From a virus, in the IMG/VR virus record IMGVR_UViG_3300049847_000435, positions 22,103-86,102 of that record: DNA of 64,000 nucleotides; one strand, written 5' to 3'. The notes under the pieces were generated by a model that worked only from the letters and a program-made list of their open reading frames with translations, was not told the origin of the DNA and made no database searches. The position numbers were made by a program, and so were the translations under genes. Below are positions 1 through 64,000 of this stretch, one piece after another. The stretch's first letter is position 1. Each line of letters starts with the position of its first letter.

Positions 1-57
1 TAAAAAAATTTTGGACGTTTTTATTTCTCCAAAACTCGTATAATTCTTCTCGTAAAA

Positions 58-108
58 TGTAGTCTAACCTACATAAAAACGCTCTAAATCAGCTATACTA
101 TAAATACA
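58..108 (+). promoter_or_regulatory. Class-A phage promoter element, copy 1
   Basis: A TATACTATAAATACA box at 94-108 lies about 20 bp after a short dyad (TGTAG...CTACA, 58-73). The same arrangement recurs before the genes at 17825, 40092 and 43913, always on the plus strand and in AT-rich DNA. It probably drives the first operon of the window. TATACT would serve as a -10 hexamer; no standard -35 is present, and an ACATAAA run sits at the expected place. Function is inferred from recurrence and position only. Confidence 0.6.
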
Positions 109-176
109 AAAGTAGTCGTATAATTTATCCTTATACGTAGCAATATTATACGAAGTCAAAAGGGGAAAAGTGGCAC

Positions 177-581
177 ATGGATGCAGTAGTTTACGTCGTT
201 GAACGCCAACCGCTTGAGTATTCAGGCGGATACCTAGAGAGCGACAATGATTTCATCCGCAACAACCAAGATATCGCCGTCGAGCTTCTGGAGAATGGAA
301 ATTCTCCAGAATACCCTTACAGTCGAGCGAGCTTGATACTCATTAATAAAGTAGAGTCGATAGCGAGGCGAGTCGTGCTGGAGGAGAAGAGTCTTCGTTG
401 GTTCGTAATGGGAATGGGTGTGTGGTTTTTCGTTGACGCGCGCGGCAGTCATCACGATTCGAGAAAGACGATACCCGCAATTGGAGAACTCGAAGACTTG
501 ATGGCGGAATGGGATGCTTATATTAAACTTTCTGGCGAGCCGATGCGAATTAATAAGCGGGGCAAAAAATTTACAGATTAG
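177..581 (+). CDS. Hypothetical protein, 134 aa
   Basis: First gene of the window, preceded by AGGGGA 10 bp before the ATG and by promoter element copy 1. The GTG at 170 is out of frame. The product is soluble, mixed alpha/beta in composition, and has a hydrophobic segment near residues 75-85 (WFVMGMGVWFFV) too short to call a membrane helix with confidence. I recognise no family. Its place at the head of a phage early block suggests an early accessory role, which is inference. Confidence 0.7.
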   Translation: MDAVVYVVERQPLEYSGGYLESDNDFIRNNQDIAVELLENGNSPEYPYSRASLILINKVESIARRVVLEEKSLRWFVMGMGVWFFVDARGSHHDSRKTIPAIGELEDLMAEWDAYIKLSGEPMRINKRGKKFTD

Positions 582-624
582 TAATACGCAGCGAGATGGC
601 TCGTGAACGGGGAGATAACTGACG

Positions 625-834
625 ATGACCTACAGCATTCTCGACTTCAATCTTTGCATCAAGAAGGCGAATTTTAAGACGCTCGCCAGCGCTGCCCGTC
701 GTGCCATTTCGGACTTCGACCAATCCAAAGTTTGGTTCATCGAAGATGCCTCTGGCGAAATACAGGCGATTGTTCACTGTTCGCAAGTTTGGATATCGAC
801 GCCATTGGCTAGTGTAAAAGACATGGCTCGGTAA
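625..834 (+). CDS. Hypothetical protein, 69 aa
   Basis: Small protein whose ATG follows a weak GGGAGA site. The sequence alternates short hydrophobic and polar stretches with no cysteine pair or membrane segment. It follows the gene at 177 in the same direction with a 43-bp gap, so the two are probably co-transcribed. No family recognised. Confidence 0.6.
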   Translation: MTYSILDFNLCIKKANFKTLASAARRAISDFDQSKVWFIEDASGEIQAIVHCSQVWISTPLASVKDMAR

Positions 835-928
835 AAGTTAGAACGACAGGATCAATTAGCGCAAAAGGAGGAAAAGCACCGATTCAGGAATGGCGGAGAG
901 CGAAAGCGGCGAAGTGTTCGGGAGCATA

Positions 929-965
929 CCGGCGTTGCAAGCCGGAGGGCTGGTTCGACTCCAGC
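929..965 (+). other. tRNA-like anticodon and T arms (UGC)
   Basis: A 5-bp stem CCGGC/GCCGG closes a 7-nt loop GTTGCAA (anticodon UGC, alanine). A 3-nt spacer follows, then a perfect T arm GCTGG-TTCGACT-CCAGC. Upstream only a poor D-like stem can be drawn, and no 7-bp acceptor stem closes around the arms. It may be a decayed tRNA, a tRNA-like element, or chance. It lies in the 834-1048 gap, which holds no other gene I can support. Confidence 0.3.
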
Positions 966-1047
966 ATACGTGGCTCAGGTATCCATAAATCCTACCAAAG
1001 CCCGCCAGGCATTATTTTATTCGATTCAACCAAAAGCAGGGGGAACC

Positions 1048-1131
1048 ATGAACCAGAACACAACTAGTAAGCCCGTAGAAGAGATTAAAGTAAAAGAGAC
1101 AATCGAGGTCTGGAAGCCGAAAGGCAAATAG
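1048..1131 (+). CDS. Small acidic/basic peptide, 27 aa
   Basis: A 27-codon ORF with a good ribosome site (GCAGGGGG, 5-7 bp before ATG). It ends in TAG at 1129. The same frame stays open for 36 further codons to a TGA at 1240, and the extension (QSYIFQRVRRVGVVKVNGRQ...) looks like real protein. Either the gene is a nonsense-interrupted 64-aa protein or the amber codon is read through. No family recognised. Confidence 0.5.
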   Translation: MNQNTTSKPVEEIKVKETIEVWKPKGK

Positions 1132-1288
1132 CAATCATACATCTTCCAACGTGTGCGGCGCGTAGGCGTCGTCAAGGTAAACGGTCGGCAGGATGACCGC
1201 TACAACGCGATTGGAGTTTCTCCTCCTTGTGAGTCTGGGTGAGAGGGAGGGCTTTCACCCAGATAAATTTTCAGTAAAAGGAAAAATC

Positions 1289-1528
1289 ATGAACGTAGGC
1301 GATAGCGTAGTTTGGATTCAGGTGAAGTCATACGGAAACAAAAGAGAATTGAGCAAGCGCGAAGGCATCATCACCGATATATCCGGCGACAAGGCAACTG
1401 TCACGCTCACCGGCTACGCGTCAAGTACGTCGGTTGTCGCAATCTCCGATCTAAAACTAAAGAGCCAGGACACGCCAATGTCTATCTTGGAGTTTGCAGT
1501 TTCCCGTTTCGGGGCGAGTGCCCAGTGA
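1289..1528 (+). CDS. Hypothetical protein, 79 aa
   Basis: I chose ATG 1289 because AAAAGGA lies just before it; the frame is open from an earlier ATG at 1193 without a ribosome site. The N-terminal half (GDSVVWIQVKSYGN..., ...ITDISGDKATVTL) resembles a small beta-barrel of KOW/SH3 type, but this is only an impression from the strand pattern. Its TGA overlaps the GTG start of the next gene. Confidence 0.6.
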   Translation: MNVGDSVVWIQVKSYGNKRELSKREGIITDISGDKATVTLTGYASSTSVVAISDLKLKSQDTPMSILEFAVSRFGASAQ

Positions 1529-1761
1529 CGCCGATGTACACCTATCTTTGCAATGATGGCGTATGGCGTACGCGCTGCGCTCATCACATCGCAAAGAACT
1601 CGTCGCTTGCGCCGCGCCGGTATCCCGGCGATCATCCTGGCGAGGCGGTGCAGGAATTCGTCGAGACGGAATTGGTGAGCGGTAAGCGGGTGACGAAAAA
1701 GACACCCATGTTTTACAAAGAAGAGAGCGAGATAGGCTGCCCGGTGTGCCGGGCTTTGTGA
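1525..1761 (+). CDS. Small putative zinc-binding protein, 78 aa
   Basis: Probably starts at GTG 1525, which overlaps the previous stop as GTGA; ATG 1534 is the alternative. It contains CN..., RTRCAHH and a C-terminal CPVC, enough Cys/His to bind one zinc ion. Typical of the many tiny zinc-ribbon proteins in this phage. Function unknown. Confidence 0.6.
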   Translation: MTPMYTYLCNDGVWRTRCAHHIAKNSSLAPRRYPGDHPGEAVQEFVETELVSGKRVTKKTPMFYKEESEIGCPVCRAL

Positions 1762-1779
1762 AGTAAGGAAGGGAGTGGT

Positions 1780-2775
1780 ATGGGTGAAAATACAAAGATC
1801 GAATGGGCGCATCACACATTTAATCCGTGGATGGGCTGCACGAAGGTGAGTGAAGGCTGCAAGCACTGTTATGCAGAGCAGCAAATGGATAAGCACTATA
1901 AGAAGGTGCAGTGGGGTACATCCGGCAAGAGACTTCGCACATCCAAGGACAACTGGCGTAAGCCTATCCAGTGGAATAAGTGGGCGAAAGAGCGCGGTAT
2001 CCGCTATCGTGTTTTTTGCGCTTCCTTGGCTGATGTTTTCGAGGACAAACCCGACCAGCCGGAGATGGATGATTGGCGAGCCGATCTCATGCGGTTGATC
2101 TCTGCCACGCCGAATCTCGACTGGTTACTGCTGACGAAGCGACCAGAGAACGTAATCTCAAAAATCAACAAGGCGATTAAGCTGATTTCCTCCGATGATA
2201 ACGCTGCCGATTTGATGGTGGCGATGGAGTGGCTAGGCTGGGTAAAGCATGGATCAGACTACGCCCTACCAAACGTCTGGATCGGCACTTCGGTCGAGAA
2301 TCAAGAGGCGGCAGATAAACGCATTCCCGAACTGCTGAAAATCCCGGCAAAGGTGCGATTTCTGAGTATGGAACCACTATTAAGCAATGTAGACATCGGG
2401 CATGACCTAGTTCCGTCGTTCGCATCTGACGATCCTCGCCACTTTCCGAAACGCAACGGCATCGAGTGGGTTATCGCTGGCGGCGAGTCTGGTAGTCATG
2501 CCCGACCCATGCACCCCGATTGGGTACGGTCAATTCGCGATCAATGTGTAACCGCTGGCGTTCCGTTCCTATTCAAGCAGTGGGGCGAGTACGGTCCCCA
2601 AAACGATCTAGTGCCCGACACTTCTGAAATCAAGGAGAAATTCGTCACGGTGAGCCCGAAAGGGTTTACCGGAAAAAGCTGTGAATATCCTGTGGCAATA
2701 GGGATGTGGCGAATAGGAAAGGCGCGGTCAGGTCGTCTTCTCGATGGCGTCGAATGGAATCAATTCCCGGTATGA
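1780..2775 (+). CDS. DUF5131 (phage Gp37/Gp68) family protein
   Basis: 331 aa. The N-terminus (TKIEWAHHTFNPWMGC, then C-x6-C-x2-C at residues 20-30) is the hallmark of the DUF5131/Gp37-Gp68 family found in many phages and sometimes beside three-Cys-motif partner proteins. The cysteine cluster resembles, but is not, a canonical radical-SAM CxxxCxxC. Further family blocks are visible (LTKRPENV, NVWIGTSVENQ, WVIAGGESGSHARPMHP, FLFKQWGE). The biochemical role is unsettled; a metal- or iron-sulphur-dependent nucleic-acid enzyme is a reasonable guess. Its stop overlaps the MT-A70 start as ATGA. Confidence 0.9.
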   Translation: MGENTKIEWAHHTFNPWMGCTKVSEGCKHCYAEQQMDKHYKKVQWGTSGKRLRTSKDNWRKPIQWNKWAKERGIRYRVFCASLADVFEDKPDQPEMDDWRADLMRLISATPNLDWLLLTKRPENVISKINKAIKLISSDDNAADLMVAMEWLGWVKHGSDYALPNVWIGTSVENQEAADKRIPELLKIPAKVRFLSMEPLLSNVDIGHDLVPSFASDDPRHFPKRNGIEWVIAGGESGSHARPMHPDWVRSIRDQCVTAGVPFLFKQWGEYGPQNDLVPDTSEIKEKFVTVSPKGFTGKSCEYPVAIGMWRIGKARSGRLLDGVEWNQFPV

Positions 2776-3335
2776 AAACCTACCAACTCATCTACGCTGA
2801 CCCCGCCTGGTACTATAATGATAAATGCCATTCTGGACAGAGAGGGGCGGGCTACAAATACCCTTGCATGACACTTAACGATATCTGCAACCTACCTATA
2901 CCAGATATAGCCGCTGAAAATTGCCTATTGGCGATGTGGTGGGTGCCTCCTATGCCAGAGGAGGCGATCCGCGTGGTTAACGCTTGGGGATTCAAGCTAA
3001 AGACAATGTGCGGATTTACGTGGCATAAGACCACGAAGAACGGGCACCGTCATTTCGGCATGGGAAACTGGACGCGTGCCAACGCCGAGAATTGTTTGTT
3101 TGCAGTGCGTGGCAAACCAAAGCGAGCCAGCGCTGCGGTATCGCAAATGATCGTCGCGCAAGTTCGCCAGCATAGCCAAAAGCCCGATGAAGCCAGGGAT
3201 CGACTTGTGCAATTGATGGGCGATGTGCCCAGGCTAGAAATGTTCGCCAGGGAAACGACGCCGGGATGGGATGTTTGGGGAAATCAGGTAGATGGATCGA
3301 TTGAGATTCCAGCTATGGAGATGTTTGCGAAATGA
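2772..3335 (+). CDS. MT-A70 family adenine methyltransferase
   Basis: 187 aa from ATG 2772, coupled by ATGA to the gene before. MT-A70 enzymes transfer a methyl group from S-adenosylmethionine to N6 of adenine in DNA or RNA. The catalytic DPAW (residues 10-13, within YADPAWYY) is present, followed by the family blocks LAMWWVPP, GFTWHKTTKNG, GMGNWTRANAE-CLFAVRGKP and RDRLVQLMGDVPRLEMFAR. Size fits phage members. Probably methylates phage DNA against host restriction (inference). Confidence 0.92.
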   Translation: MKTYQLIYADPAWYYNDKCHSGQRGAGYKYPCMTLNDICNLPIPDIAAENCLLAMWWVPPMPEEAIRVVNAWGFKLKTMCGFTWHKTTKNGHRHFGMGNWTRANAENCLFAVRGKPKRASAAVSQMIVAQVRQHSQKPDEARDRLVQLMGDVPRLEMFARETTPGWDVWGNQVDGSIEIPAMEMFAK

Positions 3336-3763
3336 CCATCACGTCACTGCTCATCATCGCCGCCATTATTCTTTTTATCAATCGCAATCTAATCACCCAT
3401 GCTTACCGCCATCGCCACGCCATCTCCAACACCGTCAGTGGTGTCGTCATTCACGTCGTTGACGGTGACACAATCAAGGTCGCCATTGATGGACGCGTCG
3501 AAACCGTCCGCTACATCGGCGTCAACACTCCAGAGATTGGCGAGCGCGGATACAAAGATGCAACCGAAACTAATCGCAGGCTCGTAGAAGGTAAACGCGT
3601 ACGCATGGGGTCAGACAAGCAAGACACTGACAAGTACGGACGAAAGCTCCGCTATGTCTGGGTAGGCAAGAAACTCGTCAATCGAGAGTTGTATCGGCAA
3701 GGGGTAGCAAAGCTAATGATCATCGAACCGAACACGAGACGCATAGGGGAGATTGCATCGTGA
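3332..3763 (+). CDS. Thermonuclease-like (SNase) protein with N-terminal membrane anchor
   Basis: 143 aa. Residues 4-17 form a hydrophobic segment, so the enzyme is probably membrane-tethered or exported. The staphylococcal-nuclease core follows: VVDGDTIKV, VRYIGVNTPE and DKYGRKLRYVWV, with the catalytic Asp/Glu/Arg pattern of the family (D-x-D-T, R-x-x-x-x-x-T-P-E, R). SNases cut DNA and RNA in a calcium-dependent manner. Start and stop are both shared with neighbours, so it belongs to the early operon. Confidence 0.9.
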   Translation: MTITSLLIIAAIILFINRNLITHAYRHRHAISNTVSGVVIHVVDGDTIKVAIDGRVETVRYIGVNTPEIGERGYKDATETNRRLVEGKRVRMGSDKQDTDKYGRKLRYVWVGKKLVNRELYRQGVAKLMIIEPNTRRIGEIAS

Positions 3764-4797
3764 CGAACGAACTCGTCCCGCTCTCGCCAACTCTGGCATT
3801 GGTCGGACTCGCCGCCAATGAAGCAGCGTCCGCTTTTTCGTTTGGCGACTATGTTCGCCGAAAAAGCAAAAACACGGTCAAAAATCAGCGCGTCGATCTG
3901 GCATCGTTCGCCGAATACCTGGCAGTCATCGGCATTGCTACCACCGCCGATGACCTACAGTCCACCGCCGTCGCCTGGAAGGGGATTTCATGGGGCGTTG
4001 TCTCCGGTTTCGTGCAGTGGGCACTGCAAAATAGTTTTGCTACCGGCACGATCTCGCGCCGACTCTCCACGATAAAAGTCTACGCGGCAATGGCGATGCA
4101 AGCGGGTGCAATCCCGCCCGAAGAGTACACAAAAATGCAGACAGTTCACGCCTACGCGGGCAAAGAGGCGGATCGCATCGACCAGCGCCGCGTGGACACT
4201 GGTGTCGCAGTGCGCAAGGGTACGAAAAAGTCAGAGGCGACCGAGATTAACGACGAGCAGGCAGCACGTCTCAAGAGTCACCCAGATACGCCACAGGGGT
4301 TGCGGGATCGGCTACTGATGTGCCTACTACTAGATCACGGCCTACGCGTAGGTGAGGTCGCATTGCTCACGCGCAAGAATTTTATCAAGAAGGGAAAGAT
4401 CAACTTCTATCGCCCCAAGGTCGATCTTTGGCAAACTCACCTATTGAGTGCAGATGTAAAGGCGGCGCTCGTCGCGTACATGGCATCACCCGGCAATGGC
4501 TCGACAGATGAGGAGATGCCGATCTTTCGCGCTACAGTGCGCAGTAAGAATTTACACAATCCAGGCTACACCGAACGCGCTATCCAACACCGAGTTAAGG
4601 CGCTGGGTGAAGCTATCGGGCTATTCGATTTATCACCACATGATTGCCGACATTACTGGGCAACCAAAACCGCCCAAATGGTTGAGGATGGGAAAATTAG
4701 TCTACTCCGCCTGCAAGAGGCTGGCGGCTGGAACTCGCTCAATATGCCGCGCAGGTATGTGAAGCGTGCTGAGATTAGCAACAAGGGGATCGTGTGA
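3760..4797 (+). CDS. Tyrosine recombinase / integrase
   Basis: 345 aa from GTG 3760 (GGGGAG upstream, GTGA overlap with the SNase stop). An N-terminal SAM-like core-binding domain (about residues 25-110) precedes the catalytic domain. The active-site set is visible: HGLRVGEV (Arg I), HDCRHYWATK (His-x-x-Arg), GGW (third His/Trp position) and the tyrosine in RRYVKRAE. It is 31 kb from the attP site and second integrase, so a Xer-like role such as resolving multimers or inversion is as likely as integration. Confidence 0.9.
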   Translation: MTNELVPLSPTLALVGLAANEAASAFSFGDYVRRKSKNTVKNQRVDLASFAEYLAVIGIATTADDLQSTAVAWKGISWGVVSGFVQWALQNSFATGTISRRLSTIKVYAAMAMQAGAIPPEEYTKMQTVHAYAGKEADRIDQRRVDTGVAVRKGTKKSEATEINDEQAARLKSHPDTPQGLRDRLLMCLLLDHGLRVGEVALLTRKNFIKKGKINFYRPKVDLWQTHLLSADVKAALVAYMASPGNGSTDEEMPIFRATVRSKNLHNPGYTERAIQHRVKALGEAIGLFDLSPHDCRHYWATKTAQMVEDGKISLLRLQEAGGWNSLNMPRRYVKRAEISNKGIV

Positions 4798-5054
4798 GCG
4801 AGCCAACTATCACGGATGGGCACGACCCGCAATCGGTAGCGCTGAATCTGGGCAATCCCGAAACTATCGGCGATTTAACCGATTACGTCGGCATTACCCT
4901 CACGTCTGAACAAGAGAAGATACTGCGCGCCGAGTGTCATCGGCGATACGGACAAGCGTGGCTTTTCGGTATCGAACCGGATGGCGATTTATTTAGAGTC
5001 GTTCAGTTAACGGTAAAGCCGACCTCGTTGATTACGGCAGGCAAAGGAGTGTAA
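4794..5054 (+). CDS. Hypothetical protein, 86 aa
   Basis: GTG start 4794 with AAGGGG upstream, overlapping the recombinase stop. The middle (DYVGITLTSEQEKILRAECH) is probably helical. No cysteines in pairs, no membrane segment, no family recognised. Its placement between recombinase and methylase suggests an accessory DNA-metabolism role only by context. Confidence 0.65.
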   Translation: MSEPTITDGHDPQSVALNLGNPETIGDLTDYVGITLTSEQEKILRAECHRRYGQAWLFGIEPDGDLFRVVQLTVKPTSLITAGKGV

Positions 5055-5057
5055 CTC

Positions 5058-5930
5058 ATGGCAACAAAAACCAGTAGTTTTGGAACGGGCAAGCGCGAGG
5101 GACATAGCGCCGCCGCCTTCTATAACCGACAAATGTTCTCTGTAGTAGAGAATCCTACAGCCATGCAGTCGCTCACTACATCACCGGTTGAGCAGGGAAG
5201 CGAGTGGATGGATAGAATTTACAATACATCTTCTGAGCACATGCGTGAAGTCCCAAGTAGCTCAGTAGGATTGTCTTTTACGTCACCGCCATACAACGTC
5301 GGTAAGGAATACGAGGGCGATTTGGGCATGGATGATTATCTTGATTTGGTCGAGAATGTAGGGCGAGAAGTGTATAGGTCACTCGTGCCCGGCGGTCGCT
5401 ACGTAATCAACGTTGCTAATCTCGGACGAAAACCATACATCCCGCTTCATTCACTCTTCTACCGGATACATCAGGGGATTGGCTTCTTGCCGATGGGTGA
5501 AATCATCTGGCAAAAAGGTAAAGGAGCTAGCGGGAGTTGCGCTTGGGGCAGTTGGATGAGCGCTAAATCTCCCAGATTGCGGGACCTGCACGAATATCTC
5601 CTAGTATTTGCAAAGGATTGTTTTGGAAGACCGGACAAGGGCATCAGCGATATCGGTCGTGATGATTTCATGGACTCAACACTATCAATCTGGAATATTA
5701 GACCGGAGTCAGCGAAGAGAGTGGGTCATCCTGCACCATTCCCGATTGCCCTAGCTGAGCGCGTTATTAAACTTTACTCTTACGTAGGCGATACCGTCCT
5801 TGACCCTTTCTCTGGCTCTGGAACGACTTGCGTTGCCGCCAAGCGGAACGATAGGCATTTCGTCGGGTATGACGTTTCTGGGGAGTATTGCCAACTAGCG
5901 GAAGATCGACTATCGGAGCAATTATTATGA
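5058..5930 (+). CDS. DNA methyltransferase, N4/N6 beta class (TSPPY)
   Basis: 290 aa with AAGGAG before the ATG. Catalytic motif IV is TSPPY at residues 75-79, which in this class usually marks N4-cytosine but also some N6-adenine enzymes. The AdoMet-binding motif [10 protein letters not shown] lies near the C-terminus (about 249-257), giving the beta order (IV before I). The last codons overlap the FtsK-like gene (ATGA). It lacks a visible target-recognition insert of large size and has no partner nuclease gene, so it is probably an orphan phage methylase. Confidence 0.9.
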
Positions 5931-7009
5931 AAAAGAAATTCTCAATTACGGACGAAATAGCCTTAATCAACACCTTTTTTAAATCGCACAGACTACCCGC
6001 CTACGTGCCGAACACCGATACGAACGTCGTGCGCGCTGGGAAGTCCTTCATATCGCTTGGTATCAAGCTCGGCGATGGGGCACGCATTTCTGCAATTGAA
6101 TCCCGCTTGCGCGAGATGTCCGAAGTGCTCAGCGAAAGCCGAGGGGAAGCGACACCCGTTCGTCTACGTAATTTGCCACTACAGTTAGAAATCCCCCACC
6201 CAGAACGGCAGCCTATCCTGTGGGACAACCCAGACGTGGCGGAGCACTCCGCCGCACTCGGCAAGTCGTTCGGCTACAAGGGTGAGCAATTGGAAATCCT
6301 CAACTTTGAAGCAACCCCGCACGTGCTCATTTCGGGCACTACCGGAAGCGGGAAAAGCACGTTACTGCAGGTCTTGCTCACAAGCCTATGTCAATCAACG
6401 CCGCCCAGTGAATTGCGACTAGTGCTAATCGACATGAAGAACGAAGACCTGCCACCCTTCGCAAGGTTGCCCCACGTCCAAGAGATCGCCACTACCGGCG
6501 AGTCAGCGGCAAGACTTTTGACGTGGGTACGCGATGAAAAGGATCGCCGCGTTGCGACTGGTGGCAAAAAGCATCAACGCATCGTATTGGTCATCGATGA
6601 ACTGGCGGAATTAACCAGTACACTCAAAGAACAGAATGTAAAACCTAGCGTCTTTGGCTCAATCCTGGCGATTGGTCGCAGCAAATCGATCAACGTCATT
6701 GCCGCCACACAAAAGCCACTGGCGTCAATTGTCGGTAGTGTTGCCAAGTCAAACTTTCCGCTTCGCTTAGTCGGACGCGTACTGTCCGCCGATGATGCAA
6801 AAGTCGCAGCAGGGCAAAGTGGAACCGGAGCCGAATACCTGCCGGGGAAAGGATCGTTTCTCTATGTGGACGGTGCCGAAGTTCGCCGATTTCAGTCTTA
6901 TCTAATTCCAGACATCCAACGGCAAGCGTCATTAGCTGCCGACCGATGGATAGAACAAGCGCCGCTACCGTGGGTTTCGGTTGGCGCATTAACAAATGAG
7001 GAGAGGTAG
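5927..7009 (+). CDS. FtsK/SpoIIIE-type ATPase
   Basis: 360 aa from ATG 5927. Walker A is GTTGSGKST and Walker B is [11 protein letters not shown], followed by the FtsK-type sensor region [10 protein letters not shown] and the conserved end of the motor ([14 protein letters not shown]...). No transmembrane segments, unlike the second FtsK/HerA-like protein at 41979. FtsK-family motors pump double-stranded DNA. In this position it may act in DNA transfer, partition or packaging support; the exact role cannot be read from sequence. Confidence 0.88.
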
Positions 7010-7044
7010 AGTTTCGCCATACCCAATCAATCAGGAGGTGAGTC

Positions 7045-7203
7045 TTGAGATTTAAATATTGCGCAAATCCAGATTGCAGAAAAGAAATCTATCCGGGTCG
7101 AGAAATTGTGCATAAGAGAAAAAACTACTGTTGCATCCCCTGCTACAAAGGTCCAGAACTCGAAGAGCGCAGACGTAAGGCAAGGATCAAAAAGAATAAG
7201 TAA
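7045..7203 (+). CDS. Small zinc-ribbon protein, 52 aa
   Basis: Starts at TTG 7045, chosen because a perfect AGGAGGTGA lies 3-6 bp before it. The product has four or five cysteines (YCANPDC, then YCCIPC), a classic two-knuckle zinc ribbon, and a very basic C-terminus ([12 protein letters not shown]), so it probably binds nucleic acid. It is too short for standard ORF thresholds. Confidence 0.7.
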
Positions 7204-7226
7204 TCCCGCAAGAGAAAAGGAAAACT

Positions 7227-7781
7227 ATGCTAAAAAACGACACATGGATACGCACGATGGCGACCGAGCAAAAAGTGATCGAGCCGTTTGTAGATAGGCA
7301 GGTGAGATCGGGCGTTATCTCCTACGGGCTAAGTAGCTTTGGCTACGACATCCGCGTAGCGCGTGAGTTTCGCATCTTTTCGGCATCCACTGGCGAATTG
7401 ACCGTAGTGGACCCTAAGAACTTTGACGAGCGCGCATTGGTTCCGTTCGAGGGTGACGTGTGCATTATTCCACCCAACAGCTTTGCGTTATCGCGCAGCG
7501 TCGAATACTTTCGGATGCCACGCAACGTCATGGGGCTGTGTCTCGGAAAAAGCTCATACGCCCGCGTGGGGATCGTGACGAACTTCACACCCTTTGAACC
7601 GGGATGGGAAGGTCACGTCACGATTGAGATATCAAACACGACACCCTTGCCCGCTAAGGTTTACGCCAACGAAGGCATCGCCCAGGTGCTCTTTTTCGAG
7701 GGCGAACAGCCAGAGGTCTCCTATGCCGACAGGCACGGGAAGTATCAGGCGCAAACGGGGATTACGCTGGCGAGGGTATGA
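7227..7781 (+). CDS. dcd: dCTP deaminase
   Basis: 184 aa, ATG after AAAAGGA. Dcd deaminates dCTP to dUTP, feeding thymidylate synthesis. The family pattern runs the full length: [13 protein letters not shown] near residue 31, [13 protein letters not shown], the active-site block [25 protein letters not shown] and GIAQVLFF. The length matches bacterial Dcd. Together with ThyX downstream it forms a phage dTTP supply route. Confidence 0.95.
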
Positions 7782-7796
7782 CAAAAGGGAGAAATC

Positions 7797-8165
7797 ATGA
7801 GCACAATAACATCTGAACGCACAATCGCAACGCAATGTATTAAGTGCGACTTTTGCGACGCTACATCCGAATCAAAATCCGAAACCGGAACAGTATTCTA
7901 TCGGATGTACAAATGTTATGGATGCGGCAGGGATTTATGCGGCATTCATGCAGTCTATCAAGAACTATTGCTTACACACCTCGTAGATTGCAATTATCTG
8001 TGCAAAGAGTGTGATGTATCATTTGTACCGGCGAGAAATGAAGTGTCAGTCGTTATGGCGGAAGCTTACAGGAAAAGAGAGGAGATTATTAATGCGTGGA
8101 AGACTAGCTGTGAGCGAGATGCGACACTTGCAAAGGAAAACCATGCAACCATACTACCAGGATGA
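7797..8165 (+). CDS. Cysteine-rich putative zinc protein, 122 aa
   Basis: The ATG follows AAAGGGAG. Cysteine pairs CIKCDFC, CYGCGRDLC and CNYLCKEC indicate two zinc sites of treble-clef or ribbon type, and a helical C-terminal third follows. Its end overlaps the next methylase by 23 bp, indicating translational coupling. No specific family recognised. Confidence 0.7.
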   Translation: MSTITSERTIATQCIKCDFCDATSESKSETGTVFYRMYKCYGCGRDLCGIHAVYQELLLTHLVDCNYLCKECDVSFVPARNEVSVVMAEAYRKREEIINAWKTSCERDATLAKENHATILPG

Positions 8166-8841
8166 TTCAATAACTCTATATCTCGGAGACTGCCGAGATA
8201 TTCTACCGAGACTAAACGGAGAATTCTTCGTCTTCACCGATCCACCCTATAACGTAGGCAAGAATTATGACGGTTGGAACGACTCTATGCCGGATGGCGA
8301 ATATTTTGATTTTTGCCAAGAGTGGATCGGTGCGTGCAAGCGCATCTCGACCGAGATGTGTATCTATCCACCCAAAAAGCACCTACTAAAATACTGGAAT
8401 ATGCTCGGTGAGAACTACCAGCAAATCATTATGACGTGGACGCCAGAGGGTGCATTTCGCTATGGATACGTAGATCAATTTGCTACCCTACTGTCGAACG
8501 CCAAGCCCAAAAAACGTACAAAGAATGTATGGGGCGGCGTTCAAGTTCAAGGTCTCGGTTATTTCTTCAAAGAAGATAACTTCGGACACCCAGGCTACAC
8601 GAGCGAGGACATAACTAGCCGGGTCATCAGTAGTCTTGCTGGTGAAGTCACCGTCCTCGATCCGTTTGGTGGAACCGGAACCACCGCCAGAGTCTGCAAA
8701 AATAGCGGACTCAAATGCGTAACAATTGAATATTCAGAAAAATGGTGCGAGTTCATGGCGATGCAGAGATTGAGACAGAAAAGCATATTTGAGCCAACCG
8801 CACCTTTCCAACCTCTTGCATTTCAGCAAACTCTATTGTAA
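8143..8841 (+). CDS. DNA adenine-type methyltransferase (DPPY)
   Basis: 232 aa from ATG 8143 with AAAGGA upstream; the frame is open from 8011 but that part lies inside the previous gene. Motif IV DPPY is at residues 33-36 and motif I LDPFGGTGTT near the C-terminus, giving beta-class order. The start (SITLYLGDCRDILPRL) is typical of N6-adenine enzymes. Compact phage methylase with no partner endonuclease visible. Confidence 0.9.
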   Translation: MQPYYQDDSITLYLGDCRDILPRLNGEFFVFTDPPYNVGKNYDGWNDSMPDGEYFDFCQEWIGACKRISTEMCIYPPKKHLLKYWNMLGENYQQIIMTWTPEGAFRYGYVDQFATLLSNAKPKKRTKNVWGGVQVQGLGYFFKEDNFGHPGYTSEDITSRVISSLAGEVTVLDPFGGTGTTARVCKNSGLKCVTIEYSEKWCEFMAMQRLRQKSIFEPTAPFQPLAFQQTLL

Positions 8842-8846
8842 TCTAT

Positions 8847-8875
8847 ACAGGTAGCGTCGTAATGGCGCTACCTGT
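8847..8875 (+). terminator. Hairpin after methylase gene
   Basis: A perfect 10-bp stem (ACAGGTAGCG/CGCTACCTGT) with a 9-nt loop starts 5 bp after the methylase stop. No T-run follows, so it may be a weak terminator, an attenuator or an RNA-processing site. Confidence 0.5.
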
Positions 8876-8948
8876 CAACTACCGCAGACGTAAATCTACA
8901 ATCTTTCTCCATCGACCACGCTGCCTTTCGAGACATGAAAGGAGTTCA

Positions 8949-9143
8949 ATGGAAACCACCGAGCACCCATACAATCCCGATATCACAACACAAGATCAGT
9001 CACCGACCCGAAAAAGCGAAGAGAAAGAGCTAAGTAAAACCCATACACGCGCCGGATTCACCAAGAACAAGGGCAAGGGGCTCAGTAAGGCGATCCGCGT
9101 CATCTCCCGTAAATCTCGTCAACTGAATCGAAAGCGAGGGTGA
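8949..9143 (+). CDS. Small basic protein, 64 aa
   Basis: The ATG 8949 follows AAAGGAG. The C-terminal half is very rich in Lys and Arg (KNKGKGLSKAIRVISRKSRQ), suggesting nucleic-acid binding. The stop overlaps the GTG start of thyX. No family recognised. Confidence 0.65.
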   Translation: METTEHPYNPDITTQDQSPTRKSEEKELSKTHTRAGFTKNKGKGLSKAIRVISRKSRQLNRKRG

Positions 9144-10132
9144 ACATGCTCAAAAACCCTCAACTTATCGGCTATACCCTGCCGACCCTTCGCCCATTTA
9201 CGCGATACGACGGCGATATCGGCGAGATATTTTCAGGCACTGGAACCTACGCCGAGAATCTGATCGAGTTCGCTGGGCGCGTCTGCTATTTCAGCACCGC
9301 CAGCATGGGCAACGCTCCCGACTTCATTGCCGCTCGCATCCGCGAAGGGCACACCGATATTTTAGAACATGGCTGGATAACGCTCTCGGTTGAAATCCCA
9401 GAACCATCACACGTCACCGACTTCTATCGTAGATGTAAATATCTCGTTGCCGACCCAGACCCAGACGACGCTGAACGCTGGATTATCTCTGGCAATTTCC
9501 GCGCATGGCTCGCCTACTTCGGGCACGACAAAGATGTGATGGGCGAATGCGCCATTGTCGCTCCGACTATATTTAGTGACGAGTCACCTACACGGTATAG
9601 CGGGAAAGTATCATACGATAGCAGACAGCGCCAGACCGGGCAGTCACGCGTTACCCTGCTCGCCATTAACGCCACGCCCGTCGATAGTCTGCCACCCGAA
9701 AGAAAAGACGCACACCGTTCGGCGACATTCCTAGTTGAAGGAGTCAGCCGGACATGCTCGCACCAGTTTGTTCGCCATCGGCTGGCGAGCTTCTCTCAGG
9801 AATCACAGCGGTATGTCGATCTCGCTAAAGGCGAATGGAACGCAGTAGTCCCGCCCGCCATCGCCGAAAACCCAAAGGCGCTGGCTGTCATGACTGCATT
9901 ATGGTCCGCATCCGAAGCCGCCTATGCCGAGTTGCGCGATCTTGGCATTCGCAAAGAGGACGCCCGTTTCCTCCTGCCCAACGCCGCCGAAACTCGTTTT
10001 GTCGTCACCATGCCGATGGACGGCTGGAAGCACTTTCTCGATCTGCGCGACACGAAGGCGGCGCAATGGGAAATTCGCAACGTCGCCAAAATGGTGCGCG
10101 AGCTATTGCGGGATGTGGGCTTTGCAGATTAA
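9140..10132 (+). CDS. thyX: Flavin-dependent thymidylate synthase, long form
   Basis: 330 aa. ThyX makes dTMP from dUMP with FAD, NADPH and methylene-tetrahydrofolate. The signature RHRLASFSQESQR is at residues 212-224. Most ThyX proteins are 220-250 aa with this motif near residue 80-90; here about 100 extra residues separate the strand after ILEH (74-77) from VEGVSRTCSHQFVRHR. That insert contains SGNFRAWLAYF (117-127), like the substrate-binding NxR segment, while the usual C-terminal place reads TMPMDGWKHF. Start GTG 9140 overlaps the previous stop; ATG 9146 is the alternative. Confidence 0.95.
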   Translation: MNMLKNPQLIGYTLPTLRPFTRYDGDIGEIFSGTGTYAENLIEFAGRVCYFSTASMGNAPDFIAARIREGHTDILEHGWITLSVEIPEPSHVTDFYRRCKYLVADPDPDDAERWIISGNFRAWLAYFGHDKDVMGECAIVAPTIFSDESPTRYSGKVSYDSRQRQTGQSRVTLLAINATPVDSLPPERKDAHRSATFLVEGVSRTCSHQFVRHRLASFSQESQRYVDLAKGEWNAVVPPAIAENPKALAVMTALWSASEAAYAELRDLGIRKEDARFLLPNAAETRFVVTMPMDGWKHFLDLRDTKAAQWEIRNVAKMVRELLRDVGFAD

Positions 10133-10349
10133 AGACTTCTTCCACCTCATTAATATGGAGCAAGTCCTGCCGCAATACTCACGCGATATCTACACGCATG
10201 AACTACAACGGCAAGGAGACGCCCCTGAATTGGCGCAATTCAGACTACAACAGCGAATTGACGGGCTACTAATACAGCACGCCACGGAGATGTATTTCTC
10301 GGCGCAAAGGGGGAATCATGACCAGCAAACGACGATTGCGGCGACGTAG
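10113..10349 (+). CDS. Hypothetical protein, about 78 aa
   Basis: Overlaps the thyX end. ATG 10113 or TTG 10122 are possible starts, neither with a strong ribosome site; ATG 10155 is a shorter choice. The sequence is polar and helical (PELAQFRLQQRIDGLLIQHATEM, quoted in parts PELAQFRLQQ and HATEM). It overlaps the next gene by 32 bp. No family recognised. Confidence 0.55.
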   Translation: MWALQIKDFFHLINMEQVLPQYSRDIYTHELQRQGDAPELAQFRLQQRIDGLLIQHATEMYFSAQRGNHDQQTTIAAT

Positions 10350-10533
10350 TTGTGAAAGTAAGATACAGCACCCGAACGAAGCGATTGCTGCACGCGTCGC
10401 CAGGGCGGTGCAAGAGAAAGGCATGGGGATTCCGGTGCGCGCCTACAAATGTCCATATTGCAGTGGGTGGCACATCGGCAGGCCGAATAGTCGTGGATTA
10501 CAGGCTTTACGCGCAGAACGGGAGAATAGATAG
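10318..10533 (+). CDS. Small basic zinc-knuckle protein, 71 aa
   Basis: The ATG follows AAGGGGGA. Arg-rich N-terminus (TSKRRLRRRSC) and a single CPYCSGWHIG knuckle that can supply Cys-Cys-His ligands. Such short proteins are frequent in phages of Gram-positive-like and Chloroflexi hosts. Probably nucleic-acid binding (inference). Confidence 0.68.
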   Translation: MTSKRRLRRRSCESKIQHPNEAIAARVARAVQEKGMGIPVRAYKCPYCSGWHIGRPNSRGLQALRAERENR

Positions 10534-10800
10534 ATGGAAATCACAGGAACGATTATAGAGGTTGGCTTAGATACGACTGTAGATTTGTCGATAGCCACAA
10601 TCCAGACGGAAGTCGCTGTATTTCAGATAGCAGTCTCGAAATTCATGGCGCAGGCACTCGCTCACAAACTCTACCAAAAAGTATCGCTTATTCTGCAAGA
10701 CCCGATCTTGGTGAGTGATGGTAAGGCGACAGCGACATTCATCAACACGCGTACGGTAACGAATTTTGACGAACCCACGACTGCCGCAATGGCGGGATGA
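10534..10800 (+). CDS. Hypothetical beta-rich protein, 88 aa
   Basis: Starts one base after the previous stop with GGGAG upstream. The pattern of alternating hydrophobics (ITGTIIEVGLD, VAVFQIAV, KVSLILQD) suggests a beta sheet with one central helix. No family recognised. Confidence 0.65.
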   Translation: MEITGTIIEVGLDTTVDLSIATIQTEVAVFQIAVSKFMAQALAHKLYQKVSLILQDPILVSDGKATATFINTRTVTNFDEPTTAAMAG

Positions 10801-10815
10801 AAGGAGAAACGATAC

Positions 10816-11337
10816 ATGCTTGACAGTAAAGCGTCTACACCCCAACCGCCGCCCGTCGCCGGCAAGATCGACGTTGCGCCTATTGTGATTGCCGATATCG
10901 AGGCACGCGTAGCGGCTGGTAAAGAGAAGTATGGAACGCCGCTGCAAACCAATAACGGGCGTTCGGCGCTATGGGATTTGTACCAGGAACTGATCGACGC
11001 CTGCATGTACACGCGGCAAAGGCTCCTGGAGGAAGAACAATGGAGTGAAACGCCGGGCTTAGTCATCTCTTTTAGTGAAGGCGACCCCGTCGCCAAAACA
11101 GATGCAACATCCGCCTACAACTGTTGGGTAGACCGGCAAGGGCGATTCGATGCCGGTCAGACCTACGTCATGACCGATCTAGTAATGAGCGCAGAGGACG
11201 CTATCGCCGATCTAAAACGCGGCAAGCTGGTGATCATCGACATTAGCGATATCGAAAAGGTGCGGAATGGTGTAGGGGGGCAGGTCGAGACGCAATATGA
11301 AAGACTGTCCGCCAGAGCGCAGGGGCGAGACGAGTAG
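10816..11337 (+). CDS. Putative MazG-like (all-alpha NTP-PPase) family protein
   Basis: 173 aa; AAAGGAG before the ATG. The block VAAGKEKYGTPLQ followed by GRSALWDLYQELIDACMYTR and Arg-Leu-Leu-Glu-Glu resembles phage all-alpha nucleotide pyrophosphohydrolase proteins, in which the DxYxExxD-like helices bind magnesium. The C-terminal 90 residues match nothing I know. If active it would hydrolyse nucleoside triphosphates, fitting its place after thyX and dcd. Moderate certainty. Confidence 0.6.
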   Translation: MLDSKASTPQPPPVAGKIDVAPIVIADIEARVAAGKEKYGTPLQTNNGRSALWDLYQELIDACMYTRQRLLEEEQWSETPGLVISFSEGDPVAKTDATSAYNCWVDRQGRFDAGQTYVMTDLVMSAEDAIADLKRGKLVIIDISDIEKVRNGVGGQVETQYERLSARAQGRDE

Positions 11338-11355
11338 GGGAATGGACAAAACACA

Positions 11356-12138
11356 ATGAAGACATTACTCAGGAATGCCGATGGCGAAAGATTGATTTGG
11401 TGGAATTGGCAAAACTTAGCAAAGCCAGGGCAGCGCAGAAACGCCCGCGCATGGCTGCATTTTTACGATAACAGCATAGGCGTGCAGTGGGTGTTTCGCC
11501 CCAGAAACCTGTCGATAGGCGTTACATTCGCAGATACGACGGTTGACGACGACTCACTGTCTTTTCATTTCTCAATCCCTTTCCTGATTGCGCTCTACGT
11601 CAGTATTTCAAGACTGCCCATCGTCAAGCGATTGCCTGGTGTGAAGTACGTAAGTGGGAAGTGTGATAGCGGAATGCGATCTATCGACTTCACTTACGAC
11701 AGGCGAGAGAATAACTGGGTTCACTGGCGCTTGTGGCGCAATCCGCACTTCGGAAATTCCAGAGACTGGCGGGATGACGGGTTGTTTGTTGATGATGTGA
11801 TTTTCGGGAGAGACAAATACTCCGAGCAAGAACTGGACTCTCAGCCATGCGTGATCGTGATGCCGGAGCGATCCTACAATGCTACGGCGCGCCGATACGT
11901 CGCTACATGGACACGAAAGCGATGGCGAAAACCGAAGTCAATCAACCGGGTCGAGATAGAAGTACCAGAAGGAATCGGCACGCCTGGGCATGGCGAAAAT
12001 AGTTGGGATATGGATGATGACGCGGCATTTGAATTCACAACGAATGCCGACACGGTAGAAGAGGCGATTGAATCCCTTCGAGCCAGAATCCTTAAGGAAC
12101 GTAAAAAGTTTGGCGGCGAATATTGGGTGCCATCTTGA
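11356..12138 (+). CDS. Conserved phage protein of unknown function, 260 aa
   Basis: Rich in Trp and Arg. The C-terminal part (VPEGIGTPGHGENSWDMDDD, then a TVEEAIESLRARILKERKKFGG helix, given here as TVEEAIESLRARIL) matches a widespread but uncharacterised phage family as I remember it. No catalytic motif is evident. AGGGGA lies before the ATG, and the gene is in line with its neighbours. Confidence 0.75.
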   Translation: MKTLLRNADGERLIWWNWQNLAKPGQRRNARAWLHFYDNSIGVQWVFRPRNLSIGVTFADTTVDDDSLSFHFSIPFLIALYVSISRLPIVKRLPGVKYVSGKCDSGMRSIDFTYDRRENNWVHWRLWRNPHFGNSRDWRDDGLFVDDVIFGRDKYSEQELDSQPCVIVMPERSYNATARRYVATWTRKRWRKPKSINRVEIEVPEGIGTPGHGENSWDMDDDAAFEFTTNADTVEEAIESLRARILKERKKFGGEYWVPS

Positions 12139-12149
12139 AAGGGGACTAA

Positions 12150-12350
12150 ATGGACAGCAAAGAATCGACAGAGTCAAAAATCTGGACGGAGATGATCAGC
12201 CTTTGGCAAAAGCTTGAACAGGCAAAGCCAAATGGGCGAAGCGAACAGGCGCGGCGATATGCGGTTGCAATCACAGAATACCAGAAGGTGATGGGGTACT
12301 TCTACACATTCGTAATGCAAGAATGTTCGCTCGATCACAAGAGCGAGTAG
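12150..12350 (+). CDS. Hypothetical helical protein, 66 aa
   Basis: GAAAGGGG precedes the ATG. Almost entirely helical by composition, with no cysteine motif beyond one Cys. A long-range stem GGCGCAGA/TCTGCGCC closes the untranslated stretch that follows (about 12378-12437). No family recognised. Confidence 0.6.
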   Translation: MDSKESTESKIWTEMISLWQKLEQAKPNGRSEQARRYAVAITEYQKVMGYFYTFVMQECSLDHKSE

Positions 12351-12461
12351 AAGCGCGGTCGAACATCCGGTAACGGGCGCAGATAACAGGAGTAGGGGAT
12401 TGACTCGGCTCCATGCCGTGGCCTCTGCGCCGACCATAATAGGGAAATAAAGGAAATAACC

Positions 12462-12640
12462 ATGAACGTCCACGCGGCTACAAATCCTGGATATCCTACG
12501 ACGCCGAAACTGGTAGCCTACTAATCTATTTCGATGGCGTGCCGGTTCCAAAATACGTGTCGTGGATCAATGACAGACTTGCCACTCTGCATGATTGCAA
12601 TAACGATGCCATTGTCGGAGTAATGATCGCCAACGCGTAA
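12462..12640 (+). pseudogene. Small gene with an apparent frameshift near its start
   Basis: An ATG at 12462 with AAAGGAAATAACC before it reads only 20 codons. One frame over, from about 12470, a clean stretch of 55 codons runs to TAA 12638 and looks protein-like (GYKSWISYDAETGSLLIYFD, then VPKYVSWINDRLATLHDCNN), but it has no start of its own. A one-base change near 12468-12472 would join them into a protein of about 58 aa. It could be a real disruption, a sequencing error or programmed shifting. Confidence 0.5.
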
Positions 12641-12791
12641 AGGCGCATATCGGCGCAAAATAGCGTGAAAAACGTGAATTTCGTAACTTTTCCTTATAGA
12701 AATAGAATTCCGCAGCGAAGCAAGGAATGTAAGATTAATTACACATCTCATTGTGACTATGCGATAACTGAATAGCTAATCGGAGCGCGTT

Positions 12792-13121
12792 GTGAATCAG
12801 ATAGCTGAATTTATATTCAAGTGGCTTAGTGGCAATCCGGGCGAGTATTGCGTCTCTCCTGGATCGGAAGTTCGGAGGACATTCGGTGCTATTGACGATG
12901 GCGAGTCAATGTTTACCGCAACCACGTACAATAACGACGGTCATGATATTTGGATAGAGTACACGGGCGGTGGGTGGATTTGCCATCTTCGCCAGGGTGA
13001 ATCTTTGCAACTGGCAAAGATTATTGTTTGGGATTGGTGGATTAAATCCACTTGGTTTGGGCTAAAGCGAAAGATTTGGTATTGGTCATTGTCCAGAGTA
13101 ATGAAAAACACAAAAGCGTAA
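12792..13121 (+). CDS. Hypothetical protein, 109 aa
   Basis: GTG start. Contains GGGWICHLRQGE and a Trp-rich amphipathic C-terminus (WDWWIKSTWFGLKRKIWYW) that might contact a membrane. Preceded by about 150 bp without a gene. No family recognised. Confidence 0.6.
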   Translation: MNQIAEFIFKWLSGNPGEYCVSPGSEVRRTFGAIDDGESMFTATTYNNDGHDIWIEYTGGGWICHLRQGESLQLAKIIVWDWWIKSTWFGLKRKIWYWSLSRVMKNTKA

Positions 13122-13146
13122 CACCGAATAGTGAGGAGGGATAAAA

Positions 13147-13521
13147 ATGGGTGTAGGGATGCCACAAGAATTACTTTTAAACGAATTCGGATCGCACGTA
13201 TGGAGCGCGTTCGGTGATGTGCCTTATCACGTTGGCTCGTCTTTGCGAAGTAAGCAATGGCGAGATGTTGACGTCAGACTCATGCTTGATGATGACGATT
13301 GGAACGACATGAGATTTGGCGACCCAAACAGAACTCATACCAATGCGAAATGGGTAGCCCTTTGCCTCGCCTTTTCCGCTCTCGGAAAGCAAATAACTGG
13401 ATTGCCAATCGACTTTCAAATACAGAAGCGGTCGCTCGCTAATGAAATGTATGGAGGCGAGGACAGATCTGCGCTCGGTTTTGTGCCGCTAAGATACGAG
13501 GATAGAGGGCAAAATGAATAA
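13147..13521 (+). CDS. Nucleotidyltransferase-fold protein, 124 aa
   Basis: GAGGAGGG precedes the ATG. The block YHVGSSLRSKQWRDVDVRLML (shown as VGSS...DVDVRL) with a later LPIDFQIQ follows the minimal nucleotidyltransferase pattern: Gly-Ser, then Asp-x-Asp, then a third Asp on a separate strand. Such phage proteins are widespread but their substrate is unknown. A second, unrelated-looking member lies at 31810. Confidence 0.68.
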   Translation: MGVGMPQELLLNEFGSHVWSAFGDVPYHVGSSLRSKQWRDVDVRLMLDDDDWNDMRFGDPNRTHTNAKWVALCLAFSALGKQITGLPIDFQIQKRSLANEMYGGEDRSALGFVPLRYEDRGQNE

Positions 13522-13810
13522 CGAAGTGATTGCCAAAGAAAAAGAAATTTACCCAGCTTGGGGCGGCATAGTATTTTCGCGGGCGTTTGCGTCTAGATTT
13601 CCCATTACCATGCAAATACTAAATGCCGCAGTCAACGATGCTCGATTGCAGGCAAAGAAACGGGCGTTTGAGTCGGCTACCGGGATTGCGTGGGAGGACA
13701 GATATAAAACGCACCCGATTGCACCTGGCGTTACAGTGAAAGATGTTAGAGTCGAGATCGAACGACAGGCGAATGAAATAAGAGGGGAGCGAGATACCGA
13801 AGACCCATGA
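13514..13810 (+). CDS. Hypothetical protein, 98 aa
   Basis: Overlaps the previous gene by 8 bp with GAGGG upstream. Helical, with KKRAFESATGIAWEDRYKTH in the middle. Ends in the ATGA that starts the ParB-methylase gene, so it is probably translated with it. No family recognised. Confidence 0.6.
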   Translation: MNNEVIAKEKEIYPAWGGIVFSRAFASRFPITMQILNAAVNDARLQAKKRAFESATGIAWEDRYKTHPIAPGVTVKDVRVEIERQANEIRGERDTEDP

Positions 13811-14436
13811 ACGAAGTAATCAACCGATTCATCTCTGAACTAAAACCACACCCGCGCAACTACAACGGGCATAGCGATAGGCAGGTTGACGATCTCGCCC
13901 TTTCGCTTAAAAGGTTCGGTCAGCGCAAGCCGATTGTAACATGGCGCGACATGATTGTCGCTGGGCACGGACTAACGATGGCTGCGCAGAGGGAGGGATG
14001 GACGACCATTCTGACCATGCCCATTCCCGATGACTGGGACGAGGCGACCGTGTTGGCGTACCTGGCAGTCGACAACGAACTGGCGCGTCAAGCCGACCCC
14101 GATCTTGCGCAACTGGCTGCGATTGCTAAAGGGTTGGAAGGGATCGACGAAGAGTTGGCGAAGCTGGCAGCCGGTGGGGATGATGCGCTCAAGGCGTTGA
14201 TGGCGACGATTGAAGACGAACAGCCGAATGGTGACGCCGATCCTCAGACTAACAAAGCTGACGAATTGCGCGTAAAGTGGGGTGTCGAGTTGGGTCAGAT
14301 GTGGCGATTACCGAGCCGAGATGGGAAAGGCGAGCATCGGCTAATTTGTGGGGATTCTACCGATGCGGAAACCGTTAAAAGGGTGATGGGGGGGGCAAGG
14401 CATCAATCGTCTTCACCGATCCGCCTTATGGCGTAG
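13807..14436 (+). CDS. ParB-like nuclease domain half of a split ParB-methyltransferase
   Basis: Residues 5-95 form a ParB/sulfiredoxin-type domain (ISELKPHPRNYNGHSDRQVD, then GQRKPIVTWRDMIVAGHG). This domain is typically fused N-terminally to phage DNA methylases. Residues 155-192 (GQMWRLPS...HRLICGDSTD) already belong to the methylase start. At a G8 run (14388-14395) the frame leaves the methylase and ends at 14436. A -1 shift, or one more G, restores a single protein of about 420 aa with the gene below. Confidence 0.85.
   Translation: MNEVINRFISELKPHPRNYNGHSDRQVDDLALSLKRFGQRKPIVTWRDMIVAGHGLTMAAQREGWTTILTMPIPDDWDEATVLAYLAVDNELARQADPDLAQLAAIAKGLEGIDEELAKLAAGGDDALKALMATIEDEQPNGDADPQTNKADELRVKWGVELGQMWRLPSRDGKGEHRLICGDSTDAETVKRVMGGARHQSSSPIRLMA
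14388..14395 (+). repeat. G8 homopolymer at the ParB-methylase frameshift
   Basis: Eight consecutive G residues at the exact point where the ParB half and the methylase half lose frame. With nine (or six) G the codons read ...VMGGGKASIVFTDPPYG in one frame. Poly-G tracts are classic sites of slipped-strand phase variation and of polymerase or sequencing error. Confidence 0.85.
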
Positions 14437-15074
14437 CAATAGGCGCAAAGAACAGGATGTTAAATTCCTTCCAGAAGGCTGGAAGGAATTTAACCGATAT
14501 TGAGGATGACGATATGAAGCCGGAAGACCTAAAAGCCAAACTACTCCCAGCCTTCGAGTTAATTCGAGAGGTTGTTATGGCTGATGATTGCACGGTATTC
14601 CTAACAGCACCGCAAGGCGGCGAACTCAGCATGATGATGATGATGATGAGGGACGCGAAGCTTCCGATCCGTCACGTTCTTATATGGAAGAAAAACGCAC
14701 CAACCTTTTCAATGGGTAGACTCGATTACGACTATCAGCACGAACCCATATTGCTCACGTGGGGGAAACGGCACAAGCGACCCATGAACGGAACTCACAA
14801 GACGAGCGTTTGGGAGATTGATAAGCCGAGGGCATCGGTAGAGCACCCAACAATGAAGCCGCCAGAGCTATATATGAATGCGTATCTAAACAACTCGGAT
14901 GTTGGCGATATTGCATTTGAACCATACGATGGTAGTGGCACTGCATTAATTGCCAGCGAAAACACTGGAAGATATTGCCGCGCAATCGAAATCTCGCCCG
15001 GCTATACTGCTGTAGCCTTACAGAGATACCTTGACTCCTTTGCAATCACACCCGAATTGATCAATGACCGATGA
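14394..15074 (+). CDS. Methyltransferase half of the split ParB-methyltransferase
   Basis: This frame carries the catalytic DPPY (KASIVFTDPPYG immediately after the G8 tract) and near its C-terminus the motif I equivalent AFEPYDGSGTALIA, giving a beta-class N6-adenine or N4-cytosine methylase. A free start could only be the ATG at 14457, which would drop the DPPY, so the gene makes an active enzyme only as a frameshift product or after tract change. It also carries a (ATG)6 run coding LSMMMMMM. It overlaps the terminase small subunit start. Confidence 0.82.
   Translation, partial: GKASIVFTDPPYGVAIGAKNRMLNSFQKAGRNLTDIEDDDMKPEDLKAKLLPAFELIREVVMADDCTVFLTAPQGGELSMMMMMMRDAKLPIRHVLIWKKNAPTFSMGRLDYDYQHEPILLTWGKRHKRPMNGTHKTSVWEIDKPRASVEHPTMKPPELYMNAYLNNSDVGDIAFEPYDGSGTALIASENTGRYCRAIEISPGYTAVALQRYLDSFAITPELINDR
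14631..14648 (+). repeat. (ATG)6 trinucleotide run in methylase
   Basis: Six tandem ATG codons give six methionines. Length change here keeps the frame, so it alters the protein rather than switching it. Confidence 0.9.
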
Positions 15075-15822
15075 ACTTGAAGGCTTAGACGCCAAACTCC
15101 TACGCGGGATGTTACCCGCGCTCTACAAAAAAGCACAAGAAGGCGACCAACGCTCCATCGATACCGTCCTGCGCATCCTGCAACGTCTCGAAAAGAATGC
15201 GCCGACACCCGCGCCCAGCGATCCAGCCGAACCAGGCTTCACCGCGCCAATCAACGTACCGGGGCAGCTTCAATCACGCGCTAGTCGCAAGGAATTCGAG
15301 GCACTTCTCGAAAATCCGCCCGCCGACGACCCGTTTACCAATGAAGGAATTCTACAGCTTTCCGAGGCTTATTTCCGACAAATGGAAGACGGCGAAAATG
15401 ATGATAAGTGGGACTGGCGCAAGCACGCCTATGTAGCCTGGGCGTGTATCCCCAAAAATCTGCGTTACCCCAAAACGATCAACGAATTCGCCGCGCTGGT
15501 CGGGCTGACAAGCGCTTCCACTATTCGCAAGTGGCGCGCTAAAGACCCGGAAATACCGGAACGGATCGCCAGTCTACCGCGGCTCATGCTGAACCAACAC
15601 GTATCTAATGTACTGCACGCGCTAACCACCGTTGCCGCCGACCCCGTCCCGCAATCCCACCAAGACCGCAAACTCTTCCTCGAGATCACCGGCGTCTACG
15701 ATCCAAAGAGCAACATCAACCTACGTGGCGTTGTCGGCACTATCGAACTGGACGATCCGCTTGATGACGACGAGCAAGCAGCCGTCGAACGGATTCTAAA
15801 GGAAGTCGCCGCGCTGGAATGA
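15064..15822 (+). CDS. Terminase small subunit-like protein
   Basis: 252 aa directly upstream of, and overlapping (ATGA), the large subunit. Residues 130-165 (YPKTINEFAALVGLTSASTIRKWRAKD, shown as TINEFAALVGLTSASTIRKW) form a helix-turn-helix of the kind that binds packaging sites. An acidic C-terminus (DDPLDDDEQAAVE) follows. The assignment rests on position, size and the HTH; small subunits diverge greatly. Confidence 0.75.
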   Translation: MTDELEGLDAKLLRGMLPALYKKAQEGDQRSIDTVLRILQRLEKNAPTPAPSDPAEPGFTAPINVPGQLQSRASRKEFEALLENPPADDPFTNEGILQLSEAYFRQMEDGENDDKWDWRKHAYVAWACIPKNLRYPKTINEFAALVGLTSASTIRKWRAKDPEIPERIASLPRLMLNQHVSNVLHALTTVAADPVPQSHQDRKLFLEITGVYDPKSNINLRGVVGTIELDDPLDDDEQAAVERILKEVAALE

Positions 15823-17384
15823 AGCAATTAGACAGCCGTCAAATCAGAGCCGCCGCCCGTCGCAACACTGCCATCTTTGCCAAGTGCTGGCGCGAAGGCG
15901 TCAACCCGGCAGCCCATCAGTATGAAATGGCGCGGCGCATCGACGGCCCCAGTCCCTACCAGGCTGACTTCTGGCCACGCGACCACGGCAAGAGCGAGAT
16001 TTTCTGTCTCTCCTACCCCCTCCGTCGCATCTGCGAAGACCCCAACCTTCGTATCCTCATCGTGCAAAAGCGCGCTACTGAAGCCGAAAAGACCTTGAGT
16101 GTCATTAAGCAGGAGCTGGAGAGCAATCACCGACTTAAAGCCTACTATGCCACCCACTGGGAAGAGACGGTGGGCTACCGCGATATCTCCAATCAGGCGG
16201 GCGCAATCCAACTCTCTGGCAAAAAAGAGGGCGCATGGCAACAATCGCGCATCTACTGCAAGCGCACGCGGCGCGGCAAAGACCCCACCGTCGAGGCTGT
16301 GGGCGTGGGCGGGGCGATCACCGGCGGGCACTACGACATCATCATCCTTGACGACATTGAGGACGATGAAAACGTCCGCACAGACGAGCGCTTACGAGGG
16401 ATGATCGAATGGTTCACCGGCACCATTATGCAGCTGCGCGAGCCGCACACCAAGATCATCATCGTCGGCACGCTCAAGACCAACAAGCAGGACATCTACA
16501 ATATCGTCCTGAATTCTCCGGTATGGGACACCTACAAAACAAGTGCAATCCTCAGTCATAAGTTGAGCGATGTGCAGATTGAGCCAGTACGCAATGCCGA
16601 TGGCGTGATTATCGATGTGAATGTCACCACGCCGAACGTCGAAACGCTCTGGCCGCAGAAATGGAACATCAAAGCACTCATGCTCGAAAAGCTCGCCAGT
16701 TTGGACGTAGCGGTCTGGATACGCGAGAAGATGAATGATCTCAGCGCGCTGGCAGGCAAGGTCTTTAAGCGCGATTTATTCCAGTGGTACAACGAAGAGG
16801 AATTCAACAATCTCCGTCGCGACCGATTGCTTGAGCAGATTATCCAGGTGTGGGATACCGCCTATGGCGAGGGTGAGGAAAGCGATTATTCGGCGTGCGT
16901 GACCGCCGCTCTGGTGCGCGGCAGCATTTACATCCTCGACGTTTACCGCGCTAAGTTGGAGTTACCGCAACTCAAAGACGCCATCGTCAGCCAGTATAAT
17001 CAGTGGCTGCCTGAACGCGTTTACATCGAAAATAAAGCCAGCGGCAAGAGCGTCTTTCAGGTACTCAAACAAGAGACGGGCGTTCCCGTCAGCGAGATCG
17101 ATCCGCAGGGGCGCGATAAGCTCAGCCGGGCACGTTCCACGACTGTCTACATCGAGAATCGGCGCGTTTATCTGCGCTCTGGTGCGCTCTGGCTAGATGG
17201 GTTCCTGGGCGAGTTGACGATGTTCCCTGAGTCCGAGCATGACGACCAGGTAGACGCGTTCGTGTACGCGGTGTTGGCTTTGCTCCTTAGCGGCATAGTC
17301 ACATTTCATGATATTCAGAGTGGCGGCGGCAGTGAGAGATCGCCGCGTGCAAGTGAGTGGATGAGGATTTTGCAGGCAAAGTAG
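15819..17384 (+). CDS. Terminase large subunit
   Basis: 521 aa. Packaging motor plus headful/cos nuclease. The ATPase part has a Walker A variant RDHGKS at residues 54-59 and Walker B IIILDDIED near 172-180. The RNase H-like nuclease part shows VWDTAYGEGEESDYSA (first Asp), YIENKASGKSV (second acidic site) and DDQVDAFVYAVLALL (third). This is the Terminase_6C architecture. Its orientation is opposite to the tail module at 46-64 kb. Confidence 0.95.
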   Translation: MKQLDSRQIRAAARRNTAIFAKCWREGVNPAAHQYEMARRIDGPSPYQADFWPRDHGKSEIFCLSYPLRRICEDPNLRILIVQKRATEAEKTLSVIKQELESNHRLKAYYATHWEETVGYRDISNQAGAIQLSGKKEGAWQQSRIYCKRTRRGKDPTVEAVGVGGAITGGHYDIIILDDIEDDENVRTDERLRGMIEWFTGTIMQLREPHTKIIIVGTLKTNKQDIYNIVLNSPVWDTYKTSAILSHKLSDVQIEPVRNADGVIIDVNVTTPNVETLWPQKWNIKALMLEKLASLDVAVWIREKMNDLSALAGKVFKRDLFQWYNEEEFNNLRRDRLLEQIIQVWDTAYGEGEESDYSACVTAALVRGSIYILDVYRAKLELPQLKDAIVSQYNQWLPERVYIENKASGKSVFQVLKQETGVPVSEIDPQGRDKLSRARSTTVYIENRRVYLRSGALWLDGFLGELTMFPESEHDDQVDAFVYAVLALLLSGIVTFHDIQSGGGSERSPRASEWMRILQAK

Positions 17385-17770
17385 ATTGAGCTATTATTGC
17401 CTAGCAGCTCGTTGAGATTTATTTCTAGCGGGCTTTTCCATATTCTTTAGCTTAACAAGAGTACGAAAGAGTAATCGTTCGCAGCGTTATCTTTCGTACT
17501 CAGCGAATACCCACCACGAAAATGGCTAGACTCAATTGAGTCTAGCCATTTTCGTGGTAAATTTTACCTAAAAGATAACGCGACCAACGAAACTCTTTTA
17601 GGCGCTAACTGAACTTCGGTGCAGGGATCGACTCTCTTGAGAATTCACGAACGAAACACAGGTATTATGCCACATTGCCGAGTGAAATGAAAATGAAGAT
17701 GGACCGTTCGATCTCTAGGATTGACGATGCGTAATGTGATCAACACCACATATTAAGTATTTTTAAAAAA
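17385..17770 (+). ncRNA. Structured intergenic region after terminase
   Basis: About 385 bp with no plausible gene but several strong helices: AGTACGAAAGA/TCTTTCGTACT (17460-17500), a 46-bp perfect palindrome (17513-17558), and CCTAAAAGA/TCTTTTAGG (17567-17602). The string GCGTTATCTT at 17484-17493 can also pair with AAGATAACGC at 17572-17581, so alternative folds exist. Candidates are a regulatory RNA, a transcription terminator complex, or a packaging (cos/pac) site, given the terminase next door. No known RNA family recognised. Confidence 0.4.
17513..17558. repeat. 46-bp perfect palindrome
   Basis: The two 23-bp arms are exact reverse complements around AA|TT at 17535/17536, with no spacer. 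It contains the nested core TCTAGCCA and its mirror. It is not related to the GAAAACGTTTTC family. Confidence 0.95.
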
Positions 17771-17786
17771 GTACACTATAAATACA
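17734..17786 (+). promoter_or_regulatory. Class-A phage promoter element, copy 2
   Basis: Box GTACACTATAAATACA at 17771-17786, preceded by the dyad ATGTG...CACAT (17734-17751). The gap between dyad and box matches the other three copies within two bases. It drives the small membrane-peptide gene at 17825 and probably the genes to 19319. Confidence 0.65.
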
Positions 17787-17824
17787 TGTTTTCGTGAAAA
17801 TTCTTTTGCACGCGGAGAACAACC

Positions 17825-17938
17825 GTGATCACCTATCTCGTTATCCTGCTTGTCGGTATCGCTATTGGCGTGAGTGCGACGCTAATCAGCGCTGCGCTTT
17901 TTGCGTCGAGCAGGGCAAGCGGGCGTGAGGGCGATTAA
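17825..17938 (+). CDS. Small single-pass membrane peptide, 37 aa
   Basis: GTG start with CGGAGA before it. One hydrophobic helix (YLVILLVGIAIGVSATLISA) and a short charged tail. First gene after a class-A promoter, as is the membrane protein at 43913. No family assignable at this size. Confidence 0.6.
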   Translation: MITYLVILLVGIAIGVSATLISAALFASSRASGREGD

Positions 17939-18055
17939 GCGACAGAGCTTCGCAAGTAATCTCAATTAGCATCGGAGGCGAGATAGGAAAACGATCATTT
18001 AACTTTTCTGGAAGCGGCGCAACGCAATCGAATCGCATCGTCTGCCGTTGCGGAT

Positions 18056-18325
18056 GTGTTTGAGATGCTTGATAAAGAAGATGTGAGTCTCATCGTTCGC
18101 GCCCGTCAGGCAGCAATAGAATTATGGAAAATAAAACAGCGTGATGGAGTTGTGCCGCCGAGAGAATTGAGCAGTGTAGCTACATCCTACAGCGTAACAA
18201 CTTTTGCAATTATGCGGGAGCTAGAACGGATGGGATGTCTAGCAAGCGGTACGGCAATGGCGATTGAAAAACGTTGTTTCGGTAATAACAACGTTTTTCA
18301 ATCGAAGGAAAATAACCATGAATGA
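18056..18325 (+). CDS. Hypothetical protein with winged-helix-like C-terminus, 89 aa
   Basis: GTG 18056 (or ATG 18065); no good ribosome site, and the frame is open back to 17987 without a standard start. The part SVATSYSVTTFAIMRELERM reads like a helix-turn-helix/winged-helix recognition segment. The C-terminal codons form one arm of an 18-bp hairpin and overlap the next gene start. Possibly a regulator (inference). Confidence 0.5.
   Translation: MFEMLDKEDVSLIVRARQAAIELWKIKQRDGVVPPRELSSVATSYSVTTFAIMRELERMGCLASGTAMAIEKRCFGNNNVFQSKENNHE
18261..18304 (+). promoter_or_regulatory. 18-bp hairpin just before ribosome site of next gene
   Basis: Perfect 18-bp stem (CGATTGAAAAACGTTGTT and complement) with an 8-nt loop, ending right before the GAAGGAAA ribosome site of the gene at 18318. 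It lies inside the C-terminal codons of the gene at 18056. Its AAAACGTT/AACGTTTT core recalls the dispersed palindromes but it has a spacer. It could be an operator or a translational control hairpin. Confidence 0.7.
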
Positions 18326-19319
18326 TATTGTCTATCCAGACAGCGAAAACGCTGCGCAATACGTAAAAAATGTCGAGGGCTGGGTGTCACGAAATGGTCT
18401 ATTTTTCGGGAACCTATCAACGTCTGAAAGTGCAGCACGTTACGACGGCTGCACTCATGTAAAATGCAAGAATTGCGGCTCGGCAGTAAAAAAGGGATAC
18501 ATGTCATGCGATGCGTGTATTGATAAGCGAGATATTGAAAAATACGCTTGTATGCCTCGTATTGAATGGGATGGCAAGTCTATGATTTACTCGCCAATTA
18601 CAGAGGATTACTATGCGTCGCCTGATGAAGCTGAGGATTCACTAGAGGACGATCAATCTATCGAAAGTCTGCGATTGGTGGTTTGTGAGCCGAACTTCGT
18701 TTACTTGCATTCTGGCTATTTCGACAGCGTAATGCCAGACGATGACGACATGCCTACCCCCGTATTGGCGGCAATCACCGCCTTTCGGCAAGCAGTATCC
18801 AAGCACGGGGAAGATAACCCCAGCTTTCGCCCACGCGGCAAGCTGGGCAGGCGCACCATGTTCGAGAGATCGCAAGTGGAAGAGATGAGAACATTTATGG
18901 AGCAGCGGACCTTCAGCGTGTCAACCGAACACGGACCATCCCTGAGTCTCGCTCAGGTTATGGAGAGGCTAAGCCTGACAAAGTCCGGCGTCTGGCACTA
19001 TCGCCGCCGATACGGAAAGTTGCTAACTGACTTCTACCAACGGGTTGGGCAATCCAGACCCCAGGCACGCTTCCTCGTCAGCCAGATCGAAGAGTTTGAA
19101 AAGTGGATCACCGATGGCAAGCCGGAAGATACTGATCTGCATGTCGCCGACATCATGCAACTAGAAGGAATGGACACCGTTGTTAGATTTAAAAACGGTG
19201 TCACAGTCGCCATTATCAACGAGGACGAATGGCGCGTTATACCAGAGATGTCACCAGATGAAGCAGAGAAATACTTCCGTCGGGCACGACAAGAGTGCGA
19301 TGATGGGATGGGGAAGTAA
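18318..19319 (+). CDS. Zinc-ribbon and HTH-containing protein, 333 aa
   Basis: Start ATG 18318 chosen by GAAGGAAA. An N-terminal zinc ribbon (CKNCGSAVKKGYMSCDAC, about residues 50-67) is followed by an acidic region and a helix-turn-helix-like segment (SLAQVMERLSLTKSGVWHYR, about 215-235). The combination suggests a DNA-binding regulator, but I recognise no named family. A 32-bp palindrome begins 2 bp after its stop. Confidence 0.65.
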   Translation: MNDIVYPDSENAAQYVKNVEGWVSRNGLFFGNLSTSESAARYDGCTHVKCKNCGSAVKKGYMSCDACIDKRDIEKYACMPRIEWDGKSMIYSPITEDYYASPDEAEDSLEDDQSIESLRLVVCEPNFVYLHSGYFDSVMPDDDDMPTPVLAAITAFRQAVSKHGEDNPSFRPRGKLGRRTMFERSQVEEMRTFMEQRTFSVSTEHGPSLSLAQVMERLSLTKSGVWHYRRRYGKLLTDFYQRVGQSRPQARFLVSQIEEFEKWITDGKPEDTDLHVADIMQLEGMDTVVRFKNGVTVAIINEDEWRVIPEMSPDEAEKYFRRARQECDDGMGK

Positions 19320-19320
19320 A

Positions 19321-19352
19321 GCGCAAATGCGAAAACGTTTTCGCATTTGCGC
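19321..19352. repeat. Dispersed palindrome, copy 1 (32 bp perfect)
   Basis: Perfect 32-bp inverted repeat, no spacer, centred on GAAAACGTTTTC with arms extending through GCGCAAATGC. It lies 2 bp downstream of the stop of the gene at 18318. One of six family members; see also 28290, 28969, 29389, 33288 and 44653. Confidence 0.95.
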
Positions 19353-19393
19353 GCTTGAGCGCACAGAATATCTGTGCTAAAATTAGGCAGTAC

Positions 19394-19440
19394 ATCCGCA
19401 AAGCCTCTGTGCTAAGCATGCTCAAATTTGCGGATTTTTT
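19394..19440 (+). terminator. Rho-independent terminator
   Basis: Stem ATCCGCAAA/TTTGCGGAT (19394-19402 and 19427-19435) with a 24-nt loop containing a second inverted repeat (GCTAAGCATGC-like), followed by a run of six T. It closes the transcript of the 18-19.3 kb genes before the tRNA. Confidence 0.75.
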
Positions 19441-19489
19441 GACCGAAAACTGCTGGTATCAGTGGCTGCCGATAGGATAGGTCAATCTT

Positions 19490-19561
19490 AGCGGGGTAGA
19501 GCATCGGAAGCTCGCATGGCTCATAACCATGAGGTAGTTGGTTCAATTCCAACCCCCGCTA
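19490..19561 (+). tRNA. tRNA-Met(CAU)
   Basis: Full cloverleaf: acceptor AGCGGGG/CCCCGCT (7 bp), D stem GAGC/GCTC, anticodon stem CATGG/CCATG with loop CTCATAA (anticodon CAU), variable AGGTA, T arm GTTGG-TTCAATT-CCAAC. CCA is not encoded. Position 1 is A paired to T72, so it is not an initiator; elongator Met or, if lysidine-modified, Ile(AUA) are possible. It is phage-borne and intact. Confidence 0.95.
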
Positions 19562-19661
19562 CATGTCTTGGGTTGGGTGCGAGGCATACGTCAGTTTTGA
19601 CTGGCTACCACCAAAGCGACGGTTGTTGTATCGCCCCAAAAACGCACTTGACAACGACTAC

Positions 19662-20048
19662 TTACTCTGCGCGTTCCGAGAATATCTTCTCGACACTATC
19701 CCCCGGCTTATCCAGAAAGAATCGCTCAGGAAACAGCGCTACCGTCGATACAAGCCGATCTAGCAGCCCGCCCGCACTGCCGAGTCCATTCACCTTTGCC
19801 ATCCTCTTGGACATTTCCCAGCAATCGCCCGAAATGTCATTTGGCAACGCCAGATCAAACGCCTCCGGCATCATCCTGGCGAAATTCACGAGGCTTTCAA
19901 AGGTTTCGCCCATCGTCGGGTTGTTGGGCATTTTTGCCCGAATTGACTCTGCCATCTGCCAGATAACGTCAGTGACATAGATCGATCTCTTTTGCTTGCC
20001 GCCATCAACGCTGGCTATCAATATCGCGTGCAACTTCCTTTTCTTCAT
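19662..20048 (-). CDS. Hypothetical protein, 128 aa
   Basis: Minus-strand gene starting MKKRKLHAILIASVDGGKQK. Mostly helical, no cysteine cluster or membrane segment. One of three small minus-strand genes (with 20173 and 20504) inserted between plus-strand blocks. No family recognised. Confidence 0.65.
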   Translation of the reverse strand: MKKRKLHAILIASVDGGKQKRSIYVTDVIWQMAESIRAKMPNNPTMGETFESLVNFARMMPEAFDLALPNDISGDCWEMSKRMAKVNGLGSAGGLLDRLVSTVALFPERFFLDKPGDSVEKIFSERAE

Positions 20049-20133
20049 CTGTAATCCCCCTCACCGAATCATACAGCGTTTATCGCTGCACTAACAGTAA
20101 TGATGGTTACAGGACGGGTGCAGGGGAATAAAA

Positions 20134-20166
20134 GCAAAAAAACGCCAACCTGTTACGGCTGGCGTT
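20134..20166 (-). terminator. Terminator for minus-strand gene 20173
   Basis: Stem AACGCCAACC/GGCTGGCGTT (one mismatch) with loop TGTTAC. Read on the minus strand it is followed by a seven-T run, giving a good intrinsic terminator just after the gene at 20173. Confidence 0.8.
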
Positions 20167-20172
20167 CTGCGT

Positions 20173-20427
20173 CTACTTGCGAATATCAAAAATGATTCGC
20201 ACATTTGCGGCGGCTGTTCTCTCGCCGTCAATCGAAAGTGGTTGCAAAGGCTCGTGAACACGGTTGGCTATTCTCTCCAATCGCTTGGATGCTACCTCAA
20301 CGGCATCCTGTCCAAAAACTTCGTACTGTGCTGCGTCCAGAGCAAAACTTGTACCTTGTTCTGGGAATCGTTCTGCCACCTTTGCGGCATTGCTTAAATA
20401 CTGCGCTGCGTATGTTGCGTTCGTCAT
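20173..20427 (-). CDS. Hypothetical protein, 84 aa
   Basis: Ala-rich helical protein (TYAAQYLSNAAKVAERFPEQ). A GGAAAAGG stretch precedes the start on the minus strand. Followed by a good terminator. No family recognised. Confidence 0.65.
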   Translation of the reverse strand: MTNATYAAQYLSNAAKVAERFPEQGTSFALDAAQYEVFGQDAVEVASKRLERIANRVHEPLQPLSIDGERTAAANVRIIFDIRK

Positions 20428-20503
20428 GATATCTTTCCTTTTCCCGCTTCACCACACTTGCACGGGTCGTGTGGTGTTTGGTTGAGTTAGTCGAACACTG
20501 CAA

Positions 20504-20704
20504 TTAATTCAAATCTTCTACTGCATGACCGTAGAAATCACCGTCTTCCATGTAGATTGTTACGGTTTTTTCTTTTTCCGTGAACTCTTTCAAATTCACG
20601 TAAGCCTCCGCCCACTCCTTCGCCTCATCGAGAGTGGCAAATCCGCTCTCGATTGTGCCACCATCACTACCATCAATGGCGTAGTATTTGATTTTATATG
20701 TCAC
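20504..20704 (-). CDS. Hypothetical protein, 66 aa
   Basis: GTG start. Small alpha/beta protein (KIKYYAIDG..., ...DEAKEWAEAYVN..., KTVTIYMEDGD). Its start overlaps the possible start region of the divergent gene at 20712, so the two share almost no promoter space. An 8-bp hairpin CACCACAC/GTGTGGTG lies between it and 20427. Confidence 0.6.
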   Translation of the reverse strand: MTYKIKYYAIDGSDGGTIESGFATLDEAKEWAEAYVNLKEFTEKEKTVTIYMEDGDFYGHAVEDLN

Positions 20705-20711
20705 GGTTTCC

Positions 20712-21479
20712 GTGCTCTCCGAACTCCCAGACCCGGCACGGCGCTACGAGATTCTGCGGCGGGCAATCAAGCCAAAGCCGGAACCTAAAATCACGCCACG
20801 ACGCGTCACCCTGCGTCCAGAGTCGCCACAAACCGAGACGGTTGCTGCCATCAATTTAGACGGCACGCTTCTCACTGCAAAATTGACAGAGAAGCTGGAC
20901 GACTTTCGTCAGGTCGTAAAATTTCAGTGCCACATGGATTTTGACTGGGATGGTCGCCAGTGGTTTCGGCGACTCAGTAAATTCTCTGGCAACCCCATTC
21001 ACCGAGTAACCGAACTTTGCCATCGACTTCTTTCCGAAAATTTTGTCATCGAAGTCGATGCCGATTGGGTAGATGCGATCCATGCCGCTGACTACCTGCC
21101 GGAGCGGACAAAGTGGGTGAAGCGCGTAGTAGACGACGGGCAGTACAACGACTGGTTTTCTGTCGTCTGGGGCAAATATGACGACTACTACGAGGTCGCC
21201 AAGCGCATTCGTGGCAGTCGCTATCACGAGCATCAAATCGTGGTGCCATCCGTGCAGTTTGAAGCCGTCATGGATTTTGCTACCAACTATGATTTTTCGC
21301 TCTCCGATGGAGCCCACGAATTGATCGCCATTGCCAAAGCTAAACGCGACGCTGCGATCCTGACCACGGTCGAAAGGCCAAAGCCTCGCAAGCGCGTAGT
21401 CGCCCAGGATGTGCGCCCGAAGCTCGAATCCATAGCGGAAGGAGGAGTCGCCGATGAATTTGCGGACGACATTACTTAA
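20712..21479 (+). CDS. Protein partner of the SNF2 helicase, about 255 aa
   Basis: The frame is open from TTG 20688, but that start lies inside the divergent gene; GTG 20712 is preferred. An N-terminal Pro-rich part (PKPEPKITPR) leads to a domain with VVKFQCHMDFDWDGRQWFRR and RVTELCHRLLSENFVIEV. The end overlaps the helicase by 26 bp, so the two are translationally coupled and probably act together, perhaps as the accessory N-terminal region that is fused in other helicases. No family recognised. Confidence 0.65.
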   Translation: MLSELPDPARRYEILRRAIKPKPEPKITPRRVTLRPESPQTETVAAINLDGTLLTAKLTEKLDDFRQVVKFQCHMDFDWDGRQWFRRLSKFSGNPIHRVTELCHRLLSENFVIEVDADWVDAIHAADYLPERTKWVKRVVDDGQYNDWFSVVWGKYDDYYEVAKRIRGSRYHEHQIVVPSVQFEAVMDFATNYDFSLSDGAHELIAIAKAKRDAAILTTVERPKPRKRVVAQDVRPKLESIAEGGVADEFADDIT

Positions 21480-22878
21480 ACACCAGGAGCCAGCCATAGC
21501 AAAGCTCATTCGCTCGCGCATCGGCGCGCTCTTTATGGAGCAAGGCACCGGCAAGACGCGTACAGCGATTGAAATGGCACACATCCGGCAGGCAAAGATC
21601 GACTGCGTGGTCTGGTTTTGCCCGGTCTCCTGCAAAGAGACCATTGCCCACGAGATCATCAAGCACACCGACGCCAGCGAGCCAGACATCCACGTTTTCA
21701 ACGACAAGACCCGGCAGGGACATACCCCCAAAGCCTTTTGGTATGTCGTCGGTATTGAATCGGTGTCATCCAGCAACCGCGTCGTGCTGGCCGTCAACGA
21801 CCTCATCACCGAAAATACCTATGTAATCCTGGACGAGTCCACCTACATCAAAAATCATCGCAGTCGCCGCACTAAACGCATTACGCTCATGGCAGAGCGC
21901 TGCCGTTACCGAACGCTGCTTACCGGCACGCCCATCACAGAGGGTGTGGTCGATCTCTTTGCCCAGATGAAGTTTTTGTCGCCCAAAATCCTGGGCTACA
22001 ACAGTTTTTACAGCTTTGCTCGCAACCATCTGGAGTATCACCCAGACAGGAAAGGGTTGATTGTGCGTAGCCACAACACTGCCTACATTGCTAGCAAAAT
22101 CCACCCCTACACCTACCAGGTGACGAAGAGGGAATGCCTCGATCTACCCAGCAAGCTTTACGACGCTCGCTACTTCAGCATGAGCGACCAGCAGCGTTGG
22201 GCATACGAAGAGGCGAAAGAGGAGATACTGTCGGAGTTGTATGATGCGAAGTTTCCTGAGTACGTGATCTTTCGCCTCTTCACGGTGCTGCAGCAGATTA
22301 CCTGCGGATTTTGGAATCGCCGCCAGGAGGACGGCACCTATCGCCTGCACACCTATCCTCACATACGGCTAGACATGCTCGCAGACACCATCGCCAGCGC
22401 GCCGAAAGGTGAAAAATATATCATCTGGACGAAGTACCGATACGACATCGACCAGATCGGCACGCTACTGGGGCAGGAATACGGACCCGGCAGCGCAGCG
22501 TTTTTCTATGGCGACCTGAGCGAGAAAGCTCGCAACGAAGAATTGGTGAAGTTTCGCCAGAAAGACGGGGCGCGTTTCCTCGTCGCCACCACCCAGTGTG
22601 GCGGGCATGGCTTGACGCTCAACGAGGCGCATCGCGTCATCTTCTACAGCAACGAATTTAAATACGCCAACCGCGTGCAGGCAGAGGATCGCAATCACCG
22701 CATCGGGCAGGGCGAGTCCGTGCTCTATACTGACCTCATCTGCCGCAAGAGCATCGACGAGCGCATCGAGCAAGCCATCGCCAAAAAAGAAAGCGCCGTT
22801 CACGCCTTCAAACGTGAAGTTGACCGGGTGAAGGACAAAAGCAAAAAAGAAGTGGCGGAATTAATCAAATCTCTTTGA
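21454..22878 (+). CDS. SNF2-type superfamily 2 helicase
   Basis: 474 aa, GGAGGAG before the ATG. Motif I EQGTGKT (residues 29-35), motif II DEST near 128, motif III LLTGTPI, motif V/VI GGHGLTLNEAHRVIFY and RVQAEDRNHRIGQG. The Q-E-DR-HRIGQ ending is diagnostic of SNF2/Rad54-like proteins, which translocate on double-stranded DNA. Phage members work in replication restart, recombination or evasion of bound host proteins; which applies here is unknown. Confidence 0.93.
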   Translation: MNLRTTLLKHQEPAIAKLIRSRIGALFMEQGTGKTRTAIEMAHIRQAKIDCVVWFCPVSCKETIAHEIIKHTDASEPDIHVFNDKTRQGHTPKAFWYVVGIESVSSSNRVVLAVNDLITENTYVILDESTYIKNHRSRRTKRITLMAERCRYRTLLTGTPITEGVVDLFAQMKFLSPKILGYNSFYSFARNHLEYHPDRKGLIVRSHNTAYIASKIHPYTYQVTKRECLDLPSKLYDARYFSMSDQQRWAYEEAKEEILSELYDAKFPEYVIFRLFTVLQQITCGFWNRRQEDGTYRLHTYPHIRLDMLADTIASAPKGEKYIIWTKYRYDIDQIGTLLGQEYGPGSAAFFYGDLSEKARNEELVKFRQKDGARFLVATTQCGGHGLTLNEAHRVIFYSNEFKYANRVQAEDRNHRIGQGESVLYTDLICRKSIDERIEQAIAKKESAVHAFKREVDRVKDKSKKEVAELIKSL

Positions 22879-22887
22879 AATTGGCAC

Positions 22888-22916
22888 TTGACATCTGAAC
22901 TGAATGAGTGTATTAT
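22888..22916 (+). promoter_or_regulatory. Near-consensus sigma70-type promoter of the modification operon
   Basis: TTGACA (22888-22893), a 17-bp spacer and TATTAT (22911-22916), followed by very AT-rich DNA. It is the best housekeeping-type promoter on the plus strand and sits right after the helicase stop, ahead of the nine-gene operon at 22966-28212. Confidence 0.85.
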
Positions 22917-22965
22917 TATATCATAATATATTAATTCACTCGTTGAGTACCCAATGGAGATCATC

Positions 22966-23328
22966 ATGAAGGAAGAAAAAGAATTCCCGCACTGCCCATT
23001 GTGCGACAGTGAAATGTCTCCGTCCGTTATGGATGGTTCCTGGTTCTGTTATGGTCCGTCCATGAGTGGACGGTGCCCAAAACTCCCGGAGTTGGAGGTT
23101 GCGTTCAAGAAAAACGCAACCGAAGAGACGAAACAGAATGGATTTTACATCAACCCATTCCAGTGGCAAGCCGTCGCCACAACAGAAACAGTTATCTTGA
23201 CTACTACTCGAAGTGGTAGTCAAACAAACATAAAACTCGAACGGAAGGATAGGGGCGATCTTTCGTCAAAGCATGCAATCGAACAAATTCCTCTTCTTGT
23301 TCTTGAGTATTGGACTGAGCAAAAATGA
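22966..23328 (+). CDS. Zinc-ribbon protein, 120 aa, operon gene 1
   Basis: ATG 22966 is chosen over 22954 because GGAG lies 6 bp before it. The N-terminal CPLCDSEMSPSV...C...RC is a zinc ribbon like those of phage Lar-type restriction-alleviation proteins; the remaining 80 residues are beta-rich. The stop overlaps the next start (ATGA). The Lar comparison is an impression from the CPxCG-like start only. Confidence 0.65.
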   Translation: MKEEKEFPHCPLCDSEMSPSVMDGSWFCYGPSMSGRCPKLPELEVAFKKNATEETKQNGFYINPFQWQAVATTETVILTTTRSGSQTNIKLERKDRGDLSSKHAIEQIPLLVLEYWTEQK

Positions 23329-23816
23329 TCATCACATTCGGGAAATACAACGGAACGGACACGGGCGCGTTAGCGAAATTCTCCGAAGGTCGAGAGTATC
23401 TTGTCTGGGGAAGCGAAAAGCTGAAATCCGAGAAGTGGCGGAGGGAATTCGAGCAAGCATTATCATCCGTCTCTCTTTCCTCAGTTTCGCTGGAAGAGCA
23501 AGCGAAGCTGACCGTCCAGTTCGATAAGGACGGAGATGCCGACTACGATGACATTCTCCGTTTCCTTCGCGACGAAAAGGCGGACAACGAAGAATTCGCC
23601 GAGAAGGAAAAAGCCACCGAAGAGAAAAGGCTGGAAATCTTTAAAGAATGGGAAAAAGAATCGGGGAAACCAATCAGTCAACTCCGCTCTCTTTTCAAGA
23701 GATTCGAGTGGCACGGGCGGGAGGATTTGGAGAGCATCCCGTTGTCCAACTTTTCGTCAGCGCAGGCAAAAGAACAACTTATCAACTATATCTGCCGACT
23801 ACAGCAGGAGTTATGA
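23325..23816 (+). CDS. Protein with DUF3820-like N-terminus, 163 aa, operon gene 2
   Basis: The start MIITFGKYNGTDTGALAKFS resembles the FGKYKGK...L motif of DUF3820/exonuclease-associated domains. The middle is a highly charged coiled coil (EFAEKEKATEEKRLEIFKEW). Coupled at both ends by ATGA overlaps. No nuclease residues are visible in this short protein, so it is more likely a binding or adaptor protein. Confidence 0.6.
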   Translation: MIITFGKYNGTDTGALAKFSEGREYLVWGSEKLKSEKWRREFEQALSSVSLSSVSLEEQAKLTVQFDKDGDADYDDILRFLRDEKADNEEFAEKEKATEEKRLEIFKEWEKESGKPISQLRSLFKRFEWHGREDLESIPLSNFSSAQAKEQLINYICRLQQEL

Positions 23817-24685
23817 TTTACATCGGCTATCAAGACGAAGATAAAAAGAATATCATTGCCGACTATCGAGCGGAGCACGAGATCACCAAGCTAGTCGTGC
23901 TATACCCGGCAGACTTTCCGTTACCAATCGCCGACGCCGACGCTATTGAGTACGCAGAAATCATCATGTATCGCACATTCTATCGGCTACTCCAGGAGAT
24001 CGGACCAGCCACACTGATCGTGATCAATGAGTGCCTGCGCACTCAGAACCGTTACGATCTGACTTACAACTGCATCCGCAATTTTTTAAATCAGACCAAG
24101 CATCAGATTGTTTTCCAGCACCTTCCCCAGATCGACACAGCCGAAGATTTTATGATTCTGTTCGATTTCGACACTGGCAGCCAGTGGAAGCGGGAGCAAT
24201 TCAACGCTGAATTGGTACGCTCAAATGCAATAGTGCAAGTCAATCGGCTGCCCGTTCAATTCAACCCAATCGACGTGGCGACTGACGAAAAGACCAAGCG
24301 TCTGTATGATGCCGAGAAGGAAAAATTATTCGCCAATATCGGCACCAGTGACCCGCACACGCTGCCGCGCAACCTTTATCTTGTTGGTGGCAAAGCGAAA
24401 GCGGCGCACGTCGATCCTTTCAAGCATTACGTCGCACGCAACCAGCGGCTAAAACCCGGAAACGTCGCCACCTACGAAAACGCCAACGAGATCGATGCTC
24501 CCTACGCAATTATTGAACTGCCGCACCGCTTTATTGAATTTAGTGATTTTATCAAGCGTACCAACCAGTCCAAATTGGATGTGATGGTTGCCGACTTAAA
24601 AGTTGATGCCTGGTACATGGAACGCTACCAGGCATGGAGGGATAGACTCAATGCGACCTACGCAAGTCTACAGTCGAACCTGTAA
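23813..24685 (+). CDS. Unknown protein of the IbrA/IbrB operon, 290 aa, gene 3
   Basis: ATG 23813 overlaps the previous stop. An alpha/beta N-terminal half (KLVVLYPADFPLP, ATLIVINECLRTQNRYDLTY) with the ordering of a Rossmann or P-loop-like sheet but without a Walker A. The C-terminal half is helical and basic. It overlaps the PP-loop gene by 35 bp. I recognise no family. Its constant coupling to the PP-loop/ParB pair makes it a candidate substrate-handling component. Confidence 0.75.
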   Translation: MIYIGYQDEDKKNIIADYRAEHEITKLVVLYPADFPLPIADADAIEYAEIIMYRTFYRLLQEIGPATLIVINECLRTQNRYDLTYNCIRNFLNQTKHQIVFQHLPQIDTAEDFMILFDFDTGSQWKREQFNAELVRSNAIVQVNRLPVQFNPIDVATDEKTKRLYDAEKEKLFANIGTSDPHTLPRNLYLVGGKAKAAHVDPFKHYVARNQRLKPGNVATYENANEIDAPYAIIELPHRFIEFSDFIKRTNQSKLDVMVADLKVDAWYMERYQAWRDRLNATYASLQSNL

Positions 24686-25787
24686 CGTACTAGATGCAGC
24701 CAAAGAGCGCGTCAACTTCATCTTCGACAACTTTGAGGACATCAAGGTGTCAATCAGCGGCGGCAAAGATAGCACGGTGCTTGCCCATCTCATGCTAATG
24801 GAGGCAAAGCGCCGCAACCGCAAGATCGGCATTTTCTTCCTTGACGAAGAGGTTGTCTATCAATCCACCATCGACCAAGTGACATGGATGATTGAAGATA
24901 TCGCCCCAGACAATGTCGTTCCGTTGTGGTTACAGATCGAGTTCGACTTAACAAACTCAACCAGCTTCGAGGAAAACCATCTAACCGCATGGGAAGCAGG
25001 CAAACACGATCTATGGATGCGCCCCAAGAAATCCTACGCTATTAAATTTGCGCCGTGGGATCGGGAAAAGCAGATCATCCACGACAAAAACATCGGGCTA
25101 AACTATTATGCCGTGATCGACAATTTCGAGAACTGTTATAGTAATGCCGCCTTTATTGTTGGCTTGCGCGGCACGGAACATCCGAACCGATGGCGTGCCG
25201 TATCGAAAAATCCAGTGGAAATCAATGGCAATGCAGTCTACTGGGGTAGCCCAAAGCGGAATGACTGCTTTTCGCTCTACCCAATCTTTGACTGGAACAT
25301 CCACGACGTATGGAAGTACATCTACGAACAGAAATTACGCTACTCGAAGATATACGACTATATGTTCAAGAAGGGGATGCCGATCAACGAGATGCGCACG
25401 TCGTCGCTAATTCACGAGAAGTCATTCAAGTCGATTTGCGAGTTACCTGAATTTGAGCCAAAGACCTACAATCGGCTGGTAAAGCGCATCAAAGGCATCC
25501 AGTTTGCCCAAGAGACCGGGAAGTCAGCGAAGATGTTTAAGGCGCGCCAGTTGCCGAAAAACTTCAAGTCTTGGCGAACTTACCGAGACTTCCTGATTGA
25601 GACCTATCCCGACCCAGTCAATAAGCATGTGTTCGTCGAACGGTTCGCTCGACACCTCGACAACGAGTGGGTGGCGCGGCAGCAGTGCCGCCAGCTAGTA
25701 TTAAACGACATCGGAAACTTCGTGCCGGTGGAGAGTAAACCTGACCCACGCGAAGAGCTAATTGCGTACTACAGGAGCGTTCTATAA
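24651..25787 (+). CDS. IbrA-like PP-loop ATPase (PAPS reductase / DUF3440 family)
   Basis: 378 aa from ATG 24651. The PP-loop SGGKDS (residues 36-41) is that of adenylate-forming N-type ATP pyrophosphatases related to PAPS reductase and to DndC. DUF3440-type features follow: FFLDEEVVYQSTID, IVGLRGTEHPNRW, CFSLYPIFDWNIHDVWKYI and MFKKGMPINEMR. IbrA proteins are found with an IbrB ParB-like partner, which is the next gene here. The family activates a substrate with ATP; the product in phages is not settled, and DNA modification is the leading guess. Confidence 0.88.
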   Translation: MRPTQVYSRTCNVLDAAKERVNFIFDNFEDIKVSISGGKDSTVLAHLMLMEAKRRNRKIGIFFLDEEVVYQSTIDQVTWMIEDIAPDNVVPLWLQIEFDLTNSTSFEENHLTAWEAGKHDLWMRPKKSYAIKFAPWDREKQIIHDKNIGLNYYAVIDNFENCYSNAAFIVGLRGTEHPNRWRAVSKNPVEINGNAVYWGSPKRNDCFSLYPIFDWNIHDVWKYIYEQKLRYSKIYDYMFKKGMPINEMRTSSLIHEKSFKSICELPEFEPKTYNRLVKRIKGIQFAQETGKSAKMFKARQLPKNFKSWRTYRDFLIETYPDPVNKHVFVERFARHLDNEWVARQQCRQLVLNDIGNFVPVESKPDPREELIAYYRSVL

Positions 25788-26380
25788 TGCTAATCGAATC
25801 TATAGAGCAGTACATCGCTTTGCGCCACCATCTGGAGCCAGTGGTAGTGCAGGGAAAGAATCACAAGATAGCGATTCCATGCGCCAATACACTAGTTGTC
25901 AAGCGGGCGTTGGTGCTCGCCAATACGTACAACCCAAACAGCGTACCAGACGATAAGATGGAGCTACTAAGCCAGTCCATCATTGATAATGGCTTCGCCT
26001 TCCCGGTCGTTACCATCTACGACCCAGACCAGCAGGCATTTGTTATCATCGATGGATTTCACCGCTTCATGATTGCGGGGTACGACTATCTTGGGCTATC
26101 CCACATCCCGATTGTCGTACTAGAACATAACGCATCAAAGCGGATGGTAGCCACCATCCAGTTCAATAAGGCGAGAGGGGTACATCAGGTCGATTTAGAC
26201 GCTGATGTTATCCGGGGTCTAATCAACCAGGGCATGAGCGAAGATGACATCTCGATCCATCTTGGATTGGACATTGAGACCATTCACCGCTACAAGCAAC
26301 TCACCGGCATCGCTGATCTCTTCAAGAATGCGCAATATTCAATGAGTTGGTCAATCGTGGAGGTGGAAGATGCAGCCTAA
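25787..26380 (+). CDS. IbrB-like ParB/sulfiredoxin-fold protein
   Basis: 197 aa. The ParB/Srx core runs from about residue 40 to 125: ANTYNPNSVPDDKMELLSQS, GFAFPVVTIYD, VIIDGFHRF. A VDLDADVIRGLINQGMSEDD helix and an HTH-like LGLDIETIHRYKQL follow. The start shares its A with the IbrA stop. The pair IbrA-IbrB is conserved in phages and prophages. In this fold the GxHR motif binds nucleotides or DNA. Confidence 0.85.
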   Translation: MLIESIEQYIALRHHLEPVVVQGKNHKIAIPCANTLVVKRALVLANTYNPNSVPDDKMELLSQSIIDNGFAFPVVTIYDPDQQAFVIIDGFHRFMIAGYDYLGLSHIPIVVLEHNASKRMVATIQFNKARGVHQVDLDADVIRGLINQGMSEDDISIHLGLDIETIHRYKQLTGIADLFKNAQYSMSWSIVEVEDAA

Positions 26381-27023
26381 ATGGCCCTACGGTGACGCCT
26401 GGGAGCAGTTCCCCATCGAGTTGGGTGAAGTGTGGGGCATTTCCGCAAATGAAAGCCGGGTGGCAGTACACGACCTATTCGAGCCGCTACCGGAATTCAT
26501 GAAGTGCGCCGACATGCTCTTTGTCGATCCTCCCTGGAATCAGGGAAACGTCAACACCTTCTACACCAAGGCGGGTCGAACCGACTACATCAACAATTTT
26601 ACTGACTTTGAAAAGGCATTCTTTCGACGCGTAAAAGACATCAATCCAGTTACATGCTACATCGAAATTGGTTTTCAGGCAGTAGACAAATGGCAGGCGC
26701 TGCTTTCGGAGACGTACCCAGTTGTGCAAAAGTGGGACGTTGTTTACTACCGGAAGCACCCATGTCACATTCTGCGCGGCAGCCGCAGCGCTCCGCTTGA
26801 TTTTGACTATACCGGCATGGACGAGTCGAAGGTGATCGCCAAGGCAGGAGAAATCGAGCAGTATAGCGTACTGGGTGACATTTGTATGGGGCGCGGGCTG
26901 GTCGGTATGGCGGCATTTTCGGCAGGAAAGCCATTCGTTGGCACCGAACTCAACAAGCGGAGATTGGCTTGCCTATTACAGAAACTCCACAAGAAGGGTG
27001 CCGAGGTAAAAAAGTATGAGTGA
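26370..27023 (+). CDS. DPPW-type DNA methyltransferase-like protein
   Basis: 217 aa overlapping IbrB by 11 bp. The catalytic-type motif DPPW (in LFVDPPWNQGN, about residue 52) and the AdoMet-site equivalent GDICMGRGLVGMAAFSAG near 165-182 give a beta-like order. The unusual motif I (D-x-C-x-G-x-G) and its location in the IbrAB operon suggest it may alter a base other than by simple methylation, or methylate the product of IbrA/B. That is inference. Confidence 0.82.
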   Translation: MQPKWPYGDAWEQFPIELGEVWGISANESRVAVHDLFEPLPEFMKCADMLFVDPPWNQGNVNTFYTKAGRTDYINNFTDFEKAFFRRVKDINPVTCYIEIGFQAVDKWQALLSETYPVVQKWDVVYYRKHPCHILRGSRSAPLDFDYTGMDESKVIAKAGEIEQYSVLGDICMGRGLVGMAAFSAGKPFVGTELNKRRLACLLQKLHKKGAEVKKYE

Positions 27024-27261
27024 GAAATTAACCCCGGCGCAAGCCGCCGCAGCTTGCGCTACTATCAACGAATTCATCGCCGGGGAGGTGGACGTAAAAG
27101 CCGTGCCCGGCGATGACGGTTCCATTGCTTGGGTGCGTGTCTATCCGCAGGGAGAGTATCCATTCGCTCGCAATGAGGCGCTACAGCGTCTAGTGCAAGC
27201 CCAATACAATCCGCAAAAACTCTTGGAATTCGCCATCACCAAAGCAAAGGAAAGTAAATGA
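27016..27261 (+). CDS. Small protein of modification operon, 81 aa
   Basis: Overlaps the methylase end by 8 bp. An Ala-rich start (TPAQAAAACATINEFIAGE) followed by a short beta-alpha domain. Coupled to the next gene by ATGA. No family recognised. Confidence 0.65.
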   Translation: MSEKLTPAQAAAACATINEFIAGEVDVKAVPGDDGSIAWVRVYPQGEYPFARNEALQRLVQAQYNPQKLLEFAITKAKESK

Positions 27262-27722
27262 ATAGCTACATCTCGACGCGCAAGGCGCGTCAAATCGTCG
27301 AGGAATTCGGCATCACTGGAAATATCCCCGACGTACTGTCGAAGGCCGCCACGCGCAAAGATGTCGTTGCCCGGTATGACCCCGAAGAGCGCGATAAGTG
27401 GCAATTCAATCGAAACAGCCTTGTTCTATGGCTACTGGATGACGCTGCCCACAAGCGCGGCGTACGCGCCAAAAGCGAGAAGTCGACCATCTATGAGGTG
27501 CTACAACAAGACATTGCCGATGGCAACCCATCCATTGGCGAGATCGGCTTTACGATGGATGGCGACCAGCGCGCCGGCTTTGTACGGTTTATTGGGGTTG
27601 ATGAGCCACCGGAGGGCACAATCGTCCCGTTGGCTAACCTTGGCATCAACCCAGAAATCGGCTATTTCGACAAGCGAGAATTTACGGACGTGAAGTCAAT
27701 TTGCGAGGATGGTCATGAATAA
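27258..27722 (+). CDS. Unknown protein of modification operon, 154 aa
   Basis: N-terminal segment STRKARQIVEEFGITGNIPD looks helical with an HTH character; the C-terminal third is beta-rich. Located in a run of overlapping starts and stops. No family recognised. Confidence 0.65.
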   Translation: MNSYISTRKARQIVEEFGITGNIPDVLSKAATRKDVVARYDPEERDKWQFNRNSLVLWLLDDAAHKRGVRAKSEKSTIYEVLQQDIADGNPSIGEIGFTMDGDQRAGFVRFIGVDEPPEGTIVPLANLGINPEIGYFDKREFTDVKSICEDGHE

Positions 27723-28212
27723 ACTACCACCCCATACCGAAGAATTACTGAAAGAGTTTCAGAGCGGGACCATGTTCCCATTCTCTGAAACTCTCAATCG
27801 TGCGGGATTCATTATTAAGAGTGAATTCCTGCCCAGGGCCTACCCAGTCGCAACATTGGTGGTGACTCCCATGTTGTCGATGCAGGAAACCGGTGCCGTC
27901 TTCTACATAAACTTGGTAATCCTCAACCAGTTCAATAAGCAGCTACTTGAAGCCGATTCATTCCTCAACATCGCGAGCGAAGGCGACGAGCGTATCCTGC
28001 GCTCGCTCACTAATCAGGACACACTCGACTTCCATTTTTACGATCAATCTGTAGAGTACAAAGGTTCCAAGCGCATTCGCTGGAATGCTAAAACCGCTGG
28101 CGACATCCGCAATATGATGCGCCAGGCGAGGGAGCACAACGCTACACTGCATACACTGGACTTTCCAGTAGCGCGCACGGCGTTGATGGAACAACTGGAA
28201 GACGGTCGATAA
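27715..28212 (+). CDS. Last gene of modification operon, 165 aa
   Basis: ATG 27715 is preferred to 27709 because GAGG lies at the right distance. The middle (LVVTPMLSMQETGAVFYINL) is beta-rich and the end helical. The operon ends 30 bp later at a strong bidirectional terminator. No family recognised. Confidence 0.68.
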   Translation: MNKLPPHTEELLKEFQSGTMFPFSETLNRAGFIIKSEFLPRAYPVATLVVTPMLSMQETGAVFYINLVILNQFNKQLLEADSFLNIASEGDERILRSLTNQDTLDFHFYDQSVEYKGSKRIRWNAKTAGDIRNMMRQAREHNATLHTLDFPVARTALMEQLEDGR

Positions 28213-28244
28213 ATTCCCAAACGATCTGTGTAATTGATTCAATA

Positions 28245-28282
28245 AAAAAGAGAGTGACGCAGATGATCGTCACTCTCTTTTT
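28245..28282. terminator. Bidirectional terminator between convergent transcripts
   Basis: A 15-bp stem (AAAAAGAGAGTGACG and complement) with an 8-nt loop. A-runs and T-runs on both sides allow it to stop the plus-strand modification operon and the minus-strand exonuclease transcript. Confidence 0.92.
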
Positions 28283-28289
28283 GTTAGGC

Positions 28290-28313
28290 AAATACGAAAA
28301 CGTTTTCGTATTT
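28290..28313. repeat. Dispersed palindrome, copy 2 (24 bp perfect)
   Basis: AAATACGAAAAC and its exact complement, no spacer. Its last base is the first position of the exonuclease stop codon on the minus strand, so it sits between the terminator and the gene end. Confidence 0.95.
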
Positions 28314-28945
28314 CATTTCATCGATACAGCACCCATTGCATCAGGCACGCGCTCGAACTCGCCATAGTGCCACCAATTGATTACGTTGAGTTCTCCACGA
28401 TCAGCGCGTGGAGGCAAAACAATCGGCGACGCGTCGAGCAATGCCTTGTACAAGGATTGTACTATCTCGACATCTGACGTGCAATACGCTACAGCCTTCC
28501 GAAAGTCCTCATCACTGCCACTGCGCAACCATTCGGCGGCACCTTGCCCATCCGCCAACTTTGAGCGACCAAGCGTAGCTTCGCTCACCACGCCCAGTCC
28601 ATACCAGCGCCCTGTATGATTCCGAATTTCGGCAAACAGATCGAACGTCTGGATCGTTTCGTGCTCAATCTCCAGTACATTCCAGCCTGCCTTTTTAGCG
28701 TTATTGATGATGACTGGGATGTCGAAATGATTAATGTTCCATCCACAAATCTCTGCGCCGGACCAGACGAGATAGTTGTACAGATCGATAATCTGATCCT
28801 TCGTCCATACCCGCGGCGACGACTCGTTGTCGTCAATCGTGACTGCGATACCGAATTCCATCGCGGCGATTTGCTGGTCGCGTGGAAGGGACTTGATATG
28901 CTCGTCTTGGAAAAATGTTGTGGTTTCGATGTCTAAGAAAATCAT
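28313..28945 (-). CDS. PolB-type 3'-5' exonuclease (DEDD family)
   Basis: 210 aa; start ATG 28945 with GGAGGAG just before it. Exo I motif MIFLDIETT at the very start, Exo II region CGWNINHFDIPVI (about residue 80) and Exo III-type YCTSDVEIVQSLY. These are the acidic residues of the RNase H-like DEDDy exonuclease related to the proofreading domain of DNA polymerase B. It stands alone without a polymerase part. Likely works in phage replication or recombination. Confidence 0.88.
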   Translation of the reverse strand: MIFLDIETTTFFQDEHIKSLPRDQQIAAMEFGIAVTIDDNESSPRVWTKDQIIDLYNYLVWSGAEICGWNINHFDIPVIINNAKKAGWNVLEIEHETIQTFDLFAEIRNHTGRWYGLGVVSEATLGRSKLADGQGAAEWLRSGSDEDFRKAVAYCTSDVEIVQSLYKALLDASPIVLPPRADRGELNVINWWHYGEFERVPDAMGAVSMK

Positions 28946-28968
28946 TGACTCCTCCAAAAATATAGGTT

Positions 28969-29014
28969 TACCCCCTTTCAAATGCGAAAACGTTTTCGTA
29001 TTTGAAAGGGGGTA
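28969..29014. repeat. Dispersed palindrome, copy 3 (46 bp, one mismatch)
   Basis: The largest member: the GAAAACGTTTTC core extends through CAAATGCG/CGTATTTG to CCCCCTTT/AAAGGGGG and TA/TA ends. The single mismatch is a G:T. It lies directly upstream of the exonuclease ribosome site and downstream of the gene at 29164. Confidence 0.95.
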
Positions 29015-29163
29015 GGGGGGGGGAACATCAATGGGGGTCTACCCCTTAACACCGTTCGGTGAGCGTTCGTTTTGCCGTTCGGTGGCGTTCGTTCGGCGTT
29101 CGCTACCGGAGAAAACACCCCCCTCTGCTCGTTACCGAACGAACGCCGAACGGCGATCCCCAA
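29006..29163. other. Iteron-like and G-rich non-coding region
   Basis: Contains a G-rich tract (G5-TA-G9-AACATCAAT-G5) able to form a G-quadruplex, then clustered short repeats: CGTTCGGT and GCGTTCG variants at about 29052-29102 on one strand and their complements (CCGAACGAACGCCGAACGG) at 29134-29153. Clustered short direct and inverted repeats next to replication genes are typical of replication origins. No gene fits here. Origin function is inferred. Confidence 0.45.
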
Positions 29164-29358
29164 CTATGTGAAATACTTATCGATCATGTCTCGCAAATGC
29201 GGGGATTGAATTTGACCAATGTACTGATTGATCTCCTCCAGAATACTCATTACATCATCAAGCAACTCGTCGTTTGATTTCTGGAGAACTTCATTTCTTT
29301 CCAGCAAATCTGAAATGCGCTCGCTTAAACCTTTCGTTTCCGAATACTGATTGTCCAT
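29164..29358 (-). CDS. Coiled-coil protein, 64 aa
   Basis: GAAAGGA before the ATG. Heptad-like pattern ISDLLERNEVLQKSNDELLD over most of its length suggests a coiled coil. It is flanked by two dispersed palindromes. No family recognised. Confidence 0.7.
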   Translation of the reverse strand: MDNQYSETKGLSERISDLLERNEVLQKSNDELLDDVMSILEEINQYIGQIQSPHLRDMIDKYFT

Positions 29359-29388
29359 TACGTATCCTTTCTTTTTAGTGAATCACTC

Positions 29389-29416
29389 CCAAATACGAAA
29401 ACGTTTTCGTATTTGG
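29389..29416. repeat. Dispersed palindrome, copy 4 (28 bp perfect)
   Basis: CCAAATACGAAAAC and its complement around the GAAAACGTTTTC core. It lies between the stop of the Gp3-like gene and the start of the coiled-coil gene, on the minus-strand transcript. Confidence 0.95.
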
Positions 29417-29438
29417 CATAGGAGTCAACTCCTATGCC
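29415..29438 (-). terminator. Hairpin after Gp3-like gene
   Basis: 10-bp stem GGCATAGGAG/CTCCTATGCC with a 4-nt loop, touching palindrome copy 4 and starting 10 bp after the Gp3-like stop on the minus strand. No T-run follows, so it may mark mRNA 3' processing rather than clean termination. Confidence 0.6.
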
Positions 29439-29447
29439 AAATACATC

Positions 29448-30533
29448 TTACTTACCGGTGGTCGCTCCCGCCTCTGCCGCCTTCTTATCAATTCCATACT
29501 TCGCCTTTATTGCCTCACCATTCGCGGTAAGAGAATCGGCGAGCGAATCGCACTCATCATCTGATAGCTCGACGATAGTGGAACGAATCTGCGTCTTGTT
29601 TTTCCTGCACCAGCCCACCACCAAGTAGGTGGTGGCGCTTGCCGATTCCGCGCCAAACAATTTATCGATGGTATTGATTAGCCGGTCAATCGCCGGGCTT
29701 TGTCGGGGAGCGCCATCGAATGGGTTGTCGCCATCTTCACTAAATTCCCCAGCGAGATCGTCGCCAACAATCTCGCCAGTATCGCCGTCTACGAAAGTAT
29801 ACATCGACTCATGGCTGGCGCTGGATTGCGCAGGCAGCAACGCAAAGGCTTCGTTGCGCATCGCCAGTAACTTGCGCTGTACCCATTCTGGGTCTGGTTC
29901 CAGAAACAGAAGATTCTTTACGCGTCGCACCCGCTTTCCGTCGTCCCCTGGGGTGCTGATTTCCTTTTTACGGCGAGTGAGCAGGAACGGCACGCCATTC
30001 AGACTGCCGCGAACGCCATGAGCCGCCTGAAGATTTTGCGTCAGTTGGATGATATCGTAAACGGAATGCGTCTCCACAATCACATACGCCAGACGTGCGA
30101 GTTCTGGAATGATCACATAGAGCCTTCCCACCTGCTTGCAACCACATTTACCGCCGCATAGACGTTCGCACTGCTTCGGACTCGCTGATGCCTTGCCGTC
30201 CTTCTCGCGTGAAAACGTCTGTATTTCGCTATCGCAGCGACGCTGTAGCCCGCCCGCACTATACTCCTCCATCCACGCCTGAAAGTTGCCGTCTGGCGTG
30301 GGGAATGGGAGCAGGATGCGGATCGACTTGGGCTTATCGCCATAAGCTTTGGCGAACGATTCGACGGCAGCGGCATCCTGGCTATCGAAGCGGAAGTAAT
30401 CCAGGTCTTTCCCGTAGACCTCGTACTTCTTCCCTTCGGCGCTTGTCTTCTGCTGCTTGACATCGCCTTTGCGCAACTTTCCAATGATCGGAAACTGCGC
30501 CGTCTGGTTGATTTGCAAACTCTTAATTGGCAT
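29448..30533 (-). CDS. Gp3-like family protein (annotated elsewhere as recombination directionality factor)
   Basis: 361 aa. The start PIKSLQINQTAQFPIIGKL and the blocks YFRFDSQDAAAVESFAKAYG, RCDSEIQTF, CERLCGGKCGC and GRLYVIIPELARLAYVIVET fit the Gp3-like family as I know it, which includes the phiC31 RDF. Four to six cysteines may bind zinc. RDF function is established for serine-integrase phages; here both integrases are tyrosine types, so a role in replication or recombination is more likely. Overlaps the SWIM gene by 11 bp. Confidence 0.75.
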   Translation of the reverse strand: MPIKSLQINQTAQFPIIGKLRKGDVKQQKTSAEGKKYEVYGKDLDYFRFDSQDAAAVESFAKAYGDKPKSIRILLPFPTPDGNFQAWMEEYSAGGLQRRCDSEIQTFSREKDGKASASPKQCERLCGGKCGCKQVGRLYVIIPELARLAYVIVETHSVYDIIQLTQNLQAAHGVRGSLNGVPFLLTRRKKEISTPGDDGKRVRRVKNLLFLEPDPEWVQRKLLAMRNEAFALLPAQSSASHESMYTFVDGDTGEIVGDDLAGEFSEDGDNPFDGAPRQSPAIDRLINTIDKLFGAESASATTYLVVGWCRKNKTQIRSTIVELSDDECDSLADSLTANGEAIKAKYGIDKKAAEAGATTGK

Positions 30534-31524
30534 ATTCGATCCCCTTATTCTCTAAAATGAACTGCTTCACGGTATTGGGTAGCGCCTCCCAAACTTCGAG
30601 CGCCCGCTCCTGGTTTACTGCAATCTGGGCATGCAACTGCATGACACGCCCAGCCTCGTAGCTAGATAAATCTACATACAACGGACTCTTGACGAAGGCA
30701 TCCAGGTGCATGGCGATGTCTCGCAACTGAAAGCGCCGCATTCGTTCACGGTCCGCCATCTGCCAGGTCTGACCTTTGTGCCAGAAGATCGACTCTTCCA
30801 GTGGCAGCCCATCCCCCTTGGCGATGCGATAGTAGTAGTCGGTGAATCCCGCCAACTTCATCGGCATATCCACCAGTGCCCACCCAACCTGAGCCATTAC
30901 CCACTGAAACTGCGGCAACGTGACCGGGATGACTTCGAGCGGGGTCAAGCGAACGTGCTGGCTCATGCCATGATGCCAATAGCCAGCCACGCGAGCGCGA
31001 TTGCCTTCGCCATGCCAGTCGTAATCCCGCTCAATGAGGAGATCGACAAATTCTCCCGGCACTTGCTCGATGATAGGTTGCAGGTACGCCAGTAATCCTG
31101 GGTGACGGTCGCCTTGCCAGTTGGTCTTGAGTGCAACCGCCAATCGATGCTGGCAAAGCTTGCCGAATGTCGGCACGATCGGCGCTTGCTCATCACGACA
31201 ATCGCACCAACCGCCGCGCTTACTGCATTTGTGATTGCCGACCTGCCACAGATCGTTCCCATTGCTGTCAGCCTCCACGATGTGATAGAGTCCACCATTC
31301 AGTACAATCTCCATCGCCTTGCGTGCCCGGCTGCCACCCTTGACGTAGTGAATCTCCGGCCATTTTGCCTCGTACTTTTCGACCAGTTCCAGCAGTGGTA
31401 GCCGGTCAGCTTCAACCCTGGCTTGCTGCTGGCTATCCGCGGCGATCCCTTTCTGTGCTTCCGCCAAGATAGCCGCTTGCGTAGCGTCCCACCCTTGCTT
31501 TTTGAATTCTGCGATAGTGTTCAC
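30523..31524 (-). CDS. SWIM zinc-finger protein, 333 aa
   Basis: The SWIM signature CxCx(n)CxH is at about residues 106-126: CDCRDEQAPIVPTFGKLCQH, preceded by KCSKRGGW. SWIM fingers bind DNA or protein. The region around it (YHIVEADSNGNDLWQVGN, quoted for position) fits the usual beta hairpin. The C-terminal 200 residues match nothing I recognise. Lies in an overlapping minus-strand operon with the Gp3-like protein. Confidence 0.75.
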   Translation of the reverse strand: MNTIAEFKKQGWDATQAAILAEAQKGIAADSQQQARVEADRLPLLELVEKYEAKWPEIHYVKGGSRARKAMEIVLNGGLYHIVEADSNGNDLWQVGNHKCSKRGGWCDCRDEQAPIVPTFGKLCQHRLAVALKTNWQGDRHPGLLAYLQPIIEQVPGEFVDLLIERDYDWHGEGNRARVAGYWHHGMSQHVRLTPLEVIPVTLPQFQWVMAQVGWALVDMPMKLAGFTDYYYRIAKGDGLPLEESIFWHKGQTWQMADRERMRRFQLRDIAMHLDAFVKSPLYVDLSSYEAGRVMQLHAQIAVNQERALEVWEALPNTVKQFILENKGIEYAN

Positions 31525-31739
31525 TTGACCACCTCCAACAGTTTTTCGATCTCCCTTATCGCCGCTTCCGCCCCGCCACCGAACACATCACGCATTGGAC
31601 GAGATTGGAGCAGGCACAACATCACGCTTAAATTAGATTTCACCGTCGCTCGGCTGTCCGTTTGAATGCCATAGTCTTGCACATTCAAACTCTGCTTGTG
31701 CCCAGATTTGCGCGAGCGATTTTGTTTCATTTTTACCAT
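31521..31739 (-). CDS. Small basic protein, 72 aa
   Basis: ATGA overlap with the SWIM gene. Basic N-terminus (MVKMKQNRSRKSGHKQS) and helical C-terminus. First gene of the overlapping run 31739-29448 on the minus strand. No family recognised. Confidence 0.62.
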   Translation of the reverse strand: MVKMKQNRSRKSGHKQSLNVQDYGIQTDSRATVKSNLSVMLCLLQSRPMRDVFGGGAEAAIREIEKLLEVVK

Positions 31740-31809
31740 AATTATTTACCGAGAATTGAACCTCGTGCACCCACCGGAACTTATCAGCAGCGAGCGCACG
31801 AGGATTGAA

Positions 31810-32184
31810 CTACCCAACGAACAGACTGCACGACAGAGCGTAGCGCGCCGCCTTCGTCAACCCCTTATACAATCGCTTGCGCAATACCTCTCTGTGCGCA
31901 GCGGCCTTGCTCTCGTAATCGCCAGGCAGAGCGATCTGGATATCCAACCGCTCTGATTTCCACGCGCTGTACACGCGTGGGTCAAGCGTTTCGGGGTCGG
32001 GAGTTTGCCGGGTGAAGCCCAACGCGGACAATTGACCCTCAACCTCGCCCAGCTTCTCCACAGGCACGCAAATCAACATATCGATGTCATTTGCGTAGAC
32101 GTTGCCATACGCGGCAGAGCCGATTAGAATCGGGCTGTAGGGACGCATGAGCGCCAGGGACTGCGAAGAGATAAGGCTTTTCAT
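31810..32184 (-). CDS. Nucleotidyltransferase-fold protein, 124 aa
   Basis: Residues 20-40 show IGSAAYGNVYANDIDMLI: Gly-Ser, then Asp-x-Asp, with a later third acidic residue in RLDIQIALPG. That is the minimal nucleotidyltransferase triad, with an intact metal-binding set. Substrate unknown. It follows the small gene at 32181 by an ATGA overlap. Confidence 0.78.
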   Translation of the reverse strand: MKSLISSQSLALMRPYSPILIGSAAYGNVYANDIDMLICVPVEKLGEVEGQLSALGFTRQTPDPETLDPRVYSAWKSERLDIQIALPGDYESKAAAHREVLRKRLYKGLTKAARYALSCSLFVG

Positions 32185-32339
32185 TTCGGCTTTACCTCCT
32201 TCTTGTTGGTGTCCCCGCTTCCGGCAGTCTGCGCCTGGGACGTCGCGTCTCTCTTACCCTCATTCAACGCACCGTTCAGGATGACCGTCGATGTCCCCTT
32301 CGGCGTGATCTTCCCAACCATCACCACAAGTGTCGCCAT
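32181..32339 (-). CDS. Small protein, 52 aa
   Basis: GGGGGAAGAA precedes ATG 32339, and the stop overlaps the nucleotidyltransferase start (ATGA). Begins with a short hydrophobic strand (ATLVVMVGKITPKGTSTVIL) and ends with a polar tail rich in Thr, Gly and Lys. Short, but both coupling and ribosome site support it. Confidence 0.7.
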   Translation of the reverse strand: MATLVVMVGKITPKGTSTVILNGALNEGKRDATSQAQTAGSGDTNKKEVKPK

Positions 32340-32356
32340 TTCTTCCCCCTTACATT

Positions 32357-32392
32357 ATTCCAGCCATCGCGTTAGATAACAACGGCTGGAAT
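32357..32392 (-). terminator. Hairpin between genes 32397 and 32339
   Basis: 9-bp stem ATTCCAGCC/GGCTGGAAT with an 18-nt loop right after the stop of the gene at 32397. It leads directly into the next ribosome site without a T-run, so it is probably an attenuator or a stabilising hairpin. Confidence 0.5.
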
Positions 32393-32396
32393 TAAT

Positions 32397-32993
32397 TTAT
32401 GCCCCTGCAAGGGCGACATTTGGATTAGAGATAGAAAAGTAGCCGCGGCGCTGTTCGTCGTGCCACAGCTTCACCGGCGACTGCTGGGACTGCGCTAGCG
32501 CAACGCCCTCGGCGAATAGTTGCGCGTCCACCAAGTTACCCTGATTCTGCGCAAGCATATCGCGCAGAATGGCGACCATACCCGCGCCCTTGGCGCTGTG
32601 CGTTTTGGCATGATCCTCGTCGAGGTTGATCTCGACACCTTGCTCGTCTGAGATTTGTTGAATAAGCTCCAAGAGCGGAAACATGCGCGCTTCGTGTGCT
32701 CCAAACTTCGTCACGAATCCGCTGTTTTTTCGTGGCTCCAGGCAAATGACGATATTGCCGTTGTGGCGGTCGTAGATGGTGGCTTGGAGATGACCGGGCT
32801 TGATCGATTCGCTCGCGGTAACATAGAAGCGGGCAATAGTGCCAGCCTTCACGCCAGCCAGGTAGAGCTGATCCGCTTCGGGGTCGTCACTGGGTTGGAA
32901 GGTGTGTCCGGGGTGATTGAAGGGATTGATTCGGCGCGGGTCATGCGTGAGGTAGGTTTGAACGGCTGCACCGAGTGTGGTAGAATTCTGCAT
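32397..32993 (-). CDS. Hypothetical protein, 198 aa
   Basis: Start ATG 32993 with AAGGAG before it; the frame is open much further but that part is untranslated leader. Contains a beta-rich middle (GTIARFYVTASESIKPGHLQ, ATIYDRHNGNIVICLEPRKN) and a helical end. It is the first gene behind a strong minus-strand promoter, so it should be highly expressed early or in lysogeny. No family recognised. Confidence 0.72.
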   Translation of the reverse strand: MQNSTTLGAAVQTYLTHDPRRINPFNHPGHTFQPSDDPEADQLYLAGVKAGTIARFYVTASESIKPGHLQATIYDRHNGNIVICLEPRKNSGFVTKFGAHEARMFPLLELIQQISDEQGVEINLDEDHAKTHSAKGAGMVAILRDMLAQNQGNLVDAQLFAEGVALAQSQQSPVKLWHDEQRRGYFSISNPNVALAGA

Positions 32994-33094
32994 GATAACT
33001 CTCCTTGTGAGATTATCGACACGGGAACGCTTGGCGAAACTTTCCACGGTAGAGCCAAGCGTTCCTTTTATACGAGTAAAGCAATGCAATACAA

Positions 33095-33123
33095 TTGTAA
33101 CACTACAGATTACTTTTGTCAAG
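33095..33123 (-). promoter_or_regulatory. Near-consensus sigma70-type promoter, minus strand
   Basis: On the minus strand TTGACA (33118-33123), a 17-bp spacer and TACAAT (33095-33100), about 100 bp before the gene at 32993. It would drive the leftward replication/recombination operon (32993 to 28313). The rest of the 32994-33287 gap holds one 9-bp hairpin (33174-33203) and no gene. Confidence 0.85.
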
Positions 33124-33173
33124 CTGTAATTTAATTTAAATTCACTAATCTGTATACAACACGAGTGATTGGG

Positions 33174-33203
33174 CTCGACAAGCCACCCACTCGTTGTCGA
33201 GCG
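33174..33203. repeat. Inverted repeat in promoter region
   Basis: 9-bp arms GCTCGACAA/TTGTCGAGC with a 12-nt spacer, upstream of the minus-strand promoter. It has the spacing of an operator rather than a terminator. Confidence 0.55.
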
Positions 33204-33287
33204 GTAAACGGGAAGAGAGCGGGGAAACCAGGGAAACTGAGGAAAATTGGATCGAGATATTGCTTTTACCGCTAGACCGGGTGGCAT

Positions 33288-33317
33288 TTCAAATACGAAA
33301 ACGTTTTCGTATTTGAA
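33288..33317. repeat. Dispersed palindrome, copy 5 (30 bp perfect)
   Basis: TTCAAATACGAAAAC and its exact complement. It lies between the terminator of the gene at 33386 and the promoter region of the leftward operon. Confidence 0.95.
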
Positions 33318-33356
33318 GAAAAAAAAGAAGCGACCATCGCTTAGACTGTCGCTTCT
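33318..33356 (-). terminator. Rho-independent terminator, minus strand
   Basis: 9-bp stem AGAAGCGAC/GTCGCTTCT with a 13-nt loop; on the minus strand it is followed by a run of eight T. It ends the transcript of the exported-protein genes at 33386 and 34211. Confidence 0.92.
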
Positions 33357-33385
33357 GAGTAGAAAACATAGGATACCTTATCTAC

Positions 33386-34138
33386 TTATGGATAAGGTAC
33401 GGTAGCCTTGCAGGTTACATAGACCTCGTTTTCTCCACGCCTTTTTCTATCAATAACCACACCATCAATGGAGATGATGCACGATGGTGGATTACCCATA
33501 TCTGTATCAGCGATTCTAAGACGAAGCATAATGCCGCGCGTCGATACGAAAGAGTACTCCCACGACGAATTCACGTCATCTACCGTTATCTTCGGCATTG
33601 CGCCGACCTGATACTCTACCGACGAGTACACCGCCTCACCGCTCTCGCTCTCAATGCGAAATTGTATTGCGTGAGGCATTTCCGTTGGGGTTTGTGTTGG
33701 TGTCGGGGTCAGCGTCGGAATGGGTGTCTGCGTGCGCGTCATACTTGGTGAGGGCGTGACAGTTAGCGTAGGTGTAATCGTCGGCGTTGGAGTAACCGTT
33801 GGTGTTGGCGTATCTAGCCAGCCTGCGCCACTACAAATAGTAGGCACAGGCGTTAGAATCTTTTCATTCGCTAAATCCCTGAGTTCCTTCATGCCCCCAT
33901 AATGCGTTTGCGCTACGTAGTAGCTAAACGATAGTTTCTCGACTAACTCGTAGTCATCGCATCGAGATCGATGGGCGGCAATCTCGTCAAAATATTTGAG
34001 GTTTTGAGGCTGATCCAATTTATTATTCTCGTTAAGAGCGCCGAGGGTGCCGAAAACAAGCGTAACTATCAAAAAAGTCACTATGAAGGGGAATTTAGAT
34101 TTTTTTCGCTTCGATCTAGTAAGGCGATATTGACTCAT
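33386..34138 (-). CDS. Membrane-anchored protein with Thr-Pro linker, 250 aa
   Basis: Start ATG 34138 (AGGAG rather far upstream; TTG 34189 is the alternative). A basic N-terminus (SKRKKSKF) and one transmembrane helix (about residues 16-35) precede a helical ectodomain, then a linker of TPTP-type repeats, then a beta-rich C-terminal domain. It is probably exported and cell-surface located. TPT linkers are common in Chloroflexi exported proteins. As a prophage gene it may alter the host surface (inference). Confidence 0.78.
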   Translation of the reverse strand: MSQYRLTRSKRKKSKFPFIVTFLIVTLVFGTLGALNENNKLDQPQNLKYFDEIAAHRSRCDDYELVEKLSFSYYVAQTHYGGMKELRDLANEKILTPVPTICSGAGWLDTPTPTVTPTPTITPTLTVTPSPSMTRTQTPIPTLTPTPTQTPTEMPHAIQFRIESESGEAVYSSVEYQVGAMPKITVDDVNSSWEYSFVSTRGIMLRLRIADTDMGNPPSCIISIDGVVIDRKRRGENEVYVTCKATVPYP

Positions 34139-34210
34139 GGGTAGTGGGCGCTCCTGGGAGGAATTAGTTCCGTTGCTGGATAGAATCAATCAATACAGCA
34201 CTATTGATCA

Positions 34211-34927
34211 TCACTCTTTATCTATATCTCCCCCAAGTAGCTCGAATGTTGCTAGCGCCTCTATAAATGCGTTCTTTTCCTGAGCAGTGATAACGTAGTC
34301 GAAAATTTCAGTCCTGCCATAAAATCGGATTTTCGTGATTTTAGCCTTTGCCACCGCTTGCAACATTTTCATACTCGACTTTCCAGACAGCCCAATATCA
34401 TTACTTTCGTAAACATTGCCAGCGCCAAAATCTAACTTCGCATCAAGTGTGTTGAATTTCAAAGTAAATTTCTCGCCATCAGCAACAATGGTGCAATTGT
34501 CGAACATGGTAGCTTTTTCGCTGACCAAAAATACGCTGAAGCGAATCCATACATCGTCCCCGTCCGTTCCTATATATGGATAAATAGCCCCATCATCCTG
34601 CAATATCGTAAATTTGCTAGTGTAGAATGTGTTTCCGCTGAATTCGTCCTTACTTTTCTCTACCCTACTCAAGGCGTCCGGCATAAGCTCTGCCCAATAC
34701 CCACCTTCGACAACTGGCTTTTTTGTAACATCCACTGGCTTTCCGACCAAGACACCCCTGGCGACAGTTGAGGCGGAGACAACTACGCCGTCCTCAACTT
34801 CTACCGAGAGGGTGATTATTTTCCCATTGGTGATTACTGGTATTTCGTAGGTGTCAGCCAAAGCAACACTACTGAAAATGAAAATCAGAAACATTGAACA
34901 GAGAGAAACTGCAAGTGTCTTTCTCAT
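34211..34927 (-). CDS. Secreted protein with signal peptide, 238 aa
   Basis: Signal peptide RKTLAVSLCSMFLIFIFSSV followed by ALA-DT, a type I cleavage site near residue 24. The mature part is beta-rich with no cysteine pairs. AAAAAGGA is the ribosome site. Probably co-transcribed with 33386 and lying divergent to the XRE regulator, so it may be a lysogenic conversion gene. No family recognised. Confidence 0.8.
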   Translation of the reverse strand: MRKTLAVSLCSMFLIFIFSSVALADTYEIPVITNGKIITLSVEVEDGVVVSASTVARGVLVGKPVDVTKKPVVEGGYWAELMPDALSRVEKSKDEFSGNTFYTSKFTILQDDGAIYPYIGTDGDDVWIRFSVFLVSEKATMFDNCTIVADGEKFTLKFNTLDAKLDFGAGNVYESNDIGLSGKSSMKMLQAVAKAKITKIRFYGRTEIFDYVITAQEKNAFIEALATFELLGGDIDKE

Positions 34928-35082
34928 ATGAAACTTCCTTTTTCGACTATGGGATTAAGTAAATTTAGCATGGCGGCGAGACCGCTTGCGGTAACATTAA
35001 CATGTTGAGACTTATTTCAAAACTGACATTTGACGTATATATCACCAATCAATACAATTACTTGCAAATATAAACTTCATAC

Positions 35083-35111
35083 TTGACGAAAGTAAACCTA
35101 TCAAGTATACT
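35083..35111 (+). promoter_or_regulatory. Sigma70-type promoter of the XRE regulator
   Basis: TTGACG (35083-35088), 17-bp spacer, TATACT (35106-35111). The leader to GTG 35157 carries GGAGGGG. The divergent 34928-35080 stretch is AT-rich with short dyads (e.g. AACATTAACATGTT) that could be operators for the regulator. Confidence 0.8.
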
Positions 35112-35156
35112 GACTAAAGTTGCAGATTTTTTACTAAATGGGATACTGGAGGGGAT

Positions 35157-35393
35157 GTGATAGATAAATACAAGGTGCTTGAATTCATGGCACGAAAACG
35201 AATCTCCAAGCAGACGGAGCTAGCTAGCCGTCTTGGAGTAACTAGACAGTCCTTGTCAAACTGGCTGACGGGCAAAGATAAGCCAACAACCGACAATCTA
35301 ATCGCGCTGTGCCAAGAGCTAGAATGCACATTCGACGACATTGTCATAATCCCAAAAGGTGACGCCCCGGTTTTGGCTTTGTCACCAGCATGA
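35157..35393 (+). CDS. XRE/Cro-C1 family helix-turn-helix regulator, 78 aa
   Basis: GTG start behind GGAGGGG. The HTH covers about residues 14-55: KRISKQTELASRLGVTRQSL then SNWLTGKDKPTTDNLIALCQ, the XRE pattern of two helices plus the D-x-L-x-x-L ending. The short form is like Cro or a small repressor. Given its position between exported genes and int, it is a candidate lysogeny switch protein. Confidence 0.9.
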   Translation: MIDKYKVLEFMARKRISKQTELASRLGVTRQSLSNWLTGKDKPTTDNLIALCQELECTFDDIVIIPKGDAPVLALSPA

Positions 35394-35411
35394 AAGAATC
35401 GGGGCTAAAAA

Positions 35412-35441
35412 AAAGAAAAGCTCACTGCGAGAACAGTGAGC
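35412..35441. terminator. Terminator after XRE regulator
   Basis: 8-bp stem GCTCACTG/CAGTGAGC with a 6-nt loop. A-rich DNA on the left gives a T-run on the minus strand; on the plus strand CTTCCTTT follows. It probably works in both directions. Confidence 0.75.
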
Positions 35442-35776
35442 CTTCCTTTAACCCTGATAGGTTCAGTCACCCTTTAGCCAACCATCAACAATTGTCAGAT
35501 GACAGATCGTTGATAGTGCGGTAAGATGAGTGACCCATATACAAATTGACTATCTCTCAACTTGGACGAAGGAAGATAGTCAATCGCCTAACACGCGTAG
35601 TGCGTGGTTGGTTACTATTGAGATTCTTCGTAGTGACCACGTAATCAGCCACTTCCTGACTAGTATCACCAATTCATCATACATACTGCACATTAAAAAC
35701 ATAGTTACAAAACGTTTACGTTTTGGTACAGAGACGATTGTGGTTTGGCGCACGTCTCCATACCAATGGTGGGCTG
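35442..35776. other. Non-coding arm of the attachment region
   Basis: No convincing gene. Holds several inverted repeats: ATTGACTATCT/AGATAGTCAAT (35545-35584), CAAAACG/CGTTTTG (35708-35725) and an imperfect 14-bp pair TTGGTACAGAGACG/CGTCTCCATACCAA (35722-35767). Such repeats beside attP are typical arm-type binding sites for integrase, excisionase or host factors (inference). Confidence 0.5.
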
Positions 35777-35824
35777 TGCTTCACCAGGGACTTGAACCCT
35801 GAACCCGATGATTAAGAGTCAGCT
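35777..35824 (-). other. attP core: 3' half of a tRNA-Lys(CUU) gene
   Basis: Read on the minus strand, positions 26-73 of a tRNA are perfectly laid out: anticodon stem GCTGA/TCATC, loop CTCTTAA (anticodon CUU), variable GGGTT, T arm CAGGG-TTCAAGT-CCCTG, acceptor 3' strand GTGAAGC and discriminator A. The 5' half (acceptor GCTTCAC and D arm) is absent. This is the usual form of an attP that rebuilds a host tRNA gene on integration, and the int gene starts 60 bp away. Confidence 0.88.
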
Positions 35825-35883
35825 ATTTTGCGGTTTACCAACCAAAACACTTGACCCTTCACAGCAGAGCAGATGACTAAAAA

Positions 35884-36801
35884 TCATGTGCTCTGGTCTT
35901 TCTGGTTCCTCGTCGCATTATCGTATTCCCGCCGTAAACCGCTCGAAACCCACTTTGCATATTTCGCCGCCGTGAACGAAACCGACGTGTGCCCCATCGC
36001 ACTGCTTACAGCGCTGAGCGCCATTCCGTTATTCAATCGTTCAATCGCGTATAGGTGCCTGATCGAGTGCGGATTGATTTGCGGGATACCAGCATCCACA
36101 CATCGGCGATTGAGCATTTGACGCACGCCGTTCGGTAATAGCCCTACTGAGTAATACGAACTCTGACCCCCAACCGATAACAGTAGCTTTTCGCAGGTAG
36201 TCGCCGGGCGGTTCATAAGATACTCAAGATAGGCAGTCTTGAAGTCTTCGCCAAATGGGCACAGGCGATCTTTCCCGCCTTTGCCATCTCTCACCAGGAC
36301 GAAGCCAGCGACTAGATCAACGTCATTCAGGGAAAGGCTACATGCTTCATTAACGCGTACGCCGGTTGACCAGAGTAACCGAACGACGAACTTGTCACGG
36401 ATATCGGCAAACGAAGACGAACCGATGAATAACAGCAACTTTTTCAGGTGGGTAGGGTCCGCAACTCGCGGTTTGTGTTTCGCAACTTTGGGGGCGTCGA
36501 TGTAGTCCACCGGATTATCAAATGTTTGCCGCTTGCGGTGGGATCGCTTTTCGTACCAGCGCATAAAGGCTCGAATAGCTCGAAAGCGTGCATGGATCGT
36601 CGATTCTGATATACCGGTCTTTTGTTGCGCTATAAAAAAGGCTTCTATCGTATCGGGGTCATCAGCCGGTAACCCACACTTATCTATGTAGCGAGAAAAA
36701 GCAGATAGCTGCTGGGCGTACCAATTGACAGTACTGGCGGATAAATGCTTTGCCCGCCGATTTTCGAGGAATAGGTCAATCTCCTGAGATATTTTATTCA
36801 T
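35884..36801 (-). CDS. int: Tyrosine integrase adjacent to attP
   Basis: 305 aa from ATG 36801. N-terminal core-binding SAM-like domain (about 5-95), catalytic domain with Arg I in LLWSTGVRVNEAC, the beta-hairpin lysine in RDGKGGKDR, HSIRHLYA (His-x-x-Arg), GHTS (second His) and the nucleophile in KYAKW. All key residues are present. XerC/D-like size. The adjacency to the tRNA-Lys half site supports a role in site-specific integration. Confidence 0.93.
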   Translation of the reverse strand: MNKISQEIDLFLENRRAKHLSASTVNWYAQQLSAFSRYIDKCGLPADDPDTIEAFFIAQQKTGISESTIHARFRAIRAFMRWYEKRSHRKRQTFDNPVDYIDAPKVAKHKPRVADPTHLKKLLLFIGSSSFADIRDKFVVRLLWSTGVRVNEACSLSLNDVDLVAGFVLVRDGKGGKDRLCPFGEDFKTAYLEYLMNRPATTCEKLLLSVGGQSSYYSVGLLPNGVRQMLNRRCVDAGIPQINPHSIRHLYAIERLNNGMALSAVSSAMGHTSVSFTAAKYAKWVSSGLRREYDNATRNQKDQST

Positions 36802-37071
36802 GGGCCACCTATGGACTAGCCAAGGCGACGCGGAACGCGCCAAACCATATCTAGTCTACGTCAAAAGTATTAAATTGCAAATAATGATTAATGGATGATT
36901 TAGCAGCGATGAGATGGCGATGTGAGCGTGGCGGGGGAAGTGGAGTACCGCCAGAGGCTAGCTGACAAAATTGTAACAAAAAATGACAGAGGTTAGAACG
37001 GGCAAATATATTACATTTACTTTCGACTGCCGACAGGTAGCCGAATAAGAAATTTCAAACAGGGGGATAAC
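36802..37071 (+). promoter_or_regulatory. Divergent intergenic region, int and replication operon
   Basis: 270 bp between the minus-strand int and the plus-strand replication genes. A weak candidate promoter TTGTAA-17-TAGAAC (36971-36999) reads toward 37072. AGGGGGATAAC is the ribosome site of the first gene. No gene is seen here. Confidence 0.4.
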
Positions 37072-37341
37072 ATGGCAACTCAAGTATTTCAAGTATTTCA
37101 GGTACTTAAAACACAGTGGTGGGTCGGCGAAAGCGCCGAGGCGGTTGCGGCGAAGGCGGCTCAGGGACTCGGTATGGACGCGTCAGTGGTTTTATCCTCG
37201 ACGCGCAAGCTCGAAGATGCGGAGCTTGAAGAGCGTTACTTCCCCTTAGAAGACGAGAGGGTGACGTTCGCCGAAGCGCTGCCGTGGATCGAGCCGTCCG
37301 AGATGCCGCGCGTGTTCGCTCTTAGATATACCAATGACTGA
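37072..37341 (+). CDS. Hypothetical protein, 89 aa
   Basis: Good ribosome site. The N-terminus repeats VFQVFQV, encoded by a short direct repeat (AAGTATTTC twice). Acidic C-terminus. First gene of the replication operon; no family recognised. Confidence 0.65.
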   Translation: MATQVFQVFQVLKTQWWVGESAEAVAAKAAQGLGMDASVVLSSTRKLEDAELEERYFPLEDERVTFAEALPWIEPSEMPRVFALRYTND

Positions 37342-37347
37342 GGTGTT

Positions 37348-38634
37348 ATGAAACGAATGATCGACGCCTCGATGTGGGCGAATGAAAAGTTTGGCGAACT
37401 ACCAATGATTGCGCGATTGCTACTCGTCGGTATGATCACGATTGCCGACGATCAAGGTCGATTAAAGGCTAACCCAGCGTGGTTGCGTGCGCAGATATTC
37501 CCATACGATGACATTGGCAGTGACGATGTAGATAATTCACTCTGCCTAATCGCTGACAACGAAACGGTATTGCTGTACGAGGTTGATGGAAAGCGATACG
37601 CCCAGTTGGCGAACTGGTGGGACTACCAAAGCCTTCAATACGCCCAGCCATCAAAGCATCCGTGTCCATCTGGATGGAAAGACAGAATTCGCTACAACTA
37701 CAGCAAGGGCATGATTCTTTCGTGCAACTGGACATTGACAGATGGCAGCAAAGGGAAGGACACCTGTGACGAAAACGGGGTTCCCAATCAATCTCCTGAA
37801 CTAAAAGGTAAGCATAATCCACCTGGAAATCCACCTGGAAATCCACCCGGAAATCCACCCGGAAATCCACCTGAACGTATAAATATAGATCAAGATCAAG
37901 ATCAAATTAAAGATCAAGATACTAAGAGGGAGTGTGATCCTGTAGAGCCGCAAGCCACCCCCACTTTCGCTTCCGAAAATTCTCTGATTGTTTCGGAAAA
38001 CAAATCGCCCGAAACTGAAATGCCCGAAACCGTTCCTGGCGTCGACGCGCAAACCCTGGAGCTTACCCGGCGCTGGTCAAGGAATGCCCCGTTACCGGTT
38101 CGGGTTCGCATGAATGCCCAGCAAGCTGCACTTGTTGCAGCCGAGCCGACGCCAGTATCCGATCCTCCATCACGGATTCAATCCGTATCCTTTCAGCCCC
38201 CTACGGGAAACCACGTGATCGGCACCGATGAAGGAAAAATAATCATTCCTGCATCGACTTGGACGGAAATGCTTGGGGCAATGCTCGACGGTTTAGGTCT
38301 TAGAGACCTAGCGTCAGCAGGCGTCGTGAAGGCGAAGCGAGACGCGGGCGACACGCTTGAGACACTTTCTCGGATGAGCCCGAAATTTAGGACAAGGGAT
38401 GGCATCCAAGAGTTGTTTTCCAGTTGGGCAAGAGCAAGACCCGATTACCCAGTTCCAAAACCGGCATGGCTTGAAGAACATGCGAGTTTATTTTTAGCAG
38501 GAAAAGTTCGTTATCAGGATGAAAAAAGGACAAAACAGCATGAAAGACGTTCACCAGGAAGCGACGGAAATCGTGCAGGCAATGCAGTCAACGCAGAAGA
38601 CCTCTACCCGCAATATTCCCGCTTCGGCGCATAA
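37348..38634 (+). CDS. Putative replication initiator / replisome organiser
   Basis: 428 aa; GAGGTG before the ATG. The first 110 residues (RMIDASMWANEKFGELPMIA, RLLLVGMITIADDQGRLKAN) are the winged-helix DnaD/replisome-organiser type domain found at the start of many phage initiators. A low-complexity linker follows with GNPP repeats and DQDQDQ. The C-terminal part is unfamiliar. The next gene is a DnaC-like loader, the usual partner in phage replication modules. Confidence 0.75.
   Translation: MKRMIDASMWANEKFGELPMIARLLLVGMITIADDQGRLKANPAWLRAQIFPYDDIGSDDVDNSLCLIADNETVLLYEVDGKRYAQLANWWDYQSLQYAQPSKHPCPSGWKDRIRYNYSKGMILSCNWTLTDGSKGKDTCDENGVPNQSPELKGKHNPPGNPPGNPPGNPPGNPPERINIDQDQDQIKDQDTKRECDPVEPQATPTFASENSLIVSENKSPETEMPETVPGVDAQTLELTRRWSRNAPLPVRVRMNAQQAALVAAEPTPVSDPPSRIQSVSFQPPTGNHVIGTDEGKIIIPASTWTEMLGAMLDGLGLRDLASAGVVKAKRDAGDTLETLSRMSPKFRTRDGIQELFSSWARARPDYPVPKPAWLEEHASLFLAGKVRYQDEKRTKQHERRSPGSDGNRAGNAVNAEDLYPQYSRFGA
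37819..37873 (+). repeat. 12-bp tandem repeat in initiator gene
   Basis: Four units of CCACCTGGAAAT or CCACCCGGAAAT plus a partial fifth, coding PPGN repeats. In some phages initiator-binding iterons lie inside the initiator gene, so this could be an origin or simply a flexible linker. Confidence 0.85.
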
Positions 38635-39394
38635 AACCACATACCAGTGCTTAAGCTGCCAAGACACCGGCTATCTCGGATGGAAGACTCCGCACGCCGG
38701 TTATCAGGTCAAGGAGTGCTCTTTCTGCGAGTGCGAAAGAGGGCAAAAAACGCTTGAGTACTGGAAGCTACAATCGATCAAATCTCAGCAAAAACAACTA
38801 GACTCCATCTTCTCAGGGGCTGGTATTCCTGCCCACTTCCGTGGATTCACCATTGAGAGCATGGTCGAACGCTGCGCGAAAGACCACGGCAAGAAAGAAG
38901 CTATCTCCACCGTCAAATCCTTTATCGAAAACGGCTACGTCGAAGACTCAATGAGCAAGCGCTATAAGAACGGCTTGGTTCTTTCTGGTGACTTCGGACG
39001 CGGCAAGACGGGATTGCTTACGCCAGCGCTGCGCGGTATGTTGGAGTCCGGCAAGAGTGGTTTGTGGATTGAAACCTATGATTTCATTTCTGAGATTCAA
39101 TCTGGCTACGAAGATGGTTCCAGCCTGAAACGGCTTGAGGCTGCCCAGCGATCCGACGTAATTCTCCTCGATGATTTTGGCGATAAAAGTCGTCTTACCG
39201 CAGAGACGGACGACCGCCGTCGCATCATTTACCAACTCATCAACTACCGGCATAACAACGGGCTGCCCATGCTCATCACGACCAACCTCACCGCGGCAGA
39301 AATGTCGTTACAGTTCGGTCAGCGCACAGTCGAGCGCATCATCGAGAGTTGCGCGTGGGTCAAGGTTGGCGGCGATAACTTGCGATTATTCTGA
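38540..39394 (+). CDS. DnaC-like helicase loader ATPase
   Basis: 284 aa; ATG 38540 is preferred to 38519 because AAGGA precedes it. A zinc-binding N-terminus (CLSCQDTG...CSFCEC, about residues 38-64), Walker A SGDFGRGKTGL near 150, Walker B VILLDDFGDKSR and a sensor LPMLITTNLT. DnaC/IstB-type AAA+ proteins load the replicative helicase. The start overlaps the initiator gene by 95 bp. Confidence 0.9.
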   Translation: MKDVHQEATEIVQAMQSTQKTSTRNIPASAHKTTYQCLSCQDTGYLGWKTPHAGYQVKECSFCECERGQKTLEYWKLQSIKSQQKQLDSIFSGAGIPAHFRGFTIESMVERCAKDHGKKEAISTVKSFIENGYVEDSMSKRYKNGLVLSGDFGRGKTGLLTPALRGMLESGKSGLWIETYDFISEIQSGYEDGSSLKRLEAAQRSDVILLDDFGDKSRLTAETDDRRRIIYQLINYRHNNGLPMLITTNLTAAEMSLQFGQRTVERIIESCAWVKVGGDNLRLF

Positions 39395-39410
39395 TGAGCA
39401 CGGAGGAATG

Positions 39411-39974
39411 ATGAGAAAACCACGAGCTACAATTCTAAGCGATGGAGAATTCCGCCAAATCTGGACAACATCTCACACAGTCGCCGAAGTGTGTGAACGC
39501 ACAGGCTATAGCCGCGATAGCGCGGTGCGCAGAGCCAGCGTGCTGGGGCTGCCTGGCTTTTGCCGAGTCAACAACGCAGTGACCCACCAAATCCACGAAG
39601 ATCGCTGGTCTCATCAAGGCGAAGACGCCACACCGAACGCTATGCAGCTTTCGCACGCCGCCTACGCCGCCGGGATCGTTGATGCCACGGGTAGATTCGA
39701 GACAGTACGCGCTACAAGCGGTATTCTCGGACATCGGCTCACAGTCACGACACACAAAGCAGCATCACCGTCGCTTGAAATCCTGAAAAACGTGTACGGT
39801 GGCATCGTAGAATCTCCGCTCATCGGTCCCGGCGTGCGCAGTTCTACCAGTATCTCTTGGACGATTGAAACCGTAGAACTTTATAGGCTCATCAAGGCGA
39901 TCTACGAAATGTCGCACCGATGGCGCGACGAGATGTACGCCGCGGTTCTCTTTTTTGAGCAACCAAAACGCTAG
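39411..39974 (+). CDS. HTH protein with LAGLIDADG-like domain, 187 aa
   Basis: GGAGG before ATG 39411. Residues 14-48 form a helix-turn-helix (FRQIWTTSHTVAEVCERTGY). Residues 83-94 (AAYAAGIVDATG) followed by RFETVR match the first half of a single LAGLIDADG motif, and ...NVYGGIVESPL...SISWTIETVELYRLIKAIY has the rhythm of the rest of that fold. The acidic residue that follows Gly in active enzymes is absent, so it may be a DNA-binding relative rather than a nuclease. Confidence 0.65.
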   Translation: MRKPRATILSDGEFRQIWTTSHTVAEVCERTGYSRDSAVRRASVLGLPGFCRVNNAVTHQIHEDRWSHQGEDATPNAMQLSHAAYAAGIVDATGRFETVRATSGILGHRLTVTTHKAASPSLEILKNVYGGIVESPLIGPGVRSSTSISWTIETVELYRLIKAIYEMSHRWRDEMYAAVLFFEQPKR

Positions 39975-39998
39975 ATTACGGAAATTAGGCGGAAATTA

Positions 39999-40049
39999 GT
40001 AATTAAAATTACACAAATTTTATTTCTTTATGAGTACACTAAAAATACA
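39999..40049 (+). promoter_or_regulatory. Class-A phage promoter element, copy 3
   Basis: Box GTACACTAAAAATACA at 40034-40049, preceded by dyad GTAATT-AA-AATTAC (39999-40012). The whole 50-bp stretch is similar to copy 4 at 43818. It drives parA. Confidence 0.7.
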
Positions 40050-40091
40050 TTTTAGGTATTTCCGTAGTAGTTCAATCACATAGGAGTTGAG

Positions 40092-40997
40092 ATGTACACG
40101 GTTACGTTATCGAAATTCAAGGGTGGAGTCGCCGCCACCGAAACGACAGTCCAGTTGGCGACCCTCTACGCGTTAGCCGGGTGGCGCGTGTTGGTTGTGG
40201 ATACCGACCCCCAAGGCGGAGCGACAAAGCGCTTTTTCCCCAATGGCGATGGCGATGCTCTGCCCACGTTAGCGGACGCGGTGCGGGCATACGTTGCCGA
40301 CCGCAAGAGCCCAGTCACGCCATTGAGCCAGGTAAACCGCATCACTCGCGTTCGTCAGGACGCTCGCAAGAAAGAATTTACGCCGATCTCTGTAGTGCCA
40401 GCCAGTCGAGCGCTTCAGGATGAAGAAAGCAACATCGGCAATATGCCGGTGGGGCGCACGAAGGTCTTAAAGCGCATGTTGGCGACGGTCGCCAACCAAT
40501 ACGACTTGTGCCTGATCGACACCCCACCAGTGTTCGGCTACCTGAGCCGCAACGCCGTGGTGGCAGCCAATGGGCTGCTATTGCCGTTGCTGCCAGAACC
40601 CGCCAGCTTCAACGCGTTGCAGGAGTTGCGCAACGAACTAGCGATGATGGCAGAGGAGGACGAGATACCCGCCATCGTCGGCACCATTGCCACTCGCTTC
40701 TGTGGCAAAAGCATCCGCCACGAGATCGGTGAGACGCTACTGAAAATCGCAGGCGGCGAAAATAGCATCGAGGCATTGAGTCTATTCGATGGCAGCCAGC
40801 ACGAATTTAATGCAGGCTCTATCAACGGATTTAAAGCTCCCTATCTTGGCAGTGTCGCCAACGACAACAGTCAAGTATCGCCAGCCAATCTACGCAAGGC
40901 ATACAAGCCAATCGCTAAGGCACTAGCGAAGAGTATCGGGCTGGGCGTGCTCAACTTTGAGGTGATGGAGGTGCAGAATGAGACAATTTCAAATTGA
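40092..40997 (+). CDS. ParA-type partition ATPase with altered P-loop
   Basis: 301 aa with TAGGAG before the ATG. ParA layout: deviant Walker A region KGGVAATETT (residues 10-19), A' VLVVDTDPQGGATKRFF, Walker B CLIDTPP and PEPASFNALQEL. Normal ParA reads KGGVGKTTT; here the signature lysine is kept but the nucleotide-binding GK is replaced by Ala-Ala. ATP binding may be weak or altered. The next gene overlaps by 20 bp. Partition of an episomal prophage is the natural role. Confidence 0.87.
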   Translation: MYTVTLSKFKGGVAATETTVQLATLYALAGWRVLVVDTDPQGGATKRFFPNGDGDALPTLADAVRAYVADRKSPVTPLSQVNRITRVRQDARKKEFTPISVVPASRALQDEESNIGNMPVGRTKVLKRMLATVANQYDLCLIDTPPVFGYLSRNAVVAANGLLLPLLPEPASFNALQELRNELAMMAEEDEIPAIVGTIATRFCGKSIRHEIGETLLKIAGGENSIEALSLFDGSQHEFNAGSINGFKAPYLGSVANDNSQVSPANLRKAYKPIAKALAKSIGLGVLNFEVMEVQNETISN

Positions 40998-41832
40998 GCA
41001 AAGCCAGGAGCGCCAGCTCGTGGAGATGGCAAAGTCTTTCGATTACCGTCTGTCCGATGAGGATTCCCGCGAAGAAGCGGTAGAAGCGACCGTGGCGGTA
41101 TTGCGCATCCACAAGCAGTTGCATGGCGCTGCCTGGGATATGGGGCAGCTATTGACCGAACAAAAAGCGCGCTTAGATCATGGCACCTTCGGCAAGTGGC
41201 TGAACGAGGTATTGCGCTGGGAGCCGCGCTACGCGCAGCTTTACATGCAAATCTTCACGCGTTGGCCGGATAAAGAACTTTACCTTTCGTCCGGTGTTGG
41301 GCTGATGGATTTCTCAAAGCAGATCGCTTTATCCGCCGACAGCGCGCCGGAGTCCGCCACACAGCGCGTTGTCGAGATCGTCGCCGAACGCGGTGTAGCG
41401 CCCAGCGTACGCGAGATAAAGACGATTGTACGCGAAGAACAGGTCAAGGTGGCGATTGAATTGCCGCTTGAGGCAACCTGCGACGTAGTGCGCAAGTACG
41501 CTCGCAATCAGGCAGTCGACCAGCGCTTTGAACGCGTTTCGTCTGTCACGATGGATGCCTTGCAGACGCTCGCGCCACGCGGCACGAAGTTAAGCGAGGG
41601 TGTTGTTAATCAGGCGAAGTCCCAGGTGCTCGACGAGATCGAAACGGTTCCCGCACCGGCGATAGTGCGATCTACTCAGTTCAGCCCGCGTTACGTGCCC
41701 GCCGATGATTTGGATCGGCAAATCACGCAACGGGTAACGCTCAGTACTCAGCAATGGAACACACTCGCCCAACTGGGCGATGGTGACTGCGACAGGGGTA
41801 TAGCCAGACTTCTGGAGCGAATAGAGGAATAA
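40978..41832 (+). CDS. DUF3102-like protein, probable ParA partner
   Basis: 284 aa. Residues 40-95 (VAVLRIHKQLHGAAWDMGQL, LTEQKARLDHGTFGKWLNEV) match the DUF3102 pattern as I know it, seen in phage and mobile-element proteins near ParA/ParB genes. Unlike ParB it has no GxxRxxA box. Overlap with parA suggests it acts as a centromere-binding or adaptor protein. Confidence 0.65.
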   Translation: MRQFQIEQSQERQLVEMAKSFDYRLSDEDSREEAVEATVAVLRIHKQLHGAAWDMGQLLTEQKARLDHGTFGKWLNEVLRWEPRYAQLYMQIFTRWPDKELYLSSGVGLMDFSKQIALSADSAPESATQRVVEIVAERGVAPSVREIKTIVREEQVKVAIELPLEATCDVVRKYARNQAVDQRFERVSSVTMDALQTLAPRGTKLSEGVVNQAKSQVLDEIETVPAPAIVRSTQFSPRYVPADDLDRQITQRVTLSTQQWNTLAQLGDGDCDRGIARLLERIEE

Positions 41833-41978
41833 GGTGCGCTTGCCAAAGCCAGGAAGCACAACAAGCGCACCCAACAAAAAAAAGCGCAGCGGAGCTACGG
41901 CTTCGCTGCCAATTCTATAGGATTTTCCACTTTTTTACAACTGGCGAAAAGCAGGAAAATCCTTACGAGGAATCGACA
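41833..41978 (+). other. Intergenic region with three hairpins
   Basis: GGTGCGCTT/AAGCGCACC (41833-41871) directly after the stop, GCAGCG...CGCTGC (about 41887-41909) and AGGATTTTCC/GGAAAATCCT (41919-41963). None has a T-run. They may stabilise or process mRNA, or serve as partition sites for the ParA system. Confidence 0.5.
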
Positions 41979-43817
41979 GTGCAACGACTACGCATCGCAA
42001 TTTTCCTATTGGTGGCAGGACTCATCCTATCATACCCCGGTCTTGGCGAGATGATCGCCGAGATGATCGCCAAGATGATTGCCGCAGCTAATACTACCGC
42101 TGGCCTTTGCCTGGGTGGCGTTGTCGTTGCACTGATCATCACGCTGGGCACGGTCATGGTCTCGCTCGTGGCGCAATGGCGCGGCATGATCAATGACCAG
42201 AACCGCCCCGTGGATGGGTCCTACCCGCTGCAACGCGTCAAAAACAGAGATGGCAGCACAACCATTATCGTGCCGGACAATATTTATGATGTTGGCGTAC
42301 GCGTGCTGCCCACCGGCGAAGTTGTTGCGCTCACTCAGAACATCCCGCTCCCGCTTTTCGCTTCATTTCGCGCCGCTGTCGAGAGTAAGCACCGCGTACA
42401 AGCTGCCATCCCCGGCGATAAAGTGTACACGACGAGTAATGGTGGTCTATTAGGGCGCTTTCTGGGGAACGGGCGCGGGAATAGCGGCATGATTGCCCCG
42501 CCACGCGTCACCGCCCCAATGGCGCGACTGGCAGCGGGATCATACGATAAGCATCCACGCCCGATTGTCGATTCCACCGCGTATCAGGTGGAGGAAAAGG
42601 AGGAAGTTGAAGAGATCGCACGTCCCGTACAACCAGTTACCGCGATTGAAGCTTTCCGAGGCAATACAAATACAAATCTTGCACTCGGTCAGACCGTCGA
42701 GGGCGAGGTAGTCTACTGGGATTGCACCGAGACTCCACACGTCCGCTTTCACGGAAAAAGTCAGGGCAGCGGCAAGACCAATGCCATCAAGCAGGTCGTG
42801 TTGGGTGCTGTGCGCAGTGGGGCGAGCGTGATCTTGCTGGATCGTCGCAACTTCAAGGATTGGGGCGATTATCGCCAGCACGTAGAGTGCGTTGACACGC
42901 GCGACCCCTTGCGATTCGTGGATGCCATCACGCAGTTGCGTGACATCTACCAGGAGCGAGATCGCCAACTTGGTGAAGCTGGCGTCGGCACTATTGCCCA
43001 AATGAAGCGACCGCTTCCGCGCATCTTTGCTGTAATTAGCGAGTTTGGCGCGCTATGTGATGTTGCTCACGCCGAGGGCTTGCTTGAGGATGTTTTGCAG
43101 CCGCTACGCTTAGTGTTGCGCGAAGCTGGTGCGACTGGCGTTCATCTAATCTTTGAAGATCAGGTAGTGGAAAAGACCTGGCCGCGTGCGGCGCGTGCGA
43201 ACTCTACGCCGATCACCGGCTACCTTCCGCAAAACTCGGCAAGCGCAGGCGACTACTACCACGCTCACAAATTGCGCCCGTACGAGTTCCACTACGACGG
43301 TCGAACATTCAAGACGTGGGACATGAAGATTGTCGCTCCGCAGATGCTCGCCGCCGTCCAGCCGATGACGCGTGGGCGCGTCCTAAATCCCACCAATACC
43401 GTGCGCAAAGAGACCATCTCCGTCGTGCCACCCGTCACCGAACGCACCGTGCAGCCGGTGGCAGAACAGGTATTCGACCCGCGCAAAGCCGACAACCGCG
43501 ACATCGTTTTTCGCTGGCGAAAACTCAATCCGAACGGGAGCCAGGCAGAGTTTCGTGAGTGGTGCGCAATGCAAGGCGTTGACATGGCGCGTGGCTACAT
43601 CAGTGACACGTTCGCCCTCTACGATCTCTGGCAATGGCGAGATGCCCACCCCTCTGGCAGCCAAGCGGAGTACAATAATGGGCGCATAGACGCCGGTAAG
43701 ATGGAAGTGCCGAGCGCAAAACTAGTAACGCTCTGGGCAACCTATGACCGTATCTGCAAGCCGCTACCGCCGCAGGTGAACATCTACCGTGATGGAAGCG
43801 GAATTAGGCTACAGTAA
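41979..43817 (+). CDS. Membrane HerA/FtsK-like ATPase, 612 aa
   Basis: GTG start. Two N-terminal membrane segments (about 5-19 and 45-66) with an amphipathic EMIAEMIAKMIAAA repeat between them. A beta-rich stretch follows, then the motor with Walker A GKSQGSGKTNAI (about residue 260) and Walker B RIFAVISEFGAL. The C-terminal part has two copies of a NPNGSQAEFREW/HPSGSQAEYNN element. The design recalls DNA-translocating coupling proteins and FtsK; a role in DNA transfer, segregation or injection is inferred. Confidence 0.82.
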   Translation: MQRLRIAIFLLVAGLILSYPGLGEMIAEMIAKMIAAANTTAGLCLGGVVVALIITLGTVMVSLVAQWRGMINDQNRPVDGSYPLQRVKNRDGSTTIIVPDNIYDVGVRVLPTGEVVALTQNIPLPLFASFRAAVESKHRVQAAIPGDKVYTTSNGGLLGRFLGNGRGNSGMIAPPRVTAPMARLAAGSYDKHPRPIVDSTAYQVEEKEEVEEIARPVQPVTAIEAFRGNTNTNLALGQTVEGEVVYWDCTETPHVRFHGKSQGSGKTNAIKQVVLGAVRSGASVILLDRRNFKDWGDYRQHVECVDTRDPLRFVDAITQLRDIYQERDRQLGEAGVGTIAQMKRPLPRIFAVISEFGALCDVAHAEGLLEDVLQPLRLVLREAGATGVHLIFEDQVVEKTWPRAARANSTPITGYLPQNSASAGDYYHAHKLRPYEFHYDGRTFKTWDMKIVAPQMLAAVQPMTRGRVLNPTNTVRKETISVVPPVTERTVQPVAEQVFDPRKADNRDIVFRWRKLNPNGSQAEFREWCAMQGVDMARGYISDTFALYDLWQWRDAHPSGSQAEYNNGRIDAGKMEVPSAKLVTLWATYDRICKPLPPQVNIYRDGSGIRLQ

Positions 43818-43869
43818 TGTAGTTAAAATTACATAAAATTGCATTTTTTATAAGTACACTAAAAATACA
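43818..43869 (+). promoter_or_regulatory. Class-A phage promoter element, copy 4
   Basis: Box GTACACTAAAAATACA at 43854-43869 with dyad TGTA...TACA at 43818-43833. The 22 bp from AATGTAGT to TACATAAAA also match copy 1 at 56-79 closely. It drives the membrane protein at 43913 and probably the genes to 46477. Confidence 0.7.
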
Positions 43870-43912
43870 ATTTTCTGACCAAGGTTCAGAAATAAATTAT
43901 TTAGGAGGTGAA

Positions 43913-44239
43913 ATGAGTCGAGCATTTTCCGGGATAGCTGTACTCGGCGCACTATCTTTTGTGGTCTGGCAGATCGGTGGACTAATTCCGCCCCATGCTA
44001 CGGTTTTGCTCTTTGGCTTTATGTTTGGCGCATTTGCCGGTATCCCCGCCATGCTAATCATTGCATCGAGATTGCGAGCCGTGCGCCATGATCATTACCA
44101 CCATATTCCCAATGTGAAACCCGTGGCGCAGCAAGTAGAGCCGTTGAGGCTGTCCGCAAAGCCTACGCGATACATCGTGATTGCCAGTCGCACAGCGTTA
44201 CCAGTGGGCACGCAGAACAAAATCGAGGTGGGGCGATGA
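43913..44239 (+). CDS. Two-pass membrane protein, 108 aa
   Basis: Perfect AGGAGGTGAA ribosome site. Two hydrophobic helices (about 7-25 and 30-52) with a basic cytoplasmic tail containing HDHYHHIPN. First gene behind class-A promoter copy 4. No family recognised. Confidence 0.7.
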   Translation: MSRAFSGIAVLGALSFVVWQIGGLIPPHATVLLFGFMFGAFAGIPAMLIIASRLRAVRHDHYHHIPNVKPVAQQVEPLRLSAKPTRYIVIASRTALPVGTQNKIEVGR

Positions 44240-44382
44240 AATGCGCAATTTGCAAAAAGACCATCACACGGGCGATTTACGAGGATAGCAACGGCGTAAA
44301 AATCTGTTCGGATAACTGCCTGGAAAAACTAGCAGATAAAAGCGAAAAGCAGCGCAGCAAGCAAAAGAAGGTGATCAAATGA
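44236..44382 (+). CDS. Small zinc-binding basic protein, 48 aa
   Basis: ATGA overlaps at both ends; GGTGGGG upstream. MKCAICKKTI and CSDNC provide CxxC and CxxxC ligands of a small treble clef, followed by a Lys-rich tail (KSEKQRSKQKK). Too short for standard ORF thresholds but well supported by coupling. Confidence 0.75.
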   Translation: MKCAICKKTITRAIYEDSNGVKICSDNCLEKLADKSEKQRSKQKKVIK

Positions 44383-44645
44383 GCGATATGAATGTAATTC
44401 ATGTTCACGGGCTGCAGAGTAGAAGTGATAGAGCCGCACTTGTCTTCGATAGACAAATCGAATCCGACGACGACAGCAGCGACGAACGGGCAGAGCTTGA
44501 TGAATCGGCGGCGCTCATTGCGACCACGATTTACGACTACACGCCCTCTGATGTTTACTGGAAAGTGCTAGAACACTTGAATCGCCTAGAGTCCAGCCGG
44601 ATAGGTAAGGTAGAAAGGTGTTTAAACGTGCTAAATGGTGAGTGA
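44379..44645 (+). CDS. Acidic hypothetical protein, 88 aa
   Basis: Coupled to the zinc protein by ATGA. Highly acidic centre (ESDDDSSDERAELDES), then a helical end. Very acidic small phage proteins can act as DNA mimics against restriction, but nothing specific supports that here. Palindrome copy 6 begins 8 bp after its stop. Confidence 0.65.
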   Translation: MSDMNVIHVHGLQSRSDRAALVFDRQIESDDDSSDERAELDESAALIATTIYDYTPSDVYWKVLEHLNRLESSRIGKVERCLNVLNGE

Positions 44646-44652
44646 TGCCATC

Positions 44653-44680
44653 TCGAATGCGAAAACGTTTTCGCATTCGA
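44653..44680. repeat. Dispersed palindrome, copy 6 (28 bp perfect)
   Basis: TCGAATGCGAAAAC and its exact complement around the GAAAACGTTTTC core, lying between the stop at 44645 and the GAGAGAGGTGAG ribosome site of the next gene. Confidence 0.95.
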
Positions 44681-44695
44681 CGAGAGAGGTGAGCC

Positions 44696-44917
44696 ATGCC
44701 AAACTGCATAACCGACTATCGCCAGGGTAAGCATTTTATAGCGCTCAACGCTATCGCCCAGTTGCTTCGTCAGTTTCGCGATAACCGGGCGATTACTTAC
44801 TGGGCGATTGACGGTTATGTTTGGATCGAGGATGATAGCATTTCCAATCCGTATGCTCCATACTCGCTGCGCAAAACGGGGATTACGTCTGTGGACTTTG
44901 TGAGATGTAATAATTAA
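44696..44917 (+). CDS. Hypothetical protein, 73 aa
   Basis: GAGGTGAG before the ATG. Alpha/beta composition (HFIALNAIAQLLRQFRDN, ITYWAIDGYVWIEDD). No family recognised. Confidence 0.62.
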   Translation: MPNCITDYRQGKHFIALNAIAQLLRQFRDNRAITYWAIDGYVWIEDDSISNPYAPYSLRKTGITSVDFVRCNN

Positions 44918-44938
44918 GGATGGGTCATAGATCGGGAA

Positions 44939-45130
44939 GTGTTAGAGGTCTTTAAAAGTTGCACCTTTGCGATAATGAGTAAGCAAAGTGAATATATTGA
45001 GACGGCAAGAGCGCAGACCGGACGGCTTGAGCTTAATGCGAGCATCAATCTGGCAAAAGCAGAAGCGCTTGGTGAAGCAGTTAGAGTCATGATGGATACT
45101 ATCGAAAGATTACATCCAGATAATCGTTAA
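44939..45130 (+). CDS. Hypothetical helical protein, up to 63 aa
   Basis: Open from GTG 44939 (GGGAA before it); ATG 44975 would give a 51-aa product. Helical (ELNASINLAKAEALGEAVRV). No family recognised. Confidence 0.5.
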   Translation: MLEVFKSCTFAIMSKQSEYIETARAQTGRLELNASINLAKAEALGEAVRVMMDTIERLHPDNR

Positions 45131-45147
45131 TTGAGGAGTATGGAATC

Positions 45148-45990
45148 GTGAACGAGCATCCGATTTTGTTTAGCAGTGAAATGGTGAATGCAATTTTGTC
45201 GGGTCGCAAGACACAGACGCGGAGGGCAATCAAGGACCAATCACTACTGGATAGATTGACACGAGTATCGTCCTGCTATGAATGTCCATATGGGGCACCA
45301 CACGATCTTTTGTGGGTTCGCGAAACGTGGCGAGCGGTCGAGTTGGACAATGGTAATGATGGGATTCTCTACAAAGCTGATGGACATTTCAAATCTATTG
45401 AAAATACACAAGCCGCCGCCGACTTGTGGTGCGATGCCTACGCCGACCGCAAGCATGGAAGCAACTGGCGTCCATCTATTTTTATGCCACGATGGGCAAG
45501 CCGTATCTCGCTAGAGATTGCTGATGTCCGAGTCGAGCGGTTGCAAGAAATCAGCGAAGATGACGCAAGGGCTGAAGGTTGTCAGCCATCTATTGTTGGC
45601 GACGATCTCGATCACTTGCAATACCGTGCAGGGTTTTCAGCACTTTGGGACTCCATCAACGGCAAGCGAAAAGCGTTAAATAAGCCAGAATGGATGCTAT
45701 GGACATGGGGACGCAACGAATCGGACGATCCGGAGGCACTCGGATTGGACATTCTGGATCCTTCGTCAATTCAATGGCGAAATCTGGATGATATTGATTT
45801 GCCAGAATGGGTTTCGTTCGGTGAGTCCTCGCCATCCACAGACGGTCAATACGATGTAATCTGGCGGGCGGGGGACGAACCGTCGTCAGTCTATCTTCGC
45901 CGCGAAGTTAGGGATTACGACTACGACTACCCCTATTCGTGGGCGTCTAATCCCTGGGTGTGGGTGATTGAGTTTAGAGTCGTACAGTAG
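45148..45990 (+). CDS. ASCH-like (PUA-superfamily) protein, 280 aa
   Basis: GAGGAG before the ATG. The start PILFSSEMVNAILSGRKTQT followed by RRAI, then LLWVRETWR, RPSIFMPRWASRI and RLQEISEDDARAEG is the phage ASCH-like pattern; ASCH domains bind or process RNA or modified bases. The usual end WVIEFRVV is separated from the core by about 75 acidic residues (195-265), an insertion compared with typical 150-200-aa members. Confidence 0.8.
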   Translation: MNEHPILFSSEMVNAILSGRKTQTRRAIKDQSLLDRLTRVSSCYECPYGAPHDLLWVRETWRAVELDNGNDGILYKADGHFKSIENTQAAADLWCDAYADRKHGSNWRPSIFMPRWASRISLEIADVRVERLQEISEDDARAEGCQPSIVGDDLDHLQYRAGFSALWDSINGKRKALNKPEWMLWTWGRNESDDPEALGLDILDPSSIQWRNLDDIDLPEWVSFGESSPSTDGQYDVIWRAGDEPSSVYLRREVRDYDYDYPYSWASNPWVWVIEFRVVQ

Positions 45991-45994
45991 CATT

Positions 45995-46477
45995 ATGCCC
46001 AGCCAAACCACCAAGCAGAAGCAAGAGATCATCGAGATAGCCCAGGCGGACGGATCGCTTGATTCGCTATACTGGATCATTGAGGTAGACTTCCGCGTCG
46101 GCTTCGGCGTGAAATCAGCCGGTGTTAAAGTAAACGACATCGTTCAGGTGATCCCCGTTGCGCCATGCCCAGACGCAAGCGAAGCTGATGCCGAGTTACT
46201 GCGGGCACTTTGCGAGCGATCTCAACTCGGCACCGGCAAGAAATATCACCTGGCATTGACTGACATAGAGATGCTTAATGCCCGACCCGGTATGGACTGG
46301 TGCGAATGGGGCGACGAGCACGAGAAGGTCGATAATATCTGCCCTGAGTGTGGAGCGGTTCACCCAACCAGCTACGAGGATACATGGTCTTGCTGCGGCT
46401 GGTCACAAGCGATAAAGCGGTCTGATTCGTGGTTTTTACAGGAAGGCGATTTTGTTTTTAGAATGCCGAGCGAGTAG
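45995..46477 (+). CDS. Protein with C-terminal zinc ribbon, 160 aa
   Basis: Start ATG 45995. Residues about 115-135 (CPECGAVHPTSYEDTWSCCG) form a zinc ribbon. The N-terminal half (IIEVDFRVGFGVKSAGVKVN) is beta-rich. Last gene before a very strong terminator. No family recognised. Confidence 0.65.
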   Translation: MPSQTTKQKQEIIEIAQADGSLDSLYWIIEVDFRVGFGVKSAGVKVNDIVQVIPVAPCPDASEADAELLRALCERSQLGTGKKYHLALTDIEMLNARPGMDWCEWGDEHEKVDNICPECGAVHPTSYEDTWSCCGWSQAIKRSDSWFLQEGDFVFRMPSE

Positions 46478-46499
46478 GCGGCACACTGTACCAAAAAAC

Positions 46500-46538
46500 A
46501 AACGGGGGGACGGTCAAAGTGTGACCGTCCCCCCGTTT
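46500..46538. terminator. Very strong terminator between convergent modules
   Basis: A 17-bp perfect stem (AAACGGGGGGACGGTCA and complement) with a 5-nt loop, flanked by A-rich and T-rich ends. It separates the rightward early genes from the leftward late module. Confidence 0.93.
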
Positions 46539-46717
46539 TAGTTGATGCGAATTAGACTACCCAATATCGGCGCTGACCTACAACCCAAACAACCATGCAA
46601 CAACTCTCGCATATTTTACCTCTTGTTTTGGCTTTGGTTAACTGATGATGGATGATGCTGAAACTTTGTCGTGAGTCTAGCTAGGCTCGTGCCGTTAAAT
46701 ATAATGCTATATTCTTG

Positions 46718-46752
46718 TTACGTCAAAATCGATAATACGTCATTTGACGTAA
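46718..46752 (-). terminator. Hairpin after last late gene
   Basis: 10-bp stem TTACGTCAAA/TTTGACGTAA with a 15-nt loop, 8 bp beyond the stop of the gene at 46760 on the minus strand. Probably the end of the late transcript. The remaining 46539-46717 holds nothing I can call. Confidence 0.55.
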
Positions 46753-46759
46753 TGTAGAA

Positions 46760-47347
46760 CTACCTTCTCTCAAAAGTAATCACATAGCAAACGTGAGCAT
46801 TCCCCGGCAACCCCAAACTCGCTACCACGTCCGACATGATCATCCCGCTGGCATCGATCAGCGCAATCGCCAACGGCCCTAGATTCGGCGGCATAAAGCC
46901 GCCATCGATCACGACCTCCTCACGCGGCGCGTGCCTGATCACGTCATCAAAGTGGTCAATCTCGCCGTTGTAGCCGGTAAACAACCCGACCATTTCCGAT
47001 CCGCCGATCTGATTGACGCGTGCAACATGGTTGCCACCCGCCTCTAATTCGTCAATAAGGCGCACATCAGTCACGCGATATAGCTTCTGCGGCTGGGTAT
47101 GTACCTGGATATGTTGCGCCAGCACTTTACCGCCGTTTGACCAATGCCGTCGCGCATTTTGTGCGCGTGGGTCTGCCGAGTCTGTGTAGCTGCCGCGCCC
47201 ATACACCACCGGGTTCGGGTTAGTCGGAGGCGTGATAATTGGCGGCGTCACAATCGGCGGCACCGGCACCGCGTTGATCTCACTTTCTAAAATAGCGTGC
47301 GCCTCACCAATCAGCGCGCAGGCGCGTGCAATATTCTGTGGATTCAT
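46760..47347 (-). CDS. Late-operon protein with Pro-rich linker, 195 aa
   Basis: Start ATG 47347 with AGGAGA upstream; the longer frame reaches into the metalloprotease gene. A helical N-terminus (IARACALIGEAHAILESEIN), a linker of VTPPIITPP repeats and a beta-rich C-terminal domain ending NAHVCYVITFERR. It could be a virion or lysis-related protein by position. No family recognised. Confidence 0.7.
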   Translation of the reverse strand: MNPQNIARACALIGEAHAILESEINAVPVPPIVTPPIITPPTNPNPVVYGRGSYTDSADPRAQNARRHWSNGGKVLAQHIQVHTQPQKLYRVTDVRLIDELEAGGNHVARVNQIGGSEMVGLFTGYNGEIDHFDDVIRHAPREEVVIDGGFMPPNLGPLAIALIDASGMIMSDVVASLGLPGNAHVCYVITFERR

Positions 47348-47358
47348 AAAATTCTCCT

Positions 47359-48069
47359 TTACCGAAAAGTAGCCTGTCGCTTCGGGTAGAGTTGGGCAAC
47401 GAGTCGCTTGTCTCCATCCGAGAGCGCATAGTTCCATTGTGTCGAATAGCCGTCCGTGGTCAACTCTGCCGGGATCGGGTAGAGCATGATCGATTGAGGA
47501 TCGAATGTTGTGGCGTGAATATGCGACCCCGTCACACCGGACAGAACATTTATTTCCGTCTGCACTGCACTCCATCCATCTACCCGCGCATGATAGGCGA
47601 GCACCTTGTCCCGATCCCAGTGGATACCGCCCTCCGGGTGCTGGTGTTCGTGCAGCAAGCCCAACGCGTGACCGAACTCATGTAATGCCACGCGTCGAAT
47701 TTCGCTATCCTGAGAGCGTTCGGTCAGCCAGCCCAGTTGCATGGTGGGTTGACCGGGAGCGATATCCAGCGCATCCGTGCCGACATAGGACCACGACCCA
47801 CCAGGCACGAATGTGATCCGAATCGTGCTCTTTAGGTTTCTCACTTGATCGGGCGTGACGACAAGTTGGAATTTTACGTTTGCGTATTCCATCCACTCTA
47901 TAGCGGTACGAAATACCTTTTGGCGCAGAACTGGCGATCCATCCAAAAAGCCAACGGTGAGGATTTGTCCAGGTTGCCAGAGTCGGTCACGGTCAGCGAC
48001 TCCACGGGACGTTGTTTGAGAGGATTGTTTGGGGCGGATTCCCAGCGCGCTACATGCGCGTGTAATCAT
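47359..48069 (-). CDS. Metzincin-type zinc metalloprotease
   Basis: 236 aa. The zinc-binding motif HEFGHALGLLHE at residues 130-141 is complete (three His and the catalytic Glu), and SIMLYP at 193-198 is the methionine turn. This is the astacin/matrixin (M12/M10) pattern. No signal peptide, so export would be by lysis or as a virion part. ATGA overlap with the holin-like gene places it in the lysis cluster. Likely substrate: host surface-layer or envelope protein (inference). Confidence 0.9.
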   Translation of the reverse strand: MITRACSALGIRPKQSSQTTSRGVADRDRLWQPGQILTVGFLDGSPVLRQKVFRTAIEWMEYANVKFQLVVTPDQVRNLKSTIRITFVPGGSWSYVGTDALDIAPGQPTMQLGWLTERSQDSEIRRVALHEFGHALGLLHEHQHPEGGIHWDRDKVLAYHARVDGWSAVQTEINVLSGVTGSHIHATTFDPQSIMLYPIPAELTTDGYSTQWNYALSDGDKRLVAQLYPKRQATFR

Positions 48070-48347
48070 CCGAACAAAAACTCCTTGATTTTAGATTTTG
48101 GCTCAATCGGGGCAGCCATACTTAGCGTGCCATCGGGTGCGTGTAGCATCCTCTGCTTTTCTTCTGCCCCCGACACCTGCATGAATTTCACCAGGCTATT
48201 GATTACTAAAATCACCGCGCCGGCAATCCCGGCATCGACCCAGCCATGCGACTGCGCATCGCCCAGAAAGGCAATTAGCGCTGGCCCCATTGTCAGCACG
48301 AGAGCCACCCAAAACCCAGCGGCTTTTGATTGTAAAATGTCTTTCAT
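48066..48347 (-). CDS. Holin-like two-pass membrane protein, 93 aa
   Basis: Two hydrophobic helices (FWVALVLTMGPALIAFL and GIAGAVILVINSLVKFM) separated by a short turn, then a charged C-terminus. Size, topology and position beside a protease are those of a phage holin, though no endolysin of known type is visible. Overlaps both neighbours by 4 bp. Confidence 0.72.
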   Translation of the reverse strand: MKDILQSKAAGFWVALVLTMGPALIAFLGDAQSHGWVDAGIAGAVILVINSLVKFMQVSGAEEKQRMLHAPDGTLSMAAPIEPKSKIKEFLFG

Positions 48348-48799
48348 GTGTTCACCTTTTTCTGTAAATCTAACTTGTCCGCATCTTTAAAGATCATTCC
48401 CGCGCTATCTCGAATCATCCAGACTATTGCCATCCAATTAAAAAATCTTGCCCAGGCAACCAACGGGCGATACTGCTCAATGCTCAATACCGGGTGCGCC
48501 CCTGTTGTGAGCGTCAGCAGGGCGAGCACTATCGTCTCCGACGCGAAATAGAAAGAGGTAGCCAGTGTGAGCCGGATGGGACGAATTTTAATATAGTAGA
48601 TGAGCAGGGTTACAGTTAGCATGAATGATGTCGCCGTCATGATCGGGTACAAAATTGACATCCAATACTGAACATTTGGACGGGACTGAGAGTTGTTAGC
48701 CATGAGGATGGCTAGCACTGTAAAGAAAATGCGCGCCGCGGTTTGTAGGTGAAACCGCACGCTCCATTTACTGCTCCGTATTAATTTAGTACCGATCAT
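48344..48799 (-). CDS. Multi-pass membrane protein, 151 aa
   Basis: Start ATG 48799. About four hydrophobic helices (ARIFFTVLAILMA, YPIMTATSFMLTVTLLIYYI, FASETIVLALLTLTTG, ARFFNWMAIVWMI). Positioned between the caspase-like and holin-like genes with short or negative spacing. It could be a second holin, an antiholin or a membrane partner of the caspase-like protein. Confidence 0.72.
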   Translation of the reverse strand: MIGTKLIRSSKWSVRFHLQTAARIFFTVLAILMANNSQSRPNVQYWMSILYPIMTATSFMLTVTLLIYYIKIRPIRLTLATSFYFASETIVLALLTLTTGAHPVLSIEQYRPLVAWARFFNWMAIVWMIRDSAGMIFKDADKLDLQKKVNT

Positions 48800-48803
48800 A
48801 ATC

Positions 48804-49616
48804 TTACCTTTGAACCATGTACAGCAATAGGCTGGCGATGCCAACCGCGGCAATGAATGATGCTCCAAATATAGCCCACAAAAGCGCTTTATTATCCCTC
48901 TGTGGTGTTGCGTGCTCTGCCCGAAAAATGGTGAGCATCGGCTTTATTTCGTTCCTGACGCTCTCTTCGATGTCGGCAACCCTCGCCTCTAGTATCGCAT
49001 GGCGTTGGATGATTCCGATCTCACCTAGTCTCCCGCCGCCGATTGATCGCTCCAACGCGTCGAGTCTCTGTACAACTTCGTCGCCGCGTCTCACGATTAC
49101 GTTTTTACCTGGCAGGTAGCGAAACCTTGACCCTGTCGGGTCTACCCTGTCCCTTGCCTCTTTGTAGGAGTGCGTCTCGCTTGAGCCCAGAACTGAGTAG
49201 AACATCTCGGAAAAGTCAATCGCATCGTCATTTTCGATAGCCGAAATGGTGAAGATGCAATCTGACTCGCATCGGCTGGCGATGAGTTCGGCGACCTTTT
49301 CAGAGGAACACGTGTTGAAAAAGACGAGTTCTGGCTTCCCTGTCTGGATATACATCACGATCATATCCAGCGGGATGATCTCATTACTCGCAACAAAGCC
49401 ATCTTCGCACAAGTGCCCCGCAAAGTGGATGATATTGAAAGGTTTTTCGTCAAGGATTGCGCGCAGGATGTCTTGTCTGCGCACCGGCTCGGATAGTTCG
49501 CGTGTTGAGTTGTGCGCCGCAATTGCAACAACTTCGCGCTGCAATTGCGGCAATGGCTCAAAGCCAGGCACATCCGTTATCGAGACCTTGACGATCAACA
49601 CTCTCAAGCTTTCCAT
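48804..49616 (-). CDS. Caspase-like (CHAT) protein with C-terminal membrane anchor
   Basis: 270 aa; GGGGAGA before the ATG. Residues 1-170 follow the CHAT/caspase fold: NIIHFAGHL with catalytic-type His68, then ELVFFNTCSS with Cys103, then ISAIENDDAIDFSEMFYSVL. Both catalytic residues are present. A coiled coil (about 195-240) and a C-terminal membrane helix (about 245-267) follow. It should face the cytoplasm, attached to the membrane. CHAT proteases are known in bacterial defence and programmed death; in a phage late operon it is unusual. Confidence 0.85.
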   Translation of the reverse strand: MESLRVLIVKVSITDVPGFEPLPQLQREVVAIAAHNSTRELSEPVRRQDILRAILDEKPFNIIHFAGHLCEDGFVASNEIIPLDMIVMYIQTGKPELVFFNTCSSEKVAELIASRCESDCIFTISAIENDDAIDFSEMFYSVLGSSETHSYKEARDRVDPTGSRFRYLPGKNVIVRRGDEVVQRLDALERSIGGGRLGEIGIIQRHAILEARVADIEESVRNEIKPMLTIFRAEHATPQRDNKALLWAIFGASFIAAVGIASLLLYMVQR

Positions 49617-49690
49617 ACATCTCCCCGACTATTATTAATGGCAGACAAAATCTTAAAGGCTCGTCGAAGAGTTCTCCGCGGTAAAGCGAA

Positions 49691-49719
49691 TTTGTATGTT
49701 TATCTCCATCCTTCGTCAA
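49691..49719 (-). promoter_or_regulatory. Candidate promoter for lysis cluster, minus strand
   Basis: On the minus strand TTGACG (49714-49719), a 17-bp spacer and TACAAA (49691-49696), 75 bp before the caspase-like gene. The -10 is weak. It would let the 49616-46760 cluster be expressed apart from the tail genes. Confidence 0.5.
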
Positions 49720-49748
49720 TGCTATTTAGCGAGAAACCGACTACGGAC

Positions 49749-50093
49749 TCAGTCTTTGGTTTTGCTTTCCCGTAGAAGTGCTTGTCCTACCGCAACTACT
49801 TGTTCGTTTCCAGACAACGCAACGCGGCACTCGTGATAATAAGCGCCAGCGGGCAAGGAGAGCGAGTCGACTTTAGCGATGGTGATGCGAACTACGTCGT
49901 TCACACCAGACCCGTTCACTAGAGTCGCCCCGCTCCCCGTGCCCTTCGTCAGTAGACGGGCACTAGATGACCATAGTCCCCATTCCACCGTGGCGCCGGT
50001 AAGGTTTTTAGGGGCACCCTCGTCGGTTACGTAGAAGTCTACTTGCTCATCTTCGCCTTGATAGAATGTGAAGTTTTGCTTTTCTGACGCCAT
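49749..50093 (-). CDS. Putative baseplate/tail attachment protein, 114 aa
   Basis: GAGGTG before the ATG. The sequence FTFYQGEDEQVDFYVTDEGA followed by PKNLTGATVEWGL is typical of the small N-terminal domain of BppU-type baseplate or tail-associated proteins. Beta-rich throughout. Fits its place in the late operon. Confidence 0.7.
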   Translation of the reverse strand: MASEKQNFTFYQGEDEQVDFYVTDEGAPKNLTGATVEWGLWSSSARLLTKGTGSGATLVNGSGVNDVVRITIAKVDSLSLPAGAYYHECRVALSGNEQVVAVGQALLRESKTKD

Positions 50094-50132
50094 TACTGCA
50101 CCTCGTTATTTCTCGATCTTAACACTTTTGAA

Positions 50133-50161
50133 TTTACATACGACTTGACATTTGATATAAT
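50133..50161 (+). promoter_or_regulatory. Promoter of the homing endonuclease gene
   Basis: TTTACA (50133-50138), 17-bp spacer, TATAAT (50156-50161). The expected transcription start falls at or next to the ATG at 50168, so the message would be leaderless, which fits the absence of a ribosome site. Confidence 0.7.
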
Positions 50162-50167
50162 TAGCCT

Positions 50168-50743
50168 ATGGCAAACAAACGAACGGAGTTAATCACAAAG
50201 CAGTGCTTGGCATGTGGAAATGATTTTAATACATGTCCACCTGGGAAATCTAGCCGTATATGCAGAGCTAAGTACGATCAAGTTTTCTGCTCCAACGCTT
50301 GCAGTTGTAAATCCAGATACAGAAGCGGTATTGACTGTAACGGATTATCAGAAGTAGATGCCGCATACATTGCCGGTTTTCTTGATGGTGAAGGATCGAT
50401 AATGATAATCGGTAGAGCCGACGCATTTATGATACGTGTTTCATTCGCCAACACTAAACGGAATGTATTGGAATGGATTAGAGAGAAGACGGGTGCAGGG
50501 AATATCACTGAAAAATCCAGAGATAATCCGAATCACGCTACTTCGTATATTCTTCTAATCAATTCAAATGCGGCATTCACCCTACTTCAAAAGATTTCAA
50601 AATATCTTATCATCAAGAAGATTCAGTCCGAACTTGCTATCGATTTCTTTGGCAAACTGCGCACCCCCAGACTTAAGTCGGATAGGGAGTGGCAGTCTAC
50701 CGAAAGAGACAGAATGAAAGAACTGAATCGACGTGGCGGGTAA
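50168..50743 (+). CDS. LAGLIDADG homing endonuclease with zinc finger
   Basis: 191 aa. An N-terminal zinc finger (CLACGNDF...C...CSNAC, residues 13-45) precedes a single LAGLIDADG motif AAYIAGFLDGEGSI at 65-78, with the catalytic acidic residues intact, and typical following blocks (RVSFANTKRNVLEWI, LLQKISKYLIIKKIQ). One motif means it acts as a homodimer. It is the only plus-strand gene in the late module and ends 3 bp from the stop of the intron-split gene, so it is probably the mobility factor of that intron. Confidence 0.92.
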   Translation: MANKRTELITKQCLACGNDFNTCPPGKSSRICRAKYDQVFCSNACSCKSRYRSGIDCNGLSEVDAAYIAGFLDGEGSIMIIGRADAFMIRVSFANTKRNVLEWIREKTGAGNITEKSRDNPNHATSYILLINSNAAFTLLQKISKYLIIKKIQSELAIDFFGKLRTPRLKSDREWQSTERDRMKELNRRGG

Positions 50744-50746
50744 ATT

Positions 50747-51609
50747 CTAGCCACCACTCGTAAACGTGAGATCGTAGGTAAACTGTCGTTCTGTTACCAC
50801 CCATTCGGGCGGGCTGGTCATTTCTGCCAGCCTCTTACAGTTCGTTTCCTGTAAGTCCAGACTATCGCACCACCCCATAGGGTGTTTCCCCGCTTAGTCG
50901 TTCAGGCTGCACAGGCTTGCACCTTGCTTGCCCCCTGTTGGCATCACAGCTTCCAAGTCAATCAGAGGAAATTATTCGATGCGGATTACGCCGCAAAGCC
51001 ACAAAAGTTTATGGAATCAGCCGAAGCTACGTTAATCGCAGAGAACAAAGAACGATCCAATAATGTCCCACCGCCCGTCGCCGCTTGGCTAAAGATGCCA
51101 TGCTCGGTGATGGCAGCAGATGCATCAAAAGTCACGGTGCCGACCGAACGCAGAATGTTTGCGGACGGCTGCGTCTTCGTCCCTGTTGCACGCGTATTGT
51201 CGGGATTTAATGCGGTTGTGCTTTCCGTAACAAGCGCAGTTTGCGCCGCCGATTCAGCAGTGCCACCCGTGCCCACTCCATGATAGTTCAGAGTTGTAAT
51301 GTCTGTCGTGCTATTGTCCATATCATCAACAATAAAAGCCACGCCAGCATCGGTCACGACTCGGTAACAGACCGTGCCGTAATCGATCCACTCGCCATTT
51401 GCCTTTCGCACACGGATTGACAATGACGATACGACGGTTGGAATCTCTGTCAGGCGAGAAAAAGCCCACGCCAAATGCCAAAAAAGCCAACCCTTGATAA
51501 ATCCCCATCGTGCTACATTTCTCAACTTCCACGCCAGGGGAGCATCCGTCACTCCTTTGATTAGTTTTGCGCTGAGTGAACCACCTAAGCTGCTCGTACC
51601 ACCTACCAT
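50747..51609 (-). CDS. Late structural-type protein interrupted by a group I intron
   Basis: Exon 1 is 51609-51011 and exon 2 is 50786-50747; joined they give 212 codons. GGAGG precedes the ATG. Read without splicing the protein ends as ...ADSINFCGFAA; spliced it ends ...ADSIQFTYDLTFTSGG, the usual ending of this phage protein type. Other blocks: AITEHGIFSQAATGGGTLLD and RSLFSAINVASADSI. I know the family only as a conserved phage protein of the tail/fibre region. Confidence 0.85.
50787..51010 (-). ncRNA. Group I self-splicing intron, 224 nt
   Basis: The exon ends in T and the intron in G, as group I introns require. P1 forms between exon CCAT and intron GTGG with the conserved U.G at the splice site. 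P2 is TGCGG/CCGCA. The P7 pair is GACTA (in TGAACGACTAAG) with TAGTC (in GCGATAGTCTGG). P9 is CTTACAG/CTGTAAG and P9.1 GGCTGG/CCAGCC. Splicing at these points restores the open frame exactly. No ORF lies inside it. Confidence 0.9.
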
Positions 51610-51630
51610 AAAACCTCCAGAACTGAATTG

Positions 51631-54189
51631 TCACAATTCGCCATCAAGTTTCTTAGTGGACGAGAATAGCCCACTAAGAATACTTTTAGAATCGTGAAAC
51701 TTACCAATAAGTGTGGTTTTCGCCCACGACCCCGACAATTTTGCCTTTCCGATAAACGTACCCAAACCAGAGAACAATCCAACGAGAATCGCCGACGTAG
51801 AGACGTATCCAGACAGGCGCATTGAAACGCTTTTATTGATAGCGCCACCAGTAGAAATCACCCCACTAAGAGCGCGCATAAAAACCCTAATTAACAGAAG
51901 TCCGCCAGCGATGGAGATATTGGCGGATAGCGACCGTATAGCCATCCTCGCTTGATCGCCAGACGAATTAATCAAACCCGCGAAAGTAGTAACTGTTCGC
52001 TTCACTACACTTCCACTCGTGACAATACTGGCAGATAATCCGCTCGCGGTACTTTTCGTTATCGATCCAGTCGTTCCAATTAATCCAGATAGCAGAACGA
52101 GGATAGAGCGAATTGCATTTAAAACGCCAGAGGTAGAGACGGAACCGACCAGTGCTCTTCTTACCTGTTTAACGATTGTCGCCGTTAGTGCAATTGATGC
52201 GGTCAACGTGGTAGCCATTCGCTTAACTACCGCGCCACTCGTAGCAACTGAACCGCTCAACAGCCGCACAAAAACACGAATAGCTGATACAGTTGCCGAT
52301 GATGTGATTGAGCCAAGTAACGATTTGTATATTTGCTTGATTACCGTGCCACTTGCTGCGACCGTGCCACTGAGCGAGCGAGCAAAGCTAATCGTTCTCG
52401 ACAACGCTCCGCCTGTGGCAATCGTCGCCGCCAAACTACGCCATGTTTGTTTTACAACCGTGCCGCCTGTTGTAACCGTGCCACTGAGTGAGCGTAAAAA
52501 TGTCTTTAGCGCCGCCGCCGTGCCACTCGTAGTAATCGAACCGCTAAGAGTTCTCGCTAACAGCTTTATAGCTGTGCCACTGGTAGCAATTGAACCTTGC
52601 AATGCTCGATATGTAGAGCGTGTTAGTGCCCCCGATGTCGTTGCTGTGCCTGCCAGTAATTTAATAAATGTGCGAACAGCGGAAAGCGCACCACTGGTAG
52701 AAATAGAGCCACCAAGCACCTTCAATGTAGCCTTGATAAGCGATGCGCTTGTTGCTAGTGACGCCGCAAGCCCCTTTCGTGTGCTTTTGATTAATGCGCC
52801 TGCGGTAGTAGCTGTACCCGATAAAATCCTAGCTATAACTCTCTGTAACGATCCAGCCAATGCAACTGTACCGCCGACTACTTTCAGCGCCGATCTGGTA
52901 ATTGATGCGCTTGTTGTGACTGTACCTGTAACAGATTTTCTAGCCATGCGAACAAGCGAACCGCTTGACGTAATCCCACCCGATACCAAGCGTCCAAACT
53001 GCCTGAGAGCCGTACCGCTTGTTGTAATTGCACCACTTAACAGCTTAGAGGTAGATTTTATGACGGTTGCCGTTGGCGTTAATGAGCCAGCGATAGCCTT
53101 TCCCGCTCTACGAACCAGCGCACCGCCTGACGACAGCGAACCGGAAACCACTTTCAATGTTCGTATCGTTGCTGCGCCACTGCTCGCTATGGAACCGGAT
53201 AGCGAGCGAATAACCAGTCTCAATCCAGACAATGTTGCTGCTGATGTAATCGAACCAGACAATGAACGAAGCGTCCTTTTCAACAAAGCTCCGCTGGTTG
53301 TGGAGGTTCCCGATAATGCACGTGATATTGATTTAATCAGCGCCCCGCCTGTTGTCGCAGTGCCGGATAAGGAACGATAAATCGCCTTAATCAATCCACC
53401 GGCGGGAGTCATCCCGCCGGTCTTGGATGTTGATGTTTGTTTTACTGGTACGCCAGCAGGAGTCATACCAGCAGTTTTAGATGTCGATGTTTTCTTGACG
53501 GGAGCGCCAGCGGGAGTCATTCCGCCTGATAAAGATAGTAGATTCGCATTACTACCGCTCGCCAACATCGGCAATAAGTAAGGCGACCATGCAATAGGTG
53601 GGCTAGATTCCTCCCACCCAACTGTACCTGTTGCCGTCCAGAGATTCATCGTTCCCGAATCGATCAGATGGTCGCCTGGATTGCCAGCGTGCCATGACAG
53701 CAAATCTACAGTATTGATTGGTACAACGAATTGCATTTCGGCTGTGATGTCATCAGCATTCATCGCTTTATTGAAGACTTTGAAAGCTTCGCCATAAGCG
53801 CTAACATTTTCGCCGTCGTTTGTATTTCCGATAAACAACTTTTGTGCTGCCGCTGTGCCTGACGGATTGCCAGTGACTACAAGCTGACCATTCAGCCAAC
53901 CTTCCATCTGTCCAGCACCGGAGCCACGGCATACTAATGCCATGTGATACCAGCGACCTACTACTAGGTTGAATGATGCCGAAGCACTGCCCGAACTAAA
54001 CACCTTAAAATTTAATGCAGTGTTCGTGTATAGTTCAATGTATGCGCCGGTCGTGTTACCGAAGCTGAAAAAAGCACCGTTCGCCCCAGGGGTAGCGGGC
54101 AACATGAACCATCCCATCATCGTAAAATTGTAGATGGCTGGTAAATTTGTTGTTCTGCTTAGACTGGATGAACTGAATCTGTATGCCAT
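51631..54189 (-). CDS. LamG-domain fibre with long tandem repeats, 852 aa
   Basis: Residues 1-165 form a LamG/concanavalin-like lectin domain (YNFTMMGWFMLP, FNLVVGRWYHMALVCRG, GWLNGQLVVTG, KLFIGNTND). Then three GGMTPAGAPVKKTSTSKT-type units and about 28 repeats of roughly 20 residues with the pattern RSLSGSITTSGALVKR. Such arrays probably build a long rod. A host-binding tail fibre or adhesin is likely. The opposite strand carries a long shadow frame caused by the repeats. Confidence 0.85.
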   Translation of the reverse strand: MAYRFSSSSLSRTTNLPAIYNFTMMGWFMLPATPGANGAFFSFGNTTGAYIELYTNTALNFKVFSSGSASASFNLVVGRWYHMALVCRGSGAGQMEGWLNGQLVVTGNPSGTAAAQKLFIGNTNDGENVSAYGEAFKVFNKAMNADDITAEMQFVVPINTVDLLSWHAGNPGDHLIDSGTMNLWTATGTVGWEESSPPIAWSPYLLPMLASGSNANLLSLSGGMTPAGAPVKKTSTSKTAGMTPAGVPVKQTSTSKTGGMTPAGGLIKAIYRSLSGTATTGGALIKSISRALSGTSTTSGALLKRTLRSLSGSITSAATLSGLRLVIRSLSGSIASSGAATIRTLKVVSGSLSSGGALVRRAGKAIAGSLTPTATVIKSTSKLLSGAITTSGTALRQFGRLVSGGITSSGSLVRMARKSVTGTVTTSASITRSALKVVGGTVALAGSLQRVIARILSGTATTAGALIKSTRKGLAASLATSASLIKATLKVLGGSISTSGALSAVRTFIKLLAGTATTSGALTRSTYRALQGSIATSGTAIKLLARTLSGSITTSGTAAALKTFLRSLSGTVTTGGTVVKQTWRSLAATIATGGALSRTISFARSLSGTVAASGTVIKQIYKSLLGSITSSATVSAIRVFVRLLSGSVATSGAVVKRMATTLTASIALTATIVKQVRRALVGSVSTSGVLNAIRSILVLLSGLIGTTGSITKSTASGLSASIVTSGSVVKRTVTTFAGLINSSGDQARMAIRSLSANISIAGGLLLIRVFMRALSGVISTGGAINKSVSMRLSGYVSTSAILVGLFSGLGTFIGKAKLSGSWAKTTLIGKFHDSKSILSGLFSSTKKLDGEL

Positions 54190-54193
54190 TTAG

Positions 54194-54652
54194 CTATACA
54201 CTTTGTCGTTGGTATGCTACCATTTTCAATGTACTTCCCGACGCCGGAAATGCCTGCCCGCTATTATTGATTAGCAATGCTTTCCACTTAACAGGCGGAA
54301 GATACAGTGTGCCACGTGCGCCAATGCCACCAAGATTTAAACGCTGCAATGTCGTGACCGCTTGTAATGGAAACGAACCGACATAACTCGTCGATTGCCC
54401 GTATCCACTCGCTCCTGTTACGGTTGTACTATAGTTAGTTCCGTCAGTGGTCGGAATGACATACAGATCAACCGTTTTTCCAGCCGTGGGAGATGTTCCA
54501 AATGTTACCGTTAGCTCAAACAGCCCAAACAGATACAAATTTGTTGCATTGTCGTACTCAACACCTAATGCACTAGAGCCGTTAGCAAGTGAGTTTAATT
54601 CTGTAGTTGCCAGCGATGTAATAGTCGCCGCTAACCATTTTTCTGTTGACAT
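54194..54652 (-). CDS. Late structural-type protein, 152 aa
   Basis: AGGAGA before the ATG. Beta-rich protein with ELTVTFGTSPTAGKTVDLYV and a C-terminal LLINNSGQAFPASGSTLKMV, a pattern I have seen in phage tail-region proteins of unknown function. Sits 4 bp after the fibre start in the same transcript. Confidence 0.72.
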   Translation of the reverse strand: MSTEKWLAATITSLATTELNSLANGSSALGVEYDNATNLYLFGLFELTVTFGTSPTAGKTVDLYVIPTTDGTNYSTTVTGASGYGQSTSYVGSFPLQAVTTLQRLNLGGIGARGTLYLPPVKWKALLINNSGQAFPASGSTLKMVAYQRQSV

Positions 54653-54661
54653 TTTTATCTC

Positions 54662-56167
54662 CTACTTAATCTCAATCCAGCTAGCCGACTCACCCGCCGG
54701 AGTCGTATCGAAATAACGTGCGCCGTTTGTTGTTACCCCATCACCCCAATTGCGCACGCCTGAGATAAATCCTTCCTTCATATCGTAGATGTAAGTACCA
54801 GGCTCCAAGTTACTGATTTCAAGCGGCACGCATTCCACGCCCTCCCCTGTGCAATTCGTCACGATGCGTCCTGCCCGATCTGTGTATCCTCGGTAGTTGA
54901 CCACACCATTGACGGCTAGATTCGCCGGAATATCGAAGGCGACTGCATACACGTACACTGCATCGCCAGTAGCGTTACAATTCCCAAGCGGACAAACGAA
55001 TTTAAATGTCTTATCGGCTGGATCGTAGTAAGCTGCCGCATTGTAGGTGCGTAGATTCATGTGTAATAGTCGATTCGCTGCTCCGAGCCGATTACCTAGT
55101 GCCATCGTGCGATCTGCGCTCAGATTTTCCCAGACCATCTTATCGCCAGACGTATTCTGACAAGTGACATTTCGGCAGAGATAGCCATTTGCTAGATTAG
55201 AATCCGCTTTTGCCTTAACTGTAAATGCCCAATATGGCGGGTTGTGTCGTTGATAGTCCCACACCGCCGCCGATGGGCAAGCAGGGCGATTGCTTCCGAG
55301 TGGCTCTACGCACAACTCTTTGTATGGTGCATGTGCATCGCCGGTGTCGTTGAGTCCACCCGTTCGCAGAATACCGCATCGAGTGTAGTCTCGATTGCAG
55401 CCTTCCACCTCCGCACTAAAGCTATGGAATCTTCCCGTCCCTTCCCGCACGGCATGATCTACATGCGCTACGATGCGGAAAGAACGAATACATTTTCGTG
55501 CCGATGTCGGTAGATATAAATAATTCTGCTGTTCGCACGGTAAATCAACCGCCGTGTTGATGTGATAGCCAGTGTGTTTGAGTAGATTTTCGTTCGTAGT
55601 CTGCCAAACATAGCCTAGCTGCTGGCCGTTAAATGCTTCAAGTGAACCGTATGTCATGGCCGTTCCGCTAATCACGTAATCCGCCATTCCGTTTGGGTTA
55701 CTGCCGTGCTCGTGATCGTAGTGGCAGCCCAATACGGAATTCCACAATGGATGCCAAAATGCAGCATCATGCGTTGTGCATTTTGGAGCGCCGACGTATG
55801 GTGAAATCATCGTAATGGGTGTAGCTGTTGGTGTGATGGTTGCCGTAGGCTTTATAGTTGCCGTAGGCGTCAATGTTAATGTAGCCGTTGGCGTAACAGT
55901 ATTTGTATTTGTTGGGACTACAGTCGCCGTATCGGTAGGTGTTATCGTTGCGGTAGCCACGACTGAGGAATTACAGGAGAGCGTGTAATTAGGCATCGTC
56001 CCCGAAACGATAGCGATACCATCGCAAAATACGGGCAACGTATCACCCGCCTGCATACTCACGCCATTAATAGCCGGAGCCGCCATCGGCGCCGGTGATG
56101 GTGTTGGCTCCCTCGAACATCCAACAAAGGTAAATAGTAGCGCAATCAATAATCCAAGTTTTCGCAT
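54662..56167 (-). CDS. Exported lipoprotein with Thr-Pro linker, 501 aa
   Basis: Start ATG 56167. Signal peptide RKLGLLIALLFTFVGC with lipobox FVGC, so the mature protein is lipid-anchored outside the membrane. A linker of TPTxT repeats (about residues 75-115) leads to a large domain with several Cys and the cluster CHYDHEHGSN. In a late operon it may be a virion-associated or superinfection-exclusion lipoprotein. The linker is of the kind common in Chloroflexi. No enzyme family recognised. Confidence 0.8.
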   Translation of the reverse strand: MRKLGLLIALLFTFVGCSREPTPSPAPMAAPAINGVSMQAGDTLPVFCDGIAIVSGTMPNYTLSCNSSVVATATITPTDTATVVPTNTNTVTPTATLTLTPTATIKPTATITPTATPITMISPYVGAPKCTTHDAAFWHPLWNSVLGCHYDHEHGSNPNGMADYVISGTAMTYGSLEAFNGQQLGYVWQTTNENLLKHTGYHINTAVDLPCEQQNYLYLPTSARKCIRSFRIVAHVDHAVREGTGRFHSFSAEVEGCNRDYTRCGILRTGGLNDTGDAHAPYKELCVEPLGSNRPACPSAAVWDYQRHNPPYWAFTVKAKADSNLANGYLCRNVTCQNTSGDKMVWENLSADRTMALGNRLGAANRLLHMNLRTYNAAAYYDPADKTFKFVCPLGNCNATGDAVYVYAVAFDIPANLAVNGVVNYRGYTDRAGRIVTNCTGEGVECVPLEISNLEPGTYIYDMKEGFISGVRNWGDGVTTNGARYFDTTPAGESASWIEIK

Positions 56168-56191
56168 TTTAATCCTGTTCAAAAACAACTA

Positions 56192-56557
56192 TTATCCACC
56201 TGATATTGAAGGCAAAAATACCCGATACGGTAAATCATTTGTCCAGATCGATAACCTATTGCCGTCTTTATCCTGAGTCCAAACGTAAACCTTTGGACTA
56301 TTCAAACCGCAACACATCAGAACGCTACGCCAACCAACGCCACTCGGCTGAAAATCCACTTGCTTACCATTACCGAAACCATCAAGCGAGGCATAGACAT
56401 AAACCGGCTTCGGCTCGTTAACCGAAACAACTAGCGTCATGTACGGCGATTTACTGTCATCCTCTCGAATGTGAGATTTAACCTCAGCTATTAACGACTG
56501 TGCCTTCGCCGTCAACGGTAGTAGCATCAGCATCAGAATGATTACTAATCTCTTCAT
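56192..56557 (-). CDS. Secreted protein, 121 aa
   Basis: Signal peptide KRLVIILMLMLLPLTAKAQ with an AKA-Q cleavage site. The mature part is a small beta domain (YMTLVVSVNEPKPVYVYASL, ending LPYRVFLPSISGG). It overlaps the coiled-coil gene at 56484 in another frame. Located between fibre genes; no family recognised. Confidence 0.75.
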   Translation of the reverse strand: MKRLVIILMLMLLPLTAKAQSLIAEVKSHIREDDSKSPYMTLVVSVNEPKPVYVYASLDGFGNGKQVDFQPSGVGWRSVLMCCGLNSPKVYVWTQDKDGNRLSIWTNDLPYRVFLPSISGG

Positions 56558-56711
56558 TGCGTTCTCCTTCAGCCTTAATTAGCACTTCTATCATTTGGAT
56601 TGCTCCGATTTGTCGCTGTTTTTGACGTAGTAATTCGCCAATATTTTCTTCGATTTTTTGCATTCCTAGCTGCAATTGCTCGTGTTGTTGCTGTAAAAAA
56701 TGTATATCCAT
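56484..56711 (-). CDS. Coiled-coil protein, 75 aa
   Basis: ATG 56711 (GTG 56717 possible) behind TAGGTG. Residues 1-45 are a strong coiled coil (LQQQHEQLQLGMQKIEENIG); the polar tail overlaps the start of the secreted protein gene by 74 bp. Such small coiled coils next to fibres can be fibre chaperones. Confidence 0.7.
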   Translation of the reverse strand: MDIHFLQQQHEQLQLGMQKIEENIGELLRQKQRQIGAIQMIEVLIKAEGERNEEISNHSDADATTVDGEGTVVNS

Positions 56712-56717
56712 AGTCAC

Positions 56718-59600
56718 CTACCATGTGTAGATCGGAATCGCCCGATCCGTTGAACTGCCATCAATACGACAAAGGATTTTTCCGTAATACGCACCCAAAG
56801 CCGCTGTACTGAACTTCATAGACTCAAATTTTATGTATGCCTTGTATGACAAACTTGTTGCCGCCGACCTGAATTCAAACCAATTGTCTCCGTCTGGTGC
56901 TGATTGCAGTGTGAGCGTCGTTTTGTTCGTGTTACTGCTAAAATCTGGTGCATGAGTTTGTAAAACAATCTGCGTATATTCGCCAGAGCTACCACTATAC
57001 TCCTGCTCGATCAATGTTCTGCGGGCGATTGAGCTTGGTAGGTAGCCATTGTACGCACCGGAATACATCGTCAAATAGCCTTGATGGATGGCACTTGCAG
57101 TATTATAGCCAAATGCACTATTGCTCGTTTGCTCGGTGAGAGTTAATCCGCTACTGTTTAACGTCGTGTAGACCGTTCCGCTGACGTTCGTGCGAATTGT
57201 TCCGGTCACGTCTAATGTGCCGCTAATCCGACTACCGCCACTGTCAAACTCGGCAACCGTTGACGTTCCATAGCCAAGCGAAATTAGCGGCTTGCTACTG
57301 ACACCATTCCGATCAAAGCGCAACCAGCCGCCGTTGCTAGACCCGTATCGCCCAAATTGAATGTCACCAGAATCAAGCGTCGATCCTCCCCACGACTTAC
57401 CGTCTACGCCGCTGACGCCAAGCACGGATAGACCAGCGGTATCGTACATCCAAAGACCTTCGGCATCTCCCCATACCAATCCATTTCCATTCCTGAAATG
57501 AAACACGCTCGTTTCGGAGAACACCGGAGCATCACTTTCGTAGATAGCTAAAATTTCACTGGCTGTCACAGCCCGATTGCATAGCACGAAATCATCAACA
57601 ATCGTATCAGACGGGTTCGCACCATATGAGCCGACCGTCCACGTACTGCTTGCCGCCGTTCCCGACGTTGTGGTTCCGACCAAAACACCATTACGGTATG
57701 CCGTTCGTGATGTTCCATCCGCTACCAGAACATAATGATTCCAACCGTCTTCCGGGGCGGATGCCGTAATTGTTCCGATTACATCGCTATTGCCAGAGTT
57801 GTAATAAATGCCATTCGTATCCGCGTTGCTCGAAAAAAGGTAGCCCCAACTATGGGCTTGACTTGCTTCTCGCCACGCCCAGATCATCGCTGTCCATTTG
57901 TCGCCTACGGCAACATTGTTGTACGTGATCGAACCAGATGCTGATGTCGTGCTAGAACTGGCGTGAGCCGTACCGCTCCATGCATAATCGCCTCCAAAAC
58001 TGCCGTCGAAATAAGCCGTCATATAGCCACGTTTTTCATACTGTGCCGCATCTGCGTACATATATGTCGATCCGGATGAAAATGGCAGAAAGGCAAGGCG
58101 ACACGCAGAGTAATTTATTCCAGAACTGTTTGTTGCAGTTATTGATATTCGCTGCCAAACATTGGTAAGCACAACTTCCCGGTATCCTCTAAAATTTTCA
58201 CCTGCATCTTCAAAAACAATGCGCCACGTACCCAATCCACGGACATAAACGGACACAGTTACAGTTTCGCCATTGTTCCATGCGAACGTCGAATCGGGCG
58301 CATGGAAATGTTTTTGATTGTATACGTAGGTACTCGCCGCAGTGCTTGCCATGAATAGCGAATAGCTTCCGACTTTAGAATAGGTTGTCGCTCGTATAAT
58401 CGTTAACTGACTGCTACCGTCATACTGCTCAACCCATCCAGACATGTTTGTCTCGCCGGATGGGTTGGGGCATCCATTCGTTGTCACACTATTGCATTGC
58501 AACCCTTTGCCGAATTTTGCTTCCTGAAATGTTACCGCTCCCGTTTTTGTTCCCGGCTGCCCCATATGTCCGTTCGGCTCTCCCGAAAAATTTGTGACGT
58601 ATGGTTCCGCTCCATCGAAATGCGCAATCAGAGCAGCGTCTTTTAGTTGGATTGCATGTTTCCCCACAATCCAACCCTGCGCCCGCAGATTCCCAGCTAC
58701 GTCCAAATCAAACTGCGCATCAGGAGCGCAGTTAACGCCAACGTTCGTGCCACTAGCATCGACAAATAAAATGTTGCTGCCCACCGTTAGATCACCGCCG
58801 CTGGTGACGTTGACGTTTCCCTTCGATGTTAGTGTAGCGAGCGTTAATCCGCCCGAAGTTGTGCTTTTCAGTAATGACTCCGCCGGAGTCGTGCCAACAT
58901 CTGCGCTTGCTGTAACAGCGTGCGTGTGATTGGTCGCGCTACTGTTTGTGGATGTCGCGGTTAATGAGCCTGGAACATTAAGCGTGATCGCCTGATTGCC
59001 AGTTAATGCCCCGCCACCACCCAAAGCGCCTGCGCCAGTTACCGTTATAGCTGACCGTGCAATCGTGCTGTCGATGGCGTGCGTGTGATTAGCCGCGCTG
59101 CTATTTCCAGATGTAGCGGTCAGTGATCCAGGCGTGTTTAATGTAATCGCCTGGTTTGAAGATAACGCCCCACCCCCACCCAGCGCGCCCGTGCCAGTGA
59201 CAGATGTGGTTAGCAGAACGTATTTGGCATCGCTTTCCGTTTCTGTGTAATAGCGGGTATCCATCTGGCCCGCATCCATTTGCGACTTTGTGTAGTAGCG
59301 CGTATCCGCTTCTGGAAAAGTGATACCACTTCCGCCACTAGACGATCCGCCGCCACTCACCACAGATACGCCACCACCAGAACGCAACTCGTAACGCGCC
59401 GAGGCAGGGCGTCCCGCGTTAACGACTTCCACCACGCCGCTCGAACCGTCCGGTAACGTCGCATTGGCAAGATTGCCATCAATGGCGACGTGTCGCGTGC
59501 CTACCGCAGCCGCAACCCTGGATTCCACCTTCTTCTCGTACTTGCCGTCAATGGCTTGTCGGATTTTCTTTTTTGCGTTCTGCAACTCGAAATTAGCCAT
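56718..59600 (-). CDS. Tail fibre protein with LamG-like region, 960 aa
   Basis: Start ATG 59600 (ATGA-type overlap with the next gene upstream). Coiled, charged N-terminus; then repeated SGxGALGGGGAL...NQAITLN and ATSxNSSAxNHTHA units (about residues 110-230), typical of tail-fibre shafts. A LamG/carbohydrate-binding-like centre follows (ALIAHFDGAEPYVTNFSG, WTAMIWAWREASQ, GTSRTAYRNGVLVGTTTSGT), then a beta-rich tip. Likely the main receptor-binding fibre. Confidence 0.85.
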   Translation of the reverse strand: MANFELQNAKKKIRQAIDGKYEKKVESRVAAAVGTRHVAIDGNLANATLPDGSSGVVEVVNAGRPASARYELRSGGGVSVVSGGGSSSGGSGITFPEADTRYYTKSQMDAGQMDTRYYTETESDAKYVLLTTSVTGTGALGGGGALSSNQAITLNTPGSLTATSGNSSAANHTHAIDSTIARSAITVTGAGALGGGGALTGNQAITLNVPGSLTATSTNSSATNHTHAVTASADVGTTPAESLLKSTTSGGLTLATLTSKGNVNVTSGGDLTVGSNILFVDASGTNVGVNCAPDAQFDLDVAGNLRAQGWIVGKHAIQLKDAALIAHFDGAEPYVTNFSGEPNGHMGQPGTKTGAVTFQEAKFGKGLQCNSVTTNGCPNPSGETNMSGWVEQYDGSSQLTIIRATTYSKVGSYSLFMASTAASTYVYNQKHFHAPDSTFAWNNGETVTVSVYVRGLGTWRIVFEDAGENFRGYREVVLTNVWQRISITATNSSGINYSACRLAFLPFSSGSTYMYADAAQYEKRGYMTAYFDGSFGGDYAWSGTAHASSSTTSASGSITYNNVAVGDKWTAMIWAWREASQAHSWGYLFSSNADTNGIYYNSGNSDVIGTITASAPEDGWNHYVLVADGTSRTAYRNGVLVGTTTSGTAASSTWTVGSYGANPSDTIVDDFVLCNRAVTASEILAIYESDAPVFSETSVFHFRNGNGLVWGDAEGLWMYDTAGLSVLGVSGVDGKSWGGSTLDSGDIQFGRYGSSNGGWLRFDRNGVSSKPLISLGYGTSTVAEFDSGGSRISGTLDVTGTIRTNVSGTVYTTLNSSGLTLTEQTSNSAFGYNTASAIHQGYLTMYSGAYNGYLPSSIARRTLIEQEYSGSSGEYTQIVLQTHAPDFSSNTNKTTLTLQSAPDGDNWFEFRSAATSLSYKAYIKFESMKFSTAALGAYYGKILCRIDGSSTDRAIPIYTW

Positions 59601-62377
59601 TACTGTTCGTCCGAATAGCGCTGAATCTCCACGCCCTGCACATTGGTCACACACACGCGATTACTGATCGTGTGTTGCACGTCGATCCTGATAATCCTGC
59701 GATCCGCGCCATTAAGCGTCGGGTCAATATCCCAGGTCACAAGATCGTTGTCTCCCGCCTCCATGTCTGGATAGCCATTGGCAGACTGTATCTGGATACC
59801 CCACGAGTAGCGTGCCTGTAAATATTTCTTTCCAGCCACCGTGGTGGCGATACTACTGTTAGGCAGCACAGCGTCATTGAGTGTTACTACCTTTCCATTC
59901 CCATCCGGGGTTGCCGGGTAGTACACTTTCCCGCTCGCGCTGCCGTCTGCGGCAGCCCAGGGCAAAACCACCTGAGAAATCCTGTCGTTATAGGAGGATG
60001 CGAATTGCGGACTAATGGCGGTTGAGCGGGACCATGTTTTTTGCTCAACAAACACATCGTTTGTCCAGAAGACATCATCCGTGATTTGAATCTTACTCAT
60101 CGCATCCACGAGGATGGTCAACGAGCCATAGTCGGCTAAATCCTCGATCACGGTCCACGCACCACCCTTTGCGGTTGTGTTGCGCTTCATATTCAAATTC
60201 GTGCTACTTTCAGCCCATGCGCCAGACGGCACGCCAACCGCGTCAAGAATGGCGACCACCACATCACCGCTATTTCCAGTCGTGATCACGGTAGAAGATT
60301 CAAATGTTGCCGGATCGACCGTAGCTGTAATGGCGTTCAGCCTTGCCCGTGATGGGTCGGTCGTCATCTTTTCGATCTCAATCAACACGTTCTTTGCCCG
60401 TCGGCTAATCGCCGAGCTTGTCCAGGTTGCCGCCACGTGACCGGATACCGAGATCGGCGTCACCCAATCCAATGTGTAGCTAGGCTCAGTTGGGTTGCGC
60501 GGCTTTTGGTATTTCGACGTGTAGAGTTTGAATTGTGTCGGGTAGGAAGTGCCCCCGCTACGCGCCCAACTCAGTTTGTTAATTAGATACGCGTCGGTGG
60601 CTACACCCGCATCTACCACATAGATCGGGTCGCCAGCAACATGCGCGGCTGCCGTCGTGCCATTTTGCGCACGCGCTGTAATGTTGATGGTCGCCGCGCC
60701 ATTGACGCTGACGGTCAACTGCTCGCTGCCGATCTGGATCGTAGTCGAACCGCTACGCGACAACCCAGCCGAGCTATCCCCGCCCGGCGTCGTCAGTGTC
60801 GTTGTGCCCGTGAACCCAGAGGTGATATCACTTTTTAAGCTCAACTGCATTGATGGCAGTTCGGTGAGTAACCATTCTTTTGCGCCACTGGCACCAATTT
60901 CATAGCCAGGAAAATGGATAATGTCGTATGTCCAGTTGTTTTTGGCCGTCGCCACATTCGTCCAGTTGTAGCGCAACGTGTACCCACTATTCGAGGATAG
61001 CGCGCTAATCGTTGTGCCCGGCCACGAGTAAGACGTGAATGTAGTTGTCCCAAACAAGAGCACACTGGCATTCGTAGCGGTTCCCCAAACGACGATGTGC
61101 AACCAGGCGTTCCCGCTTGGGCTAGTGCGAAAGATGCCGATGCTCCCACCTGCCACCGGGCGCTTCAAGAAGTCTGGCTGTCCGAGTTCGGTCAGGTCAA
61201 GAATCTGCGAAGCGCCGTTGTTTGGGTTTTCCTCCCCGAAGCGCGTCGCATTTTCGCAGATGATAAGCCTCTGCCCCGCTTGCAGGTCATTGATTAGCCC
61301 AGTAAGATCGAGTGTATTGGTTGCTTCCGTGCCGATAAAAAACACCCGCGGCCCCACCCAGGATTGAGCGGCTAAAAACGTGATTTCCATCCAACGATAG
61401 CCGTCTGGATAGCCCGCCGGGGGCGTCAGGTGCAATTGCGTGATCATCGCGCCATCGGAAAGGATGCGGCTGCCAGACAGGGCAATCGAATTATCGAGGA
61501 TGGTCGTACCGATACCGGGTCCACCAACCACATATTCAGTCCAGCCGGTGCCTATATACTTCTCACTGATCCACAAACTGCTGTTGTCATCGTCGGTCAC
61601 ATTGCCCGCGTCAAAGGATGGGTAGGCGGCAACGTAGTCGCCGCTTTGCCGCTCTTTCCATGCGCTTGCCAGGGTCGAACTTGCCTCTACCGTGCCAGAG
61701 CGCAACAAATTAATCTCACCTGCCACGATGACGGGAGCCTCGAAGGTGTTGATCATCTGCGCTGACGACACAATGCTGATACTCCAACGCGCTGAGTAAC
61801 CGTAGTCGTCCACGATATTCGCCTGGCTAATCCAGCCAAGTCGATAATTCGTCCAAGTGCCCACCGGGTCAGTTCGGGATTGAATGACAACGACGTGACC
61901 GGGTCGCAGTACGTTTTTAGGGGCGAGTACACCGCTAAGGCTCGCTGACCATGTCTTGACATTCCAGTTGTCGTTCAGCGTGCTGTTAATGCCAAGGTTG
62001 CCGTCATCGTAATTTTCGAGAGGGAACCAAAAGCGCACCGTCGCTCCGGAGGTGTGATTGCTGTTGTGCTCCACATTGTCGGCTGGTCTCACCAATGCAT
62101 TGAGCGAAGTCGCCGACTTGCCGTTGTACTTGCAATACTCCCAGCCTTCACCGCCTGCCGCTGGGCCAATCCACACCCCGCCAGCACTTGGAAATGAAGA
62201 GGCGCTGACAACATTTGCCGTAATTCCTGCCGAGGTGAGAGTAGATGAGAGTGTTGTAGAGTAAGCGAAATTATCAGTCCCGCCAGCGTTGATGGCAGAC
62301 CAGTTGTAGAAGTATGCGCTTGTATCTGGCAGCCATTGCGGCCCGACGTAAGCCCGAAATTCGATATATTCGCTCAT
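59600..62377 (-). CDS. Large tail/baseplate protein, 925 aa
   Basis: Located between the fibre and the distal-tail-like protein, overlapping both by 1-4 bp. N-terminal fragment IEFRAYVGPQWLPDTSAYFY; several beta-rich domains; centre and C-terminal part (KIQITDDVFWTNDVFVEQKT, GKKYLQARYSWGIQIQS) look like phage tail tip/baseplate proteins. By order it is equivalent to the tail-associated protein that follows the distal tail protein in siphophages. Confidence 0.75.
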   Translation of the reverse strand: MSEYIEFRAYVGPQWLPDTSAYFYNWSAINAGGTDNFAYSTTLSSTLTSAGITANVVSASSFPSAGGVWIGPAAGGEGWEYCKYNGKSATSLNALVRPADNVEHNSNHTSGATVRFWFPLENYDDGNLGINSTLNDNWNVKTWSASLSGVLAPKNVLRPGHVVVIQSRTDPVGTWTNYRLGWISQANIVDDYGYSARWSISIVSSAQMINTFEAPVIVAGEINLLRSGTVEASSTLASAWKERQSGDYVAAYPSFDAGNVTDDDNSSLWISEKYIGTGWTEYVVGGPGIGTTILDNSIALSGSRILSDGAMITQLHLTPPAGYPDGYRWMEITFLAAQSWVGPRVFFIGTEATNTLDLTGLINDLQAGQRLIICENATRFGEENPNNGASQILDLTELGQPDFLKRPVAGGSIGIFRTSPSGNAWLHIVVWGTATNASVLLFGTTTFTSYSWPGTTISALSSNSGYTLRYNWTNVATAKNNWTYDIIHFPGYEIGASGAKEWLLTELPSMQLSLKSDITSGFTGTTTLTTPGGDSSAGLSRSGSTTIQIGSEQLTVSVNGAATINITARAQNGTTAAAHVAGDPIYVVDAGVATDAYLINKLSWARSGGTSYPTQFKLYTSKYQKPRNPTEPSYTLDWVTPISVSGHVAATWTSSAISRRAKNVLIEIEKMTTDPSRARLNAITATVDPATFESSTVITTGNSGDVVVAILDAVGVPSGAWAESSTNLNMKRNTTAKGGAWTVIEDLADYGSLTILVDAMSKIQITDDVFWTNDVFVEQKTWSRSTAISPQFASSYNDRISQVVLPWAAADGSASGKVYYPATPDGNGKVVTLNDAVLPNSSIATTVAGKKYLQARYSWGIQIQSANGYPDMEAGDNDLVTWDIDPTLNGADRRIIRIDVQHTISNRVCVTNVQGVEIQRYSDEQ

Positions 62378-62721
62378 GCTAAAATGTCAATCGTCAGTTC
62401 CACTTCCCAATACCGCCCATACTTCAATCCGCTCGTCTTCGGCTTGCGCACAATCACGGTTGTATATGCCGTCTCCACCCACGTTCGGTTGGGCAGACGA
62501 GCCGCACAGCGCAGGGAAAGCGCGTCGACTAAAATCGTCTGCGTCCACCACTCGTAATCGGCTTTCGATAGGCTATTCCATGTCCAGGTCAGCGTTTTAA
62601 CGCGTGGGTCTATTGCCGTTCCCTGTCCATTTATCGCCAACGGTTCCCGATCTGGCGGAATGACGTTGCCGTTATCGTAAATTGTCTGCGGGATATTTAC
62701 CGCGTTGATTTGATAGGCCAT
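62374..62721 (-). CDS. Distal-tail-like protein, 115 aa
   Basis: Small beta-rich protein (TLTWTWNSLSKADYEWWTQT, KYGRYWEVELTIDILA) directly after the tape measure gene, the usual place and size of a minor distal tail protein. The start overlaps the tape measure stop by one base (TAATG). Confidence 0.72.
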   Translation of the reverse strand: MAYQINAVNIPQTIYDNGNVIPPDREPLAINGQGTAIDPRVKTLTWTWNSLSKADYEWWTQTILVDALSLRCAARLPNRTWVETAYTTVIVRKPKTSGLKYGRYWEVELTIDILA

Positions 62722-64000
62722 TAGTCACCCGTAATTGCATCGGCTGTGGCTGTTACCACCTGAGCCGCAATCGTATCTACAATTTCTTGCCCGACATTGT
62801 TGTTTTTCTTTTGCATGGCGATCCGAATCCCGGCAATAATCAACTCGAAGACGTTGCCGCCGATGCTCTTGATTGATAGGACATTGGCTTCGGTGAAGAA
62901 CTGCCCGTTGATGAGCGCCACGATCTCCGTGCCAATGTCCGAGGTTGGAGCGTTTCGGATGCCACTATCGATTGCCCCGCGGATACCCGTGCCGATAGTC
63001 GCCAGCGCCAGCACGTTTTCAGGCGTGCCGAAATCGTTCGTTAGATCGGTAATGTAATCAGATGCCAAGCTGTTTACACCAGTATTCCCGTTTGCACTCG
63101 TGGCATTCCCGTTTTTCACAAGTGTGTTACCTAATCCGCCCAAACTCGTGACCGTTGACTCTGGCTTCGTCTTGACGAGCGTATCTAGTCGCTTCTGATA
63201 CTCGGCGATCTCCTGAGCGCTAGGCTCGCCGAGTATGGGCGTGATGATGGGTACAATGTCTTGCTCGATCTTCGTGCGCGCCAAGCCCTGTTCCTGTAGA
63301 GAAACTTCAATGATCGGGCTAATCGTCGGCGTTAATACGTCTCCGAGGTTATCCTTGATTATCGACATCTTGGCAGGGTCAGCGCTAATGACACCGTCAT
63401 CCGTGACCCATATTTTCGGTGTGAGCAACTTGCCAATGTTGGCGTTGATGGTTGCCATTACTTTCGGATCGGCACCGATAACGCCTTCGTCCGATAGTGA
63501 AATCTTAGGCGTCAACTGCCCGGCGAGCCGATCTTGGACAATCTTCGCATCGTCTGCGGTAAAGACAATCGACTGCGGTCCAAAGGTGAGCTTCGGTGTT
63601 ACCTGCCCGGCAAATCTATCGCGCACCAACTGTGCATCGTCGGCGGTAAAGATGAATGAATCCTTATTGATTGTGATTGAAATCTTTGGAGAGGGAAGGG
63701 TTGCCGAAGCCAGAAGCACAACGCTTTCAATATAGCCTTTAGGGATCGTCACATTCGGATAAGCGACATTCTCAAATAGCCCGATCTCTTTCAAATAGCC
63801 TTTGGGGATTGCCACATCTGGCGTTTTCGCGTCTTTCGCTATCGTAAATGTCGAAATGGTTGCCGTAAGCCTCACGTCCGGGTAAGCGACATCTTTCGCC
63901 ACCGAAAAACCGGTAATCGTTGCGCTTAGGTCAACCGCATTCCCCGTCAGGGCTTGGCCGTCGATGTTGATTGCGGGCGTCACGCCAGTCGCTGCGGCAC
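62721..64000 (-). CDS. Tape measure protein, C-terminal part (runs off window)
   Basis: The frame is open to the right edge with no start, so only the last 425 or so residues are seen. Repeated units such as DPKVMATINANIGKLLTPKI and a GNVFELIIAGIRIA helix, plus position before the distal-tail gene, point to a tape measure. The hydrophobic and repetitive nature fits. The N-terminus and head genes are outside the window. Confidence 0.75.
   Translation of the reverse strand, partial: AAATGVTPAINIDGQALTGNAVDLSATITGFSVAKDVAYPDVRLTATISTFTIAKDAKTPDVAIPKGYLKEIGLFENVAYPNVTIPKGYIESVVLLASATLPSPKISITINKDSFIFTADDAQLVRDRFAGQVTPKLTFGPQSIVFTADDAKIVQDRLAGQLTPKISLSDEGVIGADPKVMATINANIGKLLTPKIWVTDDGVISADPAKMSIIKDNLGDVLTPTISPIIEVSLQEQGLARTKIEQDIVPIITPILGEPSAQEIAEYQKRLDTLVKTKPESTVTSLGGLGNTLVKNGNATSANGNTGVNSLASDYITDLTNDFGTPENVLALATIGTGIRGAIDSGIRNAPTSDIGTEIVALINGQFFTEANVLSIKSIGGNVFELIIAGIRIAMQKKNNNVGQEIVDTIAAQVVTATADAITGD

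Follow-up and report, generated by a model that had tools for sequence, protein, structure and literature searches.

Tail-anchored CHAT proteins among the late genes of phages: a putative membrane-tethered protease family

Bacteria are known to deploy CHAT proteases as effectors against phages. What, then, is such a protein doing in a phage? The question is raised by an open reading frame at 48804-49616 of the window, which is the whole 64,000-nucleotide stretch analysed here, the right 64 kb of an IMG/VR virus record of 86,102 bases. A first-pass annotation, made from the letters alone, had described the product as a membrane-anchored, caspase-like (CHAT) protein in a phage lysis cluster. One correction concerns the strand. 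The frame lies on the minus strand; the plus strand carries stops throughout 48804-49616, so no frame is open there. The encoded protein, 270 amino acids long, is a putative membrane-tethered cysteine protease, with a CHAT domain, a probable coiled coil and a membrane helix in that order.

The window protein scores 14.7 bits against the Pfam CHAT model (PF12770), below the curated cut-off of 24, and matches no PHROG, NCBIfam or PADLOC family. Its link to CHAT at the sequence level comes instead from tblastn and profile searches. A tblastn search of plasmids picks up CHAT proteins of bacteria that share 30-37% identity with it (best E 2e-5). When the window protein, its counterpart on a contig called L004 and eight CHATs from plasmids are aligned, all ten sequences keep H64, H68, N101, C103 and S105 unchanged. 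A profile made from 16 divergent relatives, with neither the window protein nor that of L004 in it, gives the window protein 103 bits (E 2.3e-30); the best of 2,000 shuffled controls reaches 5 bits.

The two residues singled out in the first-pass annotation are where a CHAT protein would have them. The putative catalytic His68 (codon at 49413-49415, minus strand) lies within HFAGH, and the putative catalytic Cys103 (49308-49310, minus strand) within FFNTCSS; both contexts fit the HxxGH / NxC dyad pattern. A sub-threshold profile match to caspase-3, read from the hmmsearch alignment, places His68 on the His of THG and Cys103 on the Cys of QAC. Structure prediction, which had been proposed as a check, returns a caspase-like fold. 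The AlphaFold2 model, built from an 18-member alignment, has a mean pLDDT of 83, and of about 90 over residues 1-170. Searched with Foldseek against the PDB, it finds the SAVED-CHAT structure 8TL0 first (E 7e-10) and caspases after it (E about 1e-4), and the family profile also matches 8TL0 by sequence (E 8.8e-12). On this model, the N-terminal part of the product is a CHAT domain with the caspase/separase fold. Fold and dyad together suggest that the protein is proteolytic.

Behind the CHAT domain, residues 174-235 (48912-49097, minus strand) form a linker for which AlphaFold2 predicts two helices, at 174-191 and 198-235, with pLDDT of about 50-76. These fit the coiled coil that had been proposed, and a coiled coil is probable, at low to moderate confidence; the match of this part of the profile to GCN4 coiled-coil chains is weak (E 0.37). 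The single membrane helix called at the C-terminus is firmer. It spans residues 243-266 (48819-48890, minus strand), appears in the hydropathy plot, and is modelled as a helix with pLDDT of about 90. The last 30 residues are identical at 28 positions in L004. Since only about four residues follow the membrane helix, the CHAT domain is predicted to face the cytoplasm.

The protein does not stand alone. A search of viral contigs with the ten-sequence profile, then iterated, gathered 18 distinct sequences including that of the window, from 17 phage contigs and one metagenomic contig. All 18 share one architecture: an N-terminal CHAT domain, a helical linker or coiled coil, and one or two C-terminal membrane helices. 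Identity within the family falls to 20%, and only 11 columns of the 18-member alignment are invariant. H68 and C103 are among these, and are likewise invariant in the eight plasmid-borne bacterial CHATs, whereas H64 is often Trp across the family. The Pfam CHAT model matches all 18 members at E values up to 0.1 (best 1.1e-12). An integrase is found in nine of the 18 records, the window's included; most records are fragments.

Little of this family appears in existing collections. It was not found in PADLOC or NCBIfam, nor in PHROGs with the window protein as sole query. A tblastn search of 50,697 GenBank phage records with five members found no match, and searches of open-licence PMC papers yielded no phage-encoded membrane CHAT. 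One viral protein in BFVD, A0A1P8DJ94, resembles the window protein in length and fold (E 1.7e-12) and has no name. Pattern searches of viral contigs with single proteins (the CHAT protein, its 151-aa neighbour and a metzincin) found nothing, and a scan for a DNA motif gave two matches, neither accompanied by a CHAT gene and both judged to be chance. A family of tail-anchored CHATs in phage late genes is apparently present but undescribed.

How is this family related to CHAT proteins already known? In a maximum-likelihood tree, all 18 members lie on one side of a branch with 99/97 support, away from the sampled cellular CHATs, in a tree whose cellular sampling is small, whose long branches meet, and whose root is not known. 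The coiled coil-CHATs of prophages L016-L018 and L020 (around 7425-8516) also fall across that branch. These, too, are CHAT proteins of (pro)phages; unlike the window family, they carry their coiled coil at the N-terminus, which matches the PADLOC candidate PDC-S66, and have no membrane helix. The one in L020 follows genes for tail proteins, a small membrane protein and an amidase-like protein. To call the window protein a captured defence protein, as had been suggested, is therefore too narrow a description for a protein with its own architecture in an established phage-borne family apart from the sampled cellular CHATs.

CHAT itself, CHAT effectors in CRISPR, and those of Borvo and other defence systems are already known. 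The nearest solved structure, by profile as well as by fold, is SAVED-CHAT (8TL0), an effector of type III CRISPR, with which the His and Cys align. The window protein differs in lacking a SAVED domain and a CRISPR context, and in having a membrane helix and a place among phage late genes. The TPR-CHAT of Craspase (Csx29, type III-E) uses a His-Cys dyad, H585/C627 (PMC9729208); here, the window protein differs by its membrane tether and by having neither TPR nor gRAMP partner. Its 270 residues hold the CHAT domain, helices and a transmembrane segment only, leaving no SAVED or TPR fusion. BovA of Borvo, a CHAT defence protein, is the sole PADLOC model touched by the family. Seven of the 18 members match it weakly (best E 2.6e-4), though not the window protein, and the match in L027 covers a 56-position stretch of the model's 711. 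Finally, EAD1-CHATs and stand-alone CHATs from cyanobacteria, Shewanella and Staphylococcus plasmids share the dyad and show 28-37% identity over residues about 45-154; they adjoin ATPase, WD40, NACHT or EAD1 genes and not virion genes.

The phage that carries the window gene has a Terminase_6C terminase, a Mu-like portal, a Mu-like protease, a gpT capsid protein and two tyrosine integrases. Judged by these genes, the phage is temperate and its head is Mu-like. On the evidence of Pro/Thr-rich repeats and a YLPIVVK tail among its proteins, the host may belong to the Chloroflexota. ParA-like, ParB-like and FtsK-like genes stand consecutively at 40092-43817 (FtsK-like, Pfam E 0.0014), a row that suggests a plasmid-like prophage state despite the two integrases. 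A run of minus-strand structural genes leads from the portal to the record's left end, and no terminal repeat is seen in the 86 kb. If the contig is circularly permuted, the structural run would resume at the right end, and the CHAT unit would close it, near the promoter-distal end of the late genes. An 852-aa laminin-G tail fibre at 51631-54189 carries about 20 degenerate LSGTATTSGALIK-like repeats; its L004 homologue carries a different, SDSGSGSD-like repeat. A plus-strand LAGLIDADG-like homing endonuclease frame at 50168-50743, called from its motif (AAYIAGFLDGEGS), is inserted between late genes of the opposite strand.

Upstream of the CHAT gene lies a gene for a 114-aa, BppU_N-like phage protein (49749-50093, minus strand; PHROG 1084, E 4.7e-8; Pfam BppU_N, E 0.09). 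Downstream, as first described, come two membrane proteins and a metzincin in tandem, all on the minus strand. The gene for the first, a membrane protein of 151 aa with about 3-4 helices and no known family (48344-48799), starts 4 nt past the CHAT stop. An ATGA overlap joins it to the gene for a 93-aa, two-helix holin-like protein (48066-48347; two transmembrane segments; Pfam Phage_holin_3_1 at E 0.019, under the cut-off), and another joins that gene to the one for an astacin-like metzincin metalloprotease with a HEFGHALGLLHEH motif (47359-48069; Pfam Astacin, E 1.8e-5). The NCBIfam model AbsR1 finds the metzincin as a relative (7e-29), although far below its cut-off. The metzincin occupies the spot where an endolysin is expected; no M23, SLT, Amidase_2 or NlpC/P60 domain was found in the 86-kb record. 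The unit ends with a 196-aa protein of no known function (46760-47347).

Does this arrangement hold in other phages? The gene order is kept in L004, a 7-kb contig binned, doubtfully, as Rhodoferax: BppU-like protein, CHAT, membrane protein, holin-like protein, metzincin. The tail genes upstream have diverged there. In L024 and L027 three genes follow CHAT; they encode an anchored protein that has an outer domain, then a holin-like protein, then a large hydrolase. The hydrolase of L027 carries M23 and lysozyme-like (SLT) domains, so that a holin-like and an endolysin-like protein stand in tandem with CHAT, and a large terminase is next. The anchored proteins of L024 and L027 are homologous (E 4e-25) and, possibly with that of L015, belong to a different family from the 151-aa protein. 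Other members sit elsewhere in the late genes. In L015, CHAT precedes an anchored protein and then apparent terminase and portal genes; it stands ahead of what looks like a large terminase gene in L023 and L040, and behind tail genes in L019 and L038. In a clade of eight, placed beside head-tail connector genes, six lie between head and neck/tail genes, and two have an unreadable context. Neighbours given here without a family match are named from a reading of their sequences. In L019, a response-regulator-receiver-like frame (7491-7961, beginning MKRILLIDDD) stops 3 nt before the CHAT gene.

The phrase "lysis cluster" thus finds support in the window, L004, L024 and L027, each with genes for a membrane protein, a holin-like one and a hydrolase in tandem, and does not fit the eight-member clade or L019, L038, L023 and L040. 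No neighbour is constant across the family. What does hold is the late-gene position, wherever the context of a phage lineage could be read. In L024, L028-L030, L019, L037 and L040 the CHAT start codon overlaps or almost abuts the late gene ahead of it (L028-L030, of the eight-member clade, overlap the preceding frame), and co-expression with late genes is therefore likely.

The 151-aa protein had been put forward as a possible substrate, and gasdermin-protease pairs as a comparison. The protein is multi-pass, has no Pfam match, and gives a poor AlphaFold2 model (pLDDT 56). It has no viral relative beyond the window/L004 lineage, and as a family-wide substrate it was rejected for that lack of conservation.

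Comparison with L004 also speaks to selection. The CHAT proteins are 87% identical with dN/dS of about 0.03, the membrane neighbours 57% with 0.15, and the holin-like proteins 82% with 0.11; dS is near saturation. By these estimates the CHAT gene is the slowest-evolving of the three, and under strong purifying selection.

The same pair of sequences shares a conserved 5' leader of 93 nt (49617-49709, minus strand), containing an 18-codon frame (MEINIQIRFTAENSSTSL) that stays open in L004. Nucleotide identity is 87% in the first 60 nt of the leader and 78% in the CHAT gene. In both, the leader can fold to pair the ribosome-binding site and the start codon. The start region of the window leader has an unpaired probability of 0.09, against 0.36 in shuffled leaders; 0.4% of shuffles are as occluded for the window and 2.2% for L004. 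Neighbouring genes are normal in this respect, and longer context weakens the window signal to 10%. An occluded start was not seen in the other family members tested, and as a family-wide rule it was rejected, the signal being confined to the window and L004 among the loci tested. In the window lineage, CHAT synthesis may be restrained by masking of the start codon; this is a lead only. No sigma70-like promoter was seen before the window gene, and no Rfam family was found within 44-56 kb of the window.

What might such a protein do? The reading we favour, tentatively, is that of a late, membrane-tethered protease, activated by proximity, that helps to end the infected cell. Here, CHAT would build up in the membrane late in infection, and its coiled coils would gather copies together. 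Proximity would turn the protease on, as it does initiator caspases, and the active enzyme would cleave, at the membrane, a protein of the host or of the phage. Cleavage would let infection end on time, either as a trigger or timer of lysis or by taking down the host envelope. Since the family has no fixed partner gene, its target is more likely to be a host protein or some general phage process than any one neighbour. The fold, the dyad, the late position, the tandem with membrane and holin-like genes (window/L004, L024, L027), the likely co-expression with late genes, the missing sigma70-like promoter and the purifying selection all argue for such a role. Against it stand the eight-member clade, placed among head-tail genes without lysis neighbours, the want of a constant partner, the low-confidence coiled coil, and a dS near saturation. 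Most phages, of course, lyse without such a gene.

A close rival, which we consider possible though doubtful, turns the protein against other phages. The tethered CHAT would sense a second, foreign phage, in a lysogen or during infection, and kill or depolarise the cell, much as defence CHATs do. Late genes are, of course, normally silent in a lysogen, and the CHAT gene is embedded in or coupled to late genes, with no promoter seen before it in the window; nor does the protein have a sensor domain or defence neighbours. Yet its closest sequence relatives are CHATs that lie beside EAD1, NACHT, AAA or WD40 genes, and both the contact of seven members with BovA and the integrase in half of the records fit this rival. 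It has, in addition, a precedent: PdpSau of Staphylococcus aureus prophages, anchored in the membrane and genetically linked to holin and amidase, causes abortive infection (PMC10127798). PdpSau has an N-terminal anchor, is OB-fold-like and contains no CHAT, making it an analogue of the window protein rather than a relative.

The late protease of the favoured reading might also act in a stricter sense, as a death switch: tail-anchored CHATs that accumulate late and activate by proximity would themselves set the moment of lysis. Stated so specifically, the idea is unlikely.

Less probable still is a counter-defence role, in which the protein would cleave, or act as a decoy for, a component of host defence at the membrane, for example one from a CHAT, gasdermin or CRISPR-protease pathway. 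Anti-defence genes are frequent in phages, and the family is homologous to defence CHATs; but such genes are usually early where this one is late, an intact dyad is not what one expects of a pure decoy, and no specific target presents itself. That CHAT is a scaffold or structural late protein, using its fold for binding only, is improbable indeed. In its favour, the window/L004 branch has a shortened hairpin, and L69 stands where a Gly normally follows the catalytic His. Against it, all 18 members, at 20-30% identity, keep both residues of the dyad, whereas H64 changes freely to Trp.

A separate, conserved, membrane-tethered branch of CHAT in phage late genes suggests that caspase-like proteolysis is also a tool of phages. 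The 18 sequences provide a concrete set with which to ask whether phages use caspase-like proteases to time lysis, to exclude rivals or to disarm hosts. They bear as well on how death enzymes of the caspase fold move between hosts and viruses. If the death switch were true, an enzyme of programmed cell death would have been repurposed as a lysis timer for phages.
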